A program made the translations under genes and the position numbers. Under the pieces are notes generated by a model. It worked only from the letters and a program-made list of their open reading frames with translations, had not been told where the DNA came from and searched no databases. A stretch of 64,000 nucleotides of DNA from Microlunatus panaciterrae (GTDB lineage Bacteria > Actinomycetota > Actinomycetes > Propionibacteriales > Propionibacteriaceae). The stretch lies in the NCBI RefSeq assembly GCF_016907535.1, contig NZ_JAFBCF010000001.1, positions 1,178,001-1,242,000 on the forward strand, written 5' to 3'. Below are positions 1 through 64,000 of the stretch, piece after piece (position 1 is the first letter of the stretch; each line of letters opens with the position of its first letter).

Positions 1-73
1 CGCGACGCCCACGGTCACCAGCGAGGATCTGCTGACCGAGATCCGCGACCTCCTCCGCGCCCAGCGCCCCTGA
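1..73 (+). CDS. mscL: C-terminal end of large-conductance mechanosensitive channel MscL (partial)
   Basis: The frame starting at base 2 runs through 23 residues ending in [12 protein letters not shown] and a TGA at 71-73. The string LLTEIRD-LL is the conserved cytoplasmic C-terminal helix of MscL, the pentameric inner-membrane channel that releases solutes on osmotic downshock. Only this tail is in the window, so the call rests on one short motif. A REP-type repeat array begins 12 bp after the stop. Confidence 0.6.
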
Positions 74-84
74 CCCCCCTCCGC

Positions 85-395
85 GCCCTGAGCCTGTCGA
101 AGGGCCCTAGCACCACAACACGTGTCCTGAGCCTGTCGAAGGGCCCTAGCACCACAACACGTGCCCTGAGCCTGTCGAAGGGCCCTAGCACCACAACACG
201 TGCCCTGAGCCTGTCGAAGGGCCCTAGCACCACAACACGTGCCCTGAGCCTGTCGAAGGGCATTTCAGCAAGCTCAGAGCGCGACATTGGGCCGCTCTTC
301 GCCAAGCTCAGAGCACGTATGTCGAGCCCGCTCTTCGACAGGCTCAGAGCACGTGTTTTGTCGCTCTTCGACAAGCCCAGAGCGCGAAAGTCGGG
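85..395. repeat. 39-bp tandem array of REP-like palindromes plus inverted degenerate copies
   Basis: A 39-bp unit starting CCTGAGCCTGTCGAAGGG and ending ACCACAACACGTGC begins at 87, 126, 165, 204 and 243. Four units are complete and the fifth is cut short. From about 290 to 393 there are three or four weaker copies in the opposite orientation (core CTCTTCGACAGGCTCAGAG). The unit contains an imperfect palindrome (CCCT...AGGG). The open frames that cross it only translate the repeat ([11 protein letters not shown]...) and are not genes. Confidence 0.95.
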
Positions 396-402
396 GCTGC
401 CC

Positions 403-783
403 TCATCCACCGTGATGCGGGGGCACCTCCCGCAGCAGTCGCTGATCGGCGGCGGTCAGTGGCAGCGGGCGCGACACCCGGGCCTGGCGGATCAGCGCAT
501 CCAGGCCCAGCTCCTCCTGCAGCTGGCGGAGGGCTGCGGCGAACTGGGCCGCACCGATTCCCCGGCTCAGCTCGGGGGGGACCGGGTGCGGCCACACCTG
601 TGCCGCAGCAAGTCGCGTACGGACATGATCATGGATCGCACCCGAGCCGGGGTCCGCGTTCAGCCGGGCCGACAGGGCACCGGGGTCCGGCCGCGGCTGC
701 AGACCCAGCTCGGGCAGCCTGCGTCCGAGCACGGCAAACGCCAACGCCTGATGCCAGGCGGCCTCGGCTGTGGGCGCGGTCAT
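403..783 (-). CDS. Hypothetical protein, 126 aa
   Basis: I do not recognise this protein. The ATG at 783 opens 126 residues ([20 protein letters not shown]...) rich in Ala, Leu, Arg and Pro, with GC-rich third positions typical of real genes here. No signal peptide, membrane segment or known motif is visible. A longer in-frame version would run antisense into lutA and is unlikely. It lies alone between the REP array and the divergent lutABC operon. Coding status rests on length and codon bias only. Confidence 0.5.
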
Positions 784-955
784 GCGGCCGATCCTAATCG
801 CGAGAGCCCGCACCCCATGGGGCTGGCCGGCCGCGGACGCGCGGTGTGCCACCCCGACCCGGCAGCTCACGGCGATATAGAGTGAGCCCGTCCACAGCCG
901 CACACTCCCGTAGAGGAGGTCGGCTCGCCTGCCGCATGCCGAGAAGGGGTCCTGG

Positions 956-1651
956 GTGAGGGTTTCGCTCTTCATCACCTGCCTTGCCGACACCTTGTTT
1001 CCGGACGTGGGCAAGGCGACGATCACCGTACTCGAACGGCTGGGCTGCGATGTTGACTTCCCCGTCGCGCAGACGTGCTGTGGACAGATGCATCTCAACA
1101 CGGGCTATCCGGAGCTGGCCGGTGGGCTGGTACGCAGCTTCGCCGAGACGTTCGCCGGCTCCGAGGCGGTGGTGTTGCCGTCCGGCTCCTGTGCCGCCAT
1201 GCTCCGCCACCATGCCGACCGGGTCGCGGAGGGCATCGAGCTGCCGCCGGTGTACGAGCTGTCGGAGTTCCTCATCGACGTGCTCGGCGTGACCGATGTC
1301 GGGGCACGGTTCCCGCACACCGTCACCTACCACCCGACCTGCCACTCGCTTCGGCTGCTCGGCGTCGGCGAGCGACCCTATCGGCTGCTGCGGGAGGTCG
1401 AAGGACTGGAGCTGCGCGAGCTGCCGGGTGCCGATGAGTGCTGCGGCTTCGGCGGCACCTTCGCCGTCAAGAATGCCGAGACGTCCAGCGCCATGGGCCA
1501 GGACAAGGTGGCGGCGGCGGTCGGGACGGGTGCCGAGATCCTCTGCGCGTCGGACTCCTCCTGTCTGATGCATCTGGCCGGCGTGGCCGGCCGCGAGCAC
1601 GCCCCGCTCCGGACCATGCACCTGGCCGAGATCCTGGCGAGCACCGGATGA
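956..1651 (+). CDS. lutA: Lactate utilization protein LutA (Fe-S oxidoreductase subunit)
   Basis: 231 aa. LutA belongs to the LutABC complex that oxidises L-lactate to pyruvate in the cytoplasm. The protein has the two CCG-type cysteine-rich domains of this family (Pfam CCG): CCGQMH near residues 41-46 and CCGFGG near 162-167. These motifs bind cofactor in heterodisulfide-reductase-like subunits. It starts with GTG at 956 behind AGAAGGGG at 942-949. The stop overlaps the lutB start by 4 bp (ATGA), so translation of the three genes is probably coupled. Length is normal for LutA (about 240 aa). Confidence 0.92.
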   Translation: MRVSLFITCLADTLFPDVGKATITVLERLGCDVDFPVAQTCCGQMHLNTGYPELAGGLVRSFAETFAGSEAVVLPSGSCAAMLRHHADRVAEGIELPPVYELSEFLIDVLGVTDVGARFPHTVTYHPTCHSLRLLGVGERPYRLLREVEGLELRELPGADECCGFGGTFAVKNAETSSAMGQDKVAAAVGTGAEILCASDSSCLMHLAGVAGREHAPLRTMHLAEILASTG

Positions 1652-3174
1652 GCAGACCGGCCCGCCACGACCGGCGACGACGCGGCACCGAACCGGTCCG
1701 GCTGCACCCCAAGCCGGACCAGGCCTTCCTCGGCATGCCCGCCTTCCCAGATGCGGCTCGAGTGGCGCTCGGGGACCAGCAGCTGCGCGCCAACCTCCGC
1801 CATGCCACCCACACGATCCGGGCCAAGCGCCTGAACGCGGTCGGGGAGATGCCGGACTGGCAGGACCTGCGAATGGCTGCGGCGGGCATCAAGGACGAGA
1901 CGCTGGCCCACCTCGACGACTATCTCGTGCAGTTTGAACAGGCGGCGACGGCAGCGGGCGCCACGGTGCACTGGGCCGTCGACGCCGAGGAGGCCTGCCG
2001 GATCGGGGTCGAGATCGCCCAACGCCACCGGGCTCGGGACGTCATCAAGGTGAAGTCGATGGCCACCCAGGAGATCGGCTTGAACGAGGCGCTCGAGGCT
2101 CATGGCATCCACGCCTGGGAGACCGACCTGGCCGAACTGATCGTGCAGCTGGGCGGCGACACCCCGAGTCACTTCCTCGTGCCCGCCATCCACCGCAACC
2201 GGGATGAGATTCGCGACATCTTCACTGAGCGGATGGGACAGGTCGGCCGGGCCGCACCGGACGATCTCACCTCCGAGCCGCGCCGCCTGGCCGAGGCCGC
2301 CCGTCTCCATCTGCGGGAGAAGTTCCTCTCCACCACGGTGGCGTTCTCGGGTGCCAACTTCGCCATCGCCGAGACCGGCACCCTGGTCGTGGTCGAGTCG
2401 GAGGGCAACGGCCGGATGTGTCTGACCCTGCCCGATGTGCTGGTCTCGGTGGTAGGGATCGAGAAGCTGCTGCCCAGCTTCGCCGACCTCGAGGTGTTCC
2501 TGCAGGTGCTGCCCAGGTCCTCGACCGCGGAGCGGATGAACCCGTACACCACGATGTGGACCGGTGTCTCCCCCGGGGACGGTCCGCAGGAGGTGCACGT
2601 GATCCTGATCGACAACGGGCGGACGCGGGCGCTGGCTGACGAGGTGGGTCGGCAGGCGCTGCGCTGCATCCGCTGCTCAGCCTGCCTCAACGTGTGCCCG
2701 GTGTATGAGCGGGTCGGTGGCCACGCCTACGGTTCGGTCTATCCAGGACCCATCGGCGCCATCCTCAACCCGCTGCTGCACGGCGTCACCGACGAGCACG
2801 ACGCACAGCTGCCGTTCGCCTCCAGCCTGTGCGGCGCCTGCTATGAGGCCTGCCCGGTGGCGATCGACATCCCTTCGGTGCTGATCGACCAACGGGCTGC
2901 CGCCGTACGGGAGAAGGCGCACCATCGCGTCCCGACCGCGGAGTCGGTTGCCATGAAGGCTGCCGCCTGGACCTTCGGCGATGCCAAGAGGCTGGCGAGG
3001 GCGCAGAAGACCGCCAGTCTGGGCCGCGGCGTGGCTCGCCATGTGGGCTGGCTGCCGGGCATGCTCGGCGGTTGGACCAGCAGCCGCGACCTGCCGGAGG
3101 TGCCCCGGCAGTCGTTCCGTGCCTGGTGGTCCCAGCGCGAGGACACCGCGACAGTGAAGGCGCTGGAGGAATGA
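1648..3174 (+). CDS. lutB: Lactate utilization protein LutB (iron-sulfur subunit)
   Basis: 508 aa; ATG at 1648 overlaps the lutA stop. The N-terminal two thirds match the LUD domain shared with LutC. The C-terminal third carries two ferredoxin-like [4Fe-4S] motifs: CIRCSACLNVCPVY near residues 339-352 and CGACYEACPV near 394-403. Between them lies the conserved GGHAYGSVYPGPIGAILNPL block (about 355-374). It would pass electrons within LutABC during lactate oxidation. The N-terminus is Arg-rich (RHDRRRRG) and slightly longer than typical. The stop overlaps lutC by 4 bp. Confidence 0.93.
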   Translation: MSRPARHDRRRRGTEPVRLHPKPDQAFLGMPAFPDAARVALGDQQLRANLRHATHTIRAKRLNAVGEMPDWQDLRMAAAGIKDETLAHLDDYLVQFEQAATAAGATVHWAVDAEEACRIGVEIAQRHRARDVIKVKSMATQEIGLNEALEAHGIHAWETDLAELIVQLGGDTPSHFLVPAIHRNRDEIRDIFTERMGQVGRAAPDDLTSEPRRLAEAARLHLREKFLSTTVAFSGANFAIAETGTLVVVESEGNGRMCLTLPDVLVSVVGIEKLLPSFADLEVFLQVLPRSSTAERMNPYTTMWTGVSPGDGPQEVHVILIDNGRTRALADEVGRQALRCIRCSACLNVCPVYERVGGHAYGSVYPGPIGAILNPLLHGVTDEHDAQLPFASSLCGACYEACPVAIDIPSVLIDQRAAAVREKAHHRVPTAESVAMKAAAWTFGDAKRLARAQKTASLGRGVARHVGWLPGMLGGWTSSRDLPEVPRQSFRAWWSQREDTATVKALEE

Positions 3175-3788
3175 GCAGCCGCGAACGGATCCTCAGCTCG
3201 GTCCGGACAGCCATCACCGGAGCCACCGCACCTGTCGTCCCGCGCGGCTATGCCGACCGCCTCGAGTTGGACGCAGCCGGGCAGATCGCGCTGCTGGTGG
3301 AACGCATCCGTGACTACAAGGCGGACGTGCGGGTCATCAGCCAGGCGGACCTGGCCCGGACCATCGGCAACGTCCTCGGCGAACGGTCGGCGTCCAGCGT
3401 CGTCGTCCCCGCTGACCTCGATCCCCAATGGCTGACCACGGTCACCTGCGAAGTGCTCCGGGACGATCCTCCGCTGGATGCGCGGCGCCTCGACCAGGTC
3501 AGTGCGGTGGTGACCTCGAGCGCGGTGAGTGTGGCGTTGACCGGCACCATCGTCCTGGACGCGGGGACGGCTCAGGGCCGCCGCGTCATCTCGCTGATCC
3601 CGGATCTGCACATCTGCGTGGTGCCGGCACAGACGATCGTCGGCACCGTCCCCGAGGCGGTACGACGGCTCGACCCCGTGCGCCCGCTGACCTGGATCTC
3701 CGGGCCCAGTGCCACCAGCGACATCGAGCTCAACCGGGTGGAGGGTGTGCACGGCCCGCGCAACCTGGTCGTGCTGATCGTCAACTGA
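3171..3788 (+). CDS. lutC: Lactate utilization protein LutC
   Basis: 205 aa, LUD domain. It starts with ATG at 3171, overlapping the lutB stop (ATGA). Family features are the central VTSSAVSVALTGTIVLD segment (about residues 107-123) and the C-terminal ISGPSATSDIELNRVEGVHGP (about 177-197), diagnostic of LutC/YkgG proteins. It is the third gene of a lutABC operon. No dedicated lactate permease or GntR/LutR-type regulator is adjacent in this window. Confidence 0.92.
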   Translation: MSSRERILSSVRTAITGATAPVVPRGYADRLELDAAGQIALLVERIRDYKADVRVISQADLARTIGNVLGERSASSVVVPADLDPQWLTTVTCEVLRDDPPLDARRLDQVSAVVTSSAVSVALTGTIVLDAGTAQGRRVISLIPDLHICVVPAQTIVGTVPEAVRRLDPVRPLTWISGPSATSDIELNRVEGVHGPRNLVVLIVN

Positions 3789-3836
3789 CCAGGCTGTGGG
3801 TCACCTCACAGACCGGACGGAAATACGCGTCGAAGA

Positions 3837-4505
3837 TTGACGGTTAAACCGTTTGTGAGCATCCATACCGACTACCTTTCCGAGCTGTCCGACTTCGAGG
3901 CCGAGTTCGCCGATCAGCTGGCGCTGGGAACCGACGCCCAGAACCTGCTGTTCCGAGACGCTCGAACGCCCAACACCTTCACCGATGAGCCGGTCAGCGA
4001 GGAACAGATCCAGGCCATCTTCGAGCTGGCCAAGTGGGGTCCGACGGCGATGAACATCCAGCCGCTGCGGATCGTGCTGGTTCGCAGCCCCGAGGCGCGC
4101 GAACAGTTGGTGGCTGCGATGGCCGACGGGAACAAGGACAAGACCCGGTCGGCTCCCCTGGTGGCGATCCTGGCCGCCGATACTGACTTCCACGAGGAAC
4201 TGGGCAAGGTGTTCCCCCACAACCCGGCAGCGAAGGAACGCTTCGCGGCCGACGAGGCGTCCCGCGAGAAGATGTCCCGGATGAACGCCGCCCTGCAGAT
4301 TGGCTACTTCATCGTTGCCGTCCGTGCTGCTGGCTTCGCTGCCGGACCGATGGGTGGTTTCGATGCCACCGCGGTCGAGAAGCAGTTCTACCCTGACGGC
4401 AAGCACCGCGCCATGCTGGTGGTCAACATCGGCAAGCCCGGCGAGAACGCCTTCCGTGACCGGCTCCCCCGGCTCGACTACGACGAGGTCGTCAGCACCG
4501 TCTGA
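3837..4505 (+). CDS. Nitroreductase family protein (RutE/malonic semialdehyde reductase-like)
   Basis: 222 aa FMN-dependent nitroreductase-fold protein. ARTPNTFTDEPVSEEQIQAIFELAKWGPTAMNIQP near residues 42-76 is the N-terminal nitroreductase motif, and AGFAAGPMGGFD near 170-181 is typical of the RutE branch (3-hydroxypropionate/malonic semialdehyde reductases). Probably a cytoplasmic NAD(P)H oxidoreductase with unknown substrate. The TTG at 3837 is the longest start. A GTG at 3855 (giving MSIHTDYLSEL...) is an equally plausible start, and neither has a clear ribosome binding site. No rut genes are nearby. Confidence 0.85.
   Translation: MTVKPFVSIHTDYLSELSDFEAEFADQLALGTDAQNLLFRDARTPNTFTDEPVSEEQIQAIFELAKWGPTAMNIQPLRIVLVRSPEAREQLVAAMADGNKDKTRSAPLVAILAADTDFHEELGKVFPHNPAAKERFAADEASREKMSRMNAALQIGYFIVAVRAAGFAAGPMGGFDATAVEKQFYPDGKHRAMLVVNIGKPGENAFRDRLPRLDYDEVVSTV
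3840..3852. promoter_or_regulatory. Perfect inverted repeat ACGGTT-A-AACCGT, possible operator
   Basis: A 13-bp perfect palindrome with 6-bp arms around one A. It lies between lutC and the nitroreductase and overlaps the earliest possible nitroreductase start codon (TTG 3837), just upstream of an in-frame GTG at 3855. TTGACG at 3837-3842 could be a -35 box. Position suggests an operator for the nitroreductase gene; the regulator is unknown. Confidence 0.4.
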
Positions 4506-4537
4506 CCCAGGCGCAACGCCGGCGCCCTGAACCGCAA

Positions 4538-4664
4538 CTACGCGCTCTGAGCCTGTCGAAGAGCAACCACCCCATGCCCTTCGACAAGCTCAGGGCGCGT
4601 AGTCAAGCTCAGGGCGCGTAGTCGAGCTCAGGGCGCGTGATCGAGCAAAGCTCAGGGCGCGTGA
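4538..4664. repeat. REP-like repeat cluster
   Basis: One full copy in each orientation (CTCTGAGCCTGTCGAAGAG at about 4545-4563 and CCCTTCGACAAGCTCAGGG at about 4577-4595) is followed by three half copies (AGCTCAGGGCGCGTAGTC and AGCTCAGGGCGCGTGATC type) up to the stop codon of the UGPase gene. It separates two convergent genes and may act as a bidirectional transcription end. Confidence 0.9.
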
Positions 4665-6053
4665 TCAGGTGGCAGAGCCGAGGACCGTGCCGGCGGAGAT
4701 CGTACTGGGGTGGCCCTCGTCGTCCAGACGCGCATCACCGAGCACCGTGACCTCAGCCTCGAAGGTCCAGTCGCCCTTGACCACGAGGCTCCGGGCCGCC
4801 TTCATCGATGGCGGGCCCACCGGCAGTCGGCGCTCGAACGCCGTGATGGTCTTGTAGAAGCGCGAGTCGAGATCGACCACCGGCGCCGGATCGGCGACCC
4901 GGCTCAGGGTCGAGTCGTCGTTCAGCTCGTACACATCGGAGCGCAGCACCAGCAGGTCGTTGGTGGTCTTGACCGGCAGGAACCGCTCCCGGCCGACGCC
5001 GATCGCGGTGGCGCCCTCGAACACCTCGATGGCCGCCCCCATCGCCGTCTCGATCTGGTAGACCTCGGGCGAGGACGAGTCAGACGGGTCGACCGTCTTC
5101 TCGTTGCGGATCAACGGCAACCCCAGCACCGAGTGCCGCTTCTTCAACGTGTCGGACAGCACGTGCAGGTCAAACCACAGGTTGTTGGTGTGGAAGTAGG
5201 GGTGGCGGTGCTCGTCGGTGAAGTAGTCCATCTCGTCCGGAGCCGTCTGGGCGGTATCCCTCAAGATCAACTGCTGGTCGGCCTTGCGGATGGCCAGGTG
5301 GCCGCCCTTGCGGTCGGCGGCCGTACGTCGACAGATCTCCGCCGCGTAAGGTGCGCCGCTCGCAGCGAACCAGCCGGCCAGCACCGCGTTCGGTGCCGCA
5401 CCCAGGTTGTCGGAGTTGGAGACGGAGGCGTAGCGGTAGCCGCGATCCAGCAGATTGGCCAGCACCCCAGAGACCTGCAGCGCGGTGTAGAGATCACCAT
5501 GCCCGGGCGGGCACCACTCCAGAGTCTCGTCGGCCGGCCACTCGACCGGAGTCAGATCGCTCTTCAGCAGCTTGGGTTCCTGGCTCTGCAGGAAGTCGAG
5601 GTCGATCCCCTCCACGGCCAGATCCTCGTACGGCGACAGGGCCGCCAGCGTGTCCTCGCGGGTGCGGAAGCTGTTCATGAAGATCAACGGCAGGGCCACG
5701 TCGTGCTGAGTCCTGGCTGCGCGCACCTGGTCGACGATCAGGTCGAGGAACGACTTGCCGTCGCGGACCGGAAGCAACGACTTGGCCTTGTCCAGGCCCA
5801 TCGACGTACCCAAGCCGCCGTTGAGCTTGATGATCACCGTCTTGGCGAAGGCCTCACGAGCGTGGGCGCCATCCACCGCGACGTCGGAGAGCAGCGGGGG
5901 GTGGTTGAGCGGCTCGATCGAGTCCTCGGCGATGATCCCGGTCGCTCCCCCTTCGAGCTCACGGTAGTAGTGGCTGAACACGTCGATGGCTCGCTGGTCG
6001 ACACCGGCGGCGGCCATCTTCTCCTGGGCAAGTTTCAGACCTGATTCGCTCAT
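4665..6053 (-). CDS. UTP--glucose-1-phosphate uridylyltransferase (UGP family)
   Basis: 462 aa. Makes UDP-glucose from UTP and glucose-1-phosphate in the cytoplasm, for glycans and trehalose or glycogen-linked pathways. It is the larger UDPGP family type rather than GalU. KLNGGLGTSMG at residues 76-86 is the nucleotide-binding loop, followed by DKAKSLLPV. Further family blocks are FMNSFRTREDT (about 138-148) and WCPPGHGDLY (about 192-201). The ATG at 6053 (MSESGLKLAQ) aligns with the family N-terminus; the frame stays open for 12 more codons upstream. Gene ends in a REP cluster. Confidence 0.9.
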   Translation of the reverse strand: MSESGLKLAQEKMAAAGVDQRAIDVFSHYYRELEGGATGIIAEDSIEPLNHPPLLSDVAVDGAHAREAFAKTVIIKLNGGLGTSMGLDKAKSLLPVRDGKSFLDLIVDQVRAARTQHDVALPLIFMNSFRTREDTLAALSPYEDLAVEGIDLDFLQSQEPKLLKSDLTPVEWPADETLEWCPPGHGDLYTALQVSGVLANLLDRGYRYASVSNSDNLGAAPNAVLAGWFAASGAPYAAEICRRTAADRKGGHLAIRKADQQLILRDTAQTAPDEMDYFTDEHRHPYFHTNNLWFDLHVLSDTLKKRHSVLGLPLIRNEKTVDPSDSSSPEVYQIETAMGAAIEVFEGATAIGVGRERFLPVKTTNDLLVLRSDVYELNDDSTLSRVADPAPVVDLDSRFYKTITAFERRLPVGPPSMKAARSLVVKGDWTFEAEVTVLGDARLDDEGHPSTISAGTVLGSAT

Positions 6054-6132
6054 GCAGTGATCGTAGGGGAGGACCACCCCGGCGAGCATCCGGCGCCGCC
6101 GGCCGGGGCGAGACGACGACCGGTCGGCATCG

Positions 6133-7170
6133 CTACCGCTTCGGCTTCAGCGAGGCGAGGAATGTTCCGGTGGCCCTGGTGATGGTCGCCTGAGCCTTGG
6201 CCCGGTCGACGGTCGGTGTGCCATCTCCCGACATGGACCCGTAGTCGCCGAAGAACGAGTGCACGGCGCCGTCGATGACCAGGAACTGGCTGTTCGCGGG
6301 CAGCCTGGCTCTGGAGGCCTCGATGTCGGCGGGGGTGGTGAGCCTGTCGCGGCTGCCGGAGATGGACAGCACCTTCAGCTCGGTCCTGGTCAACGGCTGC
6401 GCGGGGTAGGACGCGTACAGCACCAGACCCGAGATCTGGACCGGATGGCTGTCTGCGAAAGCGGCTGCGGCGACACCGCCCAGCGAGTGGCCGCCGATCG
6501 CCCAGTACGGCACCTCCGGATGCAGCTTGAGCACTCCCTCGGCGTGTCCCGACGTCGGGATCGCGAGCCCGAACGGCTCCTTCAAGACCACCACCAGGTA
6601 GCCTCCCTCCGCCAACGGTCGCAACAGCGGGGCGTACGCCTGCGGGTCCACCCGAGCACCGGGGACGAAGATCAGCCCGCCGGTCGGCTTCATCACGTGG
6701 TTGAAGCGGTCCCGTCGCTGCGGCACCATCTCGTACCAGGTCAGCCGGTCGGCGATCTTCACCGTGGTGGAGGTCTGCATGGCGACAACCGAGGCGTTTC
6801 CGGCCGGAAACGGCCGAGCCCAGATGAGGGCCGCGATCAACAGCACACTCAACAGGAGAGCAGGAACGGCCAACGTGATCCGCCAGGCCGCGCGCCGCCG
6901 GAGCTGGCCGGCGGTCAGCCTCCGCCCTGCCCGGGTCCGACTTTCTGCGTCATACCTACGTCCCAGCACCAGGGAGGCGATGGCCCAGACCACGGCCACC
7001 ACACCGACGATCAAGGAGCCGAGGGCGACCGCGGGAAGACTCGGATGGCCCCTGAGCAGGGTCGACCAGCTGCTCCACGCCAGCCACACCGGCGTCAGGA
7101 TGAGCGCGAGACCGACCAGCAGCCAGATCGCCGCCAGGACGTTGCGACTGACGGTCCCCGGTGCACCCAT
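6133..7170 (-). CDS. Membrane-anchored alpha/beta hydrolase
   Basis: 345 aa. Three hydrophobic segments (about residues 10-32, 45-70 and 95-118) precede an alpha/beta-hydrolase domain. The nucleophile elbow is GGHSLGG (Ser229), the acid is probably Asp275 in SGSRDRL, and the base His304 in GAVHSFFGDYG. The final strand resembles dienelactone-hydrolase or chlorophyllase-like proteins (alpha/beta hydrolase fold-5 type). The catalytic domain probably faces the outside. Substrate unknown. It lies in a minus-strand run but is separated from UGPase by about 80 bp. Confidence 0.8.
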   Translation of the reverse strand: MGAPGTVSRNVLAAIWLLVGLALILTPVWLAWSSWSTLLRGHPSLPAVALGSLIVGVVAVVWAIASLVLGRRYDAESRTRAGRRLTAGQLRRRAAWRITLAVPALLLSVLLIAALIWARPFPAGNASVVAMQTSTTVKIADRLTWYEMVPQRRDRFNHVMKPTGGLIFVPGARVDPQAYAPLLRPLAEGGYLVVVLKEPFGLAIPTSGHAEGVLKLHPEVPYWAIGGHSLGGVAAAAFADSHPVQISGLVLYASYPAQPLTRTELKVLSISGSRDRLTTPADIEASRARLPANSQFLVIDGAVHSFFGDYGSMSGDGTPTVDRAKAQATITRATGTFLASLKPKR

Positions 7171-7244
7171 GAGCCCGAGTGTAGGAGGTCAGCAGCCGCC
7201 CCGGGCCCGTAGCGCGAGACCCGAGGCGTGATCGTCGCCCGCCG

Positions 7245-7985
7245 TCAACGGGCGATGTAGCCGCCGTCGATGTAGAGCTCGAGCCCGGTGACGAACGATG
7301 CGTCGTCACTGGCGAGGTAGGCCACCCCGGCGGCGATCTCATCTGGCTGCCCGAGCCGCCCCATCGGCGTCAAGTCGATCATGGCCTGCTCGAAGGGGGT
7401 GCCGCGCGCCTGGTCCAGCAGCGGCGTGTCGATGAACCCGGGGTGGATCGAGTTGACCCGGATCCCCTGCTGCGCCCAGTGCAGGGCGGTGTTCTTGGTC
7501 AACGTCCGGACGGCGCCCTTTGCGGCGTGGTAGGCGGGCGTTGTCCCGAAACCGCCGCTGGTGCCGAAGATCGAGCTGATGTTGATCACCGAGGCATGAT
7601 CAGAATGCTTCAGCGCTGTCGCAGCGGTCTTCATGCCGAGGAAGACACCGGTCTGGTCGATGGCGATGGTGCTTTCCCAGTCCTCGAGCGAGGTCTCCTC
7701 GATCGGGGCCAAGTCACCCTTGCCGGCATTGTTCACCAGGATGTCGAGGTGGCCGAACCGCTCCACCGTCGCCGCGATCGCCGCGTCCCAGTCCTCTTCT
7801 CTGGCCACGTCCAGGTGCGCGTACTCTGCACCGACGATGCTTGCCGCAGCGGCCGTGCCCGCCTCGTCGTTGAAATCGGTGAGCATGACCGAAGCACCTT
7901 CATCGGCCAGCCGCTGCGCCGTCGCCAGGCCGATTCCGCTGGCCGCACCGGTCACCAGCGCCACCCGACCTTCGAGTCTTTTCAT
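7245..7985 (-). CDS. Short-chain dehydrogenase/reductase (SDR)
   Basis: 246 aa classical SDR. It has the cofactor motif TGAASGIG at residues 12-19, NNAG at 85-88, the catalytic Ser near 138 and YHAAK at 152-156. Asp37 after the second strand suggests preference for NAD(H). The ATG at 7985 (MKRLEGRVALVTG) is preferred over a longer frame because it has GGAAGGAA about 10 bp upstream and matches the family N-terminus. Substrate is not predictable; cyclohexanol or hydroxysteroid dehydrogenase-like members look similar. It diverges from the L-2-hydroxyglutarate oxidase gene. Confidence 0.88.
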   Translation of the reverse strand: MKRLEGRVALVTGAASGIGLATAQRLADEGASVMLTDFNDEAGTAAAASIVGAEYAHLDVAREEDWDAAIAATVERFGHLDILVNNAGKGDLAPIEETSLEDWESTIAIDQTGVFLGMKTAATALKHSDHASVINISSIFGTSGGFGTTPAYHAAKGAVRTLTKNTALHWAQQGIRVNSIHPGFIDTPLLDQARGTPFEQAMIDLTPMGRLGQPDEIAAGVAYLASDDASFVTGLELYIDGGYIAR

Positions 7986-8099
7986 GAGCGTGTAGTTCCT
8001 TCCACGATTGAGATCCGTCACCACCAGCCTTACCGAGGCGACGACGGCCCGGAAGGGTCATAGGTCCCGCTGACGCGGGTGAACCAACCCGCCGCGGCG

Positions 8100-8123
8100 G
8101 AGTGGTTCATACTGGAACCACTC
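8100..8123. promoter_or_regulatory. Perfect 9-bp inverted repeat before lhgO (operator or leader hairpin)
   Basis: GAGTGGTTC and GAACCACTC are perfect inverted arms around the 6-bp spacer ATACTG. The repeat ends 10 bp before the GTG start of lhgO and abuts its AAGGGGGG ribosome binding site. A regulator bound here, or the hairpin in mRNA, could control lhgO and possibly the divergent SDR gene. Confidence 0.55.
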
Positions 8124-8133
8124 AAGGGGGGTT

Positions 8134-9333
8134 GTGTTGATCTTCGACTTCTGTGTCATCGGAGCCGGTATCGTCGGGTTGTCCACGGCGCTCAACCTGC
8201 TGCGGCAGCGGCCCGGCGCCAGCATCCTGATCCTGGAGAAGGAGCCGCGGATCGCCCAGCACCAGACCGGGCACAACTCGGGTGTGATCCATTCGGGCAT
8301 CTACTACACGCCGGGAAGCCTGAAGGCTGACCTGTGCCGCCGGGGGGCTCAGGCCACCAAGGAGTTCTGCGCCGAGCATGACATTCCCGTACGCACGCAG
8401 GGCAAGCTGCTCGTTGCCACCACCGAACAGGATCTCCAGCGGCTGGCCGATCTGGAGGAGCGATCCAAGATCAACAACATCGAGGCCGAGCGACTCTCGG
8501 CTGCCGAGCTTCAGGAGCTCGAGCCGCAGGTGGCTGGGCTGGGGGCGCTGCTGGTGCCGGCCACCGGCAGCGTGGACTACGGCAGGGTGTCCGAGGCGAT
8601 GCGGGGCGAGATCGAGCAGGCAGGCGGGCTCGTGCGCCTCGGCGTCCAGGTGGACGGCATCTTCGAGTCGCTGTCCGAGGTCACCATCAGTTCCGGTGAT
8701 GAGCGGTGGACTGCTCGCCAGCTGGTGGTCTGCGGTGGGCTGCAGGCGGACCGGCTGGCACGGTTGGCCGGGCTGGCGTCGGCGGCCCGGATCGTCCCCT
8801 TCCGGGGTGAGTACTTCCGGCTGCCGGATCATCGCCGCACGATCGTCAGCCACCTGATCTATCCGGTACCCGATCCCGCTCTGCCCTTCCTCGGCGTTCA
8901 CCTGACCCCGATGGTTGACGGTACGGTCACGCTGGGACCGAACGCCGTGCTCGGCCTGTCCCGGGAGGGGTATCGCAAGGGGGCGCTGTCGGTTGCAGAC
9001 ATCCGCGACATCCTCGGTTTCGCCGGCTTCTGGCGGGTGGCCCGCAAGCACGCCCGGACGGGTGTCGTGGAGGTGCGCAACTCGCTGTTCCGGCGTGGGT
9101 ACCTGGCCGCCTGCCGCCGCTACTGCCCCAGTCTGGAGCTCAGCGACCTGCTCCCGTACGAGGCGGGCATCCGTGCCCAGGCCGTACTGCCGGACGGCAC
9201 CCTGGTCCACGACTTCGTCTTCGAGCAGACCGACCGGATGCTGCACGTGCTGAACGCGCCCTCGCCCGCGGCCACCTCCGCGCTGCCGATCGGGGAGATG
9301 ATCGCCGACCGCTGCCTCGCCCTCCGCCGCTGA
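8134..9333 (+). CDS. lhgO: L-2-hydroxyglutarate oxidase (LhgO family)
   Basis: 399 aa FAD-dependent DAO-family enzyme that oxidises L-2-hydroxyglutarate to 2-oxoglutarate. FAD-binding GAGIVG is at residues 10-15. HNSGVIHSGIYYTPGSLKA (about 48-66) is the LhgO signature. TLGPNAVLGLSREGY lies near 267-281 and the C-terminal segment IRAQAVLPDGTLVHDF near 347-362. It starts with GTG at 8134, 3 bp behind AAGGGGGG. Family length is about 400 aa. No csiD/glutarate genes are adjacent, so the role may be repair of a metabolic side product. Confidence 0.93.
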   Translation: MLIFDFCVIGAGIVGLSTALNLLRQRPGASILILEKEPRIAQHQTGHNSGVIHSGIYYTPGSLKADLCRRGAQATKEFCAEHDIPVRTQGKLLVATTEQDLQRLADLEERSKINNIEAERLSAAELQELEPQVAGLGALLVPATGSVDYGRVSEAMRGEIEQAGGLVRLGVQVDGIFESLSEVTISSGDERWTARQLVVCGGLQADRLARLAGLASAARIVPFRGEYFRLPDHRRTIVSHLIYPVPDPALPFLGVHLTPMVDGTVTLGPNAVLGLSREGYRKGALSVADIRDILGFAGFWRVARKHARTGVVEVRNSLFRRGYLAACRRYCPSLELSDLLPYEAGIRAQAVLPDGTLVHDFVFEQTDRMLHVLNAPSPAATSALPIGEMIADRCLALRR

Positions 9334-9474
9334 CCCTGCGCGCCGCCCCCTAGTTCCCCGCTCCACGGGGTCGCTTTCCGCTCCACGGGCTCATTCGCTG
9401 GCCCCTCCCGTGCTCGTTTCCCGCCCCACGTGCTTGCCGCGGCCCCCTCCCGTGCTCGTGCCCCGGCCCCGTGC
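9334..9474. other. Non-coding C-rich stretch upstream of the hairpin array
   Basis: No gene is visible. The stretch holds degenerate copies of CCGCTCCACGGG (around 9359, 9379 and, weaker, 9422) and two CTCCCGTGCTCGT boxes. It leads directly into the regular hairpin array that starts near 9475. Confidence 0.6.
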
Positions 9475-9883
9475 AAAAACTCGACAGGCCGCGACTTTTC
9501 TAGGTCGGAGATCGCTTTCCGTGCCTTAGAAGTCGTCAGACCGCGACTTTTCGACCTCGCGGGCTGCCGCGCCCCCCTGCCCCGTCTCCCACCCGTACGA
9601 GAAGTCGTCACGTGATGACTTTTCGACCGTTGGGAGCCCACCCCCGCCCTAAGAAGTCGTCAGACCTCGACTTCTGGCGACCGACCAGATCCGCCCCGCT
9701 CACAAAAGTCGTCAGACCGCGACTTCTCGACCCCCCCGGGTCCTCCCGCTCACAAAAGTCGTCACACCGCGACTTCTCAACCGACCCCAACCCTCCCCGC
9801 CCCACAGAAGTCGTCACACCGCGACTTTTCGCTCCCGGAAATCGCTCCCCCGACCACAAATGTCGCGATCTGCTGAGTTTTCG
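9475..9883. repeat. Array of eight 26-bp hairpin repeats with near-constant 52-bp spacing
   Basis: Units with the consensus (A/G)AAGTCGTCA(G/C)ACCGCGACTTNTCG start at about 9475, 9528, 9600, 9652, 9704, 9754, 9806 and 9858. The arms AAAAGTCG and CGACTTTT pair over an 8-10 bp loop. The central six units repeat every 50-52 bp with 24-26 bp C-rich spacers that differ in sequence. The outermost copies are degenerate. No protein gene fits in the 9334-10029 gap. The array lies upstream of the idi/carotenoid operon. Confidence 0.9.
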
Positions 9884-10029
9884 AAGGGGCCCCGCAAAGC
9901 GTTCGCGCCCCCTCGACCAGCACGCCCACCGCTTCAGTCCACCCTCCGGCGATTCCCGCAAGGTGCGGCGGCCGGGTTCCTGACTGGGTACGGTGGGTCC
10001 ATGCAGCGCCGCCGACCAGCTGAGACGCC

Positions 10030-10572
10030 GTGACGGAGGTGGACGATCCGGTCGTCCTGGTCGATCCCCAGGGCGAGCCGATCGGCGAACACCCGAAGTC
10101 CACGGTGCACCATGCCGCGACGCCACTGCACCTGGCCTTCTCCCTCTACCTGTTCAACGCGTCGGGCCAGCTGCTGCTCACTCGACGTGCACTCTCCAAA
10201 GCCACCTGGCCCGGCGTCTGGACCAACAGCTGCTGTGGGCATCCGCTGCCGGGTGAGGAGTTCGAGTCGGCTATCCGTCGTCGGCTGGGCACCGAGCTCG
10301 GGATGGACGTGACCGACCTCCGCTGCGCGCTGCCGGACTTCGCCTACACGGCTCAAGATGCGAGCGGCATCCGGGAAAATGAGATCTGTCCCGTTTTTGT
10401 TGGTGCTCCGGTGCATCCGAACAGGGGTCCGGATCCGAATCCAGAGGAAGTCATGGATTGGAGTTGGGTGCCCTGGCGGGATGCGGTCGCCGCGATGTCG
10501 GCGACGCCGTTCGCCTTCAGCCCGTGGGCTGTCCGTCAGGTCAGCCAGCTGGCGACCAGCTCGAGCCCGTGA
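10030..10572 (+). CDS. idi: Isopentenyl-diphosphate delta-isomerase, type I
   Basis: 180 aa. Interconverts IPP and DMAPP, supplying the carotenoid operon downstream. It is a Nudix-fold enzyme: TNSCCGHPLPGE at residues 65-76 holds the catalytic Cys (68/69), and ENEICPVF at 116-123 holds the catalytic Glu. The metal-binding residues sit in HHAATPLHLAFS (27-38). Starts with GTG at 10030. The stop overlaps a GTG that could start crtE (GTGA at 10569-10572), so idi and crtE are probably one transcript. Confidence 0.95.
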   Translation: MTEVDDPVVLVDPQGEPIGEHPKSTVHHAATPLHLAFSLYLFNASGQLLLTRRALSKATWPGVWTNSCCGHPLPGEEFESAIRRRLGTELGMDVTDLRCALPDFAYTAQDASGIRENEICPVFVGAPVHPNRGPDPNPEEVMDWSWVPWRDAVAAMSATPFAFSPWAVRQVSQLATSSSP

Positions 10573-10595
10573 CGCATCCGACCGAGCCCAACGGA

Positions 10596-11831
10596 ATGGC
10601 GACCAGCATGATCAGACCCGACAGCCCCACGCAGCTGGGTGCGGCCCGGCGCGGAGCTCATCCGACCCGCCCGACCAACCAGGACCAGCCGGAGACGTTC
10701 GACGGTCCGGACTCCCCCACCGCCCAGGTGCTGGCCATGCGGCGGCCGGCACTCCATCCGGACCTGGTGGAGCACCTTGGTCTCGTTGACGGGCTGCTGC
10801 GCGAGTCACTGTCCGACCTGATGCACCTGTGGACCCACCGGCTCGACGACAACGGGCCCGTCGACATCCTGGCCGACGCCGACCTGCCCCAGTTACTCGA
10901 GCAGCTGGTCAGCACCGGCGGCAAGCGGATCCGACCGATGATGTCCTACCTCGGTTGGCTCACCGCCAGCGGCAAGTCGCGCGGCATCGGGCATGCCGAG
11001 GTGGTCCAGGTCGGGGCTGCACTCGAGCTGCTGCACCTGTTCGCCCTGGTGCACGACGACGTGATGGACGAGTCGGGGTCGCGCCGCGGTCAGCCGACCG
11101 TGCACACCCGCACCACCCAGCTGCACATCGACAACGCGGCCCTCGGCTCCGCGCAGCGCTTCGGTGAGAGCATCGCCATCCTGCTGGGTGACCTGGCGCA
11201 CGCCGAGGCCGACCATCTGGTCGCGGGGCTGCCGCAGGAGATGCGGCGGATCTGGCGGCTGCTGGTGGTCGAGCTGGTCTGCGGCCAGCGCCGCGACCTC
11301 ACCGGCGGAGCGGCCGGCCGACGTGACCTCGGGCATGCCCGGCAGGTGGCCAGGATGAAGTCCGGCGGCTACACCGTGCAACGACCGCTGCAGCTCGGCG
11401 CTGCGGCCGCCAAGGCGCCGGACGTGGTCAACTCCGCCCTGATCAGCTATGGCCGCGAGGTGGGCGAGGCGTTCGCCCTCCGCGACGACCTGCTCGGTGC
11501 CCTCGGCGATCCGGCCCAGACCGGCAAGCCGGCCGGGGACGACCTGATCTCTGGCAAGCCCACGGTGATCCTGTCGCTGGCGGAGGGGCGGTTGAGTGAC
11601 CCCGAGGCTCGTGCTGCGCTGGCCCGGGTCGGCACCGAGACCTTCGGGGCCGACGACGTCGAGCTGCTGCAGCACCAGCTCCGCGCCGACGGCGTGGTGG
11701 CCGCGGTGGAGGAGATGATCTCGGCCCACGTCGAGTCCGCCATCGCGGCGCTCGACGAACGCTCGCTCGATCCGGACGGGGTGACCCAGCTCGTCCAGAT
11801 GGCCCACCAGATCGCCTGGCGGGACCGATGA
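10596..11831 (+). CDS. crtE: Geranylgeranyl diphosphate synthase
   Basis: 411 aa trans-prenyltransferase that condenses IPP units to the C20 precursor of phytoene. The first aspartate-rich motif is DDVMD at residues 154-158 and the second is DDLLGALGD near 296-304. GGKRIRP near 109-115 binds diphosphate. The start is uncertain. ATG 10596 is used here; GTG 10569 overlaps the idi stop, and ATG 10608 has GGAA upstream. The first 45 residues are low-complexity and probably dispensable. The stop overlaps crtI by 4 bp. Confidence 0.93.
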   Translation: MATSMIRPDSPTQLGAARRGAHPTRPTNQDQPETFDGPDSPTAQVLAMRRPALHPDLVEHLGLVDGLLRESLSDLMHLWTHRLDDNGPVDILADADLPQLLEQLVSTGGKRIRPMMSYLGWLTASGKSRGIGHAEVVQVGAALELLHLFALVHDDVMDESGSRRGQPTVHTRTTQLHIDNAALGSAQRFGESIAILLGDLAHAEADHLVAGLPQEMRRIWRLLVVELVCGQRRDLTGGAAGRRDLGHARQVARMKSGGYTVQRPLQLGAAAAKAPDVVNSALISYGREVGEAFALRDDLLGALGDPAQTGKPAGDDLISGKPTVILSLAEGRLSDPEARAALARVGTETFGADDVELLQHQLRADGVVAAVEEMISAHVESAIAALDERSLDPDGVTQLVQMAHQIAWRDR

Positions 11832-13315
11832 GCGGACGCGTCATCGTCGTCGGCGCCGGGCTGGCCGGCCTCGCCGCAGCCTGCCATCTGAGCGGCCGTG
11901 GCTACCAGGTGACCGTTGTCGAACGCGAGGACATCCCAGGTGGCCGGAACGGACAGCTGGTGCGCGACGGCTTCACCTTCGACACGGGACCGACGGTTCT
12001 CACCATGCGCGACCTGGTCGCCGACGCGCTGCGGGCCGTGGACACCGACATCGACGACGTCCTGCCGATGCGCCGGCTCGACCCGGCCTACCGGGCTCGG
12101 TTCGCCGACGGCAGCACCATCCACGTCCGCTACGGCCACGAGGCGATGCGGGACGAGATCAGCCGGACCTGTGGCAGTGTCGACGCCGCCGCTTTCGACG
12201 AGTTCGTGGCCTGGCTGCGCAAGCTCTACGTGCTCGAGATGCCCCACTTCATCGACCGCAACTACGACTCGCCGCTGGATCTGCTGTCCTCGCCGCGGGT
12301 TGCCGCCGACCTGGTGCGGCTGGGCGCCTTCGGCCGCCTCGGTGCTGCCGTACGCCGACGGTTCCGCGACCCCCGGTTGCACCGGCTGTTCAGCTTCCAG
12401 GCGATGTACGCCGGGCTGGCCCCCGACTCGGCCCTCGCCCTCTACGCCGTCATCACCTACATGGACAGCATCGAGGGGGTCTGGTTCCCCGAGGGCGGGA
12501 TGCACGCTATGCCGGTGGCGCTGGCGAAGGCCTGCGAGAAGGCCGGGGTGGAGTTCTGCTACGGGTCCGAGGTCGAGGCGATCCTCCGCCGCCACGACAC
12601 CGGCGGGGTGGCCGGGGTCCGGCTGGCGGACGGCCAGCAGCTGTCCGCCGACGCGGTCGTCTGCACCCTGGACCTGCCGGTCGCGTACGAGAAGCTGCTG
12701 CCTGACCTCAGACCGCCCAGGGCCACCCGGCGCGGCACCTACTCGCCCTCCGCGGTGGTGTGGCACGTCGGCGTCCGGGGGACCCCCGCCCCCGACCTCG
12801 CCCACCACAACATCCACTTCGGCGAGCAGTGGGGCACCGCGTTCGACGCACTGCTGAAGCGCGGCGAGCTGATGCCGGACCCGTCCCGCCTGGTGACGAT
12901 CCCGTCGCTCGACGACCCCGGCCTGGCACCGGAGGGCTGCTCCACCCTGTACGTCCTGGAACCGGTGCCCAACCTGTCCGGGCGGGTCGACTGGCGGACC
13001 GAGACCGGACCGATGCGGGATCGGCTGCACGCCTTCCTCGGCCAGCACGGCTATCCGGACGACGTCGTCACCGAGGAGATCGTCACCCCGGCCGAATGGC
13101 AGCGCCTCGGTATGCAGGCCGGGACCCCGTTCGCGTTGGCGCACACCTTCGGCCAGACCGGCCCCTTCCGGCCGGCCAACGTGGTCCGGCAGGTCCCCGG
13201 CCTGGTCTTCGCCGGCTCCGGCACGGTGCCCGGGGTCGGCGTGCCGATGGTGCTGATCTCCGGCAAGCTCGCCGCCGACCGCGTCGACCGCTATCTGCCC
13301 GGGAGCCGCCGGTGA
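11828..13315 (+). CDS. crtI: Phytoene desaturase
   Basis: 495 aa. CrtI-type desaturase that converts phytoene to lycopene. The N-terminal FAD motif VVGAGLAGLAAACHLSGRG is at residues 7-25, followed by GGRNGQL and DTGPTVLTM (near 57-65). The C-terminal FAD block GTVPGVGVPMVLISGKLAAD is near 465-484. Arg/Asn (GGRNG) replaces the more usual GGRAG/GGKAG, which is common in actinobacterial CrtI. It overlaps crtE upstream and crtB downstream by 4 bp each. Confidence 0.95.
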   Translation: MSGRVIVVGAGLAGLAAACHLSGRGYQVTVVEREDIPGGRNGQLVRDGFTFDTGPTVLTMRDLVADALRAVDTDIDDVLPMRRLDPAYRARFADGSTIHVRYGHEAMRDEISRTCGSVDAAAFDEFVAWLRKLYVLEMPHFIDRNYDSPLDLLSSPRVAADLVRLGAFGRLGAAVRRRFRDPRLHRLFSFQAMYAGLAPDSALALYAVITYMDSIEGVWFPEGGMHAMPVALAKACEKAGVEFCYGSEVEAILRRHDTGGVAGVRLADGQQLSADAVVCTLDLPVAYEKLLPDLRPPRATRRGTYSPSAVVWHVGVRGTPAPDLAHHNIHFGEQWGTAFDALLKRGELMPDPSRLVTIPSLDDPGLAPEGCSTLYVLEPVPNLSGRVDWRTETGPMRDRLHAFLGQHGYPDDVVTEEIVTPAEWQRLGMQAGTPFALAHTFGQTGPFRPANVVRQVPGLVFAGSGTVPGVGVPMVLISGKLAADRVDRYLPGSRR

Positions 13316-14244
13316 GGTCCGCCACGTCACTCGACCCGCTGCTCAGCGAGGGCTATCGGCGTTGCGCCGAGCTGACCCGGGAGTACGGCACCACCTACTT
13401 CTGGGGGGCCATCCTGCTGCCGAAGCCGCGCCGGCGGCATGTCTACGCGGTGTATGCGCTCTGCCGGCTGGCCGACGACATCGTCGACGACCCGGGCACC
13501 CTCGCGGCCTCCTCCGTCGGCGAGATCGCGGACCGGTTGGAGCAGTTCGCGGCCGGCTTCCGGCGCGACCTGCGCGCCGGACGCAGCGACGACCCGGTGA
13601 TGGCGGCGGTGGTGGACACCGTCCGACGGGCCGAGATCGACCCGGAGTGCTTCGACCGCTTCTTCGGCGCGATGGCGATGGACCTCACCACCACCAGCTA
13701 TGAGACCTGGGACGATCTCTGCGGCTATATGGAGGGCTCGGCCGCGGTCATCGGCGAGATGATGCTGCCCGTGCTGGAGCCCACCGACCCGGCCGCCCGC
13801 GCACCCGCCCGCGCGCTGGGACTGGCGTTCCAGCTCACCAACTTCCTCCGCGACATCGACGAGGACCTCGACCGCGGCCGGGTGTATCTGCCGCAGCAGG
13901 ACCTCCGCCGGTTCGGGGCCGATCCCGCGGCTCGTCGGGTGACGCCGCAGTGGCGCGCCTTCATGCGGTTCGAGATCGAACGGAACCGCGAGCTCTACCG
14001 GGTCGCCGACACCGGCATCTCCCTGCTGCCGCCGCGGTCGGCCCGTTGCGTCGGCGCCGCCCGGCTGCTGTACTCGCAGATCCTGGATCGGATCGAGCGG
14101 GCGGACTACGACGTCTTCTCCAGCCGGGTCCGGGTGCCCACCTGGCGCAAGGCCCTGACCGCCGGGCGCATCATGGTCAGCAGGCCTCCAGCGGGCCGGA
14201 CACCGAAAGGGACTGCAACTGATGTCACTCAGGACGCGCGTTAG
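13312..14244 (+). CDS. crtB: Phytoene synthase
   Basis: 310 aa. Joins two GGPP molecules head-to-head to phytoene. It has the two squalene/phytoene synthase motifs: LADDIVDD at residues 53-60 and the block FQLTNFLRDIDEDLDRGRVYLP starting near 172, which contains DIDED. GTG at 13312 overlaps the crtI stop (GTGA). The last 20 residues run into the Rieske gene, which starts inside crtB (23-bp overlap). Confidence 0.95.
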   Translation: MRSATSLDPLLSEGYRRCAELTREYGTTYFWGAILLPKPRRRHVYAVYALCRLADDIVDDPGTLAASSVGEIADRLEQFAAGFRRDLRAGRSDDPVMAAVVDTVRRAEIDPECFDRFFGAMAMDLTTTSYETWDDLCGYMEGSAAVIGEMMLPVLEPTDPAARAPARALGLAFQLTNFLRDIDEDLDRGRVYLPQQDLRRFGADPAARRVTPQWRAFMRFEIERNRELYRVADTGISLLPPRSARCVGAARLLYSQILDRIERADYDVFSSRVRVPTWRKALTAGRIMVSRPPAGRTPKGTATDVTQDAR

Positions 14245-15241
14245 CTCGCTGACGACCCGGCCCGACCTGCGCTCCCGGATCCCCATCTCGCGGGTGCCGC
14301 AGCCGAGCGAGGACCGGATGGCGCCGACCTGGCAGAAGGCCAAGCCGGCCAGGATCGCGACCGCGCTGGCGGCCTCGCAGCAGAACAACCCCGGTGGCTG
14401 GTTCGTCGCCGGAGCCAGCGCGGACGTGGGCAGCTCCGTCTCCATCACCCGGACGATCGCCGGCCGTGAGGTCGTCTTCTGGCGCAACGCCGGAGGCGGA
14501 CTGGTGGCCGGCCCGGGCGCCTGCCCCCATCTGGGCGCACTGCTGGACCGCTGCACGGTGCTGGGCGGCACGCTCTACTGCCGCTGGCACGGTCTGTCGC
14601 TGACCGAGAACGGCGACCCCACCTGGTCCCCGTACCGCGCCTGGGACGACGGGGTGCTGATCTGGGTTCGGCTGCCCACCGCGGGCGAGACGGAGATCGA
14701 CCGACCCACACTGCCGCCCCGGCCGCCGCTGGCCGCGTCGGTGTCCGCGGTGATGGCGACCCCTGGCGTGTGCCAGCCCGAGGACGTCATCGCCAACCGC
14801 CTGGACCCTTGGCACGGGGCCTGGTTCCACCCCTACTCGTTCAGCCACCTGGTCGTCGACGACGAGGCCAGTGACGAGCACTCGCTGATGGTGGACGTCA
14901 CCTTCCGGCTCAGCCGCACCTGGGGCGTTCCGGTCCGGGCCGAGTTCAGCTGCCCCGACGCGCGCACCATCGTGATGCGGATCCTGGACGGCGAGGGCGC
15001 CGGCAGCGTGGTGGAGACCCACGCCACCCCACTCGGGGTGAACGACAGCGGGCAACCGCTGACGATGGTCACCGAGGCCACCATCGCCTACTCGGCCCGA
15101 CCAGGCTTCCAGGTGGCCCGATGGATGGCGCCGCTGCTGCGCCCGGGCATCCGACGCACCGCCCGCCGGCTGTGGGTGGACGACCTGATCTACGCGGAGC
15201 GTCGCTATCAGCTGCGCTCCCGCGGCGAGTTCCCCGGCTAG
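14222..15241 (+). CDS. Rieske [2Fe-2S] protein of the carotenoid operon
   Basis: 339 aa. The Rieske cluster ligands are CPHLG (Cys101/His103) and CRWHG (Cys120/His123), 16 residues apart. Downstream, residues 190-330 form a lipid-binding-like domain of the oxygenase type, but I see no clear 2-His-1-Asp non-heme iron triad. It resembles DUF5914-type actinobacterial proteins. Its place at the end of idi-crtE-crtI-crtB, where Streptomyces clusters carry crtV, suggests a carotenoid-modifying or electron-transfer role; this is inference. The start ATG 14222 lies inside crtB. Confidence 0.85.
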   Translation: MSLRTRVSSLTTRPDLRSRIPISRVPQPSEDRMAPTWQKAKPARIATALAASQQNNPGGWFVAGASADVGSSVSITRTIAGREVVFWRNAGGGLVAGPGACPHLGALLDRCTVLGGTLYCRWHGLSLTENGDPTWSPYRAWDDGVLIWVRLPTAGETEIDRPTLPPRPPLAASVSAVMATPGVCQPEDVIANRLDPWHGAWFHPYSFSHLVVDDEASDEHSLMVDVTFRLSRTWGVPVRAEFSCPDARTIVMRILDGEGAGSVVETHATPLGVNDSGQPLTMVTEATIAYSARPGFQVARWMAPLLRPGIRRTARRLWVDDLIYAERRYQLRSRGEFPG

Positions 15242-16827
15242 CTGACCGCTGCGTCGCGGCGGTGTGCCATCGCCCGTCGCAGCCGGCCGACGGCTCGGTG
15301 CCGTCCCTGCATCGGGGCGGTCCACAGATCGTGACCGGCCAGTCCCCAGTCACCGAGCAGCGCGTTGGCGGCCAGCATGCCGGTCGTCGCCGCCCGCTCC
15401 ATCAGGGCCACCGGGAAGTCGCAACGGATGCCGTCACCGGCGAGCTTCACGCGCGGGTCCGGGGTGCTGACCTCCGGGCGACGGATCCAGGGGCTGGTGT
15501 CGACCAACGGGCAGTCGTCCTTGACCAGCCATTCCGAGCCGACGACGCGGGCCGCAGCCAGCTCCGGATAGACCCGGTTCAGCTCGACCCGCAGCCGCGC
15601 CTGCAGCCCGTCGAGGTCCCCGGTGCCAAGATCCCCGGTGCCAAGCTCCCCGGTGCCGGGCAGCGCGTAGGCATGCACCTCGACAACGGAGCCCTGGTGG
15701 TCGGCCGACCATCGGGCCGCACCCGCCTCGAACCGCTCCAGCACAGTGACGTTGTCCAGCGGACCATAACCACTGGTACCGAGGAAAGCCGGCCGTCCCG
15801 GGTCGACCCTCCGGTCCAGCCACAGCCGCCAGACCGCGAACGCCGGCGCGTTCCGCGTCCCGGCGACCCGACTCCGCCAGTCGTCGTCGCCGAGTTCTGC
15901 GGCGCCGGCCACCAGCCGCCGGGTGCTGGCCGGGTCGGCGGCCAGCACGACGGCGTCGGCCGTCAGCTCGCCTCCGGAGCCGAGCCCGGCGCGAACCTGC
16001 TCGGGGTCGGAGACATCCAGCCACTCGATCGTCTCGCGGGTTCGCACCTCGGCCCCGGACCGCTCCAGATAGCTTCGCAGCGGAGCCCAGAGCGCGGTGT
16101 CGTAGTCGTCGGTCGGCAGGTCGAACAACAGTCCCTCGGAGGAGCCGACGAAGTAGGTGTGGAACATCGCCACCAGCTCGCCGGCGGAGAACTCGGTCGG
16201 ATCGGCGAAGAAGCTTCGGGCGAACACCTCCAGAGCGAGGTGACGGGCCCCGGCCGGGAACCGGAGCCGGTCCAGGAACTCGGCCGCGCTCTGCCCGTCG
16301 TACGCGCTGAACGTGTCCGGGAAGTCGACATCCAGCAACTCCAGCGCGGCCGGGATGTCGACCCGGGACAGGTCGCGGGCGGTGAAGCTCGGGCTCCGGG
16401 CGACGAACGCCGCCAGGTTGAATGGCGGCGTCCGCGGGATCCTGGCGAACGAGTCGTCGTGCCCGCCCGCCAGCGTGAGCGGGTAGTCGCCGATCCCCGT
16501 CAGCCGCTCCAGGGCCGGGTCGGTGCGCCGCAGCAGTGCCCGCAGGTTGTAGTACTGCCGGAAGAAGGCGTGGAAACCCCGGCTCATGGTGACCCGGTCG
16601 CCGTCGTGGTCGACCGGCCAGGCCCGGACCCGGCCACCCAGCTGGGCCTCCCGCTCCACCAGCGTCACCCCCACACCGCGCTCGGCCAGGGCTACCGAGG
16701 CCGCGATCCCGGCGATGCCGCCGCCGACCACCACCACCGTACGGGCCTGGCTCGACCGCAGCGCTCCCGTCGCCCCGGGATGCAGGGCGGCTCTGGCGTC
16801 CCTGCCCGGGATCCAGCGCGCCGTCAC
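15238..16827 (-). CDS. crtU: CrtU-like carotene desaturase/methyltransferase (isorenieratene synthase)
   Basis: 529 aa FAD-dependent amine-oxidase-fold enzyme. FAD motif VVVVGGGIAGIAASVALAER is near residues 31-50; SRGFHAFFRQYYNLRALLRR near 82-101 is characteristic of CrtU. CrtU enzymes desaturate and methyl-shift the beta-ionone rings of beta-carotene to give aryl carotenoids. GTG at 16827 overlaps the crtT stop by 4 bp. Its TAG stop shares the palindromic CTAG at 15238-15241 with the convergent Rieske gene. A 15-bp in-frame triplication lies in the C-terminal third. Confidence 0.88.
   Translation of the reverse strand: MTARWIPGRDARAALHPGATGALRSSQARTVVVVGGGIAGIAASVALAERGVGVTLVEREAQLGGRVRAWPVDHDGDRVTMSRGFHAFFRQYYNLRALLRRTDPALERLTGIGDYPLTLAGGHDDSFARIPRTPPFNLAAFVARSPSFTARDLSRVDIPAALELLDVDFPDTFSAYDGQSAAEFLDRLRFPAGARHLALEVFARSFFADPTEFSAGELVAMFHTYFVGSSEGLLFDLPTDDYDTALWAPLRSYLERSGAEVRTRETIEWLDVSDPEQVRAGLGSGGELTADAVVLAADPASTRRLVAGAAELGDDDWRSRVAGTRNAPAFAVWRLWLDRRVDPGRPAFLGTSGYGPLDNVTVLERFEAGAARWSADHQGSVVEVHAYALPGTGELGTGDLGTGDLDGLQARLRVELNRVYPELAAARVVGSEWLVKDDCPLVDTSPWIRRPEVSTPDPRVKLAGDGIRCDFPVALMERAATTGMLAANALLGDWGLAGHDLWTAPMQGRHRAVGRLRRAMAHRRDAAVS
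15617..15661. repeat. In-frame 15-bp tandem triplication inside crtU
   Basis: TCCCCGGTGCCAAG(A/C) occurs three times in a row, the last copy ending GGGC. On the minus strand it encodes the ELGTGDLGTGDL stretch near residue 395. Copy-number change would keep the frame and lengthen or shorten a Gly-rich loop. Confidence 0.9.
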
Positions 16828-17615
16828 GCGCCCCTCGCCGGCTCATCCATCACAGGTCCGCTCGGCCCCTGTTCGGCCGGCTTGCGGGCCCGGAAGGTGT
16901 GCAGGATGCCGCGCTGCCAGCCCGGGACGGTGCGCACTTCGACGTCGACGTAGCCGGCCGCGGACATCCGGTCGGTGAAGGAGTCCACCGAGTCGAACCG
17001 CTGCACGCTGCGCCACAGGTAGCGATAGAGCCGGCTCTCGCGCGAGGTCAGCCAGCTGAGCGGGATCACCACCAGCCAACACACCACTGTCCAGATCCAT
17101 TGGGCCAGCCGAGAGCCCGCCACCGAGTATTCCTGGGTGACCAGGACACCGCCCGGGACGAGCAGGTCGTGCACCGCGGCCAACACCTTGTCCCGCTCGG
17201 TCACATTGCGGAACAGATAGGCGGCGAAGACACCGTCCACCGGGTCGGACAGCCCCCAGTCCCCCCGCGACCAGGCCAGCTCCTCAGCCAACCCGTGCAC
17301 GAAGCGGACGCCAGCCGGCCACGGCTTGGCCTCGGCCTGCTTGAGCATCCCCGAGGAGGCGTCGATGCCGACGACATCGAGCCTGCTCTGCCCGAACTGC
17401 TGCACCAGAGCCCTGGTCGAGGCGCCGGAGCCGCAGCCCAGGTCGACGATGCGAGTCGTCTCGACGGGGGCGAGGCGCTCTGCCAGGGCCGCGGCGGCGC
17501 TGCGTAGGTGACGGTGGTAGCCGGGGTTCAGTGCCACCATCAGGTCGTAGCGCGGCGCTGCCGAGTCGAAGGCTTCGGGGACGTCCTCGGTGGCGATCAT
17601 CGAAGGGGTGCGCAT
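16824..17615 (-). CDS. crtT: SAM-dependent methyltransferase of the carotenoid operon (CrtT-like)
   Basis: 263 aa class I methyltransferase with UbiE-like architecture. SAM motif I is VDLGCGSGAST near residues 57-67; VVGIDASSGML follows near 80-90. A hydrophobic stretch WIWTVVCWLVVIPLSW (about 173-188) may attach it to the membrane where carotenoids lie. ATG 17615 has GAGGAG upstream and overlaps the crtYd stop by 1 bp (TGATG). The order cyclase-methyltransferase-crtU matches crtY-T-U of Streptomyces griseus, where CrtT has no firmly assigned reaction. Symbol given by synteny. Confidence 0.75.
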   Translation of the reverse strand: MRTPSMIATEDVPEAFDSAAPRYDLMVALNPGYHRHLRSAAAALAERLAPVETTRIVDLGCGSGASTRALVQQFGQSRLDVVGIDASSGMLKQAEAKPWPAGVRFVHGLAEELAWSRGDWGLSDPVDGVFAAYLFRNVTERDKVLAAVHDLLVPGGVLVTQEYSVAGSRLAQWIWTVVCWLVVIPLSWLTSRESRLYRYLWRSVQRFDSVDSFTDRMSAAGYVDVEVRTVPGWQRGILHTFRARKPAEQGPSGPVMDEPARGA

Positions 17616-18025
17616 CAGGGCTCCTCACGGTCGGTGGGTGTCGGGGCGGAGACGGCGGAAGACGCCTCACGCAGTTCTAAATTCCCGTGCAGTTCTGGGT
17701 CTTTGGGTACTGATGAATCGTGGCTGCGGTCGACGAACCGCCGCCAGCAGAGAATCGCCAAGGTGACCATGGCGAAGCCGAAGCCGAAGTCCTCGACCGG
17801 GATGTCCCAGGGCAACCGGAGGCCGAGCATCTGTCGCTCGTTGTAGATCACGATCGGGTCGGACAGCTTGGTGAGCCAGCCGTCGACGGGGATCTGGAAG
17901 GCGAACACGATCGCCATCGACACCCAGTACTGGGCGGTCCTGAAAATTCCCGTCCTCAGCCAGAGCACCTCCAACGCGACCACGCCGATGATGGCGACGA
18001 CGGTCAGCAGGGTGTACTCAGGCAC
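17615..18025 (-). CDS. crtYd: Lycopene cyclase subunit CrtYd
   Basis: 136 aa integral membrane protein with three hydrophobic segments (about residues 5-22, 32-48 and 75-92) and the lycopene-cyclase-domain motif LPWDIPVEDFGFGF near 70-83. With CrtYc it forms the heterodimeric cyclase that closes the ends of lycopene to beta-carotene. The C-terminal tail (HDSSVPKDPELHG...) is hydrophilic and variable. Its ATG overlaps the crtYc stop by 8 bp. The E-D pair (PVEDF) is the likely catalytic acid pair by analogy with the family. Confidence 0.88.
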   Translation of the reverse strand: MPEYTLLTVVAIIGVVALEVLWLRTGIFRTAQYWVSMAIVFAFQIPVDGWLTKLSDPIVIYNERQMLGLRLPWDIPVEDFGFGFAMVTLAILCWRRFVDRSHDSSVPKDPELHGNLELREASSAVSAPTPTDREEP

Positions 18026-18395
18026 GATCGTCCAGTTCCGTCGCCGTGCCGGCGCGCGGACGACGCAGCCAGCGGAGCACCGTGCCCACAGCCTCGTACG
18101 TGAGCAGGCCGCAGATGGGGATCACGAGGAAGAAGACGAGCTCCTCCAGCGGCATGCCGAAGATCAGGTGGATGCCGGTGGTGAAGGTGGGGCTGTAGGT
18201 CCAGTGATCACGCAGGATGCCGGCGATGTCCCAGACGGAGAAGACGATCACCACCACCAGCAGGGCGAGCACCAACGGCCGGGGACGGCGGTAGACGCGT
18301 GCTCCGAGCAGGAACTCCAGCGGCAGGGTGACGAGCAGGCACAATCCCATCAGCAGCAGGTACTGGTAACGGTCGATGACCCCTGCTCCCCTCAC
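18018..18395 (-). CDS. crtYc: Lycopene cyclase subunit CrtYc
   Basis: 125 aa with three hydrophobic segments (about residues 11-30, 38-57 and 80-105) and the motif GMPLEELVFFLVIPICGLLTYE (about 79-100), where PLEEL is the counterpart of PVEDF in CrtYd. It is the first gene of the minus-strand operon crtYc-crtYd-crtT-crtU. The start is GTG 18395. A purine-rich GGGGAGCAGGGG lies just inside this start, so the true initiation site could be slightly different. Confidence 0.87.
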   Translation of the reverse strand: MRGAGVIDRYQYLLLMGLCLLVTLPLEFLLGARVYRRPRPLVLALLVVVIVFSVWDIAGILRDHWTYSPTFTTGIHLIFGMPLEELVFFLVIPICGLLTYEAVGTVLRWLRRPRAGTATELDDRA

Positions 18396-18438
18396 CCGCG
18401 GACAGATCCCCTGACCACGCGGGAGCAGGGACGGCGAC

Positions 18439-18457
18439 GGCCCTCCACCGGAGGGCC
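18439..18457 (-). terminator. GC hairpin between ctaA and crtYc
   Basis: GGCCCTCC and GGAGGGCC are perfect 8-bp arms around a 3-base loop. The hairpin lies in the 153-bp gap downstream of ctaA and upstream of crtYc on the same strand. It lacks a clear T-run, so it may act as a Rho-independent-like pause or as part of the crtYc leader. Confidence 0.45.
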
Positions 18458-18548
18458 ATGCTGGCCACCACCCTATCGGCGCGGACCACCCGCTCGGACA
18501 GCGGATCAGACTTCCCGCTGAACGACCTGCACCGGGTTGCAGCCTCAG

Positions 18549-19547
18549 TCAGACGGTCGCGGACTCTGGCCGAGCCGGAGCCGTCGCCCGGGGTTGTTCG
18601 GCTCGCTTGCCGACCGACATCAGGTAATGAGCACCGGCTGCGGTGATGACAGCGGCGCCGAGAACGTGCAGCAGCACCAGGCCGACCGGCAGGGCGATGT
18701 TGTATTGGACGATGCCGATGACGGCCTGCCCGAGCAGCAGCATGAGGAGCAGGACGGCTGCCCGGGAGCGGATCCACAGGATGCCGGCGATGGTCGCTGC
18801 CATCACGACATAGACCGCGGCTGCGTGGATGTGGCTGAGGAGAGCCGGGTCGAAGCCGGTGCGGACCGCGTCCCGGTCCCCGGCATGTGGGCCGCTGCCG
18901 GTGACGACCGTACCCAGCCAGACGGCGACGGCCAGCGCCCCGAAGGTGACCCGGACCAACGCCCGCTGAACGCCGCTCACCGGCTGGCGACGGACCCCGA
19001 GAGCGCGGTGCACCAGCAGCACGTTGACGCAGATCAGCGCCAGTGACGCCAGCATGTGCAGCGCGACCGCGAACGGGTTCAGGTGGGTGAGCACGGTGAT
19101 CCCACCGATGATCGCCTGGGCCGGGATGCCGGCCAGCAGGATCAGAGCGATGGTTCGCGCCCGCGGGCGAGCCTCACGGTCCTGCAGTCGGCGGGCCGTG
19201 ACGAAGGTGAGGATCATGATCGCCGCCAGCACGAAGGTGAGCAGCCGGTTGCCGAACTCGATCACACCATGGATGCCGTAGGCCGGGTGCGGCACGTAGG
19301 ACTCAGGGGCGCACCTCGGCCAGGTCGGGCAACCCAGCCCCGAGTCGGTGAGCCGGACCAGTGCACCCGTCACGACGATGCCGATATTGCCGACCAGGGA
19401 GGCGACCGCCCATCGCCTCAGCTGGGCTGTGGCGGTGAACCGGCGCCACAGTTCCCTCCCGGCCCCTTCCGTGCCCTGAGCCTGTCGAAGGGCGGAAGAC
19501 CGAGGATCGGCGCTCGCTGTACCGGCGTCTTTAGGTTCGTTGCTCAC
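18549..19547 (-). CDS. ctaA: Heme A synthase (CtaA/COX15 family)
   Basis: 332 aa polytopic membrane protein that oxidises heme O to heme A for cytochrome aa3 oxidase. Eight hydrophobic helices are visible. The conserved His ligands include IHGVIEFGNR near residue 93-102, ALHMLASLAL near 162-171, and HIHAAAVY/LHVLGAA in the C-terminal half. GLGCPTWPRC (about 71-80) is the periplasmic cysteine pair of actinobacterial CtaA. Starts with GTG 19547. The first 30 residues contain [12 protein letters not shown], the translation of a REP-like repeat inserted in the coding region. Confidence 0.9.
   Translation of the reverse strand: MSNEPKDAGTASADPRSSALRQAQGTEGAGRELWRRFTATAQLRRWAVASLVGNIGIVVTGALVRLTDSGLGCPTWPRCAPESYVPHPAYGIHGVIEFGNRLLTFVLAAIMILTFVTARRLQDREARPRARTIALILLAGIPAQAIIGGITVLTHLNPFAVALHMLASLALICVNVLLVHRALGVRRQPVSGVQRALVRVTFGALAVAVWLGTVVTGSGPHAGDRDAVRTGFDPALLSHIHAAAVYVVMAATIAGILWIRSRAAVLLLMLLLGQAVIGIVQYNIALPVGLVLLHVLGAAVITAAGAHYLMSVGKRAEQPRATAPARPESATV
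19472..19493. repeat. REP-like repeat inside the 5' end of ctaA
   Basis: One full copy (GTGCCCTGAGCCTGTCGAAG and the following GGC) lies in frame in ctaA and encodes LRQAQGTEGAG. It adds a short, probably cytoplasmic, extension before the first membrane helix and keeps the frame open. Confidence 0.9.
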
Positions 19548-19679
19548 AAGAAAGGTGCTCCGCTGCTGTGGTTCTGGTCAGACCACGATAAACCAGCATC
19601 GACCCTTCCCTGCGCGGCGCTCATCGATCCTGCCCAGGCCAGGTCCGGGCCCCTTCACCCCGAGGTCGGGTTGAAGGGT

Positions 19680-21593
19680 TCACTCGGCTGTCGGGAACTC
19701 CGTCACCCGCAGCCGCGCTGCGCCGTACGGCAGCAGCACGAGTGGTTCGATCGCAGTGTCCAGCCGCACCGGACTCGCTGGTGGCGCCGCGGCCGCCCCG
19801 TGCTCGAGACTCCACGACGGCACCCGCTGGCCGAAACCGTGCAGTCGCAGCGGCGCACCGTCAGGGCTGAACGGAGCCTCGCCTACCGTGCCACGTTCCA
19901 GCCGAAGCCCCTCCGGCAGTGCACCCGTCAGTGCATAGTTCCAGGGGGAGGCGGGCAGCACCTCCCAGCTGGCGTGCGGGAGCTCGCCCCCGATCCGGCG
20001 CCAATCCTCTTCCACGGCGAGAGTGAACACCAGCGGGCCGCGCTGCACTGAGACCGCCCCGCCGGGACGGTCCGTCACCCGCACCCGCGCCGGCAGCCGC
20101 AGCGTGATCGTCCGGGTGCCGTCCCAACGCTGCGCGATCCGGCAGACGGTGCCCGCATCGAGGGGCTGGAGCGCATCACCGCCGACCTGAACCGCCGGTT
20201 CATCGGACCAGCCCGGGATCCGGAGCCGCAGCCCGAAGGCCACGGGCTCGGCGACCGTGACGGTGATCGTCACCTCGTCGGTGAACGGGTACTCTCCGCT
20301 GGTCTCGATCCTTACCTGAACACCGGCACGTCGGGTGTTGATGATGCTCGGCGCGTACGACAGGGCCACCAAGTCGCCGTCGTCGGCCTCCATCCACAAC
20401 CGCGCGGCGAACTTGGGCCAGCCCTGGTGGCGGTTGGCCGTGCAACAGCCGAAGTGTGGCTCCAGACCGAAGGTGTTCGCATCGGGTCCGTTGTTGGTGT
20501 AGATCCGGTCCTCAGTGACGTGGCAGACCACCTGGTTGGCCTGCTGGACGTACTGATGACCCCATTCGTCCACCCGGGCGCTGGCCGGCAGTGGGTTGAA
20601 GGCGAGCAGCTCCAGCCGTTCTGCGAGGCGCCCGTCGACTCCCCAGTGCTGCAAGGCTGTCTCGAGGGAGAACATCGCCTCGACCACCGCACAGGTCTCG
20701 GAGCCCTGCGACGGGTGCCTCCCGGCTACGTGCTCGTCGCAGCTGAAGAAGCCATTGGACTGCCCGTGATGATCGTCAAGCAGCCGCACCATCGTCTGCA
20801 GTCCTTCGCGCAGCTCCTCCTCGCCCGTGTTGGCCCAGCGCACAGGGAGGGCCTTCAGCCCCATCGCGATGTTGACTCCGTGTGAGGTCAGGTAGCGATC
20901 GTTCATCCAGAACCCGTCGGCCTCCGCCTGGAAGGTCAGCAGCTCGGCCGCGGTCACCTTGGCCGGGAACGGCAGCTCGTCGGCGAAGACCCTCCAGTCG
21001 AAGCCCTGCTCACGCACCAGGTCAGCCAGCTCGGGCAGCCATTCCTCCCCGGACAGCTGGGAGAGCTCGTTGATTGACAGCACCAGATCCGCCCAGCGGA
21101 CCCGTCCCCAGTCGCGGAGCGGATGGCGCTCGAGCACCGTCTTGATCCGTCGGCAGAGCCGCAGCGCGGCCGGAACGATGCGTTGATCATCGGTGGCCGA
21201 GTGGTACTGGAGCAGCGCCTTGAGCATGATCATCCGCGGCCAGACATCATGATCGTCATCGGCCGACTGATCACGGTCAGCCGTGGTGGCGGTCGGCCCC
21301 ATCCAGCCGTCCGCGGACTGCAGTTCGAGAATCCGGTTGACCCAGCGGTGCGCCTTCGCCATTAGGGTCGGGTCCTGGAGCGTGAAGGCCAACGGGACCA
21401 GGGCATCCAGCCAATACGGAGCCCGTTCCCAGCCCTCTGCCGATCCGCCGAGCCAACCGCTGTCACGGACGTCCGGCCAGAACTCGTCCAGGTGCCCGGC
21501 CATGCCGTCCCGCTGCCGCTCCAACTGTCCGCGCAGCCATCCAGCCGGCTGCAGTTGACCCAGGGGTAACAGAGACAAGGTGGGCTGCGGCAC
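19680..21593 (-). CDS. GH127-type glycoside hydrolase (beta-L-arabinofuranosidase family, DUF1680)
   Basis: 637 aa. The (alpha/alpha)6 barrel of GH127-like enzymes is indicated by GWERAPYWLDALVPLA (about residues 54-69), GSETCAVVEAMFSLE (about 296-310) and CCTANRHQGWPKFA (about 384-397). In characterised members Cys and Glu in the last two motifs act in a retaining mechanism with zinc; here both are present. No signal peptide is seen, so it probably acts on imported oligosaccharides. GTG 21593 has GAGGAG 7 bp upstream. Exact sugar specificity (L-Araf, L-Rha, other) cannot be read from sequence. Confidence 0.82.
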   Translation of the reverse strand: MPQPTLSLLPLGQLQPAGWLRGQLERQRDGMAGHLDEFWPDVRDSGWLGGSAEGWERAPYWLDALVPLAFTLQDPTLMAKAHRWVNRILELQSADGWMGPTATTADRDQSADDDHDVWPRMIMLKALLQYHSATDDQRIVPAALRLCRRIKTVLERHPLRDWGRVRWADLVLSINELSQLSGEEWLPELADLVREQGFDWRVFADELPFPAKVTAAELLTFQAEADGFWMNDRYLTSHGVNIAMGLKALPVRWANTGEEELREGLQTMVRLLDDHHGQSNGFFSCDEHVAGRHPSQGSETCAVVEAMFSLETALQHWGVDGRLAERLELLAFNPLPASARVDEWGHQYVQQANQVVCHVTEDRIYTNNGPDANTFGLEPHFGCCTANRHQGWPKFAARLWMEADDGDLVALSYAPSIINTRRAGVQVRIETSGEYPFTDEVTITVTVAEPVAFGLRLRIPGWSDEPAVQVGGDALQPLDAGTVCRIAQRWDGTRTITLRLPARVRVTDRPGGAVSVQRGPLVFTLAVEEDWRRIGGELPHASWEVLPASPWNYALTGALPEGLRLERGTVGEAPFSPDGAPLRLHGFGQRVPSWSLEHGAAAAPPASPVRLDTAIEPLVLLPYGAARLRVTEFPTAE

Positions 21594-21792
21594 GGACGAC
21601 TCCTCAGATGATGATCTTGGTCCGTCCTACCGTACTGGACAATGTTCACCCGACCTCGGCCAGCCGCACACAGGAAGGACTTTCGCCCCTAGTTGGGCTC
21701 CCCCAGCCAGGATGGACTGAGCGCACAGCCGCAGCCGGTGGCAGAGACTCATCGCAGAGGAGCATCGTGCGCCCAGACCTTCCGCTCACGCG

Positions 21793-22031
21793 CCTTGAGC
21801 CCACCCCTACGCGCCCTGAGCCAACCCATCCGCTCCCTGAGCCGACCCCCACGCGCCCTGACCCAACCCCTACGCGCCCTGAGCCTGTCGAAGGGCTGCT
21901 CAATCTTCCGCGCCCTGAGCCAACCCCTACGCGCCCTGAGCCTGTCGAAGGGCTGCTCAATCTTCCGCGCCCTGAGCCTGTCGAAGGGCGGCTCGATCTT
22001 CCGCGCCCTGAGCCTGTCGAAGGGCGGCTCG
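21793..22031. repeat. REP-like repeat cluster ending at the WS/DGAT start codon
   Basis: Partial copies (ACGCGCCCTGAGCCAACCC) precede four full copies beginning at about 21877, 21933, 21970 and 22005, joined by CTGCTCAATCTTCCGCG or CGGCTCGATCTTCCGCG. The last copy supplies GAAGGGCGG just before the ATG at 22032. The whole cluster is an open frame with that gene ([12 protein letters not shown] repeated). Nothing else is seen in the 21594-22031 gap apart from this cluster. Confidence 0.95.
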
Positions 22032-23402
22032 ATGCGGACTTCTGACCTCGAACGCCTCAGCTCACTGGACCTGAGCAACCTGCGGGTGGAGGAACATGGT
22101 GGACCCATGCACGTGGCAGCTCTCGCCATTCTCGACGGTGGCCGGCTGCTCGACCTCAACGGCCGGGTCCGTCTCGACTACGTCCGCTTCCAGGTCAGGC
22201 GCCGGGTGCAGTGGGCGCCCCGGTTGCAGCAGGTGCTGTTCCGCCCCGGGCTCGGCCTGGGACCACCGCTCTGGGTCGACGATCCGGCCTTCGACGTGAG
22301 GTACCACGTACGGACCCGAATGCTTCCGCCTCCGGGGGACGAGAACACTCTGCTCGAGGTGTGCGCCGAACTGAACGCGGCACCGCTCAAGCTGGAGCGC
22401 CCGTTGTGGGAGCTGTGGCTGCTCGGCGGCCTCGGCGACGGCCGGGTGGCGATGTTGTTGCGCCTGCATCACGTGATGGCCGACGGCATCGCTGCCATGG
22501 CACTGATCCGGGTGCTGTTCGACGGCGATCCGGCCGAGGCCCTGGCCGACCGCTCGCCTCACACCCCCCGGCGGCGCCCCAGCCGACGAGAGCTGGCCCA
22601 GGACAACCTGCAGCGCAAGGCGACGATCCTTCGCGACTGCCTCTCGACCACGGGCGTCTCAAGCACTCTCAGCCAGCTGGTGCAACAGACCGGTCAGGTG
22701 GCTCGCATACTCCGGCAGACCAGGGCCCCGAGGCTGTCCTTCAATCGTCCCGTCGGTGATCGGCGCCGACTCGTCCTCGTCCGCGCGGACCTGGCGGCCA
22801 CCAGGGCGTCGGCCAAGGCACTGGGTGGGACGGTCAACGACGCGGTCCTTGCCGCCGTGACAGCAGCCGCCCGGGAGGTGCTCGAGTCCCGGGACGAGCT
22901 TCGGCCCGAGATGGTGATCAACGCATCCGTCGCCATCGCGACCCGGCTGGAGGCAGATCAACACACCGGCGGCAACCGGGCCGCGGTGCTGGTCATCCCG
23001 CTCCCGGTCGCGGAGCCCGACCCGTCGCGACGACTGCAGCAGATCATCCGCGCCACTGCAGCAGCCAAGCTCCGGCCGCCCTACCAGCCGAGCGGGCGGT
23101 TCGCCCAACGTTGGATGGTGCGGGTGATGCCTCGCCAGCGGCTGGTCAACCTGCTGGTCAGCAACCTGGCCGGTCCGCAACGGCCGCTCAGCTTTCTCGG
23201 CTCCCGCATCCTCGAGATGTTCCAGATCGGTGTTGTGCAGGGAAACCTGTCCGTGGGCGTCAGCGTCCTGTCGTATGCGGGCCAGCTCAACCTCGCCGTC
23301 CTCTGCGACCCTGACATCGTCACCGACGTGCACCTCTTCGCCGCCGGACTGTCGGCCGCTCTCCAGCAGGCCGAGCCCGCGGACAGCCTGGCGCAGGACT
23401 GA
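22032..23402 (+). CDS. Wax ester synthase/diacylglycerol acyltransferase (WS/DGAT) family protein
   Basis: 456 aa. The condensing motif HHVMADG is at residues 146-152 (HHxxxDG), and the N-terminal SSLDLSNLRVEEHGGPMHV block and C-terminal NLLVSNLAGPQRPL block (about 372-385) are typical. Such enzymes join acyl-CoA with diacylglycerol or fatty alcohols at the membrane to make storage lipid. ATG 22032 is chosen because residues upstream are only repeat translation. The likely ribosome binding site (GAAGGGCGG) is itself part of a REP copy. Confidence 0.87.
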   Translation: MRTSDLERLSSLDLSNLRVEEHGGPMHVAALAILDGGRLLDLNGRVRLDYVRFQVRRRVQWAPRLQQVLFRPGLGLGPPLWVDDPAFDVRYHVRTRMLPPPGDENTLLEVCAELNAAPLKLERPLWELWLLGGLGDGRVAMLLRLHHVMADGIAAMALIRVLFDGDPAEALADRSPHTPRRRPSRRELAQDNLQRKATILRDCLSTTGVSSTLSQLVQQTGQVARILRQTRAPRLSFNRPVGDRRRLVLVRADLAATRASAKALGGTVNDAVLAAVTAAAREVLESRDELRPEMVINASVAIATRLEADQHTGGNRAAVLVIPLPVAEPDPSRRLQQIIRATAAAKLRPPYQPSGRFAQRWMVRVMPRQRLVNLLVSNLAGPQRPLSFLGSRILEMFQIGVVQGNLSVGVSVLSYAGQLNLAVLCDPDIVTDVHLFAAGLSAALQQAEPADSLAQD

Positions 23403-23436
23403 CACGAAGATCATCCTGCGCCGCCGCGGGCCAGCC

Positions 23437-25281
23437 TCAGCTGGTGCTTGCCGTCCCGAAGATGTCCTGGTCGAGACCACCGGCGTTCGGGCAGGTGTCC
23501 GGACCCCAGGCGCCGGTGGCGTCCTGGACGCGGCACTGGTGGACGTCGAACCCCTCACCTCCGGCATAGCGAGGATCGTCACCACCGACGACCTGCCGGT
23601 TGTCCGTCCAGGTGTTGAAGGCGAAGGAGCCGACCGAGGAGACGTAGTTGTAGTCGCCGTGGAACGGCACCCGGCGATCGCCGAACATCTCATAGTTGGG
23701 CTTCTGCCTCACGTTGGACAGCCGGGCCACCGCCCACGACGTACCCCCGGTGGTGGACGATGCGCCGTAGGTGTCGAGGCCACGCGTCGCGGCGGCGAAA
23801 CCTGCCGCGTCACGGACCGCGCCGTTGTTGCCGGCCGGATACTGGACGCTGTAGGCGGGATCGTTGCGGCTGTCGTGCCAGATGGCGTGCAGCACGCCAC
23901 CGTCAGCGTTGATGTCCGGGAAGAACTGGTGGCCACGGGCCGTCGGCGCCAACAGCCGCGGTGTGGACCACCCTGTGGAGCTGAGCGAGGTGAAGTAGAT
24001 GCCGCCCTGGCCGACCCGCAGGGTGGTTCCCGCCGGGTCAGCGGTGTTGTACGTGGTCGCCGATGCCTGCTCAGTGCCCGGAATGGTCGCGTCGTAGACG
24101 AGGTAGACCCGCTGGTCGGCGGCCTTCGGGTCGGCCGTGATCCGAGGTTGGCTGTCGTGGCGGAAGAAGACGAAGCCGCTGCGGCAGGCGAACGGGCCCG
24201 AGCCGCAGTCACGGCTGTCGCCCACCGACTCCTCGCTCGGCTCGGACTGCGGTCCGTCCGCGTTCTCGTAGGCCTGCTCGTGCGCCTTGGCCGCTGCTGC
24301 GGGGTCCCCGGCGGTGTCGGCCGCGTCGAAAGGCTCGAAGGTGGCCGCGACGGCCGGTGCGCTGAACGTCCGGCCACCGTCATGGGAGACCACGTAGGCC
24401 ATGGCGTTCTGCTGGTGGCCACGGACCGTCTCGAACTGGCGGTAGGCGATGTAGACCGTGCCGTCGCTGGTGACCGCGATGTCGGCGAACTGCACGCCCT
24501 TCGACCCGGTCGAGATCTTCGTCGGCTTGCTGAAGGTCGCTCCGTGGTCGGTCGAGCGGGTGAATTGGATCGAGTTGTTGGCGTTCAGGCCCTGGAAGAT
24601 GCTCCAGGCGCCGTAGACGTTGCCGCGGTGGGGGCTGTTCACGCCACGATCAACCTCGATCGAGGTCTTGTCATTGAACCGCCCGTTCAACGCCGGCGTC
24701 CCGGAGCCGACGATCACGGTGCGCACATACCGGGCGGCGTCCTGGTCGTAGGTGGCGATCCAGACCGACCCGTTCTGGGGTGACACTCGGTTGAACGCGT
24801 TGCCCATATAGAACAGCCGCCCTTGGGTGTCCCACGCCTGCACCGGGTCGCCGGCGTTGGTGATGCCCTTCCGCTGCAGCGGGCTTGCCAGTCCCTCAGG
24901 CGAATTGTCAGTCGGGTATCCGGGTAGCAGGCTGTTCACCCAGGTCGACCCGGAGGTGGTGCTGCGATAGAAACCGGCCCAGCTGCCGCCGGCCAGCTCG
25001 GTCGTGCAGTAGTCGTTGGAGCCGGCGACCACGATCGACGGATCTCGCGCGTCCACCGCCACCGAGGGCTCGTTCTGCTGGCGCCGGTTCTGGCCGCAGG
25101 CCGTGATCGCATCACCGGGACCGGCTGCGCGTCCGTTCGCCTTGACGTAGGACGCGTCAGTCGTCACCGCGACGTTGGAGCCGACCACCGTGGTGGCGAC
25201 GGCCGGTAGCGCGGACAGCGCCGCCAGGCCCCCGAGGGAGGCTACTGCGGCGATTGCGGCTCGAAAATGTGTACGACGCAT
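23437..25281 (-). CDS. Secreted sialidase-like (BNR) propeller protein
   Basis: 614 aa with a signal peptide: MRRTHFRAAIAAVASLGGLAALSALPAVA with cleavage near residue 29. The mature part has repeated Asp-box-like turns (STTSGSTWVN, RSTDHGATFSKP, VSHDGGRTFSAP, STTGGTSWAVA) typical of a six-bladed sialidase/BNR propeller. The catalytic Arg triad of true sialidases is not obvious, so a binding or unknown enzymatic role is possible. ATG 25281 with GGGAGGAG 7 bp upstream is preferred to a longer frame. Found alone between the WS/DGAT gene (convergent) and VOC genes. Confidence 0.8.
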   Translation of the reverse strand: MRRTHFRAAIAAVASLGGLAALSALPAVATTVVGSNVAVTTDASYVKANGRAAGPGDAITACGQNRRQQNEPSVAVDARDPSIVVAGSNDYCTTELAGGSWAGFYRSTTSGSTWVNSLLPGYPTDNSPEGLASPLQRKGITNAGDPVQAWDTQGRLFYMGNAFNRVSPQNGSVWIATYDQDAARYVRTVIVGSGTPALNGRFNDKTSIEVDRGVNSPHRGNVYGAWSIFQGLNANNSIQFTRSTDHGATFSKPTKISTGSKGVQFADIAVTSDGTVYIAYRQFETVRGHQQNAMAYVVSHDGGRTFSAPAVAATFEPFDAADTAGDPAAAAKAHEQAYENADGPQSEPSEESVGDSRDCGSGPFACRSGFVFFRHDSQPRITADPKAADQRVYLVYDATIPGTEQASATTYNTADPAGTTLRVGQGGIYFTSLSSTGWSTPRLLAPTARGHQFFPDINADGGVLHAIWHDSRNDPAYSVQYPAGNNGAVRDAAGFAAATRGLDTYGASSTTGGTSWAVARLSNVRQKPNYEMFGDRRVPFHGDYNYVSSVGSFAFNTWTDNRQVVGGDDPRYAGGEGFDVHQCRVQDATGAWGPDTCPNAGGLDQDIFGTASTS

Positions 25282-25518
25282 GGTGCACTCCTCCCGGCGC
25301 GTGACCACGCGCCCAGGCGCCCGTCCAGTCTGGAGAACGCCCACCCCGAGTCGTCGCCCCGGCGGCTCGCTGCCCCATACGTACCACCGGATTTGTCAAC
25401 GCCGCAAGGGTTTCTGCGCGCCGCTTCAGGAATGCCGCTGCCGCCAGGATGAGCAGGGCGTGACGCGCATGGCTGCTCGCTGGGCGGCCGATCGTCCCCC
25501 GGCGTCCTGCGCCGGCCC

Positions 25519-25932
25519 TCAGCCTTGGGGCTGGCCGATGTTGACCATCCAGGAGATGCCGAACTTGTCCACGCACGCGCCGAACTCGTCACCCCACATC
25601 TGCTTCTCCAGCGGGACCGAGACGGTGCCGCCCTCCGACAGCTTCGCCCAATAGCCACGCAGGTCGTCGGCATCGTCACCGCTGAGACTGACGGCGACGT
25701 TGTCGCCCGGATTGTGCGACATCCCGGCTGGAGTGTCGGCAGCCATCAGTGCGAAATCCTTGTCGGTGACGAGCATGCCGTGCATGATCTTGTCGGCCTG
25801 CGGTGAGTCTTTGTCTCCGAACTCACCGAACGTGCTCAGCGTCAACGTGCCGCCGAAGACGTCCTTGTAGAACTCCATAGCCTCCCGCGCGTTGTCGCGG
25901 AAACTGATGTACGGGTTGAGACGTGAGGTCAT
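25519..25932 (-). CDS. VOC family protein (PhnB/3-demethylubiquinone-type)
   Basis: 137 aa. RLNPYISFRDNAREAMEFYKDVFGG (residues 4-28) and the C-terminal MWGDEFGACVDKFGISWMVNI (about 112-132) are those of PhnB-like glyoxalase-fold proteins. Function is usually unknown; the fold binds a metal or small ligand as a dimer. ATG 25932. The gap to the upstream gene (25933-26049) is AT-richer than average and may hold its promoter. Confidence 0.85.
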   Translation of the reverse strand: MTSRLNPYISFRDNAREAMEFYKDVFGGTLTLSTFGEFGDKDSPQADKIMHGMLVTDKDFALMAADTPAGMSHNPGDNVAVSLSGDDADDLRGYWAKLSEGGTVSVPLEKQMWGDEFGACVDKFGISWMVNIGQPQG

Positions 25933-26049
25933 TGCTGCGCTCCTTGGTCACGACAGAACGGTCATTAGCGGCAGACTAAACCCCGCTACGGCGTGTCGTA
26001 CCCGCGTCGGCGAACTGCCTAGAAATAGCTTCCCCAGGCAGTCTTGCGG

Positions 26050-26490
26050 CTAGGCGGATTGTTCAGTGCCGAACCGACCCCTGGCCTCGGCCGGGATCAA
26101 CGGACGCTCGGCGCGCACCTTGAGCTCCTGCACCGCCCAGGTGTTGCCGTCGGGATCAGTGAAGCCGAAGAACGTGCCACCGTCACGCTGGTCGAAGACG
26201 GTGATCTCGCTGGCGTCCACCCCCTTGTCGAGCAGCTGCTGCCGGGCAGCCTTCGCGTCGGACACCACCAGCTGCAGGCCGCGCATCGACCCCGGCACCA
26301 TGGCCTGCTGGCTCGGCAGGTTGCCGATCACGATCGAGCACCCCGAGCCCGGAGGCGTCAGCTGCGCCACGTCCATCTGCTCGTTGACGGTGTGGTGATC
26401 CAGGGTGAACCCCACCTGGTCACGGTAGAACGCGATGGCGCGGTCGATGTCGCTGACCGGCAGCACCACCACTTCGAGCGTCCAGTCCAT
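26050..26490 (-). CDS. VOC family protein (glyoxalase/bleomycin resistance type)
   Basis: 146 aa. The pattern LEVVVLPVSDIDRAIAFYRDQVGF (residues 5-28) and the later FGFTDPDGNTWAVQEL (about 109-124) are hallmarks of glyoxalase-I-like VOC proteins; Glu in AVQEL is a possible metal ligand. Second VOC gene in a row but a different subfamily from its neighbour at 25519-25932. Upstream GAGGAGGAGAAGCAC precedes ATG 26490. Confidence 0.85.
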   Translation of the reverse strand: MDWTLEVVVLPVSDIDRAIAFYRDQVGFTLDHHTVNEQMDVAQLTPPGSGCSIVIGNLPSQQAMVPGSMRGLQLVVSDAKAARQQLLDKGVDASEITVFDQRDGGTFFGFTDPDGNTWAVQELKVRAERPLIPAEARGRFGTEQSA

Positions 26491-26583
26491 GTGCTTCTCC
26501 TCCTCGATCGACGGTCGTGCCCAGTATGGCCAATCAATGTCGACAGGACGGACCCGCCTCCAAGGCTTCGGCAGGGAGGGTGG

Positions 26584-27519
26584 CTACGTGTAGAGCGCGA
26601 CCGCAGCTTCCAGCCGGCGTACGAAGGCACGACCGAATGGGCTGGCGCCATCACAGGTGAGAACGCCGAGGTAGGCGAACAGTCGCCACAGCTCACGCCT
26701 GTCCTCAAAGCCGGCATCGATCGGGCTGATCTCCGTGTAGGCGGCGAACAACGCCCCCGGCACCGGAGTGAAGTAGTCGACCAGCGCCAGGTCGAGCTCC
26801 GGGTGGCCGTAGTAGGGAGAGGCGTCGATCACCACGGCCCCGTCGGCCGTGCTGATGAAGTTGTGATGCTGCGCGTCGCCGTGCAGCAACCGCGGCCCAA
26901 GATCTGGCCCCACCAGTTCGTCCAGACGACCGGCGATCTGTTCCACCCGACCGGCGAGGTCGGGCGGCACGTGTCCCGCATCGACCGCAGTCGCAAGCCA
27001 GGGCAGCAGCCGGCGGTCGGCGTAGAAGTCGGCCCAGCTGTTGGCGGCCACCGGGCGGTTGTCCTGATGGAGCGGCCCGAAATAGCCGTCCTGGTCGAGG
27101 CCGTACACGTCCCCGCGCACCTGGTGGAGGTTGGCCAATGTCCGGCCGATGGCCTCCCAGTCCCTCGCGGTCCTCTGCTCGGGAGGATGTTCGGCCAGCG
27201 CCTCGAACAGAACCACGGCCCGCTCACCGAGCTGGACGAAGCCGTCGCCGACGGGCACCGGGGTCGCCGCTCCCGAGCGGTTCCGGATCAGGGCCAGCCC
27301 GGACAGCTCCGCGGTGGCCTGGTCGATGGCTCCGGCCCCGTCGATCAGCTTCGCGAAGACCGAGAGGGCGCCTCCGTGCAGCAGGGCGGCCGGATGAGAG
27401 GACCGATCCGCGAGATCGACGGAATCCTCGCAGCGCCAGCCGGAGCCCAGATGCTTCGTCACCGCAGCCTCGATGGTGCGCATCACGTTCGGCGTCAGTA
27501 AGGCATCGGCGGAGACCAC
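26584..27519 (-). CDS. Fructosamine kinase family protein
   Basis: 311 aa aminoglycoside-phosphotransferase-fold protein. The catalytic loop LLHGDAQHHNF is at residues 211-221 and the metal-binding Asp232 in VVIDASPYYGHPELDLAL, typical of the fructosamine-3-kinase family. It may phosphorylate fructosamine or ribulosamine adducts on proteins as a deglycation step. The GTG start at 27519 is the longest; ATG 27483 (MRTIEAAVTKHLG) is also plausible. Confidence 0.82.
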   Translation of the reverse strand: MVSADALLTPNVMRTIEAAVTKHLGSGWRCEDSVDLADRSSHPAALLHGGALSVFAKLIDGAGAIDQATAELSGLALIRNRSGAATPVPVGDGFVQLGERAVVLFEALAEHPPEQRTARDWEAIGRTLANLHQVRGDVYGLDQDGYFGPLHQDNRPVAANSWADFYADRRLLPWLATAVDAGHVPPDLAGRVEQIAGRLDELVGPDLGPRLLHGDAQHHNFISTADGAVVIDASPYYGHPELDLALVDYFTPVPGALFAAYTEISPIDAGFEDRRELWRLFAYLGVLTCDGASPFGRAFVRRLEAAVALYT

Positions 27520-27545
27520 CCAGGAAGAGTAGCCGTACGGCTGCC

Positions 27546-28214
27546 CTACCCCGGAATCAACCTGCTGAGGGCGTCGAGGATCAGGTTCAGCCCGAAGTCG
27601 AATTCATCGCCGAGGTCGTTGCCGGGTTGGGGAATGTGCCGGGTCGCCAGCTCCCTCAGGTGGGGGTGCTCCCCGTCGGGGCGCTGCTGGATCATCGGCA
27701 CCGCCACAGTGCCCGCGTCGGGTCCGTCGAAGGGCAGAGCGGCCTCTTGGAGGGCGAAGCCGTACACGTAACTGTTGATCAGAACGTAGGCGTGGGCGGC
27801 CGTCTCGATGGTGAAGCCGGCTGCGCGCAGCGTGCCAAGCATCGCATCGTGGTGGCGCATCGTGTCGGGTCCGGGCGAGGTGCGGGAGTCCAGCAGCCCG
27901 ATCGCCCAGGAGTGACGACTCAGGACGTCCCGTGCGGAGGTGGCGCGGAGGCGGATCTCGGATCGCCAGTCGCCGCCGTCGCCGGCCGGAACGTCGATCG
28001 CGCTGAAGACGATATCGACCATCGCGTCGAGAATCTCGCTCTTGTTGGCGACGTAGTAGTAGAGGGACATCGGCTTCACACCGAGGTGCTGGGCGAGTGA
28101 GCGGATGGTCAGCGCGCCGATGCCATCGGCGTCAGCGATGGTGACAGCACCTTCCAGCACCCGTTGACGGCTGAGTCCGACGCGTCCTCGCTCCGCACTC
28201 TCATTCCCTCGCAC
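27546..28214 (-). CDS. TetR family transcriptional regulator
   Basis: 222 aa. The N-terminal helix-turn-helix is clear: LSRQRVLEGAVTIADADGIGALTIRSLAQHLGVKPMSLYYYVANKSEILDAMVD (residues 14-67). The C-terminal half resembles the TetR_C_1 ligand domain. GTG 28214 (VRGNESAERGRVGLS) with GGGAGCGAAGG upstream is preferred; the frame continues 100 codons further into the divergent gene. It probably represses the divergent reductase operon through the inverted repeats at 28228-28266. Confidence 0.87.
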   Translation of the reverse strand: MRGNESAERGRVGLSRQRVLEGAVTIADADGIGALTIRSLAQHLGVKPMSLYYYVANKSEILDAMVDIVFSAIDVPAGDGGDWRSEIRLRATSARDVLSRHSWAIGLLDSRTSPGPDTMRHHDAMLGTLRAAGFTIETAAHAYVLINSYVYGFALQEAALPFDGPDAGTVAVPMIQQRPDGEHPHLRELATRHIPQPGNDLGDEFDFGLNLILDALSRLIPG

Positions 28215-28227
28215 AGGCCTTCGCTCC

Positions 28228-28266
28228 CTACGGTGCTTTCGTACAGCGTATGGTACTTTCCCGTAG
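28228..28266. promoter_or_regulatory. Operator-like region between tetR and the reductase gene
   Basis: An outer inverted repeat CTACGG (28228-28233) / CCGTAG (28261-28266) encloses GTACAGCGTATGGTAC (28241-28256), whose GTAC ends are inverted. The region is AT-richer than its surroundings and lies 13 bp before the TetR start and 47 bp before the divergent start, as expected for a TetR binding site over both promoters. Confidence 0.5.
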
Positions 28267-28313
28267 TCAGTGCTGCAGAGTGGTCGCATCGGTGACCCTC
28301 GGAGGAAACGATC

Positions 28314-29351
28314 ATGGACGATCCCCAGCACTTGTCTGCGCCGACCACCCCAGCGGATTCCTCGCCGACCACCACAGTGATGCGGGCGATCGTCCAGGAT
28401 GCCTACGGTGACGCCGATGCTCTCCAACTGGTCCACATCCCTGCGCCAGAGGCCGGCGCCGACCATGTGCTGATCCGGGTCCGGGCGGCTAGCGCCCATA
28501 TCGGCGACTGGCATGTGATGACCGGCCAGCCGTACCTGATGCGCGTCATGGGCTTCGGGTTCCGATCACCGAAAGCACGGGTGCGCGGCATGGATGCCGC
28601 CGGCACCGTCGCAGCCGTGGGTGCCAACGTGACCGCCTTCCGGGTGGGTGACGAGGTGTATGGCAGCTGCGACGGTGCTTTCGCGGAGTACGCCACCGCA
28701 CGGGTCGAGACTCTCGCCCGCAAGCCGGCAATCCTGACCTTCGAGCAGACCGCCGCCGTCCCCACCTCGGCCTGCACCGCGTTGCAGGCGCTACGCATTG
28801 GAGAGATCTCAGCCGGGCAGCGGGTCTTGATCATCGGGGCGTCGGGCGGTGTGGGACTGTTCGCGGTGCAGATCGCCCAGGCGTTCGGTGCAGAGGTGAC
28901 CGGGGTCTGCAGCCGCTCCAAGATCGAGTTGGTCCGCTCCGTCGGCGCTGATCACGTGATCGACTACGCCGAGACAGATATCAGCGCGATCGAGCAGCGC
29001 TTCGACCTGGTCCTCGACATGGGTGGCAACCGGACGCTGTCGCAGCTCCGGCGCTGCCTGACCCCACGCGGCACCCTCGTCCTCGTCGGCGGCGAGGGCG
29101 GCGGCCGGCTGGTCGGCGGCGCCCTGCTCCGGTCGCTCCGCGCCGTCGCCCTCTCGCCGTTCGTCAGACAGCGCCTTCGGATGGTCGTCTCGGCCACGAA
29201 GGCGGAGGACCTGCAGACGCTGAACGACCTGATCGAGGACGGCAAGATCACGCCGGTGGTCGATCGGACCTACCCCCTGAGCGAGGCGGCCGACGCCATC
29301 CGGCGTCTGCACAGCGGCGAAGCCCGCGGAAAGATCGTCATCACGGTCTGA
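28314..29351 (+). CDS. NAD(P)-dependent alcohol dehydrogenase / quinone oxidoreductase (MDR family)
   Basis: 345 aa medium-chain reductase without the structural zinc cysteines, of the zeta-crystallin/quinone reductase branch. GDWHVMTGQPYLMR (about residues 63-76) and GMDAAGTVAAVG (about 93-104) are the catalytic-domain motifs. The cofactor site is VLIIGASGGVGLFAVQIAQ (about 172-190). ATG 28314 has GGAGGAAACGATC upstream. Divergent from a TetR repressor and followed by a membrane hydrolase and a DUF4386-like gene, perhaps a small stress or xenobiotic operon. Confidence 0.88.
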   Translation: MDDPQHLSAPTTPADSSPTTTVMRAIVQDAYGDADALQLVHIPAPEAGADHVLIRVRAASAHIGDWHVMTGQPYLMRVMGFGFRSPKARVRGMDAAGTVAAVGANVTAFRVGDEVYGSCDGAFAEYATARVETLARKPAILTFEQTAAVPTSACTALQALRIGEISAGQRVLIIGASGGVGLFAVQIAQAFGAEVTGVCSRSKIELVRSVGADHVIDYAETDISAIEQRFDLVLDMGGNRTLSQLRRCLTPRGTLVLVGGEGGGRLVGGALLRSLRAVALSPFVRQRLRMVVSATKAEDLQTLNDLIEDGKITPVVDRTYPLSEAADAIRRLHSGEARGKIVITV

Positions 29352-29384
29352 GGGTGAGGCCAATCCAACGGAAGGCGGGCCATT

Positions 29385-30743
29385 ATGGTCACGACAACTC
29401 CCCACGGCGACCTGCAACAACCCGGTCGCCTGCAGTTGGCCGCGAAGAGGCGGATCGGGCTGATCGTCGCACTGTCGATGGCCGCTGGACTTCTGGCGGC
29501 CGTTGTCCTGGTCGCCGTCCCCCTCATCCCGACGGAGCACATTGTCGCCGGCGTGCTGTTGGGCTTCGCGCTTGGCTGGGCACTGCTGGCCATCCTGTCC
29601 GTGCGTCTCAGCGACCAGCCGCAACGATGGGCGGCTGCGCCGGCCGTGTTTATGACCGTGGTCGGTCTGGCCTCGCTGAGCGGTTCCGCCGCCGTCCACA
29701 ACCTGCTCGGATGGGTGTGGCCGCCCGTCCTGTTGGCGCTCGTTGTCTGGATGTTTGTGCGTGCCCGACGGCAGTTGATCAGCCGCAGCGCCCGCTGGAT
29801 GGTGTATCCCGTACTGGCTGTGCTGGCAATATCCTCCGTGGGCGGCGGCTACGAGACGGTGCACGAGGCACTCGACGCCAGGGCCTATCCGATGCCCGGC
29901 CAGCTGATCGACGTGGGCGGCCACCGGCTGCATCTGCACTGCACCGGCTCAGGCAGCCCCACCGTCGTGCTGGAGCCGGGTGGCGGCGCGTCATCGTCGG
30001 ATCTCGGTTGGATCGCGCCGGCCGTGGCCCGCGACACCAGGGTCTGCGTCTACGACCGTGCAGGTCGCGGCTGGAGCGACGCCACCAACGGCTCACAGGA
30101 CGGAGTCCACATTGCCGCCGACCTGCACACCCTGCTGGATCGTGCCCACGTGCCCGGGCCGTACGTGCTGGCCGGTCACTCCTTCGGCGGCCTGTATGTC
30201 CTCAATTTCGCTGCGCAGTTCCCGGACCAGGTCGCCGGCCTGGTGCTGCTCGACTCCACCGCGCCCAAACCGGGTCCGGCCGTGCCACCTGACCCGAAGT
30301 CCTACGACGGCATCGGTCGCGGCTCCGCTTTGATCTCCTCCCTTGCCCACATCGGAGTGGGGCGCCTGGTAGCGCAGGGTTCGTACGCCACCCTCCCGCC
30401 ACGATCCCGGGACGAGGCGCGGGCCAACTCCTCGACCAACGCCCACCTCAACAGCTTCTTCGAGGAGTTCTTTGCCTACGCGGATCTCGCCATGCGTCAG
30501 GCGTCCTCCCTGACCGACCTCAACGGCAAGCCGCTCATCGTCGTCACCGCAGACGAAGAAAGCACCGACCCTCAATGGCAGGCGAAGCAGGACCATCTGG
30601 CAACCCTGTCGACCAACAACCTCCACCGGCACGCGAAGGCTACCCACGACTCGCTCATCGACGACGAAGCCGACTCCGCCGCAGCCAGCCAAGCGGTTCG
30701 CGACGTCGTGGCCGCCGTTCGGACCGGCCACCCGCTCTCTTAA
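29385..30743 (+). CDS. Multi-pass alpha/beta hydrolase
   Basis: 452 aa. Four or five hydrophobic helices (about residues 23-45, 52-72, 83-105, 110-125 and 138-152) precede an alpha/beta-hydrolase domain starting near 173 (IDVGGHRLHLHCTGSGSPTVVLEPGGG). The nucleophile motif is GHSFGG (about 264-269). The acid is likely Asp in VVTADEES, and the base one of the C-terminal His residues (ATHDSLIDD). The catalytic part is probably extracytoplasmic. It follows the reductase gene by 33 bp, so the two are likely co-transcribed. Substrate unknown. Confidence 0.8.
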   Translation: MVTTTPHGDLQQPGRLQLAAKRRIGLIVALSMAAGLLAAVVLVAVPLIPTEHIVAGVLLGFALGWALLAILSVRLSDQPQRWAAAPAVFMTVVGLASLSGSAAVHNLLGWVWPPVLLALVVWMFVRARRQLISRSARWMVYPVLAVLAISSVGGGYETVHEALDARAYPMPGQLIDVGGHRLHLHCTGSGSPTVVLEPGGGASSSDLGWIAPAVARDTRVCVYDRAGRGWSDATNGSQDGVHIAADLHTLLDRAHVPGPYVLAGHSFGGLYVLNFAAQFPDQVAGLVLLDSTAPKPGPAVPPDPKSYDGIGRGSALISSLAHIGVGRLVAQGSYATLPPRSRDEARANSSTNAHLNSFFEEFFAYADLAMRQASSLTDLNGKPLIVVTADEESTDPQWQAKQDHLATLSTNNLHRHAKATHDSLIDDEADSAAASQAVRDVVAAVRTGHPLS

Positions 30744-30839
30744 CCGCCCCGGACGCCGGGTGCGGGCATCTGAGTGATCAGCGACCTACCCATCACCCGC
30801 GGCACCATATCGGCGCCCTACCGCAGAAGGAGTAACACC

Positions 30840-31562
30840 ATGGAAACCGCCCTTCACCCCACGACAACGAAACGCGTCCCGATGAGCTCCTTGAGGAAGA
30901 CGTCACTCGTCGCGGGGGCGCTGTACCTGCTCACCTTCGTCTCGATCCCCACCCTCGCGCTGTACGGCGATGTGCTGAATGACGCGAAGTACATCACCGG
31001 CCCGGGCCCCGACACACCGGTGATCATTGGCGGCGTCCTGGAGATGATCGTGGCCCTCGCCGGCATCGGCACGGCCGTCGCGCTCTACCCGGTCGTCAAG
31101 AGGCAGAACGAGGGGATCGCGCTCGGCTTCGTCGGCTCCCGGACCTTGGAGGCGGCCGCCATCCTTGTCGGCGTGGTGAGCCTGCTCTCGATCGTGTCTC
31201 TGCGACAGGCCGGTGCGGGAGCGAATGCGCTGGTCACCGGCCAGGCGCTGGTCGCCGGCTACAACTGGGCGTTCCTCCTCGGACAGAGCCTCATGCCGGT
31301 GATGAACGCCCTACTGCTCGGTTCCCTGCTGTACCGGGCGCGCCTGGTGCCTCGGGTTCTTCCCCTACTCGCATTCGTCGGTGCGGCCCTGCTCCTCGCC
31401 TCCGACCTCGCGGTGATGTTCGGTCTGTGGGAACGGGTGTCCGCGCCATCGGGGCTACTGGCGATCCCGATCGCACTGTGGGAGTTCTCGCTGGGCGTCT
31501 ACTTGGTCGTCAGAGGCTTCAGGCCCTCCCCCATCACCGCCGGCATGGTCGCCGCTACCTAG
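30840..31562 (+). CDS. DUF4386-type membrane protein
   Basis: 240 aa with about six hydrophobic helices. The start SSLRKTSLVAGALYLLTFVSIPTLALYGDVLND (residues 16-48), plus the motifs GAVLEM-like GGVLEMIVALAGIGTAVALYPVVKRQNE (about 61-88) and GSRTLEAAAILVG (about 95-107), match DUF4386 proteins, a family of unknown function. ATG 30840 has a strong AGAAGGAG ribosome binding site 7 bp upstream. Third gene of the TetR-divergent plus-strand run. Confidence 0.78.
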   Translation: METALHPTTTKRVPMSSLRKTSLVAGALYLLTFVSIPTLALYGDVLNDAKYITGPGPDTPVIIGGVLEMIVALAGIGTAVALYPVVKRQNEGIALGFVGSRTLEAAAILVGVVSLLSIVSLRQAGAGANALVTGQALVAGYNWAFLLGQSLMPVMNALLLGSLLYRARLVPRVLPLLAFVGAALLLASDLAVMFGLWERVSAPSGLLAIPIALWEFSLGVYLVVRGFRPSPITAGMVAAT

Positions 31563-31577
31563 TCCTGTGCCCTTGCT

Positions 31578-32540
31578 TCAGCGAGCATGGACGTCGATAT
31601 TCAGGGTGGCAAGGTCATCGGCGATCGTGTGGACGACCCCTCTGGCGGAGGGTTCGTGCTCGTCGTCAGAGGTCAACCAGGGCAGCGACTCGAACATCAC
31701 GACGAGACGGGTGAGGAGCAGCTCCGGCCAGGCGCTGGGGACGTCGAGCTTCTTCCCGCCCGAGATCTCGAGCAGGTGCAGGTAGGTCGCGAACAGGTCA
31801 GGTTCACTGCGACCGGTATAGCCGGAGAGGGGGCGGAGGACGTTCGCGACATCAGCAAAGCGTGGCCGCTCCGCCGCAGTTGCCAGGTCGAAGAGCACGA
31901 GCTGTCCACCGTGAGTGCGACCCAGCTGCTGAGGAGCGAACTCGCCGTGGGTCAGGGCACGCGGTAGGCCGTGGTAGCTCTCGACCGCTCGCCGGTAGGC
32001 GTCCAACCAACCAGTGGGTTGGACGGCCGGATACGAGTCGGTGAGCCGCGCCAGCGCCTCCGCCACCAGGGTGTCGAACTCGTCCTGCGGCATTCCCGGT
32101 TGGGTGATGAACAGTTCCTGGGGGATATCGGTGAGGGCGTTGAGCATCGCCGCCAGGGTGAGCATGTCGTCGGCCTCGTCACGCCCGATGCCGATCGTCG
32201 GCAGGAACTCCAGCATGATCACCTCGGCGTCTGCGTGGTCGACCGTGGCGAGTAGCCGAGCGACCGGGACGCCGCGGTCGGCGAGGTAGGGGTAGCGCGC
32301 TGCCTCACGGAGGTGGGGATCCCGGATCTCTTTGACAAACAGAGTCCGCTGCTGCGGGTGATCGTGGGCGTCTCGGTAGCGCAGCGTCAGCAGGGCATTT
32401 CCTGGTCCGCCCTGGTGCAGCCCCTGCTTGGTGTAGGTGAGCCAGGCCGAACCCCCGCTGGTGAACCCCGGCAGACAGCTGGCGACGTCGGTCCAGGTCA
32501 ACGCGAAGGGCAGCGGTACGGGTCTGGCCGGCACCGGCAC
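31578..32540 (-). CDS. Phosphotransferase (APH/choline kinase-like) family protein
   Basis: 320 aa. Kinase-like fold with the catalytic-loop region ALTHGEFAPQQLGRTHGGQLVLFDLATAAERPRFADVANVL (about residues 195-235), where HGEFAPQQ replaces the usual HGDxxxxN and Asp in LFDLA is the metal ligand. The Gly-rich loop is poorly conserved (QGLHQGGPGNALLTLRY). Substrate unknown; small-molecule kinases and maltokinase-like proteins are alternatives. The GTG start at 32540 has no good ribosome binding site, so the N-terminus is uncertain. Convergent with the DUF4386-type gene (15 bp apart). Confidence 0.65.
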   Translation of the reverse strand: MPVPARPVPLPFALTWTDVASCLPGFTSGGSAWLTYTKQGLHQGGPGNALLTLRYRDAHDHPQQRTLFVKEIRDPHLREAARYPYLADRGVPVARLLATVDHADAEVIMLEFLPTIGIGRDEADDMLTLAAMLNALTDIPQELFITQPGMPQDEFDTLVAEALARLTDSYPAVQPTGWLDAYRRAVESYHGLPRALTHGEFAPQQLGRTHGGQLVLFDLATAAERPRFADVANVLRPLSGYTGRSEPDLFATYLHLLEISGGKKLDVPSAWPELLLTRLVVMFESLPWLTSDDEHEPSARGVVHTIADDLATLNIDVHAR

Positions 32541-32640
32541 CGGGGACAGTTCGGCAGGCGAGATCGGGTCGATGGCACCATGCTAACCGAGCTGACGTCG
32601 ATGTCCTGCTTGAACATGTGCGCGAACGACGAGCCGTACG

Positions 32641-33702
32641 TCACGCGCCAACTTCCCGCAGATAGCCATGGATCTCGCGCATTGACTCCATGAACCCGGA
32701 TTCGCGGTACGGGATGTTCAGTTCGTGGCAATACTGGCGAACCACAGGTTGTGCCTTCTTGAGCAGCGGGCGCGGCATGCTCGGGAACAGATGGTGCTCG
32801 ATCTGGTAGTTCAAGCCGCCGAGCATGAAGTCGACCAGCGGGCCCCCGGCAACATTGCGCGACGTCAGCACCTGCTTGTGCAGGTGGTCAAGACGTGCAC
32901 CAGCAGCCGGCATCAACATGCCCTTGTGGTTGGGCGCGAAGGCGATTCCGAGATTGAGTCCGAACAGTGCCTGATGCAGGAAAGCAAACACCACGGCTTG
33001 GGCAGGAGTCAGAAAGACCAGCAGGAATGCGAAGTAGACCCCGAAATGCACCAGCAGCAGTCCACCCTCCAGCAGCCGGGTCTTCCTCGGACGCTGGCCG
33101 AGCGCGCGAATGCCCGCCACCGAGAGCTGCCATCCCTCCAGCGTCAACACGGGAATGAATAGTTGGGCCTGGTGCCGGGCGAACCAGCGCCCCCAGCCCT
33201 TCTTCTCGGACGCCTGGCTTTGAGTCCAGGCGATGATCCCCTCACCCACGTCGGGATCCAGGCCCACTTCATTCGGATGGGCGTGATGGCGAAGATGCTT
33301 GTCTTGCCACCAGCCGTAGCTGACTCCGTTCAGCAGGTTGGCCGCCGTGAGTCCGAGGCGCCGGTCCACCTTCGCTGACGCTGAGATCTGCTTGTGGCCC
33401 GCATCGTGACCGAAGAACGCCGTCTGGGCGGACAACACAGCGGCCGCGGGCGCCAACAGAACCGCCCACCACGTGTGGTCGAGCAGCATCACGGCCGTCG
33501 CCGTGGCGGCGATCCCGGCGATGATGAACACACCCTTCACGACATACGCTCGTGGCCGGTGGTCCAACAGCTTCGCCTGTCGAACTCGATGCACCAGCCC
33601 AGAAAACTCGCTCTTCACGCCACCGTGCCCGGCGCTGTTTCCCTTGCTCGACCGGTTTCCGATCGACACCTTCGAGTCCGCCGCGCGCTCGACGCTTGTC
33701 AT
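32641..33702 (-). CDS. Membrane fatty acid desaturase (front-end/acyl-lipid type)
   Basis: 353 aa. Three histidine boxes for a di-iron centre are present: HDAGH (99-103), HLRHH (136-140) and QIEHH (300-304). The Gln of the third box is typical of front-end and linoleoyl-CoA type desaturases. Four to five membrane helices lie around 53-92 and 205-255. It introduces a double bond in membrane or CoA-linked acyl chains; position not predictable. ATG 33702 has GGAGGTGAAGG 4 bp upstream. No cytochrome b5 domain or ferredoxin gene is fused or adjacent. Confidence 0.9.
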
Positions 33703-33739
33703 CGTCCTTCACCTCCACAACCGCGCCACTCCTCTATCC

Positions 33740-34234
33740 ATGATCGAACGTTCGGTCCTGTGCCGCCTCGTTCTCAAGTCCCAAATGGCAGGGACCTTCG
33801 GCCTCTTCGCGGAACGCCCCTTGTGCTGGGACCGAGCGTGGAGTGCAGCACTCGTCATGGAGTGGACGCGGGAGGATTTGAGCCTCGTGGGGTTTCGGGA
33901 TTGTTCCCCATACGCCTACGGGGGGCGCATGGGTGTCTGGTGCCTCACGCTCTACATCGGAAAAGCCTCCGGTGGACGGAAGGGTCGCCGAGGACTGCGC
34001 AAGCGCCTCGACGAGTACCGCCGCTATGGCGCTGGCGAGCCGATCGGCCACTGGGGTGGCCGGTACATCTGGCAGCTTGGTGACCGCGACGGACTGCTCG
34101 TGGCGTGGAAGCCAACTCCAGGGGCGGATCCCGAGGCTGTCGAGTCGGCTCTGATCACGGACTTCGTCGAGCGGCATGGCGTCCGATCGTTCGCCAACCG
34201 GAAGTTGGGGCGGCGGCCAATGGACGCGATCTAG
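33740..34234 (+). CDS. GIY-YIG-like protein
   Basis: 164 aa. [59 protein letters not shown] (about residues 69-127) fits the GIY-YIG core, with YIG and downstream Arg and Tyr. Glu in [11 protein letters not shown] (about 133-143) could be the metal ligand. Such small actinobacterial proteins are uncharacterised, and nuclease activity is only implied by the fold. ATG 33740 or ATG 33785; the upstream open frame is antisense to the desaturase. Divergent from the desaturase gene. Confidence 0.65.
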
Positions 34235-34437
34235 GTATGAGGGGCCAGCGGTCAGGACGCCGGTCTTACGGCTGCTTCAGCTGCCCGATGTGCCTCAATG
34301 TCGAGTTCCCGACGCCGACCAGCTCCTCGAGAAGGTGTGGAGCTGGCCGGCACGGTACCGATGTGGGACTGGATCCGGTCCAGCCTCGTTCAGCTACTGA
34401 TCATCGGTGGCGGGCATCACCGCCGATGGGCTGCCGA
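34235..34437. other. Non-coding gap between the GIY-YIG gene and a secreted-protein gene
   Basis: Two convergent genes flank 203 bp with no open frame of convincing composition. No clear hairpin terminator stands out by eye. Confidence 0.5.
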
Positions 34438-34920
34438 TCAGCCGACGTGAACCGCTTCGGCGGAGAACGTCGCCGTCACAGTGTCGCTGAGGTCGGCGCC
34501 CGGCGGGACCTCGTCACCAGGTTCCAGCAGATCAGCCAGTGTGCCGGTCATCGTTTGGTAGCAGTGGTAGGTCGTCTGCTGGTGGTTGGCGTTACCGTCT
34601 CCCTTGGGCTGGGTGAAGGAGAACAGCTGGGCGCCCTTGGTGACGTCGTATGCCGAGAAAGTGAACGACACCGGGATGAGGGTGCCGGTCCCGCCGGAAA
34701 CGATCTTGGCCGAACTCCAGCCGCCAGAATCGCTGCTGTGATTGTTGTTCGTCCTGATCATCAAGTCGCCGAGTCCGTCGCAGGTGAACGGCTGGACGCT
34801 CTGGCCGTTGCCGGCCGGGTTGAGGTCGTAGGACGGCGCCGCCGTGGCAGGGACCGTACCGGCCGCTGCAGCCACGAGTGCGCCGACGACCACGAGTGCT
34901 GATCGCGCAGTGAGCTTCAT
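34438..34920 (-). CDS. Secreted hypothetical protein, 160 aa
   Basis: MKLTARSALVVVGALVAAAAGTVPATAAPS is a clean signal peptide with cleavage near residue 27 (ATA-AP). The mature 130-residue part has two Cys (CDGLGD near 47 and YHCYQ near 117) that could form a disulfide, and many Thr, Ser and Asn, suggesting a small beta-rich exported domain. No family recognised. A GGGGGG run 7-8 bp upstream of ATG 34920 may act as ribosome binding site. AT-rich DNA upstream (34940-35000) probably holds its promoter. Confidence 0.78.
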   Translation of the reverse strand: MKLTARSALVVVGALVAAAAGTVPATAAPSYDLNPAGNGQSVQPFTCDGLGDLMIRTNNNHSSDSGGWSSAKIVSGGTGTLIPVSFTFSAYDVTKGAQLFSFTQPKGDGNANHQQTTYHCYQTMTGTLADLLEPGDEVPPGADLSDTVTATFSAEAVHVG

Positions 34921-35510
34921 GATTTAACCCCCCGAAGTGTGTGTTGGAACCGACTTGGCCACATTCAATACCTAATCGATGTTTCGCCACAAGACCCAAT
35001 TTTCGGTCCTCAAGGTTGGGCATCTGAGATGGCCGTAACCCCTGTTCCTGTCGCCCGTCGGGGGGCACATCGACTCGATCAGCAACGATGCGATGAGCCT
35101 CGACTGGCCCGGCCGAGGGTATGCGAGAGGAAGGTGGAGATCTGTGAAGTGGCGAGTAGACAGCCCGCGCCAACCCAGTGTTTGTGCTGCTCGGGCCTTG
35201 GACCGTGCAGTGGCCACAACTGAGATTGAGAAGGCAAAGGCGGTTCGCATAGGTGCGAGGACCGGCCCGCAGCGAGCGCTAGCGAGCGAGGGCACGGACC
35301 GCAGCGCGGCGAGCGCAGCGAGCCGCTTGAACGAGTAAGGAAAGTTTTCACGGCCACGTTATTCAGGTGTCTGTGCTCCGTCGGGTGATGTGCGACAGTG
35401 ATGTCCGCCAGCTGATGTGCGACATCGGCCGGCGCGTTTCTCGCTTCCGTATTCTGGCCCCAGCCGACTGTCGACAGCGCAGGTGCGGCAGGTGCGGTTT
35501 CTGGCGTGGG
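34921..35510. other. Long non-coding gap at the left edge of the accessory zone
   Basis: 590 bp without a credible gene. It contains an AT-rich leader upstream of the secreted-protein gene, a low-complexity (GCGAGC)n-like stretch at about 35268-35330 (AGCGAGCGCTAGCGAGCGAG type) and the IS21-like end motifs at 35386-35424. Several 60-110 codon open frames cross it on both strands, but none has a ribosome binding site or recognisable product. Confidence 0.6.
35386..35424. repeat. Paired TGATGTGCGACA motifs (IS21-like left end remnant)
   Basis: TGATGTGCGACA occurs at 35386-35397 and 35413-35424, 27 bp apart, with a weaker GTGATGTCCG between. The reverse complement TGTCGCACATCA, also with a second weaker copy 25 bp further, lies at 37257-37293. 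Multiple short repeats at both ends in inverted orientation are typical of IS21-family elements, but no transposase is left. Confidence 0.5.
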
Positions 35511-35960
35511 CTAATGGTAGGGGTCGGTGACTTCGCGGAGGGCCTCGAGGATGCGGCGTAGCTGGAGAATGCGCCGAGGGCCGAGGTGTCGCGCCCATTC
35601 GGCTTCCACCTCTGCGACGGTGGCGGCCGCAGCCTCGACCGCGGCGGCACCTCGAGGGGCGACACAGATGAGCCGGGCCCGTGCGTCACTCGGATCGGGA
35701 ACGCGCGTGACATACCCGGCGCGCTCGAGCTCCTCGACTAGGCCGCTGGCAGCCTGCTTGCTGACCTGGGCCTGTTCGGCGAGGTCGGTGAGCCGGGATC
35801 CTTCGGGCCTGATCCGTTGGAAGATGCGGCCTCGCGCGACCGTGATGTCCTCGAACCCGGCCTTAGCCAGCGTCTCGAACACCCGATTCTCCAACGCCCG
35901 GTAAGGGATGAAGAGTAGGACACCAAGGTTGAGACTCTCGCTGCTACTCGCCTCCGACAC
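35511..35960 (-). CDS. MarR family transcriptional regulator
   Basis: 149 aa winged-helix protein. The recognition region is SRLTDLAEQAQVSKQAASGLVEELERAGYVTRVPDPSDARARLICVAPRG (about residues 53-102), including the DxRxR-like wing (DPSDARARL). GTG 35960 follows AAGGGG by 4 bp, so it is preferred over the longer ATG frame, which would cross the operator. It diverges from a DinB/maleylpyruvate-isomerase-like gene and probably binds the GTCAGGAATCCTGAC palindrome between them. Confidence 0.85.
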   Translation of the reverse strand: MSEASSSESLNLGVLLFIPYRALENRVFETLAKAGFEDITVARGRIFQRIRPEGSRLTDLAEQAQVSKQAASGLVEELERAGYVTRVPDPSDARARLICVAPRGAAAVEAAAATVAEVEAEWARHLGPRRILQLRRILEALREVTDPYH

Positions 35961-35979
35961 GACTACCCCTTGACATCTA

Positions 35980-35994
35980 GTCAGGAATCCTGAC
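35980..35994. promoter_or_regulatory. 15-bp palindromic operator GTCAGGA-A-TCCTGAC
   Basis: Perfect inverted repeat with 7-bp arms in the 90-bp space between the divergent marR and mycothiol-type isomerase genes. Centre and length fit a MarR dimer site, so autoregulation and control of the plus-strand genes are likely. Confidence 0.65.
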
Positions 35995-36050
35995 AACATT
36001 GGTCATGAAAGTGTACCGGTTTTGCAGAGCATGTGTCGGGGAGTGTCACG

Positions 36051-36716
36051 ATGGGGCCTGACGAGAGCTGGCAGCTGATCCAGGAGCACCGGCTGGCCAT
36101 CGCCGATCTGCTCAAGCTCCTCACACCGGAGGAGTGGGAGCAAGCGTCGTTGTGCACGGGCTGGCGGGTGCGGGACGTCGCCGCGCACCTGGCCCTGGGA
36201 ACCTCCGCACCCCCCGTAGTGGCGATGATCCGCGAGGCAGTGCGGGCTCGTGGGAACTTCGACCGCCTGAACCACGATCTGGCGGTGCGGCACGCCCAAC
36301 GGCCGACCAGCGCGATCACGACCGAACTACAGCACAACGCCGGATCCCGAGACCTGCCTGCGGTGACCAACTACCACAACATCGTGTTCGACGTCTTGGT
36401 CCACGGTCAGGACATCGCCATCCCCCTGAACAAGACTCTGCGGTTCTCCGAGGATGCCGGCTTGGCGGCGGCAGAAAACCTCTGGCGGCTGCGGTGGCCC
36501 TGGTCCACGCAGCGGCGGTTTCGCGGCCTCTCCTTCAGAGCCACCGACACTGACTGGTCCGCCGGCGCTGGCCCTGAAGTGCGAGGCCCCATCCGCAACC
36601 TCCTGCTCGTCCTCGCCGGCCGCCCAGCCGGACTACCTGAACTCACCGGCGACGCCCTACCAGAACTCACAGGCCGCATCACCGCCACCCGGCGCCAGCC
36701 AGTCGACAGGACCTAA
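36051..36716 (+). CDS. Maleylpyruvate isomerase-like (mycothiol-dependent, DinB-fold) protein
   Basis: 221 aa. The N-terminal helix bundle has SLCTGWRVRDVAAHLAL (about residues 34-50), the metal-binding MDMPI_N motif with His47. The second part has TNYHNIVFDVLVHGQDIAIPL (about 107-127), giving further His ligands. This is the TIGR03083 kind of actinobacterial mycothiol-dependent enzymes. Substrate unknown. ATG 36051 with GGGGAG 7 bp upstream. MarR control suggests a detoxification role. Confidence 0.82.
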   Translation: MGPDESWQLIQEHRLAIADLLKLLTPEEWEQASLCTGWRVRDVAAHLALGTSAPPVVAMIREAVRARGNFDRLNHDLAVRHAQRPTSAITTELQHNAGSRDLPAVTNYHNIVFDVLVHGQDIAIPLNKTLRFSEDAGLAAAENLWRLRWPWSTQRRFRGLSFRATDTDWSAGAGPEVRGPIRNLLLVLAGRPAGLPELTGDALPELTGRITATRRQPVDRT

Positions 36717-36778
36717 CCCCAGACCCGCAGACGCCACCTTTCGCCACCACTGCAGTTACTCTCAGTTAGGAGTTCGAC

Positions 36779-37093
36779 ATGGCCTACGGCATCACTACTC
36801 ACGTCCCCTTCCCGATCGAGATGTACGACGCGGTGCACGCCGAGATGCTGGCGCGGGTAGGGACCGACGTGGACGGTCTGCTTCTGCACATCGGCCGCGC
36901 CGCCGAAGACGGCTTCGAAGTCGTGGAGGTGTGGGAGTCCCGTGACCACTACGACCGCTACAACCGCGAGCTGGTCGAACCCCTCATCGCCGAGCTGGCT
37001 GGCGCCGAGGGCCCAGCGTCCGCGGGCAGCCAGCAGATCGACGAATTCGAGGTCCGTGGCTTGGTCATCCCCCGCGGGGGCGTCAGCCTTTGA
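36779..37093 (+). CDS. Hypothetical protein, 104 aa (possible dimeric alpha+beta barrel)
   Basis: I do not recognise a named family. MAYGITTHVPFPIEMYDAVHAEMLARVGTDVDGLLLHIGRAAEDGFEVVEVWESRDHYDRYNRELV reads like a small ferredoxin-like alpha+beta barrel (antibiotic biosynthesis monooxygenase-type), with the usual pattern of W-E-S following a strand. TTAGGAG precedes ATG 36779. It lies 62 bp after the isomerase-like gene and is probably part of the same MarR-controlled unit. Confidence 0.7.
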   Translation: MAYGITTHVPFPIEMYDAVHAEMLARVGTDVDGLLLHIGRAAEDGFEVVEVWESRDHYDRYNRELVEPLIAELAGAEGPASAGSQQIDEFEVRGLVIPRGGVSL

Positions 37094-37256
37094 TTCGATC
37101 CGCCGAGGGCCAAGAGCAAGCGCGCCGACACCACGACGCCGCCGACGGCAATGACACTGAGCTGCAATGCTGCACTACCCGACGACCTCTGGCTGAGACT
37201 CTCCGTGACGCCCAGGCCGACCGGTTCCGAGGGTCCCACCAGTTTCCTAGCCCAGG

Positions 37257-37293
37257 TGTCGCACATCAGGCGGCCGAGGAACGTGGCACATCA
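37257..37293. repeat. Paired TGTCGCACATCA motifs (IS21-like right end remnant)
   Basis: TGTCGCACATCA at 37257-37268 and a weaker TGGCACATCA at 37284-37293. They are inverted relative to the pair at 35386-35424, so the two pairs bracket the 1.9-kb MarR/isomerase/104-aa module. The surrounding 37094-37378 gap holds no gene. Confidence 0.5.
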
Positions 37294-37378
37294 GTTGCCG
37301 GATGACACGTTGTGCAGGTGTCATTTGGTTGGCTCGCCGGGTGGCTTGGTGAGGTCGGGCGCCTCGCATGCTCGTGCT

Positions 37379-37973
37379 GTGAGCCACCAAGAAGCGCGCT
37401 CGTGGCGCATCCACGATGAACAGGATCTTGGCGCGTTCGGGCGCGGAACCCTTAAGCGCGTATCCGTGGACTTGCCGGATGGCTCGAGTTTCGACCAGTA
37501 CGTGATCGTGCTTCCTGAGGCCGTTGTGGTCGCTGCGGTTAACGCGGCCGGCTCAATACTCATGGTGCGACGACACCGGTTTATCGTCGAACAATGGGTG
37601 TGGGAGTTACCCGGCGGGTACGTCGATGAGGGCGAGGACCTGGAAGCGGCAGCCGTTCGAGAGCTAGAGGAGCCCCGACCTTCGGCGAGCCGGTCCAGTC
37701 CTTCAAGAGACGGGGTGGCGTCGGGCCCGCGCTGAGCACCTCCTCACGTTCCAGCCAATGGTCGGAAGCGCCGATTCGGCAAATCACGTGTACGCCGCCT
37801 ACGACTGCGAACCCACGGGAAGTGAGATCGACATCAACGAAGGTGTCGAGATCCGGCGGATCAGCCTGGACGAAGCGTCATCGATGATGGGGTCAGGTGA
37901 GATAGTTGGTGCCGCATCGGTGTTGGCCATCAGCGAGCTGATCGCCAGGGCAGCTACTAGACGGCCGCGCTAA
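37379..37973 (+). pseudogene. Nudix hydrolase gene interrupted by a 34-bp insertion in the Nudix box
   Basis: The first part (from GTG 37379) reads through LKRVSVDLPDGSSFDQYVIVLP to ELPGGYVDEGEDLEAAAVRELEE and then goes out of frame (stop 37733-37735). The second part, in another frame, gives ETGWRRARAEHLLTFQPMVGSAD and continues to 37973. Removing 37673-37706 (34 bp, between GAG codons) restores a perfect Nudix box GX5EX7REUXEEXGU and one ORF of about 187 codons of the ADP-ribose pyrophosphatase type. The product as it stands would be inactive. A sequencing or assembly artefact is less likely than an indel of this size. Confidence 0.85.
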
Positions 37974-38059
37974 GGGCCGGCGCGAGCGCCTCGTCGAGCG
38001 AAGCCAGCTCAGCCGAGCCTCGCAGCGGTGCCAAGGTCGCTCGGAAGTCACGCCAGTGC
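37974..38059. other. Short non-coding stretch between two pseudogenes
   Basis: About 90 bp with no recognisable coding content. It may hold decayed 5' sequence of the recombinase gene that follows. Confidence 0.4.
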
Positions 38060-38508
38060 TTGACCACCCCGATGCGACCGAAGCGGCGCGGCGGAACGTC
38101 CCGCCTCTCGCCCTACGGCACAGTCGCGATCAAGGTCGGCAAGTCTTCTAGCCCCACGGGCGCAGATCAATGGCCTCATTCGCCTCTCCCAGTGGTAGAG
38201 CTAGTAATCGCCCTAACGTCGGGGAAGGGCCCCGACGATCTGATGTTCACGAGCCCCGATGGCGAGCCGATCCGGCTGCCGAACTGGCGGGTCGGGCTAC
38301 TGCGCATGCCGGTCTGTCCGGGCTGGCTCCACACGATCTTCGGCACACCGCGGCCTCGTTGACCATTGCGTCGGGAGCATCGGTCAAAGGGGTGCAGCGG
38401 ATGCTCGGCAACCACGAGGCGGCGATGACCCTCAACGTCTACGCTTCCCAGATCGAGGACGATCTTGACCATGCCTTCGACCGAGTCGCCACTGCCCCCG
38501 GCTCTTAA
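38060..38508 (+). pseudogene. Decayed tyrosine recombinase (phage-type integrase), C-terminal part
   Basis: One frame gives VVELVIALTSGKGPDDLMFTSPDGEPIRLPNWR, the core-domain segment before the catalytic box. A second frame gives LAPHDLRHTAASLTIASGASVKGVQRMLGNHEAAMTLNVYA, holding the HxLRH box II and the catalytic Tyr. The frames do not join: a deletion or frameshift separates them near 38290-38330, and the N-terminal half and the first catalytic Arg are absent. It lies 84 bp from the 3' end of tRNA-Arg, where integrases of tRNA-targeting elements usually sit. Confidence 0.85.
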
Positions 38509-38545
38509 TGCCTCGGCGGTCCCGAGCACGATGAGAAGCATGCGC

Positions 38546-38566
38546 GCCCTTCGACAGGCTCAGGGC
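38546..38566. repeat. Single REP-like repeat
   Basis: One full copy (CCCTTCGACAGGCTCAGGG with flanking G and C) between the recombinase remnant and tRNA-Arg. Confidence 0.95.
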
Positions 38567-38591
38567 ACGGAAATTACTTCGATGCAATATG

Positions 38592-38664
38592 CGCCCCCAG
38601 CAGGATTCGAACCTGCGACACAAGGTTTAGGAAACCTTTGCTCTATCCCCTGAGCTATGGGGGC
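38592..38664 (-). tRNA. tRNA-Arg (anticodon CCU)
   Basis: 73 nt on the minus strand. Acceptor GCCCCCA/TGGGGGC, D-stem GCTC/GAGC, anticodon stem AAGGT/ACCTT with loop TTCCTAA (anticodon CCT), variable loop GTGTC and T-arm GCAGG-TTCGAAT-CCTGC all pair. The 3' CCA is not encoded. Its 3' end points toward the recombinase remnant, so it is a likely former attachment site. Confidence 0.96.
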
Positions 38665-38761
38665 CGTGACCGGTAGACAGGGTATCGGTCGGGTTGACCC
38701 AGCGTCGAACCCGGCCAACCTGGGTAGGGTCTGAAGTGAAACCGACGGAGGGGACGGAACG

Positions 38762-39271
38762 ATGAACGCCACTGAGCTGTTGCTCGATGCGTACGGCAGG
38801 ATCCGCGAGCAGGTGCACGCAGCCGTGAAGGGGGTGCATCCGGAGGAACTGGCCCATCGTCCGACGCCGCACTCCAACAGCATCGCCTGGCTGATCTGGC
38901 ACCTCACCCGGGTTCAGGACGATCACATCGCCGACGTGGCCGAGTTGGAGCAGGTGTGGACCGCCGACGGCTGGTTCGAGCGTTTCGACCTCCCGTTCGA
39001 CCCCTCGGCCACCGGCTACGGCCAGAGTCCGGCGGAGGTGGCGTCGGTCCAGGTCGAGTCGGGCGCGCTGCTCACCGGGTACTTCGACGCGGTGTACGAC
39101 CAGACGATCGCCTTTCTGCGCACCCTCAACGACCATGACCTCGACCGCGTCGTCGACACCAACTGGGACCCGCCGGTGACCCTGGGCGTACGCCTGGTCA
39201 GCGTGCTCGACGACGATCTGGAGCACGTCGGGCAGGCGGCCTTTGTACGCGGGATGCTCAAGGAGCAGTAG
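38762..39271 (+). CDS. DinB family protein (DUF664, mycothiol-transferase-like)
   Basis: 169 aa four-helix-bundle protein. PHSNSIAWLIWHLTRVQDDHIADVAE (about residues 36-61) has the first metal-binding His (His49), and LEHVGQAAFVRGML (about 154-167) the third. Enzymes of this type use mycothiol or bind nickel or zinc, but the substrate is unknown. ATG 38762 with GGAGGGGACGG 4 bp upstream. Starts about 100 bp after the 5' end of the divergent tRNA-Arg. Confidence 0.88.
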   Translation: MNATELLLDAYGRIREQVHAAVKGVHPEELAHRPTPHSNSIAWLIWHLTRVQDDHIADVAELEQVWTADGWFERFDLPFDPSATGYGQSPAEVASVQVESGALLTGYFDAVYDQTIAFLRTLNDHDLDRVVDTNWDPPVTLGVRLVSVLDDDLEHVGQAAFVRGMLKEQ

Positions 39272-39273
39272 CA

Positions 39274-39361
39274 CGCCCTTCGACAGGCTCAGGGCACGGG
39301 GTGAGGCTCGGGGCACGCCCTTCGACAGGCTCAGGGCGCGGGGTGAGGCTCAGGGCACGGG
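39274..39361. repeat. REP-like repeat cluster
   Basis: Two full copies of CCCTTCGACAGGCTCAGGG alternate with half copies (GGGGTGAGGCTCGGGGCACG and similar). The cluster lies directly after the DinB gene and before the thioredoxin gene, which is convergent. Confidence 0.93.
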
Positions 39362-39375
39362 TTACCTGGACAGCA

Positions 39376-39406
39376 GACACCCCCGAGGTGATTCCTCCGG
39401 GGTGTC
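39376..39406 (-). terminator. Hairpin terminator downstream of thioredoxin gene
   Basis: GACACCCC-C-GAGG pairs with CCTC-C-GGGGTGTC around the loop TGATT, 12 pairs with one internal mismatch. The stem starts 8 bp after the trx stop codon. There is no strong T-run, as is common in high-GC actinobacteria. Confidence 0.65.
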
Positions 39407-39413
39407 AGGTGAG

Positions 39414-39803
39414 TCAGGCTTGGGGCTGCTCGCCGTCCTGCTGGGCCTGGAGCTTGGCGACCTCGGCGTGCACGGCCTCCATATCGAGGCCCTTGACGGC
39501 GTCCACGACCTCCTTGAGCGCCGGTCCGGGGAGGGCGCCGGCCTGGTTGAAGACCAGGACACCCTCACGGAAGGCCATCAGCGTCGGGATGCCCTCGATG
39601 CCGAGGGCGGCCGACAGCTCCTGGTTCTGGTCGGTGTCCAGCTTGGCGAAGACGATCTCCGAGTGCTCCTCGGACTCCTTCTCGAAGATCGGGCCGAAGC
39701 GCTTGCACGGCTGGCACCAGTCGGCCCAGAAGTCGACCAGCACGATGTCATTGTCGGCGATCGTCTTTTCGAAGTTCTCGGTGCTGATTTCGAGGGTTGC
39801 CAT
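39414..39803 (-). CDS. Thioredoxin
   Basis: 129 aa. ATG 39803 (MATLEISTENFEKTI) has AGGAG 8-9 bp upstream. The active site is WCQPC (Cys30, Cys33) in place of the classical WCGPC. The cis-Pro is in GIEGIPTLMAF (about residue 74). An extra 20-residue C-terminal helix (VHAEVAKLQAQQDGEQPQA) follows the thioredoxin fold. The Gln in CXXC should shift redox potential relative to Trx1; function as a general disulfide reductase is likely but unproven. Confidence 0.9.
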   Translation of the reverse strand: MATLEISTENFEKTIADNDIVLVDFWADWCQPCKRFGPIFEKESEEHSEIVFAKLDTDQNQELSAALGIEGIPTLMAFREGVLVFNQAGALPGPALKEVVDAVKGLDMEAVHAEVAKLQAQQDGEQPQA

Positions 39804-39852
39804 AGAGCGTTCTCCTGTTCGGGGCGCATTGATGTGGGAGTCGCAGCCGACT

Positions 39853-39882
39853 GCCATATCGACTACCAGTGACTGTAACCAA
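39853..39882 (-). promoter_or_regulatory. Possible promoter of the thioredoxin gene
   Basis: On the minus strand, TTGGTT (39882-39877) and TATGGC (39858-39853) are separated by 18 bp, placing a transcription start about 40 bp before ATG 39803. Match to the -35/-10 consensus is moderate. Confidence 0.35.
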
Positions 39883-39930
39883 CCCTCCGGCCGGGGTATT
39901 CCGCCGTCGACCGACCCCAGCCACACTCAG

Positions 39931-40704
39931 CTATTTGATGGCCACCAGCCGACGCATCGGGATGCTGATCTCGACCGGACCCCGCTTGGCCACCCGATCC
40001 TCCAGGTGCTCGATCGCCGCCTCCACCCGCGACCATCGCGTCTGCGGCAGATATAGCGCCGACAGCATCAGCTCGGCATCGGCCCGTGACGTGACCGTGA
40101 AGCGATATTTCTCGCGGTTGTCCTCCACCTTTTTCAGCCCGTACAGCTCAAGGGTCCGAGCGAAACCCGCCAGCTCGACCGGGCCGGGAAACTGGGGTTT
40201 GGTCCGCAGCCGGGTGTTGAGCCGGGTCAGCACCCGCAGATCCTTCGGTGACAGCGGCCGCAGCGCCGGCGCGATCGCCGCCAGCACGCCGCCCGGGCGC
40301 AGCACCCGGGCGACCTCGGCCAACACCTCGCTCAGTGGGGTCACCACCACCAGCCCCATCGAGCTGATCACTGCATCCATGCTGTGGTCCGCGAACGGCA
40401 ACCGCAGCGCATCGGCCCGCACCCAGGGCCCGGGGCCACGTTCCTTGGCAAGGGCGAGCTCGTGCTCCGACAGGTCGAGACCGACCACCATCCGCCCGTT
40501 CTCCTGCAACTCGCGGGAGACCGGCCCCGATCCACAGGCCAGATCCAGAACGGTCTGGGCGTCGTGGGAGACGGCTCTGGCCAGCCAGCGGTACGGAGTG
40601 TGGTCACCCGACAGCGCCCGCGACAGCACCGCCTCCGCCACGCCGGCGCGTTGGCGGTGGAAGTCTGCCAGGTACTGCTTCCAGTTGATCTCTTCGTCAG
40701 CCAC
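39931..40704 (-). CDS. Class I SAM-dependent methyltransferase
   Basis: 257 aa. VLDLACGSGPVSREL (about residues 52-66) is SAM motif I, VVGLDLSEHELALAK (about 73-87) motif II, and RVLRPGGVLAAIAP (about 132-145) the post-motif. GTG 40704 with GGAGGAG 8 bp upstream is preferred. It lies 19 bp after ideR on the same strand and is probably co-transcribed. The methyl acceptor is unknown; the sequence is a generic Methyltransf_11 type. Confidence 0.82.
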   Translation of the reverse strand: MADEEINWKQYLADFHRQRAGVAEAVLSRALSGDHTPYRWLARAVSHDAQTVLDLACGSGPVSRELQENGRMVVGLDLSEHELALAKERGPGPWVRADALRLPFADHSMDAVISSMGLVVVTPLSEVLAEVARVLRPGGVLAAIAPALRPLSPKDLRVLTRLNTRLRTKPQFPGPVELAGFARTLELYGLKKVEDNREKYRFTVTSRADAELMLSALYLPQTRWSRVEAAIEHLEDRVAKRGPVEISIPMRRLVAIK

Positions 40705-40723
40705 CGCTATCTCTCCTCCGGGG

Positions 40724-41419
40724 TCAGATCCGGCTGACGAACAGGTGGGTCGACGCCTCCCGGTCGATCTCACAGCTGGGTGAGCCGGCCGCGGACAGCC
40801 GCACCCCGAGCCCGCCGAGCTCCGCGGTCACCTCCGCACCCGGCTGGATCCCGGCCTGGCGCAGCGTCCCCATCATCTCGACGTCCTTCTGGATCTCCTC
40901 GCTCATCCGCTGGATCACCACCCGCTGGCTGCCGCCGGCGGACGTGATCACCTCGAACAGCTGGTCGTTGCCGGCCCGGAACGGGTCCTCCGGCGAGCTG
41001 GAGCCGAGCTCCTCCAAGCCGGGAATCGGGTTGCCGTACGGGGACTCCGTCGGTGAGTTCAAAAGCTTGATCAGCCGCCGCTCCACATCCTCGGAGATGA
41101 CGTGCTCCCAGCGGCAGGCCTCCTCGTGCACCAGCTCCCACTCCAGCCCGATGACATCGATCAACAGCCGTTCGGCCAGCCGGTGCTTGCGCATCACCCG
41201 GGTCGCCCGCCCACGACCCTCGTCGGTGAGCTCCAGATGCCGGTCGCCCTGGACGCTGACGAGGCCGTCGCGCTCCATCCGTGCGACCGTCTGCGACACC
41301 GTCGGACCACTCTGATGCAGCCGCTCCGCGATCCTGGCCCGGAGCGGGACGATGCCCTCCTCCTCGAGCTCGAAGATGGTGCGGAGATACATCTCGGTGG
41401 TGTCGATCAGGTCGCTCAC
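40724..41419 (-). CDS. ideR: Iron-dependent repressor IdeR/DtxR
   Basis: 231 aa. Closely matches DtxR: DTTEMYLRTIFELEEEGIVPLRARIAERL..SGPTVSQTVARMERDGLV forms the DNA-binding domain. All metal ligands are present at the canonical positions: primary site Met10, Cys102, Glu105, His106; ancillary site His79, Glu83, His98. The C-terminal third is an SH3-like domain, less conserved here. It represses iron-uptake genes and activates storage genes when Fe(II) is bound. GTG 41419 with GGGAG upstream. Confidence 0.93.
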   Translation of the reverse strand: MSDLIDTTEMYLRTIFELEEEGIVPLRARIAERLHQSGPTVSQTVARMERDGLVSVQGDRHLELTDEGRGRATRVMRKHRLAERLLIDVIGLEWELVHEEACRWEHVISEDVERRLIKLLNSPTESPYGNPIPGLEELGSSSPEDPFRAGNDQLFEVITSAGGSQRVVIQRMSEEIQKDVEMMGTLRQAGIQPGAEVTAELGGLGVRLSAAGSPSCEIDREASTHLFVSRI

Positions 41420-41549
41420 GTTGTCATTCTCCCTTGGTTACCCAGATCCTGCAGGCGTGGCGCAGGCCGGTGCCCCGAGGGTAAGACTAGATCATCGGCC
41501 GCCAGCCACGGCCTCGTCAGGTGCCGGGCAGCAGCCCTTGGGCGACCGC

Positions 41550-42383
41550 TCAGGCGGTCAGCAACCGCAGCAGCCGGGCCACCTCGTCGGCCACGGCGTC
41601 TCGGGCAGGACCGAGGTATTTCCGGGTGTCGACCAGCTTCGGATCGGCGTCGAGCCGGGCCCGGACGGTGTCGGTGAACACCTTGTTCAGGTGGGTCGCG
41701 ATGTTGATCTTGGTCATCCCGGCTCGGACGGCCCGGACGATCTCCTCGTCCGGGACACCGGACGACCCGTGCAGCACCAGCGGCACCGGTACGGCCGCGC
41801 GCAGCTCGGCGATGAGGTCGAGGTCCAGCTTGGCGCTGCGCTCGGTCATTGCGTGGGAGGACCCGACTGCGACAGCCAGGGCGTCGATGCCGGTCTCCTG
41901 GACGAAGGCCAGCGCCTCGTCCGGTCGGGTGCGGGCGCCTGGGGCGTGCACACCATCCTTGCCACCGACCTCGCCGAGCTCGGCCTCCACGTCGACACCG
42001 GCCGCGTGACAGTGCCGCACCACCTCCGCGGTCGTGCTGACGTTTCGGTCATAGTCGAGGATGGAGCCGTCGTACATCACCGACGAGAAGCCGACCCGGA
42101 CCGCCTCAAACACCAGCTCGACTTTAGTCGCATGGTCAAGATGGACCACCACGTCGACCGACGACGCCCTGGCGATCGCCAACGTGGCGGCGCCGATCGG
42201 CGCCAACGCGCCGTGGTACTTGACGGCATTCTCGGAGATCTGCAGGACGACGGGCGCGGCCGCCTGCTCGGCACCGGCGACCAGCGCCTCGGCGTGCTCG
42301 ATGCTGATCACGTTGAACGCGCCGACTCCATGATGGCCGGCCTGTGCCGGCGCGAGCAGGTCGGTCAGTCGTACGAGTGCCAC
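41550..42383 (-). CDS. Class II fructose/tagatose-bisphosphate aldolase
   Basis: 277 aa. Zn ligands are in HLDHA (about residues 80-84), EAELGEVGG (about 131-139) and SHAM/VLHGSSGVPDE (about 172-205), and NIATHLNK near 224-231 binds phosphate. Short (under 300 aa) class II aldolases of this type include KbaY/GatY for tagatose-1,6-bisphosphate. As the last gene of the amino-sugar operon (10 bp after the deacetylase), a role in the AgaY/KbaY step is the best guess. Starts with GTG 42383. Confidence 0.87.
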   Translation of the reverse strand: MALVRLTDLLAPAQAGHHGVGAFNVISIEHAEALVAGAEQAAAPVVLQISENAVKYHGALAPIGAATLAIARASSVDVVVHLDHATKVELVFEAVRVGFSSVMYDGSILDYDRNVSTTAEVVRHCHAAGVDVEAELGEVGGKDGVHAPGARTRPDEALAFVQETGIDALAVAVGSSHAMTERSAKLDLDLIAELRAAVPVPLVLHGSSGVPDEEIVRAVRAGMTKINIATHLNKVFTDTVRARLDADPKLVDTRKYLGPARDAVADEVARLLRLLTA

Positions 42384-42393
42384 GCAGTTCCCT

Positions 42394-43557
42394 TCAGGAG
42401 GTGACGGTTGGGGTGTCGTCGGAACGGTCCAGCCAAACGCCTCGGCGCATCACCCGGAGCAGCGAACCGTGATCGTCGACCAGGCAGAAGTCCGCCCGGT
42501 TGCCGACGCTGATTTGGCCGACCTCAGCGAGCCCGTGGGCCCGCGCCGGGGTCTTGGCTGCCATCCGTGCGGCGTCGGGAATGGAGATCCCGACCTGGGT
42601 CACGAGGAAGGCGAACGCGCCGGCCATCGTCAGCGTCGAGCCGGCGATCGACCCGGGCTGCCCGTCGGCGCCCACCAGCCGCGCCACCCCGTCCTCGACC
42701 TGGACGTTCAGCGCGCCGAGCCGGTAGTGGCCGTCGGCCATCCCGGCAGCCACCATGGCGTCGGTGATCAGCGCGACCCGGTCCGGTCCGGCCGCGGCAA
42801 TGGCCATCGCGATCACGTCCGAATGCAGATGGGTGCCGTCGCAGATCAGCTCGACGATCGTCAGCGGGTCGGTCAGCAGCCGGGGTACGGGGCCCGGGGT
42901 GCGGTGGTGGATCGACCGCATGGCGTTGAACAGGTGGGTGGCCACCGTGCCGCCGGCCGCGATGCCTGCGGCGATCGCCTGCTCGTCGCCGTCGGTGTGG
43001 CCGAGCGCGGCCACCACTCCGCTGTGGCTGAGCCGTTCGATGGCGGCCAGTGCGCCCGGCAGCTCGGGGGCGATGGTGACCATGGCAATGTGACCCTGGC
43101 CCGACGTCAGCACCCGGTCCAGCAGGTGCGGCTGCGGCAGCCGGAGCAGGCTGGGATCGTGCGCGCCGCACTTGGCCGACGACAGGAACGGCCCCTCGAG
43201 ATGGATGCCGGCGATCTCGCCCTGCCGCACCAGCGGCACCAGCGTCTCGATCTGGTCGCAGAGCGTGTCGATGTCCACCGTCACCAGGGAAGCGAAGCTG
43301 GTGGTCGTGCCGTGGCGGCGATGATAGTCCAGCGCCCGGAGCGCCTCGGCGGGGTCGGTGGTGGCGAAGTCGGCGCCACCACCACCGTGGACGTGTGTGT
43401 CGACGAAGCCCGGCACCAGCCAGCCGTCCAGTGCCTCGGCGTCCGGAGCACCCTCCGAGAGGTCGACGATCCGACCGTCGGCCACGGTGACGGTGCCGCC
43501 CCCGACATCGCCGGCTTCGGTCAGCAGATGCTCGACCCGGAACCGCTGCTCACTCAT
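42394..43557 (-). CDS. nagA: N-acetylglucosamine/galactosamine-6-phosphate deacetylase
   Basis: 387 aa amidohydrolase. Metal and catalytic residues: HVHGGGG (His55, His57), HLEGPF (Glu121), and later His in ALGHTDG, HLFNAM and Asp in LITDAM. Deacetylates GlcNAc-6-P or GalNAc-6-P. ATG 43557 has AGGAGG 6 bp upstream and overlaps the kinase gene by 8 bp. In the company of a SIS isomerase, ROK kinase and tagatose-type aldolase, the natural substrate may be GalNAc-6-P (AgaA), but the sequence alone does not separate AgaA from NagA. Confidence 0.9.
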   Translation of the reverse strand: MSEQRFRVEHLLTEAGDVGGGTVTVADGRIVDLSEGAPDAEALDGWLVPGFVDTHVHGGGGADFATTDPAEALRALDYHRRHGTTTSFASLVTVDIDTLCDQIETLVPLVRQGEIAGIHLEGPFLSSAKCGAHDPSLLRLPQPHLLDRVLTSGQGHIAMVTIAPELPGALAAIERLSHSGVVAALGHTDGDEQAIAAGIAAGGTVATHLFNAMRSIHHRTPGPVPRLLTDPLTIVELICDGTHLHSDVIAMAIAAAGPDRVALITDAMVAAGMADGHYRLGALNVQVEDGVARLVGADGQPGSIAGSTLTMAGAFAFLVTQVGISIPDAARMAAKTPARAHGLAEVGQISVGNRADFCLVDDHGSLLRVMRRGVWLDRSDDTPTVTS

Positions 43558-44488
43558 GACTGCCTCCTGCCGCACTGTGCACCCGGTCCCAACCGATCAG
43601 CCCGGCGCCGATGACGCCCGCGTCGGCCCCGAGGCTGGCGACCTCGATTCTCGGCGTCCGCTGGAAGTGCAGCCGGTCGGTCAGCCCGGCCGTGAGCTGC
43701 GGGAAGATGATGTCCGCCGCGCCGGACAGGCCGCCACCGATGACGATCACCTCCGGCGCCAGCAACGTCACATAGATGGTCAGGGCCTCCACCAGCGCCT
43801 CGGAGGCGATGGCGAAGGCCTGCCGGGCCGCCACCTCGCCGGCTCTGGCCCGGTCGGCGATCTCCCGGGCCTCGACCGACGGTGCGGCACCCGTGATCCG
43901 GTGATAGCTGCGCGCGACCCCGGCAGCCGAGGCGACGGTCTCCAGGCATCCGACCCCTCCGCACGGGCATTTCGCATCCCCGGCGGCCGGCACCTGGATG
44001 TGGCCCAGCTCACCGGCGTACCCGTCGGCGTCCAGCATCTGCCCGTCGACGATCATCGCCCCGGCGATGCCGGTGCCGAGCGGCAGGAACAGCAGGTTGT
44101 GGGCGCCGACGCCGCTGCCCAGCCGCCATTCCGCCAGACCGCCGCAGCGGACGTCGTGTGCGACCGCACCGGGCAGGCCGGTGAGGTCGCTGAGGAGCTG
44201 CCGCAGCGGAACGTCGTACCAGCCGATGTTGGCGGCCGCCCGTACGGTCCCTGTGGCAATGTCGATGATACCTGGCACCACCACGCCGAACCCGACACAG
44301 TTGCCGCCGGCGCCGGCCGTGGCGGCGAAGGCGGTGACCTGCCCGGCCAGCCAGGTGACGATCTCGGCGGGCCCGCCGTCGTGATAGGTGGGGACCCTGG
44401 TCTGGCCGCGGACGGTGCCGTCGGCGTCGGCCAGCGCCAGCTTCGTCAGCGTGCCGCCGAGGTCGACGGCGACGACGAACTCACTCAT
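43550..44488 (-). CDS. ROK family sugar kinase (N-acetylhexosamine or glucose kinase)
   Basis: 312 aa. The phosphate-1 motif DLGGT is at residues 9-13. The catalytic Asp is near 112 (AHDVRCGG), and the zinc site is formed by His163 (ELGHI) and CPCGGVGCLE (Cys174, 176, 181). It probably phosphorylates N-acetylgalactosamine or N-acetylglucosamine for the following deacetylase. Translation is coupled to nagA by an 8-bp overlap. Confidence 0.87.
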   Translation of the reverse strand: MSEFVVAVDLGGTLTKLALADADGTVRGQTRVPTYHDGGPAEIVTWLAGQVTAFAATAGAGGNCVGFGVVVPGIIDIATGTVRAAANIGWYDVPLRQLLSDLTGLPGAVAHDVRCGGLAEWRLGSGVGAHNLLFLPLGTGIAGAMIVDGQMLDADGYAGELGHIQVPAAGDAKCPCGGVGCLETVASAAGVARSYHRITGAAPSVEAREIADRARAGEVAARQAFAIASEALVEALTIYVTLLAPEVIVIGGGLSGAADIIFPQLTAGLTDRLHFQRTPRIEVASLGADAGVIGAGLIGWDRVHSAAGGSHE

Positions 44489-44519
44489 CAGCCCTGCTCC
44501 CGGAGTCTGGGTGATCGGC

Positions 44520-45404
44520 TCAGTCGGACAGCACGACGGAGCGGGTCAGGCTTCGCGGCTGGTCGGGGTTGAGGCCGAGGTCGATGGCCCGCGCGACCGC
44601 GACCCGCTGCAGCAGGACCAGCTCGGCCAGGGCGTCCCGCCCAGACTCGACGAAGGTGGCGCCGGTGGCGGCGACGTCCTCGGCCAGGCCCTGGGGAGCG
44701 GTGCCGAACATCCAGACCACCCGGCCCGGAGCGGCGATGCTGATCGGCCCGTGCCGGTAGTCCATCGCCGGGTAGGACTCGGCCCAGCTGGAGGAGGTCT
44801 CGCGCAGCTTGAGTGCGGCCTCATGCGCCACGCCGATGGTCCAGCCGCGGCCGAGGAAGGTCATCTGCTCGGCCCGCACCAGGTCCTGGTTGAGCGGGAC
44901 GGTGAGCACCTCCTCGGCGGCGGCGATCACCGGCGCCAGGTCGAAGCCGAAGGCGGCCCGGAACAGGGCCAGGGTCGAGGTCGCGAAGCGGGTCTGCACC
45001 ACCGACTGCTCATCGGCGAAGCTGAGGTCGACGACCTGGTCGGCCAGCCCGACCACCGGTGTGTCGAGGTCGCCGGTCACCACCATGGTCGGCACTCGGC
45101 CCTGCAGCGAGCCCAGCAGGTCGACCACCTCTGTCGTCGTCCCGGAACGGGTGAGGGCGACAACCCGGTCGTAACGGCGCCCGGTGGGGAACTCGGTGGC
45201 GGTGAACGCGTCCGACTCGCCGAGCCCGAGGCTCTCGCGCCAGGAGGCGATGATCTGGGCCACGAACCAGGAGGTGCCGCAGCCGACGAAGGCCACTCGT
45301 TCACCCGACCGAGGCAGTTGCGGCTCCACCGAGGGGGCCAGCTGGACGGCCCGGGTCCAGCACTCGGGCTGGGAGAGGATCTCCTCCTCGACAAAGAAGG
45401 TCAT
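44520..45404 (-). CDS. SIS-domain sugar isomerase/deaminase (AgaS-like)
   Basis: 294 aa with two SIS domains. The first has AFVGCGTSWFVAQIIASW (about residues 38-55) and the phosphosugar loop ALTRSGTTTEVVDLL (about 83-97). The second has GRGWTIGVAHEAALKLRETSSSWAESYPAMDYRHGPIS (about 185-222), like the isomerase half of GlmS. It lacks the glutaminase domain, so it acts as a deaminase/isomerase on galactosamine- or glucosamine-6-phosphate. First gene of the operon. GAGGAG precedes ATG 45404. Confidence 0.85.
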   Translation of the reverse strand: MTFFVEEEILSQPECWTRAVQLAPSVEPQLPRSGERVAFVGCGTSWFVAQIIASWRESLGLGESDAFTATEFPTGRRYDRVVALTRSGTTTEVVDLLGSLQGRVPTMVVTGDLDTPVVGLADQVVDLSFADEQSVVQTRFATSTLALFRAAFGFDLAPVIAAAEEVLTVPLNQDLVRAEQMTFLGRGWTIGVAHEAALKLRETSSSWAESYPAMDYRHGPISIAAPGRVVWMFGTAPQGLAEDVAATGATFVESGRDALAELVLLQRVAVARAIDLGLNPDQPRSLTRSVVLSD

Positions 45405-45452
45405 GCGTTCTCCTCAAGTGACGATTCTGTTGATTTTCTTCCCAAACGAACA

Positions 45453-45466
45453 GATATGAACATATC
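45453..45466. promoter_or_regulatory. Palindromic operator GATATG-AA-CATATC
   Basis: A perfect 6+2+6 inverted repeat in the AT-rich 62-bp gap between the SIS operon and the DeoR regulator, ending directly before the ATG at 45467. The repeated GAACA/GAACAT within CGAACAGATATGAACAT could also be a DeoR-type direct repeat. A likely binding site for the adjacent DeoR protein. Confidence 0.6.
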
Positions 45467-46267
45467 ATGCATCTCGTGAGCGAGCAGCACTTGACAATGA
45501 CGCGGGCGGAACGGCTGGCCGCGTTGTTGGAGCGTCTGGTTGCTGCGGGCAAGATCGATGTCGAACCGGCGGCGGACCAGTTCGGGGTGTCGGCCGCGAC
45601 CATTCGCCGCGACCTGGACCACCTGGCCGACCAGCAGCTGCTGACCAGGACCCACGGCGGAGCGGTGCCGAACACCACCTCCTACGACCTGCCGTTGCGC
45701 TACAAGTCCGCGAACCGGGGCGAGGCCAAGACTCGGATCGCGCAGCGGGCCGTGCAGATGATGTGGCCGGGCTGCACGATCTCCCTGAACGGCGGAACCA
45801 CGACGGTGGAGATCGCCCGGGCCATCCCGACCGTCGAGGCGCTCCGGCACGGCATCACGGTGGTCACCAACGCCATCAACATCGCCACCGAGCTGACCGT
45901 GCGCCCGTTCATCAAGATCGTCGTCTGCGGCGGCGTGGCCCGCCCGCAGAGCTATGAGCTGGTCGGTTCCATCGCCGCCGAGACGCTGGGGCGGCTGTCC
46001 CCCGACATCTGCTTCCTGGGCGCCACCGGGCTCGACGCCGAGGGGGGCATCACCACCTACGACGAGTCGGAGGCGGCGATCAACCGCGTCATGGTGACCC
46101 AGGCGAAGCGGACGGTGGTGGTGGTCGACTCCTCCAAGATCGGCACGGTCGGGTTCTGCCGGATCTGCAACGTGGAGGAGGTCTCGACCATCCTCACCGA
46201 CAGCAACGCCGACCCTGAGGCGATCGCCCGGCTGCGCGAGACCGGCGTCGAGGTCATCCAGGCCTGA
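45467..46267 (+). CDS. DeoR family transcriptional regulator (AgaR-like)
   Basis: 266 aa. N-terminal DeoR helix-turn-helix: ERLAALLERLVAAGKIDVEPAADQFGVSAATIRRDLDHLADQQLLTRTHGGAV (about residues 15-67). C-terminal DeoRC sugar-phosphate sensor with ISLNGGTTTVEIARAI (about 105-120), and the later FLGATGLDAEGGITT and VVDSSKIG. Divergent from the amino-sugar operon it probably represses. ATG 45467 leaves no room for a ribosome binding site after the operator; ATG 45497 (MTRAERL) or a leaderless start is possible. Confidence 0.87.
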   Translation: MHLVSEQHLTMTRAERLAALLERLVAAGKIDVEPAADQFGVSAATIRRDLDHLADQQLLTRTHGGAVPNTTSYDLPLRYKSANRGEAKTRIAQRAVQMMWPGCTISLNGGTTTVEIARAIPTVEALRHGITVVTNAINIATELTVRPFIKIVVCGGVARPQSYELVGSIAAETLGRLSPDICFLGATGLDAEGGITTYDESEAAINRVMVTQAKRTVVVVDSSKIGTVGFCRICNVEEVSTILTDSNADPEAIARLRETGVEVIQA

Positions 46268-46309
46268 AGGACCGGGCTGAAAACGTACGCCCACAACGGA
46301 ATTAACCCA

Positions 46310-46338
46310 TTGACCGTTGACGGATCGCCGCCTACCTT
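46310..46338 (+). promoter_or_regulatory. Strong sigma70-type promoter of the acVLRF1 leader
   Basis: TTGACC (46310-46315), a 17-bp spacer and TACCTT (46333-46338). This is one of the best consensus matches seen in the window. Transcription would start about 46345, just before the Shine-Dalgarno of the 12-codon leader ORF. Confidence 0.65.
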
Positions 46339-46369
46339 AGATGCACACGGAAAGGAGGTGGTCCAGAGA

Positions 46370-46408
46370 ATGAGTGACTTTTGGACATGTGAGGTGACGG
46401 CCAGCTAG
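46370..46408 (+). CDS. 12-aa leader peptide MSDFWTCEVTAS upstream of acVLRF1
   Basis: ATG 46370 to TAG 46408 encodes MSDFWTCEVTAS. It is preceded by GAAAGGAGGTG at 46350-46360, an 11-base match to the anti-Shine-Dalgarno of 16S rRNA, far stronger than any other site noticed in the window. Codons AGT, TTT, ACA and TGT are rare in this GC-rich genome. GTCCA/TGGAC around the start codon (46361-46365 and 46381-46385) could form a hairpin. It sits behind a clear promoter and 212 bp before the acVLRF1 gene. Function as a translated regulatory uORF is inference. Confidence 0.6.
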   Translation: MSDFWTCEVTAS

Positions 46409-46428
46409 CCGCCAACCTGTTGATGAAC

Positions 46429-46560
46429 TGGTCCAGAGCGGCCGGCTAATCCACAGCCAACACCCGAACCCGCGAGCCGCCGGTATTGTCCACCGGCCGG
46501 TACTGATCCGGAGACGACTGCACCGCAGCCTGACCGGCAGCACCGAGAGGCTCGCGGGTT
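46429..46560 (+). promoter_or_regulatory. Structured leader RNA between the leader ORF and acVLRF1
   Basis: AACCCGCGAGCC (46467-46478) and GGCTCGCGGGTT (46549-46560) form a perfect 12-bp stem that encloses 70 bases, including the inner hairpin CCGGT/ACCGG (46480-46496). The stem is followed by TTTGTCC and a small CCGTC-TG-GACGG hairpin, resembling an attenuator-type terminator. TGGTCCAGAG at 46429-46438 is a direct copy of TGGTCCAGAG at 46359-46368 next to the leader ORF, offering alternative pairing. Confidence 0.55.
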
Positions 46561-46620
46561 TGTCCGTCTGGACGGTCCTTCGGCACAGCAGTCGGGGCCG
46601 GTCACCACCGAGGAGAGGTC

Positions 46621-47265
46621 ATCAGCACCGAGCGGGCACGTCAGGTCACGATCGCCCGTGACCGGTTGGGTCCCTGGCTCGACGGGTTCCGCGACCGGCA
46701 CGGGCCGACCCGATCCCTCCGTAGCGGCGACGAGCTCGCGTTGGAAGCCCAGGACGGAGCCCGGGCCTGGGTGCATCTCCCGTTCCCGACGCTGGCAGCC
46801 CCGGAGGTCGACTGCGAGAGGTCCGTGCTTGACCATGTGCTGACCGACCGTCGGGTCGGTTGCCTGCTGGTCCGCAGGGGCGGCTTCGCGGTGGGTGTCT
46901 TCGAGGGTCATCGGCTGGTGTCCTCCAAGGTCGGCTCGGCGTACGTCCAGGGCCGCACCAAGGCCGGCGGCTGGTCTCAGCAGCGCTATGCGCGACGACG
47001 CGACAACCAGTCGAGGAAGGCTTATGCCGAGGCGGCCGACGAGGCGGCGGCACTGCTGCTGCCCGAGCTGCCCCGGCTGGAGGCCCTGGTGACCGGCGGC
47101 GACGGGCCCGCCGTCAGCGCCGTCCTGGCCGATCCGAGGCTCGCGCCGCTGCGCCCGCTGGTGCAGCCGCGAGTGCTTCCGGTGCCCGATCCGCGGCTAC
47201 GGGTGCTGCGCGCGTTCGGGGAGCAGTTCCTGGCCGTACGCATCGACCTCAACGACCTCGCCTGA
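46621..47265 (+). CDS. acVLRF1 family peptidyl-tRNA hydrolase (Vms1-like release factor)
   Basis: 214 aa if started at ATC 46621, 199 aa from TTG 46666. The release-factor loop GRTKAGGWSQQRYARRRDNQ (about residues 110-129) carries the GGxxQxR-type signature of Vms1/ANKZF1 enzymes, which cleave peptidyl-tRNA on stalled large subunits. ATC 46621 is chosen because GAGGAGAG sits 4-5 bp upstream and the residues STERARQVTIARDRLGPWLDGFRDRHG form a family-like N-terminus. No ATG/GTG/TTG exists in frame before TTG 46666. The gene stands alone behind the leader region; pdxH is convergent. Confidence 0.82.
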   Translation: MSTERARQVTIARDRLGPWLDGFRDRHGPTRSLRSGDELALEAQDGARAWVHLPFPTLAAPEVDCERSVLDHVLTDRRVGCLLVRRGGFAVGVFEGHRLVSSKVGSAYVQGRTKAGGWSQQRYARRRDNQSRKAYAEAADEAAALLLPELPRLEALVTGGDGPAVSAVLADPRLAPLRPLVQPRVLPVPDPRLRVLRAFGEQFLAVRIDLNDLA

Positions 47266-47292
47266 GTCCCCTCCGCGGCCACGGAGGCGTCC

Positions 47293-47356
47293 GTGCAGAC
47301 CGTGGTCGCACTGTGCAGGCTGTCGGAGGCCTGCCTGGAGTGACGACCGTCTGCAC
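47293..47356. terminator. Nested hairpin between convergent acVLRF1 and pdxH
   Basis: GTGCAGACCGTGGTC (47293-47307) pairs with GACGACCGTCTGCAC (47342-47356) with two mismatches. Inside it GCAGGC and GCCTGC pair around 8 bases. Lying between two convergent genes, it probably ends transcription in both directions. Confidence 0.6.
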
Positions 47357-47373
47357 GGTCGAGGTCGGGAGCG

Positions 47374-49262
<1,889 letters not shown>

Positions 49263-49294
49263 GCGGTCAACGGCGTCGAAGGATCGGAGCGCGG

Positions 49295-50311
49295 CTACCG
49301 GCGGCGACGGCTGGGGGCGGCGAAAACGATCACGCCGGCAATGACGGCCAGGGCGGCGGCCAGCCCGAGCGCCAGCAGAGTGCCGCGCCGGCTGCGTCCC
49401 TCGGTGTCCGAACCGCTGGCCGGCGGGGTCGTCCCGGGGTCGGCCGGCGCGGTCGTGGGTGCCGCGGATCTGGGCGGTGAGGCGCTGCCGGACGGGACCG
49501 CGGCCACCTTGGTGGGGATCGGGATCCGATAGACCGCTGAGCTGGTGCCCTCACTGCCGACCAGCAGGGCCCTGCCGTCGAGCGTGGTGGTGATCGACTC
49601 ACCCTGGGGCTGGAACGGCAGCGCGGCCCGGGCGGTGACGTCATAGCTGCCGGCGTCCATCACCTCGAGCGAGACGTACGTGCGCAGAGCCAGACGGCCG
49701 TCGCTGGGCAGCACCACCCCGTCGGTGACGTAGGCCGGTGCGTCGCCGACCCGTTGCAGCTGGTTGACCCCCTGCCGAGACGGCTGTGCCGGGGCCGCGT
49801 AGATGCCGCCCTTGCCCTCCTTGCTGACCAGGAACAGCCTGCCCGCCGAGTTGATCAGCAGCGTCTCGGCGTCCCGCGGCCCGTCGGGATAGCGGAAGTC
49901 GTACGACTGATAGCTGACCGTCCGGTTGTCCGGGGTCGGGTCGTTGAACACGTACACGGTGACGAAGTTCCGCGAGGCGTTGTTGTCGCCGATGTCGGCC
50001 ACATAGAGGTGGTTGTCGTGGACGGCGACCGCCTCGACGTCCCGGACGTCGGCACGGAAGCTCAGCGTGCCCTGGACGGAACCGTCGTCGGCCAGTCCGT
50101 AGGCGACGGCGCCGCCGCCGGAGTCGTTGACCGTCCAGTAGAGCCCGCGACCGGTGTCAGTGGCCAAGCCGGAGGATTCGGCGATCCGCTTGTCCTTGAT
50201 CGTGAAGACCGGCGTCACCTCGGCGGCAGCAGGGGTGGGCGCGAACACGGTCGGCAGCAGCAGGCCGAGCAGCAGCAGGGCCGCGGCGGCCCGGCGCCTC
50301 GCTGCTGCCAT
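49295..50311 (-). CDS. Exported, membrane-anchored beta-propeller-like protein
   Basis: 338 aa. Signal peptide MAAARRRAAAALLLLGLLLPTVFAPTPAAA with cleavage near residue 30. Then a 220-residue domain with repeated D-N-x-L-Y/V-A-D-I-G-D-N turns (HDNHLYVADIGDNNASRNFVTVYVF), like secreted propellers that bind calcium or esterified substrates. A Pro/Ser/Thr linker (SASPPRSAAPTTAPADPGTTPPASG) and a C-terminal membrane helix with RRRR tail follow. The domain probably sits outside the membrane. No enzymatic motif recognised. GGGGAAAG precedes ATG 50311. Confidence 0.78.
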   Translation of the reverse strand: MAAARRRAAAALLLLGLLLPTVFAPTPAAAEVTPVFTIKDKRIAESSGLATDTGRGLYWTVNDSGGGAVAYGLADDGSVQGTLSFRADVRDVEAVAVHDNHLYVADIGDNNASRNFVTVYVFNDPTPDNRTVSYQSYDFRYPDGPRDAETLLINSAGRLFLVSKEGKGGIYAAPAQPSRQGVNQLQRVGDAPAYVTDGVVLPSDGRLALRTYVSLEVMDAGSYDVTARAALPFQPQGESITTTLDGRALLVGSEGTSSAVYRIPIPTKVAAVPSGSASPPRSAAPTTAPADPGTTPPASGSDTEGRSRRGTLLALGLAAALAVIAGVIVFAAPSRRRR

Positions 50312-50425
50312 CGGTGATCTTTCCCCTGTCCTCCACCCGACGAGTCCCGTCCTGCAGGGTTCCCGCACAGGGAGCGTACGCGATCGCCCCAGCCGTCGCG
50401 ACGACCGACACCTTTCCTGGCGCGG

Positions 50426-50524
50426 TCAGCCGACCATCCACTTCCACAGCGCGGCGACGACGACGATGAACATCAGCGCTCCGAGCAGCCCCGAGACGAT
50501 CAGCCGACGCGCCCGGGGGTTCAT
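50426..50524 (-). CDS. 32-aa single-pass membrane peptide
   Basis: ATG 50524 to TGA 50426 encodes a peptide starting MNPRARRLIVSGLLGALMF and ending ALWKWMVG. A positively charged start (RARR), one hydrophobic helix of about 20 residues and a Trp-rich end are typical of real small membrane proteins. It lies in the 262-bp gap between the divergent genes at 50311 and 50574. Conservation in other genomes would decide whether it is real. Confidence 0.55.
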   Translation of the reverse strand: MNPRARRLIVSGLLGALMFIVVVAALWKWMVG

Positions 50525-50573
50525 GGGTACACACTATGGCTCGTGAAACTTCGCCTCGGTTACGGTGTCCTGT

Positions 50574-51230
50574 ATGGGTGAGCTCAGGCTGTACGCCATC
50601 GGTATCGACGAGGTACGGGGCATTTTCGGCGCACCTCCGCAGGAGGCGGAACGGCTGCGTGGCATCGCCACCAAGGTGCTGGCCCCGCCGGCGGTCGCGC
50701 AGAAGACCGGTCTGATCGGCAAGCTGGGCCCCATCTTCCGGCGGGTGCCGGCCGCGCCCGTGATGTCCCCGACGGCCCCGACCCCGCACGACGTTGACGT
50801 CCTGGTATCCGGCGCCTACATCCCGCCCGACCGGACGGCGGCGAGTTGGCGGGCGCTGGAGGTGCTGGTGTCGGGGTCGGCGTGGGGGGCCACCAGGATG
50901 GCCCTGACCCCGCAGGCGTTGGACGACCTCGACTTCGCCCTGGCGCGGGGCGGCGTCTCGGCCGCGGTCGGCCTGCGGCACCTGCTCAGCTCCACCACCA
51001 GCGTCAATCTGGTGCCGGTGCCGGGCCTCACGGTCGGCTACCACCCGTACGAGAAGGCGCTGGCCATGGCCTCGGCCTATCGGGCCGCGATGCCCGAGGT
51101 GAAGACGGCAGAGCAGCAGGAGATGCTGGCCGCCCTGATCAGCTGGCTGGACGGCTTCCGGCCCTGGGCCGACGTGGCTCAGTCCCTCGCCCGCCCGGTC
51201 CCGGATCTGGTCGGGTTCTGGGCCCACTGA
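50574..51230 (+). CDS. Conserved hypothetical protein (218 aa)
   Basis: No family that I can name. MGELRLYAIGIDEVRGIFGAPPQEAERLRGIATKVLAP opens a protein with two related halves of helix-rich sequence and no signal peptide or membrane segment. A repeated ALEVLVSGSAWGATRMALTPQALDDLDFAL-type segment lies near residues 98-127. ATG 50574 is preferred; TTG 50565 is also in frame. Diverges from the 32-aa membrane peptide; the GH51 gene follows after 86 bp with its own promoter. Confidence 0.7.
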   Translation: MGELRLYAIGIDEVRGIFGAPPQEAERLRGIATKVLAPPAVAQKTGLIGKLGPIFRRVPAAPVMSPTAPTPHDVDVLVSGAYIPPDRTAASWRALEVLVSGSAWGATRMALTPQALDDLDFALARGGVSAAVGLRHLLSSTTSVNLVPVPGLTVGYHPYEKALAMASAYRAAMPEVKTAEQQEMLAALISWLDGFRPWADVAQSLARPVPDLVGFWAH

Positions 51231-51255
51231 GTCCCGATCGGGGTAGGCGCGCCTC

Positions 51256-51300
51256 TTGACGCGGAACGCGACTGCCTCCAGAATTCTTCTAACGTTGTAA
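51256..51300 (+). promoter_or_regulatory. Promoter and LacI-type operator of the arabinofuranosidase gene
   Basis: TTGACG (51256-51261), 17 bp, CAGAAT (51279-51284) form a promoter. TTCTAACGTTGTAA (51287-51300) overlaps the start point and is a 10/14 palindrome centred on CG, as in LacI-family sites. Carbon-source control by a LacI regulator encoded elsewhere is likely. Confidence 0.55.
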
Positions 51301-51316
51301 TCGACCGGAAGGCATC

Positions 51317-52828
51317 ATGTCCAAGGCCCACCTCACCCTCGATCCCGCGTTCGTCGTCGGACCGATCAACCGCAACCTGTTCGGCTCGTTCGTGGAGCAC
51401 CTCGGCCGCTGCGTCTATGACGGGCTGTACGAGCCAGGTCACCCCAGCGCCGACGAGGAGGGCTTCCGGACCGACGTCATCGAGCTGGTCAAGGAGCTGG
51501 GCGTCTCCACCGTCCGCTACCCCGGCGGCAACTTCGTCTCCGGCTTCCGCTGGGAGGACAGCGTCGGGCCGCGTGAGCAGCGGCCCCGCCGACTCGACCT
51601 GGCCTGGCACTCCACCGAGACCAACGAGATCGGCCTGCACGAGTTCGCCTCCTGGCTGTCCAAGATCAACAGCGAGCTGATGCTCGCGGTCAACCTCGGC
51701 ACCCGGGGCACGCTGGAGGCCCTTGATCTGCTGGAGTACGCCAACATCCCGGGTGGCAGTGCGTTGTCCGAGCAGCGGATCGCGAACGGCCGGACCGATC
51801 CTTTCGGCATCAAGATCTGGTGCCTGGGCAATGAGATGGACGGGCCCTGGCAGCTCGGCCACCGCTCGGCCGAGGACTACGGCAAGCTCGCCTCGCAGAC
51901 CGCGAAGGCCCTGCGCCAGCTGGACCCCTCGATCGAACTGGTCGTCTGCGGGTCGTCGTCGGCGCACATGCCGACGTTCGGCTCCTGGGAGCGTGAGGTG
52001 CTGAGCCACACCTACGACGACGTCGACTACATCTCCTGCCACGCCTACTACCAGGAACGCGATGGCGACCTGGGCAGCTTCCTGGCCTCGGCGGTCGACA
52101 TGGACCACTTCATCGAGACCGTGGTCGCCACCGCAGACCACGTCAAGGCCGTCCGGAACAGCAAGAAGACGATCAACATCTCCTTCGACGAGTGGAACGT
52201 CTGGTACATCAGCCGCTATCAGGACGTGGACAAGATCGAGGGCCTGGACAACTGGCCGGTGGCGCCCCGGCTGCTCGAGGACGTCTACTCGGTGGCCGAC
52301 GCGGTCGTCTTCGGCAACCTGATGATTTCCCTGCTGAAGCACGCCGACCGGGTCACCTCCGCCTCGCTGGCCCAGCTGATCAACGTGATCGCGCCGATCA
52401 TGACCGAGCCCGGGGGTCCGGCCTGGCGGCAGTCCACCTTCTTCCCGTTCGCACTGACCTCACAGCTGGCCCGCGGCAACGCGCTGGAGGTCAAGCTGGA
52501 CGCCCCCACCTACGCCACCGAGGCGTACGGCGAGGTGAGCCAGCTGGATGCGGTCGCCACCCATGACGCGGAGACCGGCAGGACCGCGGTCTTCCTGGTC
52601 AACCGCAACCAGTCGGAGCCGACCGAGGTCACCATCGACGCCCGGACCCTCGGCGCGGTGAGGGTGCTGGACGCCCAGTCGCTGAGCGACAACGATCCGT
52701 ACGCCAAGAACACCGCGGCCGAGCAGGAGCGGGTCGGCACCAAGTCGATCGACACCCTGACCGGCGACGACGGCAGCATCGTCGTCACCCTGCCGCCGGT
52801 GTCCTGGACCGCCCTTTCGCTGGGCTGA
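51317..52828 (+). CDS. Alpha-L-arabinofuranosidase (GH51)
   Basis: 503 aa, no signal peptide, so it acts on imported arabino-oligosaccharides. The catalytic acid is Glu in IKIWCLGNEMDGPW (about residues 168-181), the nucleophile Glu in INISFDEWNVWY (about 285-296). The N-terminal GPINRNLFGSFVEHLGRCVYDGLY (about 15-38) and RYPGGNFVSGF (about 67-77) are GH51 blocks. The final 150 residues form the C-terminal beta-sandwich. GGAAGG precedes ATG 51317. Followed by a strong hairpin. Confidence 0.95.
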   Translation: MSKAHLTLDPAFVVGPINRNLFGSFVEHLGRCVYDGLYEPGHPSADEEGFRTDVIELVKELGVSTVRYPGGNFVSGFRWEDSVGPREQRPRRLDLAWHSTETNEIGLHEFASWLSKINSELMLAVNLGTRGTLEALDLLEYANIPGGSALSEQRIANGRTDPFGIKIWCLGNEMDGPWQLGHRSAEDYGKLASQTAKALRQLDPSIELVVCGSSSAHMPTFGSWEREVLSHTYDDVDYISCHAYYQERDGDLGSFLASAVDMDHFIETVVATADHVKAVRNSKKTINISFDEWNVWYISRYQDVDKIEGLDNWPVAPRLLEDVYSVADAVVFGNLMISLLKHADRVTSASLAQLINVIAPIMTEPGGPAWRQSTFFPFALTSQLARGNALEVKLDAPTYATEAYGEVSQLDAVATHDAETGRTAVFLVNRNQSEPTEVTIDARTLGAVRVLDAQSLSDNDPYAKNTAAEQERVGTKSIDTLTGDDGSIVVTLPPVSWTALSLG

Positions 52829-52854
52829 GGTCCGTCGCAGGAACACCTCTGGTG

Positions 52855-52886
52855 CGAACCCGCTCGGCTTCCGCCGGGCGGGTTCG
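52855..52886 (+). terminator. Hairpin terminator after the GH51 gene
   Basis: CGAACCCGC-T-CGGC-TTCC-GCCG-G-GCGGGTTCG folds into a 13-bp GC-rich stem plus a U-G pair with a 4-base loop, starting 27 bp after the GH51 stop. No T-run follows. Confidence 0.75.
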
Positions 52887-52905
52887 ACCGTCTCCGGGCC
52901 CGGAC

Positions 52906-52978
52906 GTCCCTGTGCTCAGAGGTCCCTGTGCTCAGAGTGCCCGCGCTCAGAGGTCCCTGTGCTCAGAGTGCCCGCGCT
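52906..52978. repeat. Tandem 31-bp repeats after the GH51 gene
   Basis: A unit beginning CAGAGGTCCCTGTGCTCAG and ending TGCCCGCGCT occurs at 52917-52947 and 52948-52978. A truncated GTCCCTGTGCTCAGAG copy precedes it at 52906. No coding content. Confidence 0.9.
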
Positions 52979-52990
52979 GAGTGCCCGCCC

Positions 52991-53479
52991 TCAGGCGTGC
53001 AGGTAGGGCCGGGCTGCGGCCAGCACGGCGTCGAAGGTCCGCCGGTCGAGGGCGGCCCCCTCGCGACGGATGCTGCCGGGGTCGAGGTGCAGCACCCGGT
53101 TGAGCCGTACCTCGCTCGGTCGCCGCTGACCGTCCCAGCTGCCGCTGCCGACGTCCATCCACAGCCTGCCCTGGCGAGCCTCCTGGGCGGCGTCCCGATC
53201 GTGGTCCTTGCTGGTCAGCTGCAGCCCGAGCAGCGTGGTCCCGGCCCGGCCGACCAGCAGCACCGGCCGGTCCTTGCCCTGCGTCGGATCGTCCTCGTAC
53301 GGCACCCAGGCCCAGACGACCTCGCCGGGGTCGGGGCGGCCGTCCAACCGGGGCTCGTAGCTGAGTCGCTGGCCCGTCCGCTGGGTCGGGTTGCGGCGGG
53401 CGCCACCGGCCGGCGGCAGGGTCGGCCGGCGCCGACCGGCGAGCCAGGAGCGGAGCCGCGAGCCGAGGGAGCTGCCCAT
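52991..53479 (-). CDS. PemK/MazF-like (type II toxin family) protein
   Basis: 162 aa. DPGEVVWAWVPYEDDPTQGKDRPVLLVGR (about residues 50-78) and LQLTSKDHDR (about 86-95) match the PemK/MazF fold, an mRNA-interferase family. About 45 basic, low-complexity residues (RSWLAGRRRPTLPPAGG) precede the fold. No antitoxin gene is adjacent, so toxin activity is doubtful; such proteins occur singly in many actinobacteria. ATG 53479 lies 4 bp after the pyruvate carboxylase stop, probably on the same transcript. Confidence 0.7.
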   Translation of the reverse strand: MGSSLGSRLRSWLAGRRRPTLPPAGGARRNPTQRTGQRLSYEPRLDGRPDPGEVVWAWVPYEDDPTQGKDRPVLLVGRAGTTLLGLQLTSKDHDRDAAQEARQGRLWMDVGSGSWDGQRRPSEVRLNRVLHLDPGSIRREGAALDRRTFDAVLAAARPYLHA

Positions 53480-53483
53480 CGCC

Positions 53484-56400
53484 TCAGGCCGGATCGATGA
53501 CCAGCACCAGATCGCCGCCCTCGACCTGCTGGACGGATCGGAGCGCGAGCCGCTGGACGGTTCCGGCGATCGGGGTGGTGATGGCCGCCTCCATCTTCAT
53601 CGCCTCGATGGTGGCCACCGTCGCGCCGGCCTCGACCTTGTCGCCCTCGGCCACCGTCACGCTGACCACCCCGGCGAACGGTGCCGCCACCTGGCCGGGC
53701 CTGGAGGTGTCGGCCCGCTCGGCGGCCACGATGTCGACCTTGACCGACTTGTCCCGGACCCGGACCGGACGGAGCTGGCCGTTGATGGTGCACATCACCG
53801 TCCGCAGCCCGCGCTCGTCGGCCTCGCTGATGGCCTCGAGACCGAGGATGAGGCTGACACCGCGGCCGATCCGCACGACGTGCTCGTCGCCCGGCCGCAG
53901 GCCGTACAGGAAGTCGAGCGTGTTGAGCCGGCCGACGTCGCCGTACATCTCCCGTCCGGCCTCGAACTCCCTGGCCGGTCCGGGGAACAGCAGCCGGTTG
54001 AGCGTGACCTCACGCGTCCGACCGCCCTTGTCCAGGTTGGCCTCGTCCTCGGCGGACAGGTCGACCTCACGGACCGGGATGGTGCGACCCTTCAGCGCCT
54101 TGGTCCGGAACGGCTCCGGCCAACCCGCGGCCGGCTCGCCCAGCTCGCCGGCGAGGAAGCCGATCACCGACTCGGGGATGTCGTAGTTGGACGGGTTCTC
54201 GGCGAAATCCTTGGGGTCCGCACCGACCGCCACCAGGTGCAGCGCCAGGTCCCCGACCACCTTCGACGACGGGGTCACCTTGGTGGGGCGACCGAGGATC
54301 TCGTTGGCGGCCGCGTACATCGCCTCGATCTGCTCGAACTTCTCCCCCAGCCCGAGGGCCCTCGCCTGCTGGCGCAGGTTGGACAGCTGACCGCCCGGGA
54401 TCTCGTGGTCGTAGACCCGGCCGGTCGGGCTCGGCAGACCCGACTCGAACGGCTTGTAGACCTTCCGCACGGCCTCCCAGTAGGGCTCCAGGTCCATCAC
54501 CTGGCGCAGCTGCAGGTTGGTCGCCCGCTCGGTGTTCTCCAATGCGGCGACCAGGGCAGAGGCCGGCGGCTGCGAGGTGGTCCCGGCCATCGGCGCGCTG
54601 GCGACGTCGACAGCGTCGACACCGGCGTCAATGGCCGACATCAGCGTGGCGAGCTGCCCGCCGGCGGTGTCGTGGGTGTGCAGGTGCACCGGAAGGTCGA
54701 ACCTCGCGCGCAGCGCCGTCACCAACGTACGGGCGGCCGGCGGCCGGAGCAGCCCGGCCATGTCCTTGATGGCGACAATGTGCGCACCGGCGTCGACGAT
54801 CTTCTCGGCCAGCCGCAGGTAGTAGTCGAGGTTATAGACCTTCTCGTTCGGGTTGGTGAGGTCGGCCGTATAGCAGAGCGCCACCTCGGCAATGGTGGTG
54901 TTGGTCTCCAGCACCGCCTCGATCGCCGGCCGCATCTGCTCGACGTCATTCAGCGCGTCGAAGATCCGGAAGATGTCGATGCCGGCCTCGGTGGCCGCCT
55001 CCACGAACGAGCTGGTCACCTTGGTCGGGTAGGGCGTGTAGCCCACCGTGTTGCGGCCGCGCAGCAGCATCTGCAGGCACAGGCCCGGCATGTTGTAGCG
55101 CAGCGCCGCGAGCCGCTCCCAGGGGTCCTCGTTGATGAAGCGGAGCGCCACGTCGTAGGTCGCCCCGCCCCAGCACTCCACCGACAACAGCTCGGGCGTC
55201 ATCCGTCCGACGTACGGAGCGATCCGGAGAAGGTCCTTGGTCCGCACCCGGGTCGCCAGCAGCGACTGGTGGGCGTCGCGGAAGGTGGTGTCCGTGACCT
55301 CCACCGAGGTGCGGGCCCGCAGGTCGGTGGCGAAGCCGACCGGTCCCAGCTCCAGCAGCCGCTGCCGCGAGCCCGCCGGGGACGGCTGCTGCAGATCGAC
55401 CTGGGTGGGACGCTTCTCCCTGGGGTCGAGCCTGGTCGGCGCCTCGCCGTGGGGCTTGTTGACCGTCACCTCGGCCAGCCACTGCAGCAGCTTGGTGCCG
55501 CGGTCGGCGGGGGCACGGGAGGACAGCAGCTGCGGACGCTGCTCGATGAACGCCGTCGACAGGTCGCCGGCGATGAAGTCGGGATCGTCCAGCACCGACT
55601 GCAGGAACGGGATGTTGGTACTGACGCCGCGGATGCGGAACTCGGCGAGCGCTCGCCGGGCGCGCGCGACGGCCGCCTCGAACGTCCGGCCACGACAGGT
55701 CAGCTTCACCAGCATCGAGTCGAAGTGCGGGCTGATCTGGGCGCCGGTGGCGGCGGTGCCACCGTCCAGTCGCACCCCGGCGCCGCCGGCGGACCGGTAG
55801 GCGGTGATGGTGCCGGTGTCCGGGCGGAAGCCGTTGGCGGGATCCTCGGTGGTGATCCGGCACTGCAGCGCAGCGCCGTTGATCCGGATGATGTCCTGGC
55901 TCAGGCCCAGGTCGGCCAGTGTCTCGCCGGAGGCGATCCGCAGCTGGGCCTGGACCAGGTCGACGTCGGTGATCTCCTCGGTGACGGTGTGCTCGACCTG
56001 GATCCGGGGGTTCATCTCGATGAAGACGTGCTGGCCGGCCCGTGGGCCCTCGGTCTCGACCAGGAACTCGACCGTGCCGGCGCAGGAGTAGTTGAGCGAC
56101 TTGGCGAACGTGACCGCGTCCGCGCAGAGCGCCTCGCGCAGAGCCGGGTCGATGTGCGGCGCCGGAGCGATCTCGATGACCTTCTGGTGCCGACGCTGGA
56201 TGGAGCAGTCACGTTCGAACAGGTGGATCGTGTTGCCCTCGTTGTCCGCGAGGATCTGCACCTCGATGTGCCGTGGCCGCCCGACCGCCTGTTCGATGAA
56301 CACGGTCGGGTCGCCGAAGGCGCCCTCAGCCTCGCGCATCGCCTGCGCCAACGCCTCCCGCAGCTGCGCCGGCTCGTTCACCTGGCGCATCCCCCGGCCA

Positions 56401-56891
56401 CCGCCGCCGGCCACTGCCTTGACGAAGACCGGGAAGCCGACCTCATCGGCCGCGGCTACCAGCGTGTCGATGTCAGACGAGGGTGCGGAGGAAGCCAGCG
56501 TCGGGATGCCGGCGGCCTTGGCCGCGGCCAGCGCCCGCACCTTGTTGCCGGCCAGCTCGAGCACCGCGGGCGGTGGGCCGACAAAGGTGATTCCGGCCCG
56601 GCTGCAGGCGGCCGCCAGCTCAGGGTTCTCACTCAGGAAGCCGTAGCCGGGGTAGATCGCGTCGGCGCCGCACTCCACCGCCGCCCGGACGATGGCGTCG
56701 ACGTCGAGGTAGGCCCGGACGGGGTGGCCCTTCTCCCCGATCATGTACGCCTCGTCGGCCTTGATTCGGTGGACAGCGTTGCGGTCCTCGTAGGGGAAGA
56801 CGGCCACCGTCTTCGCACCCAGTTCGTAGGCAGCACGGAATGCGCGTACTGCGATCTCACCGCGATTGGCGACCAGGACCTTCGTGAACAT
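53484..56891 (-). CDS. pyc: Pyruvate carboxylase
   Basis: 1135 aa biotin enzyme forming oxaloacetate from pyruvate, bicarbonate and ATP. Biotin carboxylase domain about residues 1-450 (KAVAGGGGRGMR ATP loop; EMNPRIQVEHTVTEE). Carboxyltransferase domain about 530-800 (DTTFRDAHQSLLATRVRT; metal-binding HLHTHD). The C-terminal biotin domain has EAMKMEA with Lys1099. ATG 56891 (MFTKVLVANRGEIA) is the family start; the frame is open 16 codons further. Main anaplerotic enzyme; overlaps nothing upstream. Confidence 0.97.
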   Translation of the reverse strand: MFTKVLVANRGEIAVRAFRAAYELGAKTVAVFPYEDRNAVHRIKADEAYMIGEKGHPVRAYLDVDAIVRAAVECGADAIYPGYGFLSENPELAAACSRAGITFVGPPPAVLELAGNKVRALAAAKAAGIPTLASSAPSSDIDTLVAAADEVGFPVFVKAVAGGGGRGMRQVNEPAQLREALAQAMREAEGAFGDPTVFIEQAVGRPRHIEVQILADNEGNTIHLFERDCSIQRRHQKVIEIAPAPHIDPALREALCADAVTFAKSLNYSCAGTVEFLVETEGPRAGQHVFIEMNPRIQVEHTVTEEITDVDLVQAQLRIASGETLADLGLSQDIIRINGAALQCRITTEDPANGFRPDTGTITAYRSAGGAGVRLDGGTAATGAQISPHFDSMLVKLTCRGRTFEAAVARARRALAEFRIRGVSTNIPFLQSVLDDPDFIAGDLSTAFIEQRPQLLSSRAPADRGTKLLQWLAEVTVNKPHGEAPTRLDPREKRPTQVDLQQPSPAGSRQRLLELGPVGFATDLRARTSVEVTDTTFRDAHQSLLATRVRTKDLLRIAPYVGRMTPELLSVECWGGATYDVALRFINEDPWERLAALRYNMPGLCLQMLLRGRNTVGYTPYPTKVTSSFVEAATEAGIDIFRIFDALNDVEQMRPAIEAVLETNTTIAEVALCYTADLTNPNEKVYNLDYYLRLAEKIVDAGAHIVAIKDMAGLLRPPAARTLVTALRARFDLPVHLHTHDTAGGQLATLMSAIDAGVDAVDVASAPMAGTTSQPPASALVAALENTERATNLQLRQVMDLEPYWEAVRKVYKPFESGLPSPTGRVYDHEIPGGQLSNLRQQARALGLGEKFEQIEAMYAAANEILGRPTKVTPSSKVVGDLALHLVAVGADPKDFAENPSNYDIPESVIGFLAGELGEPAAGWPEPFRTKALKGRTIPVREVDLSAEDEANLDKGGRTREVTLNRLLFPGPAREFEAGREMYGDVGRLNTLDFLYGLRPGDEHVVRIGRGVSLILGLEAISEADERGLRTVMCTINGQLRPVRVRDKSVKVDIVAAERADTSRPGQVAAPFAGVVSVTVAEGDKVEAGATVATIEAMKMEAAITTPIAGTVQRLALRSVQQVEGGDLVLVIDPA

Positions 56892-56954
56892 GGATGTGAG
56901 GCTATCGGCTGATGGTTGGAGCGCCGAAACGGCGTTCACTGTGTGGATGAGGCA

Positions 56955-57653
56955 TCACCGGGTGGCTGCCGACGCGCCGGGCGAGTCGGGACGGCCCTGC
57001 CGGAGGGCCGCCAGGTCGGGGGGCGCCAGGGTGCAGCGAACGGTGACCTGCGCCGAGACGGTCTGCTTCGCCGGTTCGAAGTCGAACTCGGGCGCGGCCT
57101 CCGGGGCACCCTTGGTCATGAACGCCATCGACCGCATCGTCGGTGCCGGATAGCCGGGCTCCAGGTCGGACACCTCGAGCAGGTCGACGACGGAGGTGCC
57201 GAAGGCTGCCGCGTAATCGTCGGCGCGACGCAGGGCCTCGTCGATGGCTGCCAGCCTGACGGCGGCGAAGATCGGGTTGGTGCGGCGCAGCGACCAGTTC
57301 GGTCCGCTCACCTCACTCTCCGGCACCTGGGCCAGGGCCAGCACCAGCGGGGACAGCGCCTCGAAGTCTTTGACAACGACCGTACTGGTGAAGGAGCCCC
57401 GGAAGCGGCCCGCCTTGACCTCACCGCGACGGTCGAAGACCGGGGCGACCTGGAAGCCGCTGGTGCTCGACTCCTCGACGGCCGCCTCGTACTCCCGGAC
57501 CAGATCCTGGGTCCGACCGGCTGCCGTGGCGAGCGCCGCCCGGGTCCGCTCCGCCGAACTCCCGCCGGCGTACACCGTCACCCACAGGGTGGCCAGGTCC
57601 GGTGACCCCTCCAGCGTCGCCTCCCCCCGTACCGTCACGACCGGTGCACTCAT
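56955..57653 (-). CDS. SIMPL (DUF541) domain protein
   Basis: 232 aa. VTVRGEATLEGSPDLATLWVTVYAGGSSAERTRAALATAAGRTQDLV (residues 6-52) and the later ARTGEV-type strands match the SIMPL domain, a BP26/OMP-like fold of unknown function. No signal peptide here, unlike many Gram-negative members, so a cytoplasmic role is likely. ATG 57653 is used. A REP cluster lies immediately upstream. Confidence 0.83.
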   Translation of the reverse strand: MSAPVVTVRGEATLEGSPDLATLWVTVYAGGSSAERTRAALATAAGRTQDLVREYEAAVEESSTSGFQVAPVFDRRGEVKAGRFRGSFTSTVVVKDFEALSPLVLALAQVPESEVSGPNWSLRRTNPIFAAVRLAAIDEALRRADDYAAAFGTSVVDLLEVSDLEPGYPAPTMRSMAFMTKGAPEAAPEFDFEPAKQTVSAQVTVRCTLAPPDLAALRQGRPDSPGASAATR

Positions 57654-57694
57654 GCAGCGAGACTACTGAACCGCCCAAGCCCCTGCCCGCCGTC

Positions 57695-57975
57695 CCGCGC
57701 CCGTCGAAGGGCCCGCGCCCTGACGCCGTCCTGAGCCTGTCGAAGGACCCGCGCCCTGAGCTTGTCGAAGGGCCCGTGCCCTGAGCCTGTCGAAGGGCCA
57801 CCGAACGCCGTGCCCTGAGCTTGTCGATGGGCCCGTGCCCTGAGCTTGTCGAACGCCGCGCCCTGAGCCTGTCGAAGGGCCGTGCCCTGACGCCGTCCTG
57901 AGCCTGTCGAAGGAGCTTGTCGAGGGGCCGCGCCCTGACCCCGTCCTGAGCCTGTCGAAGGAGCCCGTCGAAGCG
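57695..57975. repeat. Dense REP-like repeat cluster
   Basis: About nine full or partial copies in one orientation (CCCTGAGCCTGTCGAAGGG, CCCTGAGCTTGTCGATGGG and variants such as CCTGACGCCGTCCTGAGCCT). It fills nearly the whole gap between the SIMPL gene and the next gene and ends 5 bp before the stop codon of that gene. Confidence 0.95.
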
Positions 57976-57980
57976 CCGCC

Positions 57981-58739
57981 TCAATCGCCGCAGAGTTGGA
58001 CCCGCCCGGCGAAGCGCCCCGCCGCCTCCGGGTCTCCGTCGACGACCAACTCGAGCAAGGGCGTGCGCCCCCACAAGGCCAGCAGCAGCTGCTCCGGCTC
58101 GCCGGCGATGGTGGCGTCCACCTCTGCATCGGCGTCGCCGTACCGCACCTCCACCGCTGCGCTGGCGCAGCGGACGTACCAGCCGTGACTCCCGGTCTCC
58201 ACCCTGACCGTGGCGTTGGTGGCGCTGTAGTCACCGTCGGTCCACCACGGCCCGCCGAGCATGCACCCCAGGAACTCGTCCACGCCGTCCACGGCCAGAG
58301 CCTCGTCGATCGCCGTCTGCTCCCCGACCGCCTGTTCGCCGTCAACCCGGTGGACGGCGGTCTCCTGGGCCATTCGCCGATACCAGAACCCGACCGTCTG
58401 GTCGGCGGGCAACCAGGTCCAGGTGCTGTCGGCCGGGTCCCGCGACCGCAGCGCCTCGACGATGGCCGTCGACTCGCGCGCCAACAGCTGCAGCGGCTCG
58501 CCGATCTGAAACTCGGGCAACGGCCACGGTTTCGGCGGGGCGCCTGCGGCCATACAGGCGATCTTGTGCGCGTACACCTCGGCGAGATGGCGGCAGAGGT
58601 CGGTGACGGTCCAGTCAGGGCAGCCCGGGACAGCGGCATTGAGGTCCCGGCTCGCGACATCGAGCAGCCGGTGAGCGTCGGCTTCGATGAGCTCGAGGTA
58701 ACGGTCGAAAGGGAGCCAGGTCGGGCGAGCATCGGTCAT
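57981..58739 (-). CDS. Maleylpyruvate isomerase-like mycothiol-dependent protein (TIGR03083 type)
   Basis: 252 aa. PGCPDWTVTDLCRHLAEVYAHKIACM (about residues 38-63) is the MDMPI_N motif with His52; further His ligands are in ETAVHRVDGEQAVG (about 124-137). The C-terminal half is a second helical/beta domain typical of this family. ATG 58739. Third DinB-fold gene in the window, consistent with a mycothiol-using host. Substrate unknown. Confidence 0.84.
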   Translation of the reverse strand: MTDARPTWLPFDRYLELIEADAHRLLDVASRDLNAAVPGCPDWTVTDLCRHLAEVYAHKIACMAAGAPPKPWPLPEFQIGEPLQLLARESTAIVEALRSRDPADSTWTWLPADQTVGFWYRRMAQETAVHRVDGEQAVGEQTAIDEALAVDGVDEFLGCMLGGPWWTDGDYSATNATVRVETGSHGWYVRCASAAVEVRYGDADAEVDATIAGEPEQLLLALWGRTPLLELVVDGDPEAAGRFAGRVQLCGD

Positions 58740-58884
58740 AGGCCGACTGTGCCATAGCGCCCCGACAGCCGACAGCCCCTCGCGGGCCGGGCCCCACCGG
58801 AAGAGGGGCACAGGCGGGCCCGCCGCGGCGACGCAGCCAAGGATCCTGTCACTGGGCCAGGGAAATTCGCCTGGTCCTGTGACC

Positions 58885-58946
58885 GTTTCCCAAGTCGACT
58901 TGGGAAACCGACACCGGCCTAGCTTGGGAAACCGACACCGGCCCAG
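58885..58946. repeat. 24-bp perfect palindrome plus 24-bp direct repeat
   Basis: GTTTCCCAAGTC (58885-58896) and its reverse complement (58897-58908) form a perfect 24-bp palindrome. From 58899, a 24-bp unit CTTGGGAAACCGACACCGGC(C)(T/C)AG occurs twice in tandem (58899-58922 and 58923-58946). It lies in the 233-bp gap between two minus-strand genes, about 150 bp upstream of the start at 58739. Confidence 0.9.
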
Positions 58947-58972
58947 CGAAACCAGGCACCCAGGGACGGGGC

Positions 58973-60271
58973 TCAGGCCGCCCGGCGGTGGATCTCGAAG
59001 TGGGGCCGGGGACGCAGCACCGGGGCGATGTTCAGTCCCTGGCGACGGGCCAGCACGATGGCGGACACGATGACCCCGATCGTGGACAGCGCACCACCGC
59101 CGATCAGAGTCCACCGGGGGCCGGCCACCTCGGCCACCCAGCCGAGGATGGGCGAGCCGATCGGCGTACCGCCCATCAGGACCATGGCATAGATGGCCAT
59201 CACCCGGCCGCGGAGCTGCGGGTCGACGCTCAGCTGGATGCAGGCGTTGGACGCGGTCAGGGTCAGCAGCGCGGCCAGGCCGGTGATCGGCAGGCTGGCG
59301 GCGTATGTCCAGTACGTCGGCATCAGCCCGGAGGCGACCTCGATCACACCGAACGCGACGGCCATGCAGACGATGAACCGGCCCCGGGGAGCGGATCGGC
59401 GCCGAGCCGCCAGCAGGGCGCCGGCCAACGAGCCGAAGGCCATGAAGGTGCCGAGCATCCCATACTCGGTGGCGCCACGGTGGAACTGCTGCTGGGCCAT
59501 CAGGGCCGACGTCATCTGGAAGTTCATGCCGAAGGTGCCGACGAAGAACACCACGAAGAGCACCAGCATGATGTCCGAACGACCACGGATATAGACCAGG
59601 CCCTCGCGGATCTGCCGTTTCGCCCGCACCGCCGGTGGGGAGATGAACAGCCGCTTGGGGTCGATCAGGACCAGTACGGCGATGAAGGCTGCGTAGGTGA
59701 CGGCATTGGACAGGATCGCCCAGCCGGAGCCGAAGGCGGCGATCACCAGGCCGGCGGCGGCGGGTCCGACGATGCGCGCGGCGTGGAAGGTGGCGGAGTT
59801 GAGCCCGATCGCGTTCGGCAGGTCCTCCGGCCCGACGACCTCCGAGACGAACGACTGCCGCGACGGATTGTCGAAGGCGGTGCCCATGCCGAACAGCAGG
59901 GCGATCAGGTAGACGTGCCAGACCACCGCCACACCGGTGATGGCCATGACCCCGAGCACGCCGGCGCACAGGGCCATCCAGACCTGGGTGACCTTGAGGA
60001 TCGCCCGCTTGTCGAAGCGGTCGGCGATCAGGCCGCCGTACGCCGAGAAGAGCAGCATCGGCAGGAACTGCAGGGCGGTGGTGATGCCGATCGCCAGCCC
60101 GGAGCCGCCGGACAGCTCGAGCACCAGCCAGTCCTGGGCGACCCGCTGCATCCAGGTGCCGATGTTGGATACGAACGACCCGGAGACGTAGATGCGGTAG
60201 TTGCGGTTGCGGAGCGCGGAGAACATTCCGCGGGTCTTGGCCTTGCTGGTGGGCTCAGCGATGGTCGTCAC
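58973..60271 (-). CDS. MFS transporter
   Basis: 432 aa, about 11-12 membrane helices. ALRNRNYRIYVSGSFVSNIGTWMQRVAQDWLVLELSGGS (about residues 19-57) and GGLIADRFDKRAILKVTQ (about 80-97) are those of the MFS_3 (enterobactin-exporter-like) branch. GTG 60271 overlaps the MarR stop by 4 bp. Likely exporter of a toxic compound under control of the MarR partner. The substrate cannot be told. Confidence 0.9.
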   Translation of the reverse strand: MTTIAEPTSKAKTRGMFSALRNRNYRIYVSGSFVSNIGTWMQRVAQDWLVLELSGGSGLAIGITTALQFLPMLLFSAYGGLIADRFDKRAILKVTQVWMALCAGVLGVMAITGVAVVWHVYLIALLFGMGTAFDNPSRQSFVSEVVGPEDLPNAIGLNSATFHAARIVGPAAAGLVIAAFGSGWAILSNAVTYAAFIAVLVLIDPKRLFISPPAVRAKRQIREGLVYIRGRSDIMLVLFVVFFVGTFGMNFQMTSALMAQQQFHRGATEYGMLGTFMAFGSLAGALLAARRRSAPRGRFIVCMAVAFGVIEVASGLMPTYWTYAASLPITGLAALLTLTASNACIQLSVDPQLRGRVMAIYAMVLMGGTPIGSPILGWVAEVAGPRWTLIGGGALSTIGVIVSAIVLARRQGLNIAPVLRPRPHFEIHRRAA

Positions 60272-60708
60272 GCGTGGTTCACCTTCTCCAGGATCGGCAC
60301 GGCCTGGCGCAGGATCTCCCGTTCCTCCGGCGACAGCTCGGCGATCCGCTGAGCCAGCCAGGTCTCCCGGCGGCGCCTGTCGGCGAGGATGACCTCGCGG
60401 CCGGCCGCGGTGATCGACACCACGCACTGGCGCTTGTCCCTCGGGTCCGCCTGGCGGGCCACATAGCCGCGCGCCTCCAGCCCGTTGACGATCCTCGTCA
60501 TCGACGGCGGCTTGACCTTCTCGTGGGCAGCGAGCTCACCCATCAGCAGGTCACCGTTGTTGTACAGCACGCCCATGGCCGAGATCTGGTTGGAGTTGAG
60601 GTCGAGCTCCGCGGGCCGCATCTGCCGTAACCGCCGTGACAGCCGCTGCACGGATGGGCGCAGCGCACTCGCCAGGCCGGCGTTGGTTCTGAGGTCTCTG
60701 GTGTTCAC
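60268..60708 (-). CDS. MarR family regulator of the MFS transporter
   Basis: 146 aa winged-helix protein: LNSNQISAMGVLYNNGDLLMGELAAHEKVKPPSMTRIVNGLEARGYVARQADPRDKRQCVVSITAAG (about residues 37-103), with the wing DPRDKR. Starts with GTG 60708. It overlaps and is translationally coupled to the MFS gene. Probably autoregulated through the TTAGC/GCTAA repeats upstream. Confidence 0.88.
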   Translation of the reverse strand: MNTRDLRTNAGLASALRPSVQRLSRRLRQMRPAELDLNSNQISAMGVLYNNGDLLMGELAAHEKVKPPSMTRIVNGLEARGYVARQADPRDKRQCVVSITAAGREVILADRRRRETWLAQRIAELSPEEREILRQAVPILEKVNHA

Positions 60709-60733
60709 TGCCGTCCAGGATACTCCAGGATAT

Positions 60734-60760
60734 TTAGCAGTGCTAATTACAAATGCTAAT
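60734..60760. promoter_or_regulatory. MarR operator-like repeats TTAGCAGTGCTAA and ATGCTAAT
   Basis: TTAGC-AGT-GCTAA (60734-60746) is an inverted repeat, and AATGCTAAT (60752-60760) repeats the right half 14 bp further. The AT-rich block lies 26 bp upstream of the marR start and overlaps the probable promoter. Confidence 0.65.
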
Positions 60761-60790
60761 CAATCATGCGGCGGAGGGTAATAGGTGCGG

Positions 60791-61786
60791 TCATCGGGGC
60801 AGTGGGTGCGGCGCGGTGCCGGGTCGGATCTGGGTACGCGAACGCCGGGACAGCACGATGACGATGCCGATCAGTACGGCTCCGGCGGCGATCAGGCCGA
60901 TGGCGACGCCGAAGGCACTGCCCACGATCCGGTACAGGCAGGCCGGCCACAGGCTCAAGATCACCAGGCAGCCGATGATGGCCAGCGCATAGTTGCGGAT
61001 CCGGACGAAGGCCAGCAGCAGCAGAGCGGCGACGACGGTGGCCACGGTGAGCGCAAGCCAGGTGCCACCATCACTCTTGATGTACCAGACCCAACCCGAG
61101 GCCCAGCCGCTGATCCCCGCGAGCGACCAGGCGAACGGCTTGGCCAGCAGGAACCCGCTGGCCCCCAGCACGGCCGCCAGGCCGAGGAACCCGCTGCCCA
61201 GGAGGTTCATCGAGGCGATGTCGTCGGCGTTCCAGTAGTTGAGCAGCATGATCGCCAGCAGGATCGAGCCCGACCAGAAGGTGAAGAGGAAGGCGCCGCT
61301 GCGGAAGACGACGGCACCGACCACCGAGGCCAGCACGATCACCGCAGACGAGGCGATGCCGTCGCGGTCGGTGAATAGGTTGAAGTAGGCAAACCCCAGC
61401 GCATAGCAGCCGAGAGCGATCAGTACGTGACCGAGCTCCTGCCGGACCTTGAGCCCCACCAGGGCCAGCCCGCCACCGATCGCGACCACCACAGCTGCGA
61501 CAGCGACAAGGTTGCGACCGGCCCGGCCCAAATCTCCCCAGAACAGGAAGCAGAGGAAGATGATGGCGCCCAGCAACAAGGCCCCGCCGACATAGCCGAG
61601 GACCTCCAGGACCGCGTTCCGCCGAGCGGCCGCGTGCTCTGTCGCTGTCTGGTCGGGTGTGGCCGGGACCGCGCCGGTCGCCTCACGCAGGTCCTCCTGC
61701 GCCGCATGCAGGAGCAGGTCGCCTTGCGCGCTGCTGAGGGTCCTGTCCTCGACCAGATGGTGAATCTCCGTGCTCAACCTGCTCAT
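60791..61786 (-). CDS. DUF2157-like integral membrane protein
   Basis: 331 aa. A soluble N-terminus of about 55 residues (MSRLSTEIHHLVEDRTLSSAQGDLLLHAA) is followed by about nine hydrophobic helices, starting EVLGYVGGALLLGAIIFLCFLFW. The layout matches DUF2157 predicted membrane proteins of unknown function. No catalytic motif seen. Convergence and close spacing with the MarR gene are not evident (about 80 bp apart, same strand, upstream). Confidence 0.65.
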   Translation of the reverse strand: MSRLSTEIHHLVEDRTLSSAQGDLLLHAAQEDLREATGAVPATPDQTATEHAAARRNAVLEVLGYVGGALLLGAIIFLCFLFWGDLGRAGRNLVAVAAVVVAIGGGLALVGLKVRQELGHVLIALGCYALGFAYFNLFTDRDGIASSAVIVLASVVGAVVFRSGAFLFTFWSGSILLAIMLLNYWNADDIASMNLLGSGFLGLAAVLGASGFLLAKPFAWSLAGISGWASGWVWYIKSDGGTWLALTVATVVAALLLLAFVRIRNYALAIIGCLVILSLWPACLYRIVGSAFGVAIGLIAAGAVLIGIVIVLSRRSRTQIRPGTAPHPLPR

Positions 61787-62054
61787 CGCTCGCTCCTCGA
61801 TGGTGATGACACCAGCGTGGCATGAGCACTGTTGGGTGGAGTCCGTCCCCAGCAGGATCTTGGCTCATCCTCAGGGTGGACCCGGAGAGCCCAGCCGTCG
61901 AGCTCGCACGCGCCCGGTGGTCCGTTCGACCGGCCCCGCGCAGTGCGCGCACTGGGCGCCCTGTTCGGCGAGCCTGGCCGCCTCGCGCAGCTAGCGGCGA
62001 CTCGGTGGGCGGCCCCTCCCACACGCTCGGAGAGGGGCCGCAGCAGCGGGCGTC
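61787..62054. other. Non-coding gap with a strong hairpin
   Basis: No convincing gene in about 270 bp, although a 118-codon plus-strand frame and a 128-codon minus-strand frame cross it. GCGGCCCCTC (62009-62018) and GAGGGGCCGC (62032-62041) form a perfect 10-bp stem, probably a terminator of the gene at 62055-62285. Confidence 0.55.
62009..62041 (-). terminator. 10-bp GC hairpin downstream of a small gene
   Basis: Perfect arms GCGGCCCCTC/GAGGGGCCGC around a 13-base loop, 14 bp after the stop of the 76-aa gene on the minus strand. Confidence 0.6.
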
Positions 62055-62285
62055 TCAGGATGACGCATGCCGCTGACGAAGCCGGGCGCTTCGGCCACTG
62101 CCCGCTCCGACCGCTGTCTGGATCGAGTTCAGACTCCGCTGGCGAGTCGCCGACAATCGACGCCACCACGACGGACGCCCGGCCGTGACCCGCCGCACCA
62201 GCCGGTCATGGTCGGCCTGCGCGTGCAGCTCGTGGGTCCGCTGGGTAGCCACCTGCTGGTACCAGTAGTCACCGGTGATGCTCAT
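62055..62285 (-). CDS. Small hypothetical protein, 76 aa
   Basis: MSITGDYWYQQVATQRTHELHAQADHDRLVRRVTAGRPSWWRRLSATRQRSLN... reads like a group of small, basic actinobacterial proteins that start with a helix rich in Gln, Arg and His followed by a Trp-Trp segment. No domain name known to me. GAGGACAGGAC precedes ATG 62285. The downstream hairpin supports a real transcription unit. Confidence 0.6.
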   Translation of the reverse strand: MSITGDYWYQQVATQRTHELHAQADHDRLVRRVTAGRPSWWRRLSATRQRSLNSIQTAVGAGSGRSARLRQRHASS

Positions 62286-62418
62286 GTCCTGTCCTCACAT
62301 CAGTCTTGGTTGATGTGACCAGCCTCGTTCTAAGGCGGGTGGACGGGCATCGGTCATCTGCCCGATCTTTGGTCGGAGAGCATCCGGTCCGACGGCACGT
62401 AAGGTGCCTTAGCCGGCC

Positions 62419-63213
62419 TCAGCCGCGGTTGACCTCGTCCCGCCAGGAAATCCAGTCGCGCAGCTGACCGAGGTCGTAGTCGGGACCGCCGACGCTGACG
62501 GTGAACATGCGGGTACCGAGCTCGAGCAGCTGGGGGCCGATCTCGTCGGGTGACCCCTGGGCCGCGGTCGAGCGTTCGATCTCACCCGGATCGCGACCCA
62601 CGTCGGCGCAGTGCTCGTCGAGGATCCGGTGCTTGCGCTCGATTGTCTCGGGATCGCCGAAGCCGTGCCAGATGGTCGCGTGCTTCGCCACCATCCGCAA
62701 CGTCTTCTTCTCCCCGCCGCCGCCGATCAGGACCGGGATGTCGCGGGTGGGCGCCGGGTTCAGCTTGGCCCACCGCTTCTCGATCCTGGGCAGCGCCTCG
62801 GCCAGGTCGGCCAGCCGCGAGCCGGCGGTGCCGAACTCGTAGCCGTACTCGTCGTAGTCCTTCTCGAACCAGCCGGCACCGATGCCCAGGATCAGCCGCC
62901 CGCCGGAGATGTGGTCGACCGTACGGGCCATATCGGCCAGCAGCTCGGGGTTGCGGTAGGTGTTGCAGGAGACCAGTGCCCCGATCTCGATCCGCTCCGT
63001 GGCTTCCGCCCAGGCCCCGAGCATGGTCCAGCACTCGAAGTGCTTGCCTTCTGGTTCACCGCTGAGCGGATAGAAGTGGTCCCAGTTGAAGGCGATGTCG
63101 ACACCGAGCTCCTCGGCCTCGGCGACGGCCCGGCGGATGGCGTCGTAGTCGGCGTGTTGAGGCTGAATCTGGATCCCGATCCGGACCGGTCTGTCTGCGT
63201 ATGCACGTCCCAT
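62419..63213 (-). CDS. LLM class F420-dependent oxidoreductase
   Basis: 264 aa luciferase-like monooxygenase fold. DIAFNWDHFYPL (about residues 39-50), IEIGALVSCNTYRNPELLADMARTVDHISGGRLILGIGAGWFEKDYDEYG (about 75-124) and DIPVLIGGGGEKKTLRMVAKHATIWHGFG (about 158-186) are typical of F420-dependent members (TIGR03560 type). Substrate unknown. ATG 63213. Confidence 0.9.
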   Translation of the reverse strand: MGRAYADRPVRIGIQIQPQHADYDAIRRAVAEAEELGVDIAFNWDHFYPLSGEPEGKHFECWTMLGAWAEATERIEIGALVSCNTYRNPELLADMARTVDHISGGRLILGIGAGWFEKDYDEYGYEFGTAGSRLADLAEALPRIEKRWAKLNPAPTRDIPVLIGGGGEKKTLRMVAKHATIWHGFGDPETIERKHRILDEHCADVGRDPGEIERSTAAQGSPDEIGPQLLELGTRMFTVSVGGPDYDLGQLRDWISWRDEVNRG

Positions 63214-63279
63214 GAGTAGACACCCTAGTAGCGGCGTCCGGGGGTGGCGAGCGACCCCCGGACGGTCGAGATCACCGCC

Positions 63280-64000
63280 TCAGCTGACCAGCCTGGTGAG
63301 CACGCCCTGGACGAAGTAGACGACGAACAGGATCGACACGACGTACAGCAGCGGGTGCACCTGCTTGGCCTTGCCCCGGACCAGCTTGAGCACCACGAAC
63401 ATGACGAACCCGGCACCGATCCCCACCGTGATCGAGAAGGTGAAGGGCATCAGCGCCATGGTCAGGAACGCGGGCAGCCCCTCCTCGATGTCGTCCCACT
63501 GCACCTTGACCACCTGGCTCATCATCAGGAAGCCGACGAACACCAGTGCCGGCGTGGCCGCCTCAGAGGGGACCATGTTGATCAACGGCGCGAAGAACAT
63601 CGCCAGCAGGAAGCCGATACCGGTGATCACCGAGGCGAGGCCGGTCCGGGCTCCTTCGCCGACTCCGGCGGCTGACTCGATGTAGGAGGTGTTGCTCGAC
63701 ACCGAACCGAGACCACCGGCGGCGGCAGCGACCGAGTCGACCATCAGGATCGAGGCGAGGTGTGGAGGGTTGCCCTTCTCATCGAGCAGGTTCCCCTCGG
63801 CGCCGACCGCGACCACGGTGCCCACGGTGTCGAAGAAGTCGGCCAGCAACAGGGCGAACACCAGCAGCAGCAGCGGCAGCAGCAGGTGCGGGTGGAACCC
63901 GTTGAGGAACGCCGGCTTGAAGGCGCCGAAGACGTCGACCTTGAACAGCAGGCCCAGGTCCGGCTTGTCCGCCACCCCGTGGAACTGCGGGACGTTCAGG
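63280..64000 (-). CDS. NCS2 family purine permease (AzgA-like), C-terminal part
   Basis: Runs off the right edge; 240 C-terminal residues are seen. LLADFFDTVGTVVAVGAEGNLLDEKGNPP and SVSSNTSYIESAAGVGEGARTGLASVITGIGFLLAMFFAPL are NCS2 azaguanine/adenine/hypoxanthine permease motifs, with SNTSYIESAAGV forming the substrate site. About seven membrane helices are visible. Proton symport of purine bases by family. The start lies beyond the window. Confidence 0.9.
   Translation of the reverse strand, partial: LNVPQFHGVADKPDLGLLFKVDVFGAFKPAFLNGFHPHLLLPLLLLVFALLLADFFDTVGTVVAVGAEGNLLDEKGNPPHLASILMVDSVAAAAGGLGSVSSNTSYIESAAGVGEGARTGLASVITGIGFLLAMFFAPLINMVPSEAATPALVFVGFLMMSQVVKVQWDDIEEGLPAFLTMALMPFTFSITVGIGAGFVMFVVLKLVRGKAKQVHPLLYVVSILFVVYFVQGVLTRLVS

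Follow-up and report, generated by a model that had tools for sequence, protein, structure and literature searches.

In the DNA analyzed here, a stretch of 64,000 nucleotides from Microlunatus panaciterrae that we call the window, a long Shine-Dalgarno (SD) sequence and an ORF of 12 codons stand in front of acVLRF1. A first-pass annotation read them as a leader that senses translation trouble and sets the expression of acVLRF1, regarded as a ribosome-rescue gene. The locus raises the question of whether the short ORF serves its neighbor or belongs to an element with a role of its own.

Sequence elements and identity of the RNA

The promoter, the long SD and the micro-ORF of that annotation were confirmed as sequence elements. 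A putative sigma-70-type promoter occupies 46310..46338 on the plus strand, with the -35 hexamer TTGACC at 46310, a spacer of 17 nt and the -10 hexamer TACCTT at 46333, and inspection by eye finds a similar pair 5' of the element in relatives. It had been called near-consensus and is present as described, yet a consensus promoter scan of the window listed none at this position, because TACCTT agrees with TATAAT at 3 of 6 positions. The extended SD, GGAAAGGAGGTGGTCC (46349..46364, plus strand), complements the 16S rRNA tail over 16 bp, two of them G-U by sequence; the 11-base match noticed earlier is the uninterrupted part of this complement, GAAAGGAGGTG, and RNAduplex returns the full 16-bp duplex at -29.8 kcal/mol. 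In a partial RNAduplex scan of the window, which moved in 4-base steps and skipped G-poor stretches and those lacking a G-rich core, the next separate site found reached -21.8 kcal/mol, 8 weaker than the SD. A pattern search places the single genomic match to the 16S-tail pattern GGATCACCTCCTTTCT at the end of the 16S gene (locus L313, by cmscan). The SD core, AAAGGAGGTG, has two copies in the genome of 4,068,014 bases, one in the element and one antisense to the 16S 3' end.

The ORF runs on the plus strand from ATG at 46370 to a TAG that ends at 46408 (46370..46408) and encodes MSDFWTCEVTAS; its open frame, start and stop are conserved in relatives. It does use codons rare in this genome, as had been claimed: judged by 17 long ORFs of the window, AGT, TTT, ACA and TGT make up 5.0%, 2.3%, 4.3% and 13.3% of their synonymous sets. 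Within it lies an SD-like GAGGTG core (46391..46396, plus strand), whose pairing with the 16S tail, at -11.5 kcal/mol, is comparable to that of the SD of acVLRF1 (-11.6). These six columns are invariant in the 79 sequences of alignment A1 (described below), all of which were chosen for holding GAGGTG.

A cmscan search identified this region (46345..46567, plus strand) as a member of Rfam family RF02471, Ms_IGR-5, an "Actinobacteria sRNA", with 87.3 bits against a gathering score of 45 and the full model (1-184) matched; the transcript probably starts near 46345. RF02471 is found at E <= 0.001 in 45 of 57 genomes, our own included, and above the cut-off in 44. There is one copy per genome in this set except in G006, the only genome with two matches, where the second is weak (30.8 bits, G006:C1:1297931-1298063). 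Across the phylum, the model matches 70 of 396 genomes, 35 of them above the cut-off, and a DNA pattern that combines the SD with GAGGTG matches 106 of the 396, some by chance judging by their spacers. The window element thus resembles its family in matching the whole model and in occurring nearly always once per genome. Rfam types the family as an actinobacterial sRNA gene, to which the element adds a conserved ORF and a complement to the 16S tail, and it differs further in a covarying helix that uses the end of the ORF and in having relatives in other phyla.

Passages on this family in the published work describe it as a transcript. In Streptomyces avermitilis the element is an sRNA transcription unit (PMC8780764), in S. 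lividans it was validated by RNA-seq (PMC8079986), and in Mycobacterium smegmatis Ms_IGR-5 overlaps ncMSMEG15794c (PMC10454040). Ribosome footprints on the RNA are reported in M. abscessus and M. smegmatis in a paper which also cautions, in the part concerned, that footprints appear on most characterized E. coli non-coding RNAs as well (PMC4974804). These observations are compatible with a transcript of its own. In the open-licence literature, taken as main texts without supplements, we found neither the ORF nor the 16S complement nor the wider range described. The terms IGR, Rfam, Mycobacter and Streptomyces led to nothing on Ms_IGR-5 in the matching parts of a paper on coding sRNAs (PMC5521070), and term searches also covered PMC9094748 (sRNA terms) and PMC8628891 (IGR), within the parts those terms reach. 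Within this literature, what appears to be new here is the anatomy and the phylogenetic reach of the element; the sRNA transcript and the footprints were already published.

The neighboring gene, outside the element at 46621..47265 on the plus strand, is acVLRF1 as annotated, scoring 164.4 bits with PF18859 against a gathering score of 27.1. Its start is uncertain. In the stretch 46621-46668 it has no ATG, GTG or TTG at the place where the N-termini of relatives align; ATC at 46621, after GAGGAGAGG, looks likely, the alternative being TTG at 46666 with a truncated N-terminus. On the minus strand, 42394-46267 carries what we take from the translations to be sugar-amine genes (NagA-like, ROK kinase, SIS isomerase), and a DeoR regulator recognized by Pfam is divergent from them.

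The distribution of the element relative to acVLRF1 does not bear out a leader. acVLRF1 is present in 43 of the 57 genomes and the element, above cut-off, in 44, with both in 39. The element lies directly upstream of acVLRF1 and co-directional with it in 12 of these 39, namely 11 of the 17 of the window's genus and G024 of the same family. Within the window's family, adjacency accordingly holds in 12 of the 18 genomes with both features; among the 21 such genomes from three other families of the order it holds in none. In G008 other ORFs separate the two. By crude gene calls, the downstream ORF (at least 100 codons, callable) is convergent in 61 of 106 loci. The 45 co-directional loci include 11 in the acVLRF1 cluster and nine in four clusters of two or three; in the remainder, by the same crude ORF calling, the first downstream gene is not common to others. 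We thus found no conserved downstream gene among the actinobacterial loci examined, and the acVLRF1 leader was rejected on synteny (12/39 adjacent, 0/21 in other families, 61/106 convergent). Stalling at Trp-Thr-Cys, which the annotation had offered as the trigger, fails as well. The W and C positions vary in the 12-codon relatives, where G or R stands in place of W, and R, S, Y or E in place of C, so that the expected conservation is found for the ORF and the SD and not for these residues of the peptide.

A conserved reading frame with a drifting peptide

The conservation of the reading frame was assessed with anchors that make no use of the frame, the SD and the first GAGGTG. This pair was found in 111 of 113 actinobacterial loci (L114 and L126, the exceptions, were left out), and 101 of the 111 are distinct. 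The frame is open from the SD in 96 of these 101, compared with 42 and 38 for the two control frames, and the stop falls exactly 15 nt after the start of GAGGTG, again in 96. A canonical start is present at the expected place in 82 elements (41 and 10 in the other frames); the other 19 lack ATG, GTG or TTG there, and several read CTG, ATT, ATC or ACG instead. Five elements miss the stop at 15 nt: L042 has one extra codon, and the other four are one base shorter. In these four (L115, L120, L121 and L124), one base fewer separates GAGGTG from the stop, so that the core is shifted in frame while the ORF is retained; by eye, three start in the new frame with TTG and one with ATT. A separate DNA-pattern scan of genome records, which gave at least 120 matches (titles are available for 80 of the 120 listed, and some genomes are shared with the first set), found the frame kept in 116 of 120 among the matches listed.

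A larger set provides the composition of these ORFs: 183 distinct elements, each required to have GAGGTG, a canonical start, a stop and a loose motif towards the 3' end. The ORFs of this set have 11-19 codons, and the range over the elements as a whole is 10-19. They start with ATG in 106 cases, TTG in 55 and GTG in 22, and stop at TAG in 148, TGA in 23 and TAA in 12; the dominance of UAG (148/183) may reflect the RNA itself (CUAG) or a preference for RF1. In 132 of the 183, the start lies 10-11 nt after GGAGG.

Substitutions were counted in 50 close pairs differing at 1-5 positions, each sequence being used once. In the ORF body, changes number 38, 31 and 30 at codon positions 1, 2 and 3, and in the last five codons 18, 8 and 6; of the 64 single-change codons of the body, 18 are synonymous. 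These 50 pairs reveal no excess at third positions and therefore no sign of selection on the peptide, which we set aside on the basis of these codon-position counts. From these comparisons it seems that translation is conserved and the peptide is not. Measured against what is expected of a dual-function sRNA, the element has conserved translation signals (frame, start and stop) and lacks a conserved peptide.

RNA structure and relatives outside Actinobacteria

The end of the ORF also forms part of a helix. Alignment A1 comprises 79 of 128 elements, picked for diversity from 167 candidates, and since the candidates were pre-filtered by P1 score it leans towards the helix, P1, described here. 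In the window, the 5' strand of P1 (46393..46401, plus strand) consists of the last codons of the ORF, and the 3' strand (46456..46464, plus strand) contributes a downstream CAGYCACC that pairs with them with covariation; the minimum free energy fold of the window sequence contains the same helix. Preceding the 3' strand is a conserved AATCC bulge (46448..46452, plus strand), of which two A columns and one C column are near-invariant in A1. RNAalifold, run unaided on A1, recovers a P1 core in which the last ORF codons pair with the bases immediately 5' of CACC; at two of these pairs, both partners are changed in 27 and 47 sequences. For P1 together with a second, putative helix, P0 (both names are ours), 85.5% of cells in A1 are paired compared with 77.5% in shuffles, and double-change cells number 91 compared with 30.2 in shuffles and 6-21 when the strands are slid. 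Counted by pair, 6 show at least one double change, which is not exceptional, since shuffles give 4.4 and 55 of 500 reach 6, and P0 (GGTCC/GGAC) barely varies in A1. The fold of the single sequence 46344-46580 (z = -3.49) contains P1 as well as a stem at the stop codon. A local hairpin around the stop, the alternative to P1 that an attenuator would call for, scores no better than shuffles in A1 (5.33 and 5.05) and was set aside.

A long terminator-like hairpin with a weak T-tract closes the RNA (46465..46562, plus strand), as judged from the Rfam structure and the fold of 46344-46580. A scan for T-tract terminators found none in the window element, and clear T-tracts follow this hairpin in several loci of other phyla. 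An internal anti-SD is weakly enriched in A1 (25 of 79, compared with 15% of shuffles). In short-looped forms (L207, L221, L251, L225 and similar ones), such a stretch, resembling GGACCRCCU and lying 3' of the stop, might form 8 or more bp with the SD.

Among the matches listed, the genome-record scan includes contigs titled Sumerlaeota, Deltaproteobacteria, Zixibacteria, Bryobacterales, Terriglobia, Nitrospirae and others. Our model R1 matches 9 of 10 of these non-actinobacterial genomes, once each, a figure that is partly circular in that 6 of the 10 loci were among the source sequences of R1. RF02471 itself is not confined to Actinobacteria: a Zixibacteria-titled locus scores 55.9 and an Acidobacteriota-titled one, which may be mis-binned, 50.8, both above its gathering score. 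L221, titled Acidobacteriota, resembles the form in Acidimicrobiia and may be mis-binned. With phylum labels inferred from the record titles of one member genome each, R1 gives one match per genome in 46 of 247 genomes in the phylum of the Bryobacterales genome, 46 of 132 in that of the Zixibacteria genome, 14 of 40 in that of the Sumerlaeota genome and 7 of 267, 3 of them doubtful, in that of the Deltaproteobacteria genome. Several matches lie at megabase positions of long contigs (among them G674:C1:1816824 and G1051:C1:2004824), which argues against contamination. Three loci without the anatomy (L338, L340 and L341, 3 of 7 matches in the phylum of G452, with E from 4e-5 to 9e-4) convey a feel for false positives. 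The only pattern match titled Planctomycetes, L213, was taken as chance, with its stop one base off and its genome lacking an R1 match, and of 18 matches to one pattern in viral contigs, none had the anatomy on reading.

The open ORF that ends in a stop 15 nt past the core is present in 19 of the best 20 of 46 loci in the Bryobacterales phylum, 19 of the best 20 of 46 in the Zixibacteria phylum, 12 of all 14 in the Sumerlaeota phylum and 4 of 7 (one without a candidate) in the phylum of the Deltaproteobacteria genome, counts that lean upwards because the score by which the element of each locus was picked favors a stop 15 nt after GAG. P1 was checked in 58 loci of these phyla, L338, L340 and L341 having been dropped. 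With the locus's own strand, at least 8 of the 9 positions pair in 53 of 58, and strands swapped in from other phyla reach this in 71-93% of draws, so that support for P1 outside Actinobacteria is weak; pairing at 9 of 9 positions occurs in 24 of 58, compared with 8-26% with swapped strands.

A proposed sensor of ribosome occupancy and competing explanations

Comparison of the sequences has shown conserved ORF signals, a covarying P1 and a complement to the 16S tail in Ms_IGR-5. The best explanation that we can offer, tentatively, is an autonomous RNA switched by ribosome occupancy. The SD would load a 30S subunit strongly, and a ribosome translating the ORF, or waiting at its stop, would melt P1. 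At 6 nt from the final sense codon, a distance common for initiation, the internal GAGGUG could hold a terminating ribosome at the stop. Melting of P1 would expose the AAUCC...CAGYCACC strand, and when ribosomes are not loading P1 would close. Because ribosome loading and P1 would exclude each other, the RNA could act as a reporter of occupancy. Once exposed, this strand might have a target in trans, either an mRNA or a protein, or might determine how stable the RNA is. In the window's genus, some read-through into acVLRF1 may occur as a secondary effect. Against such a sensor, the distance of 10-11 nt from GGAGG to the start in most elements is long for efficient initiation, 19 of 101 elements have no canonical start where one is expected, and no downstream gene is conserved across the actinobacterial loci. 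Of the original proposal, a role in reading the state of translation stays plausible, and what falls away is its placement as a leader of acVLRF1.

The long spacing also counts in favor of a trap, the main rival and in our judgment an unlikely one. Here the RNA would hold 30S subunits or ribosomes through the 16-bp SD duplex, as a parking site or a sponge; initiation would be slow because the start is poorly placed, and the internal SD would retain ribosomes at the stop. An SD so extreme that its core is otherwise absent from the genome save antisense to 16S, an internal GAGGTG about as strong as the SD of acVLRF1, and the non-ATG start codons of 77 of 183 elements also fit a trap, but it would have no need for P1 or the AATCC strand, and titration of ribosomes from a single gene copy would, we reason, take very high levels of the RNA. 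Conservation of an unpaired AATCC speaks for an ordinary base-pairing sRNA or a dual-function RNA, with the conserved 3' part or the G-rich 5' part pairing with mRNAs, and with an ORF that serves RNA stability or yields a peptide. The sources that describe the element do so, in the passages concerned, as an sRNA transcript (PMC8780764, PMC8079986). This reading, too, we consider doubtful, since the ORF is retained in nearly every element examined despite the drift of the peptide.

Two further readings are much less probable. The RNA might be a plain mRNA for a functional peptide of 11-19 residues ending in x-E-V-[AT]-x-x, and a C-terminal E-V, with A or T next in most cases, does recur in other phyla. 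These E and V residues, however, are encoded by the GAGGTG core, which overlaps in part with the covarying helix, and their encoding by GAG and GTG in 183 of 183 elements tests nothing because the elements were picked by GAGGTG; with no bias at codon position 3 and one lineage that switched frame entirely, a micropeptide is improbable. The attenuator of the first-pass annotation, in which stalling on the ORF sets read-through into acVLRF1, is very improbable: it draws on the co-directional adjacency in 12 of the 18 genomes of the window's family, and is countered by the absence of adjacency in the three other families, the intervening ORFs in G008, the variable putative stall residues and the terminator-like hairpin at the end of the element.

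Returning to the RNA switched by occupancy, its features recall several known systems. Like leader-peptide attenuators of the trpL and ilvL type, as generally understood, it has a strong ribosome-binding site, a tiny ORF and an ORF end that pairs with a strand near a terminator-like hairpin; unlike them, it has no fixed downstream gene or run of control codons and is reported as a separate transcript. Dual-function sRNAs of the SgrS type are likewise short RNAs with a conserved ORF, whereas here the peptide sequence is not conserved and docking to 16S is far stronger. tmRNA is also a ribosome-engaging RNA that carries a short ORF, but the element has no visible tRNA-like part and would engage by SD pairing.

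In terms of function, a far-reaching reading that we regard as plausible, though somewhat less likely than not, is a hitherto unrecognized housekeeping RNA of several phyla that needs translation but not the peptide, either an autonomous sensor of ribosome state or a ribosome-parking RNA. If the only full-length anti-SD complement of a genome is indeed kept about once per genome, this would be a widespread bacterial RNA coupled to translation, with a range spanning actinomycetes, acidobacteria and several uncultured phyla, that has so far been filed as an unexplained actinobacterial sRNA.
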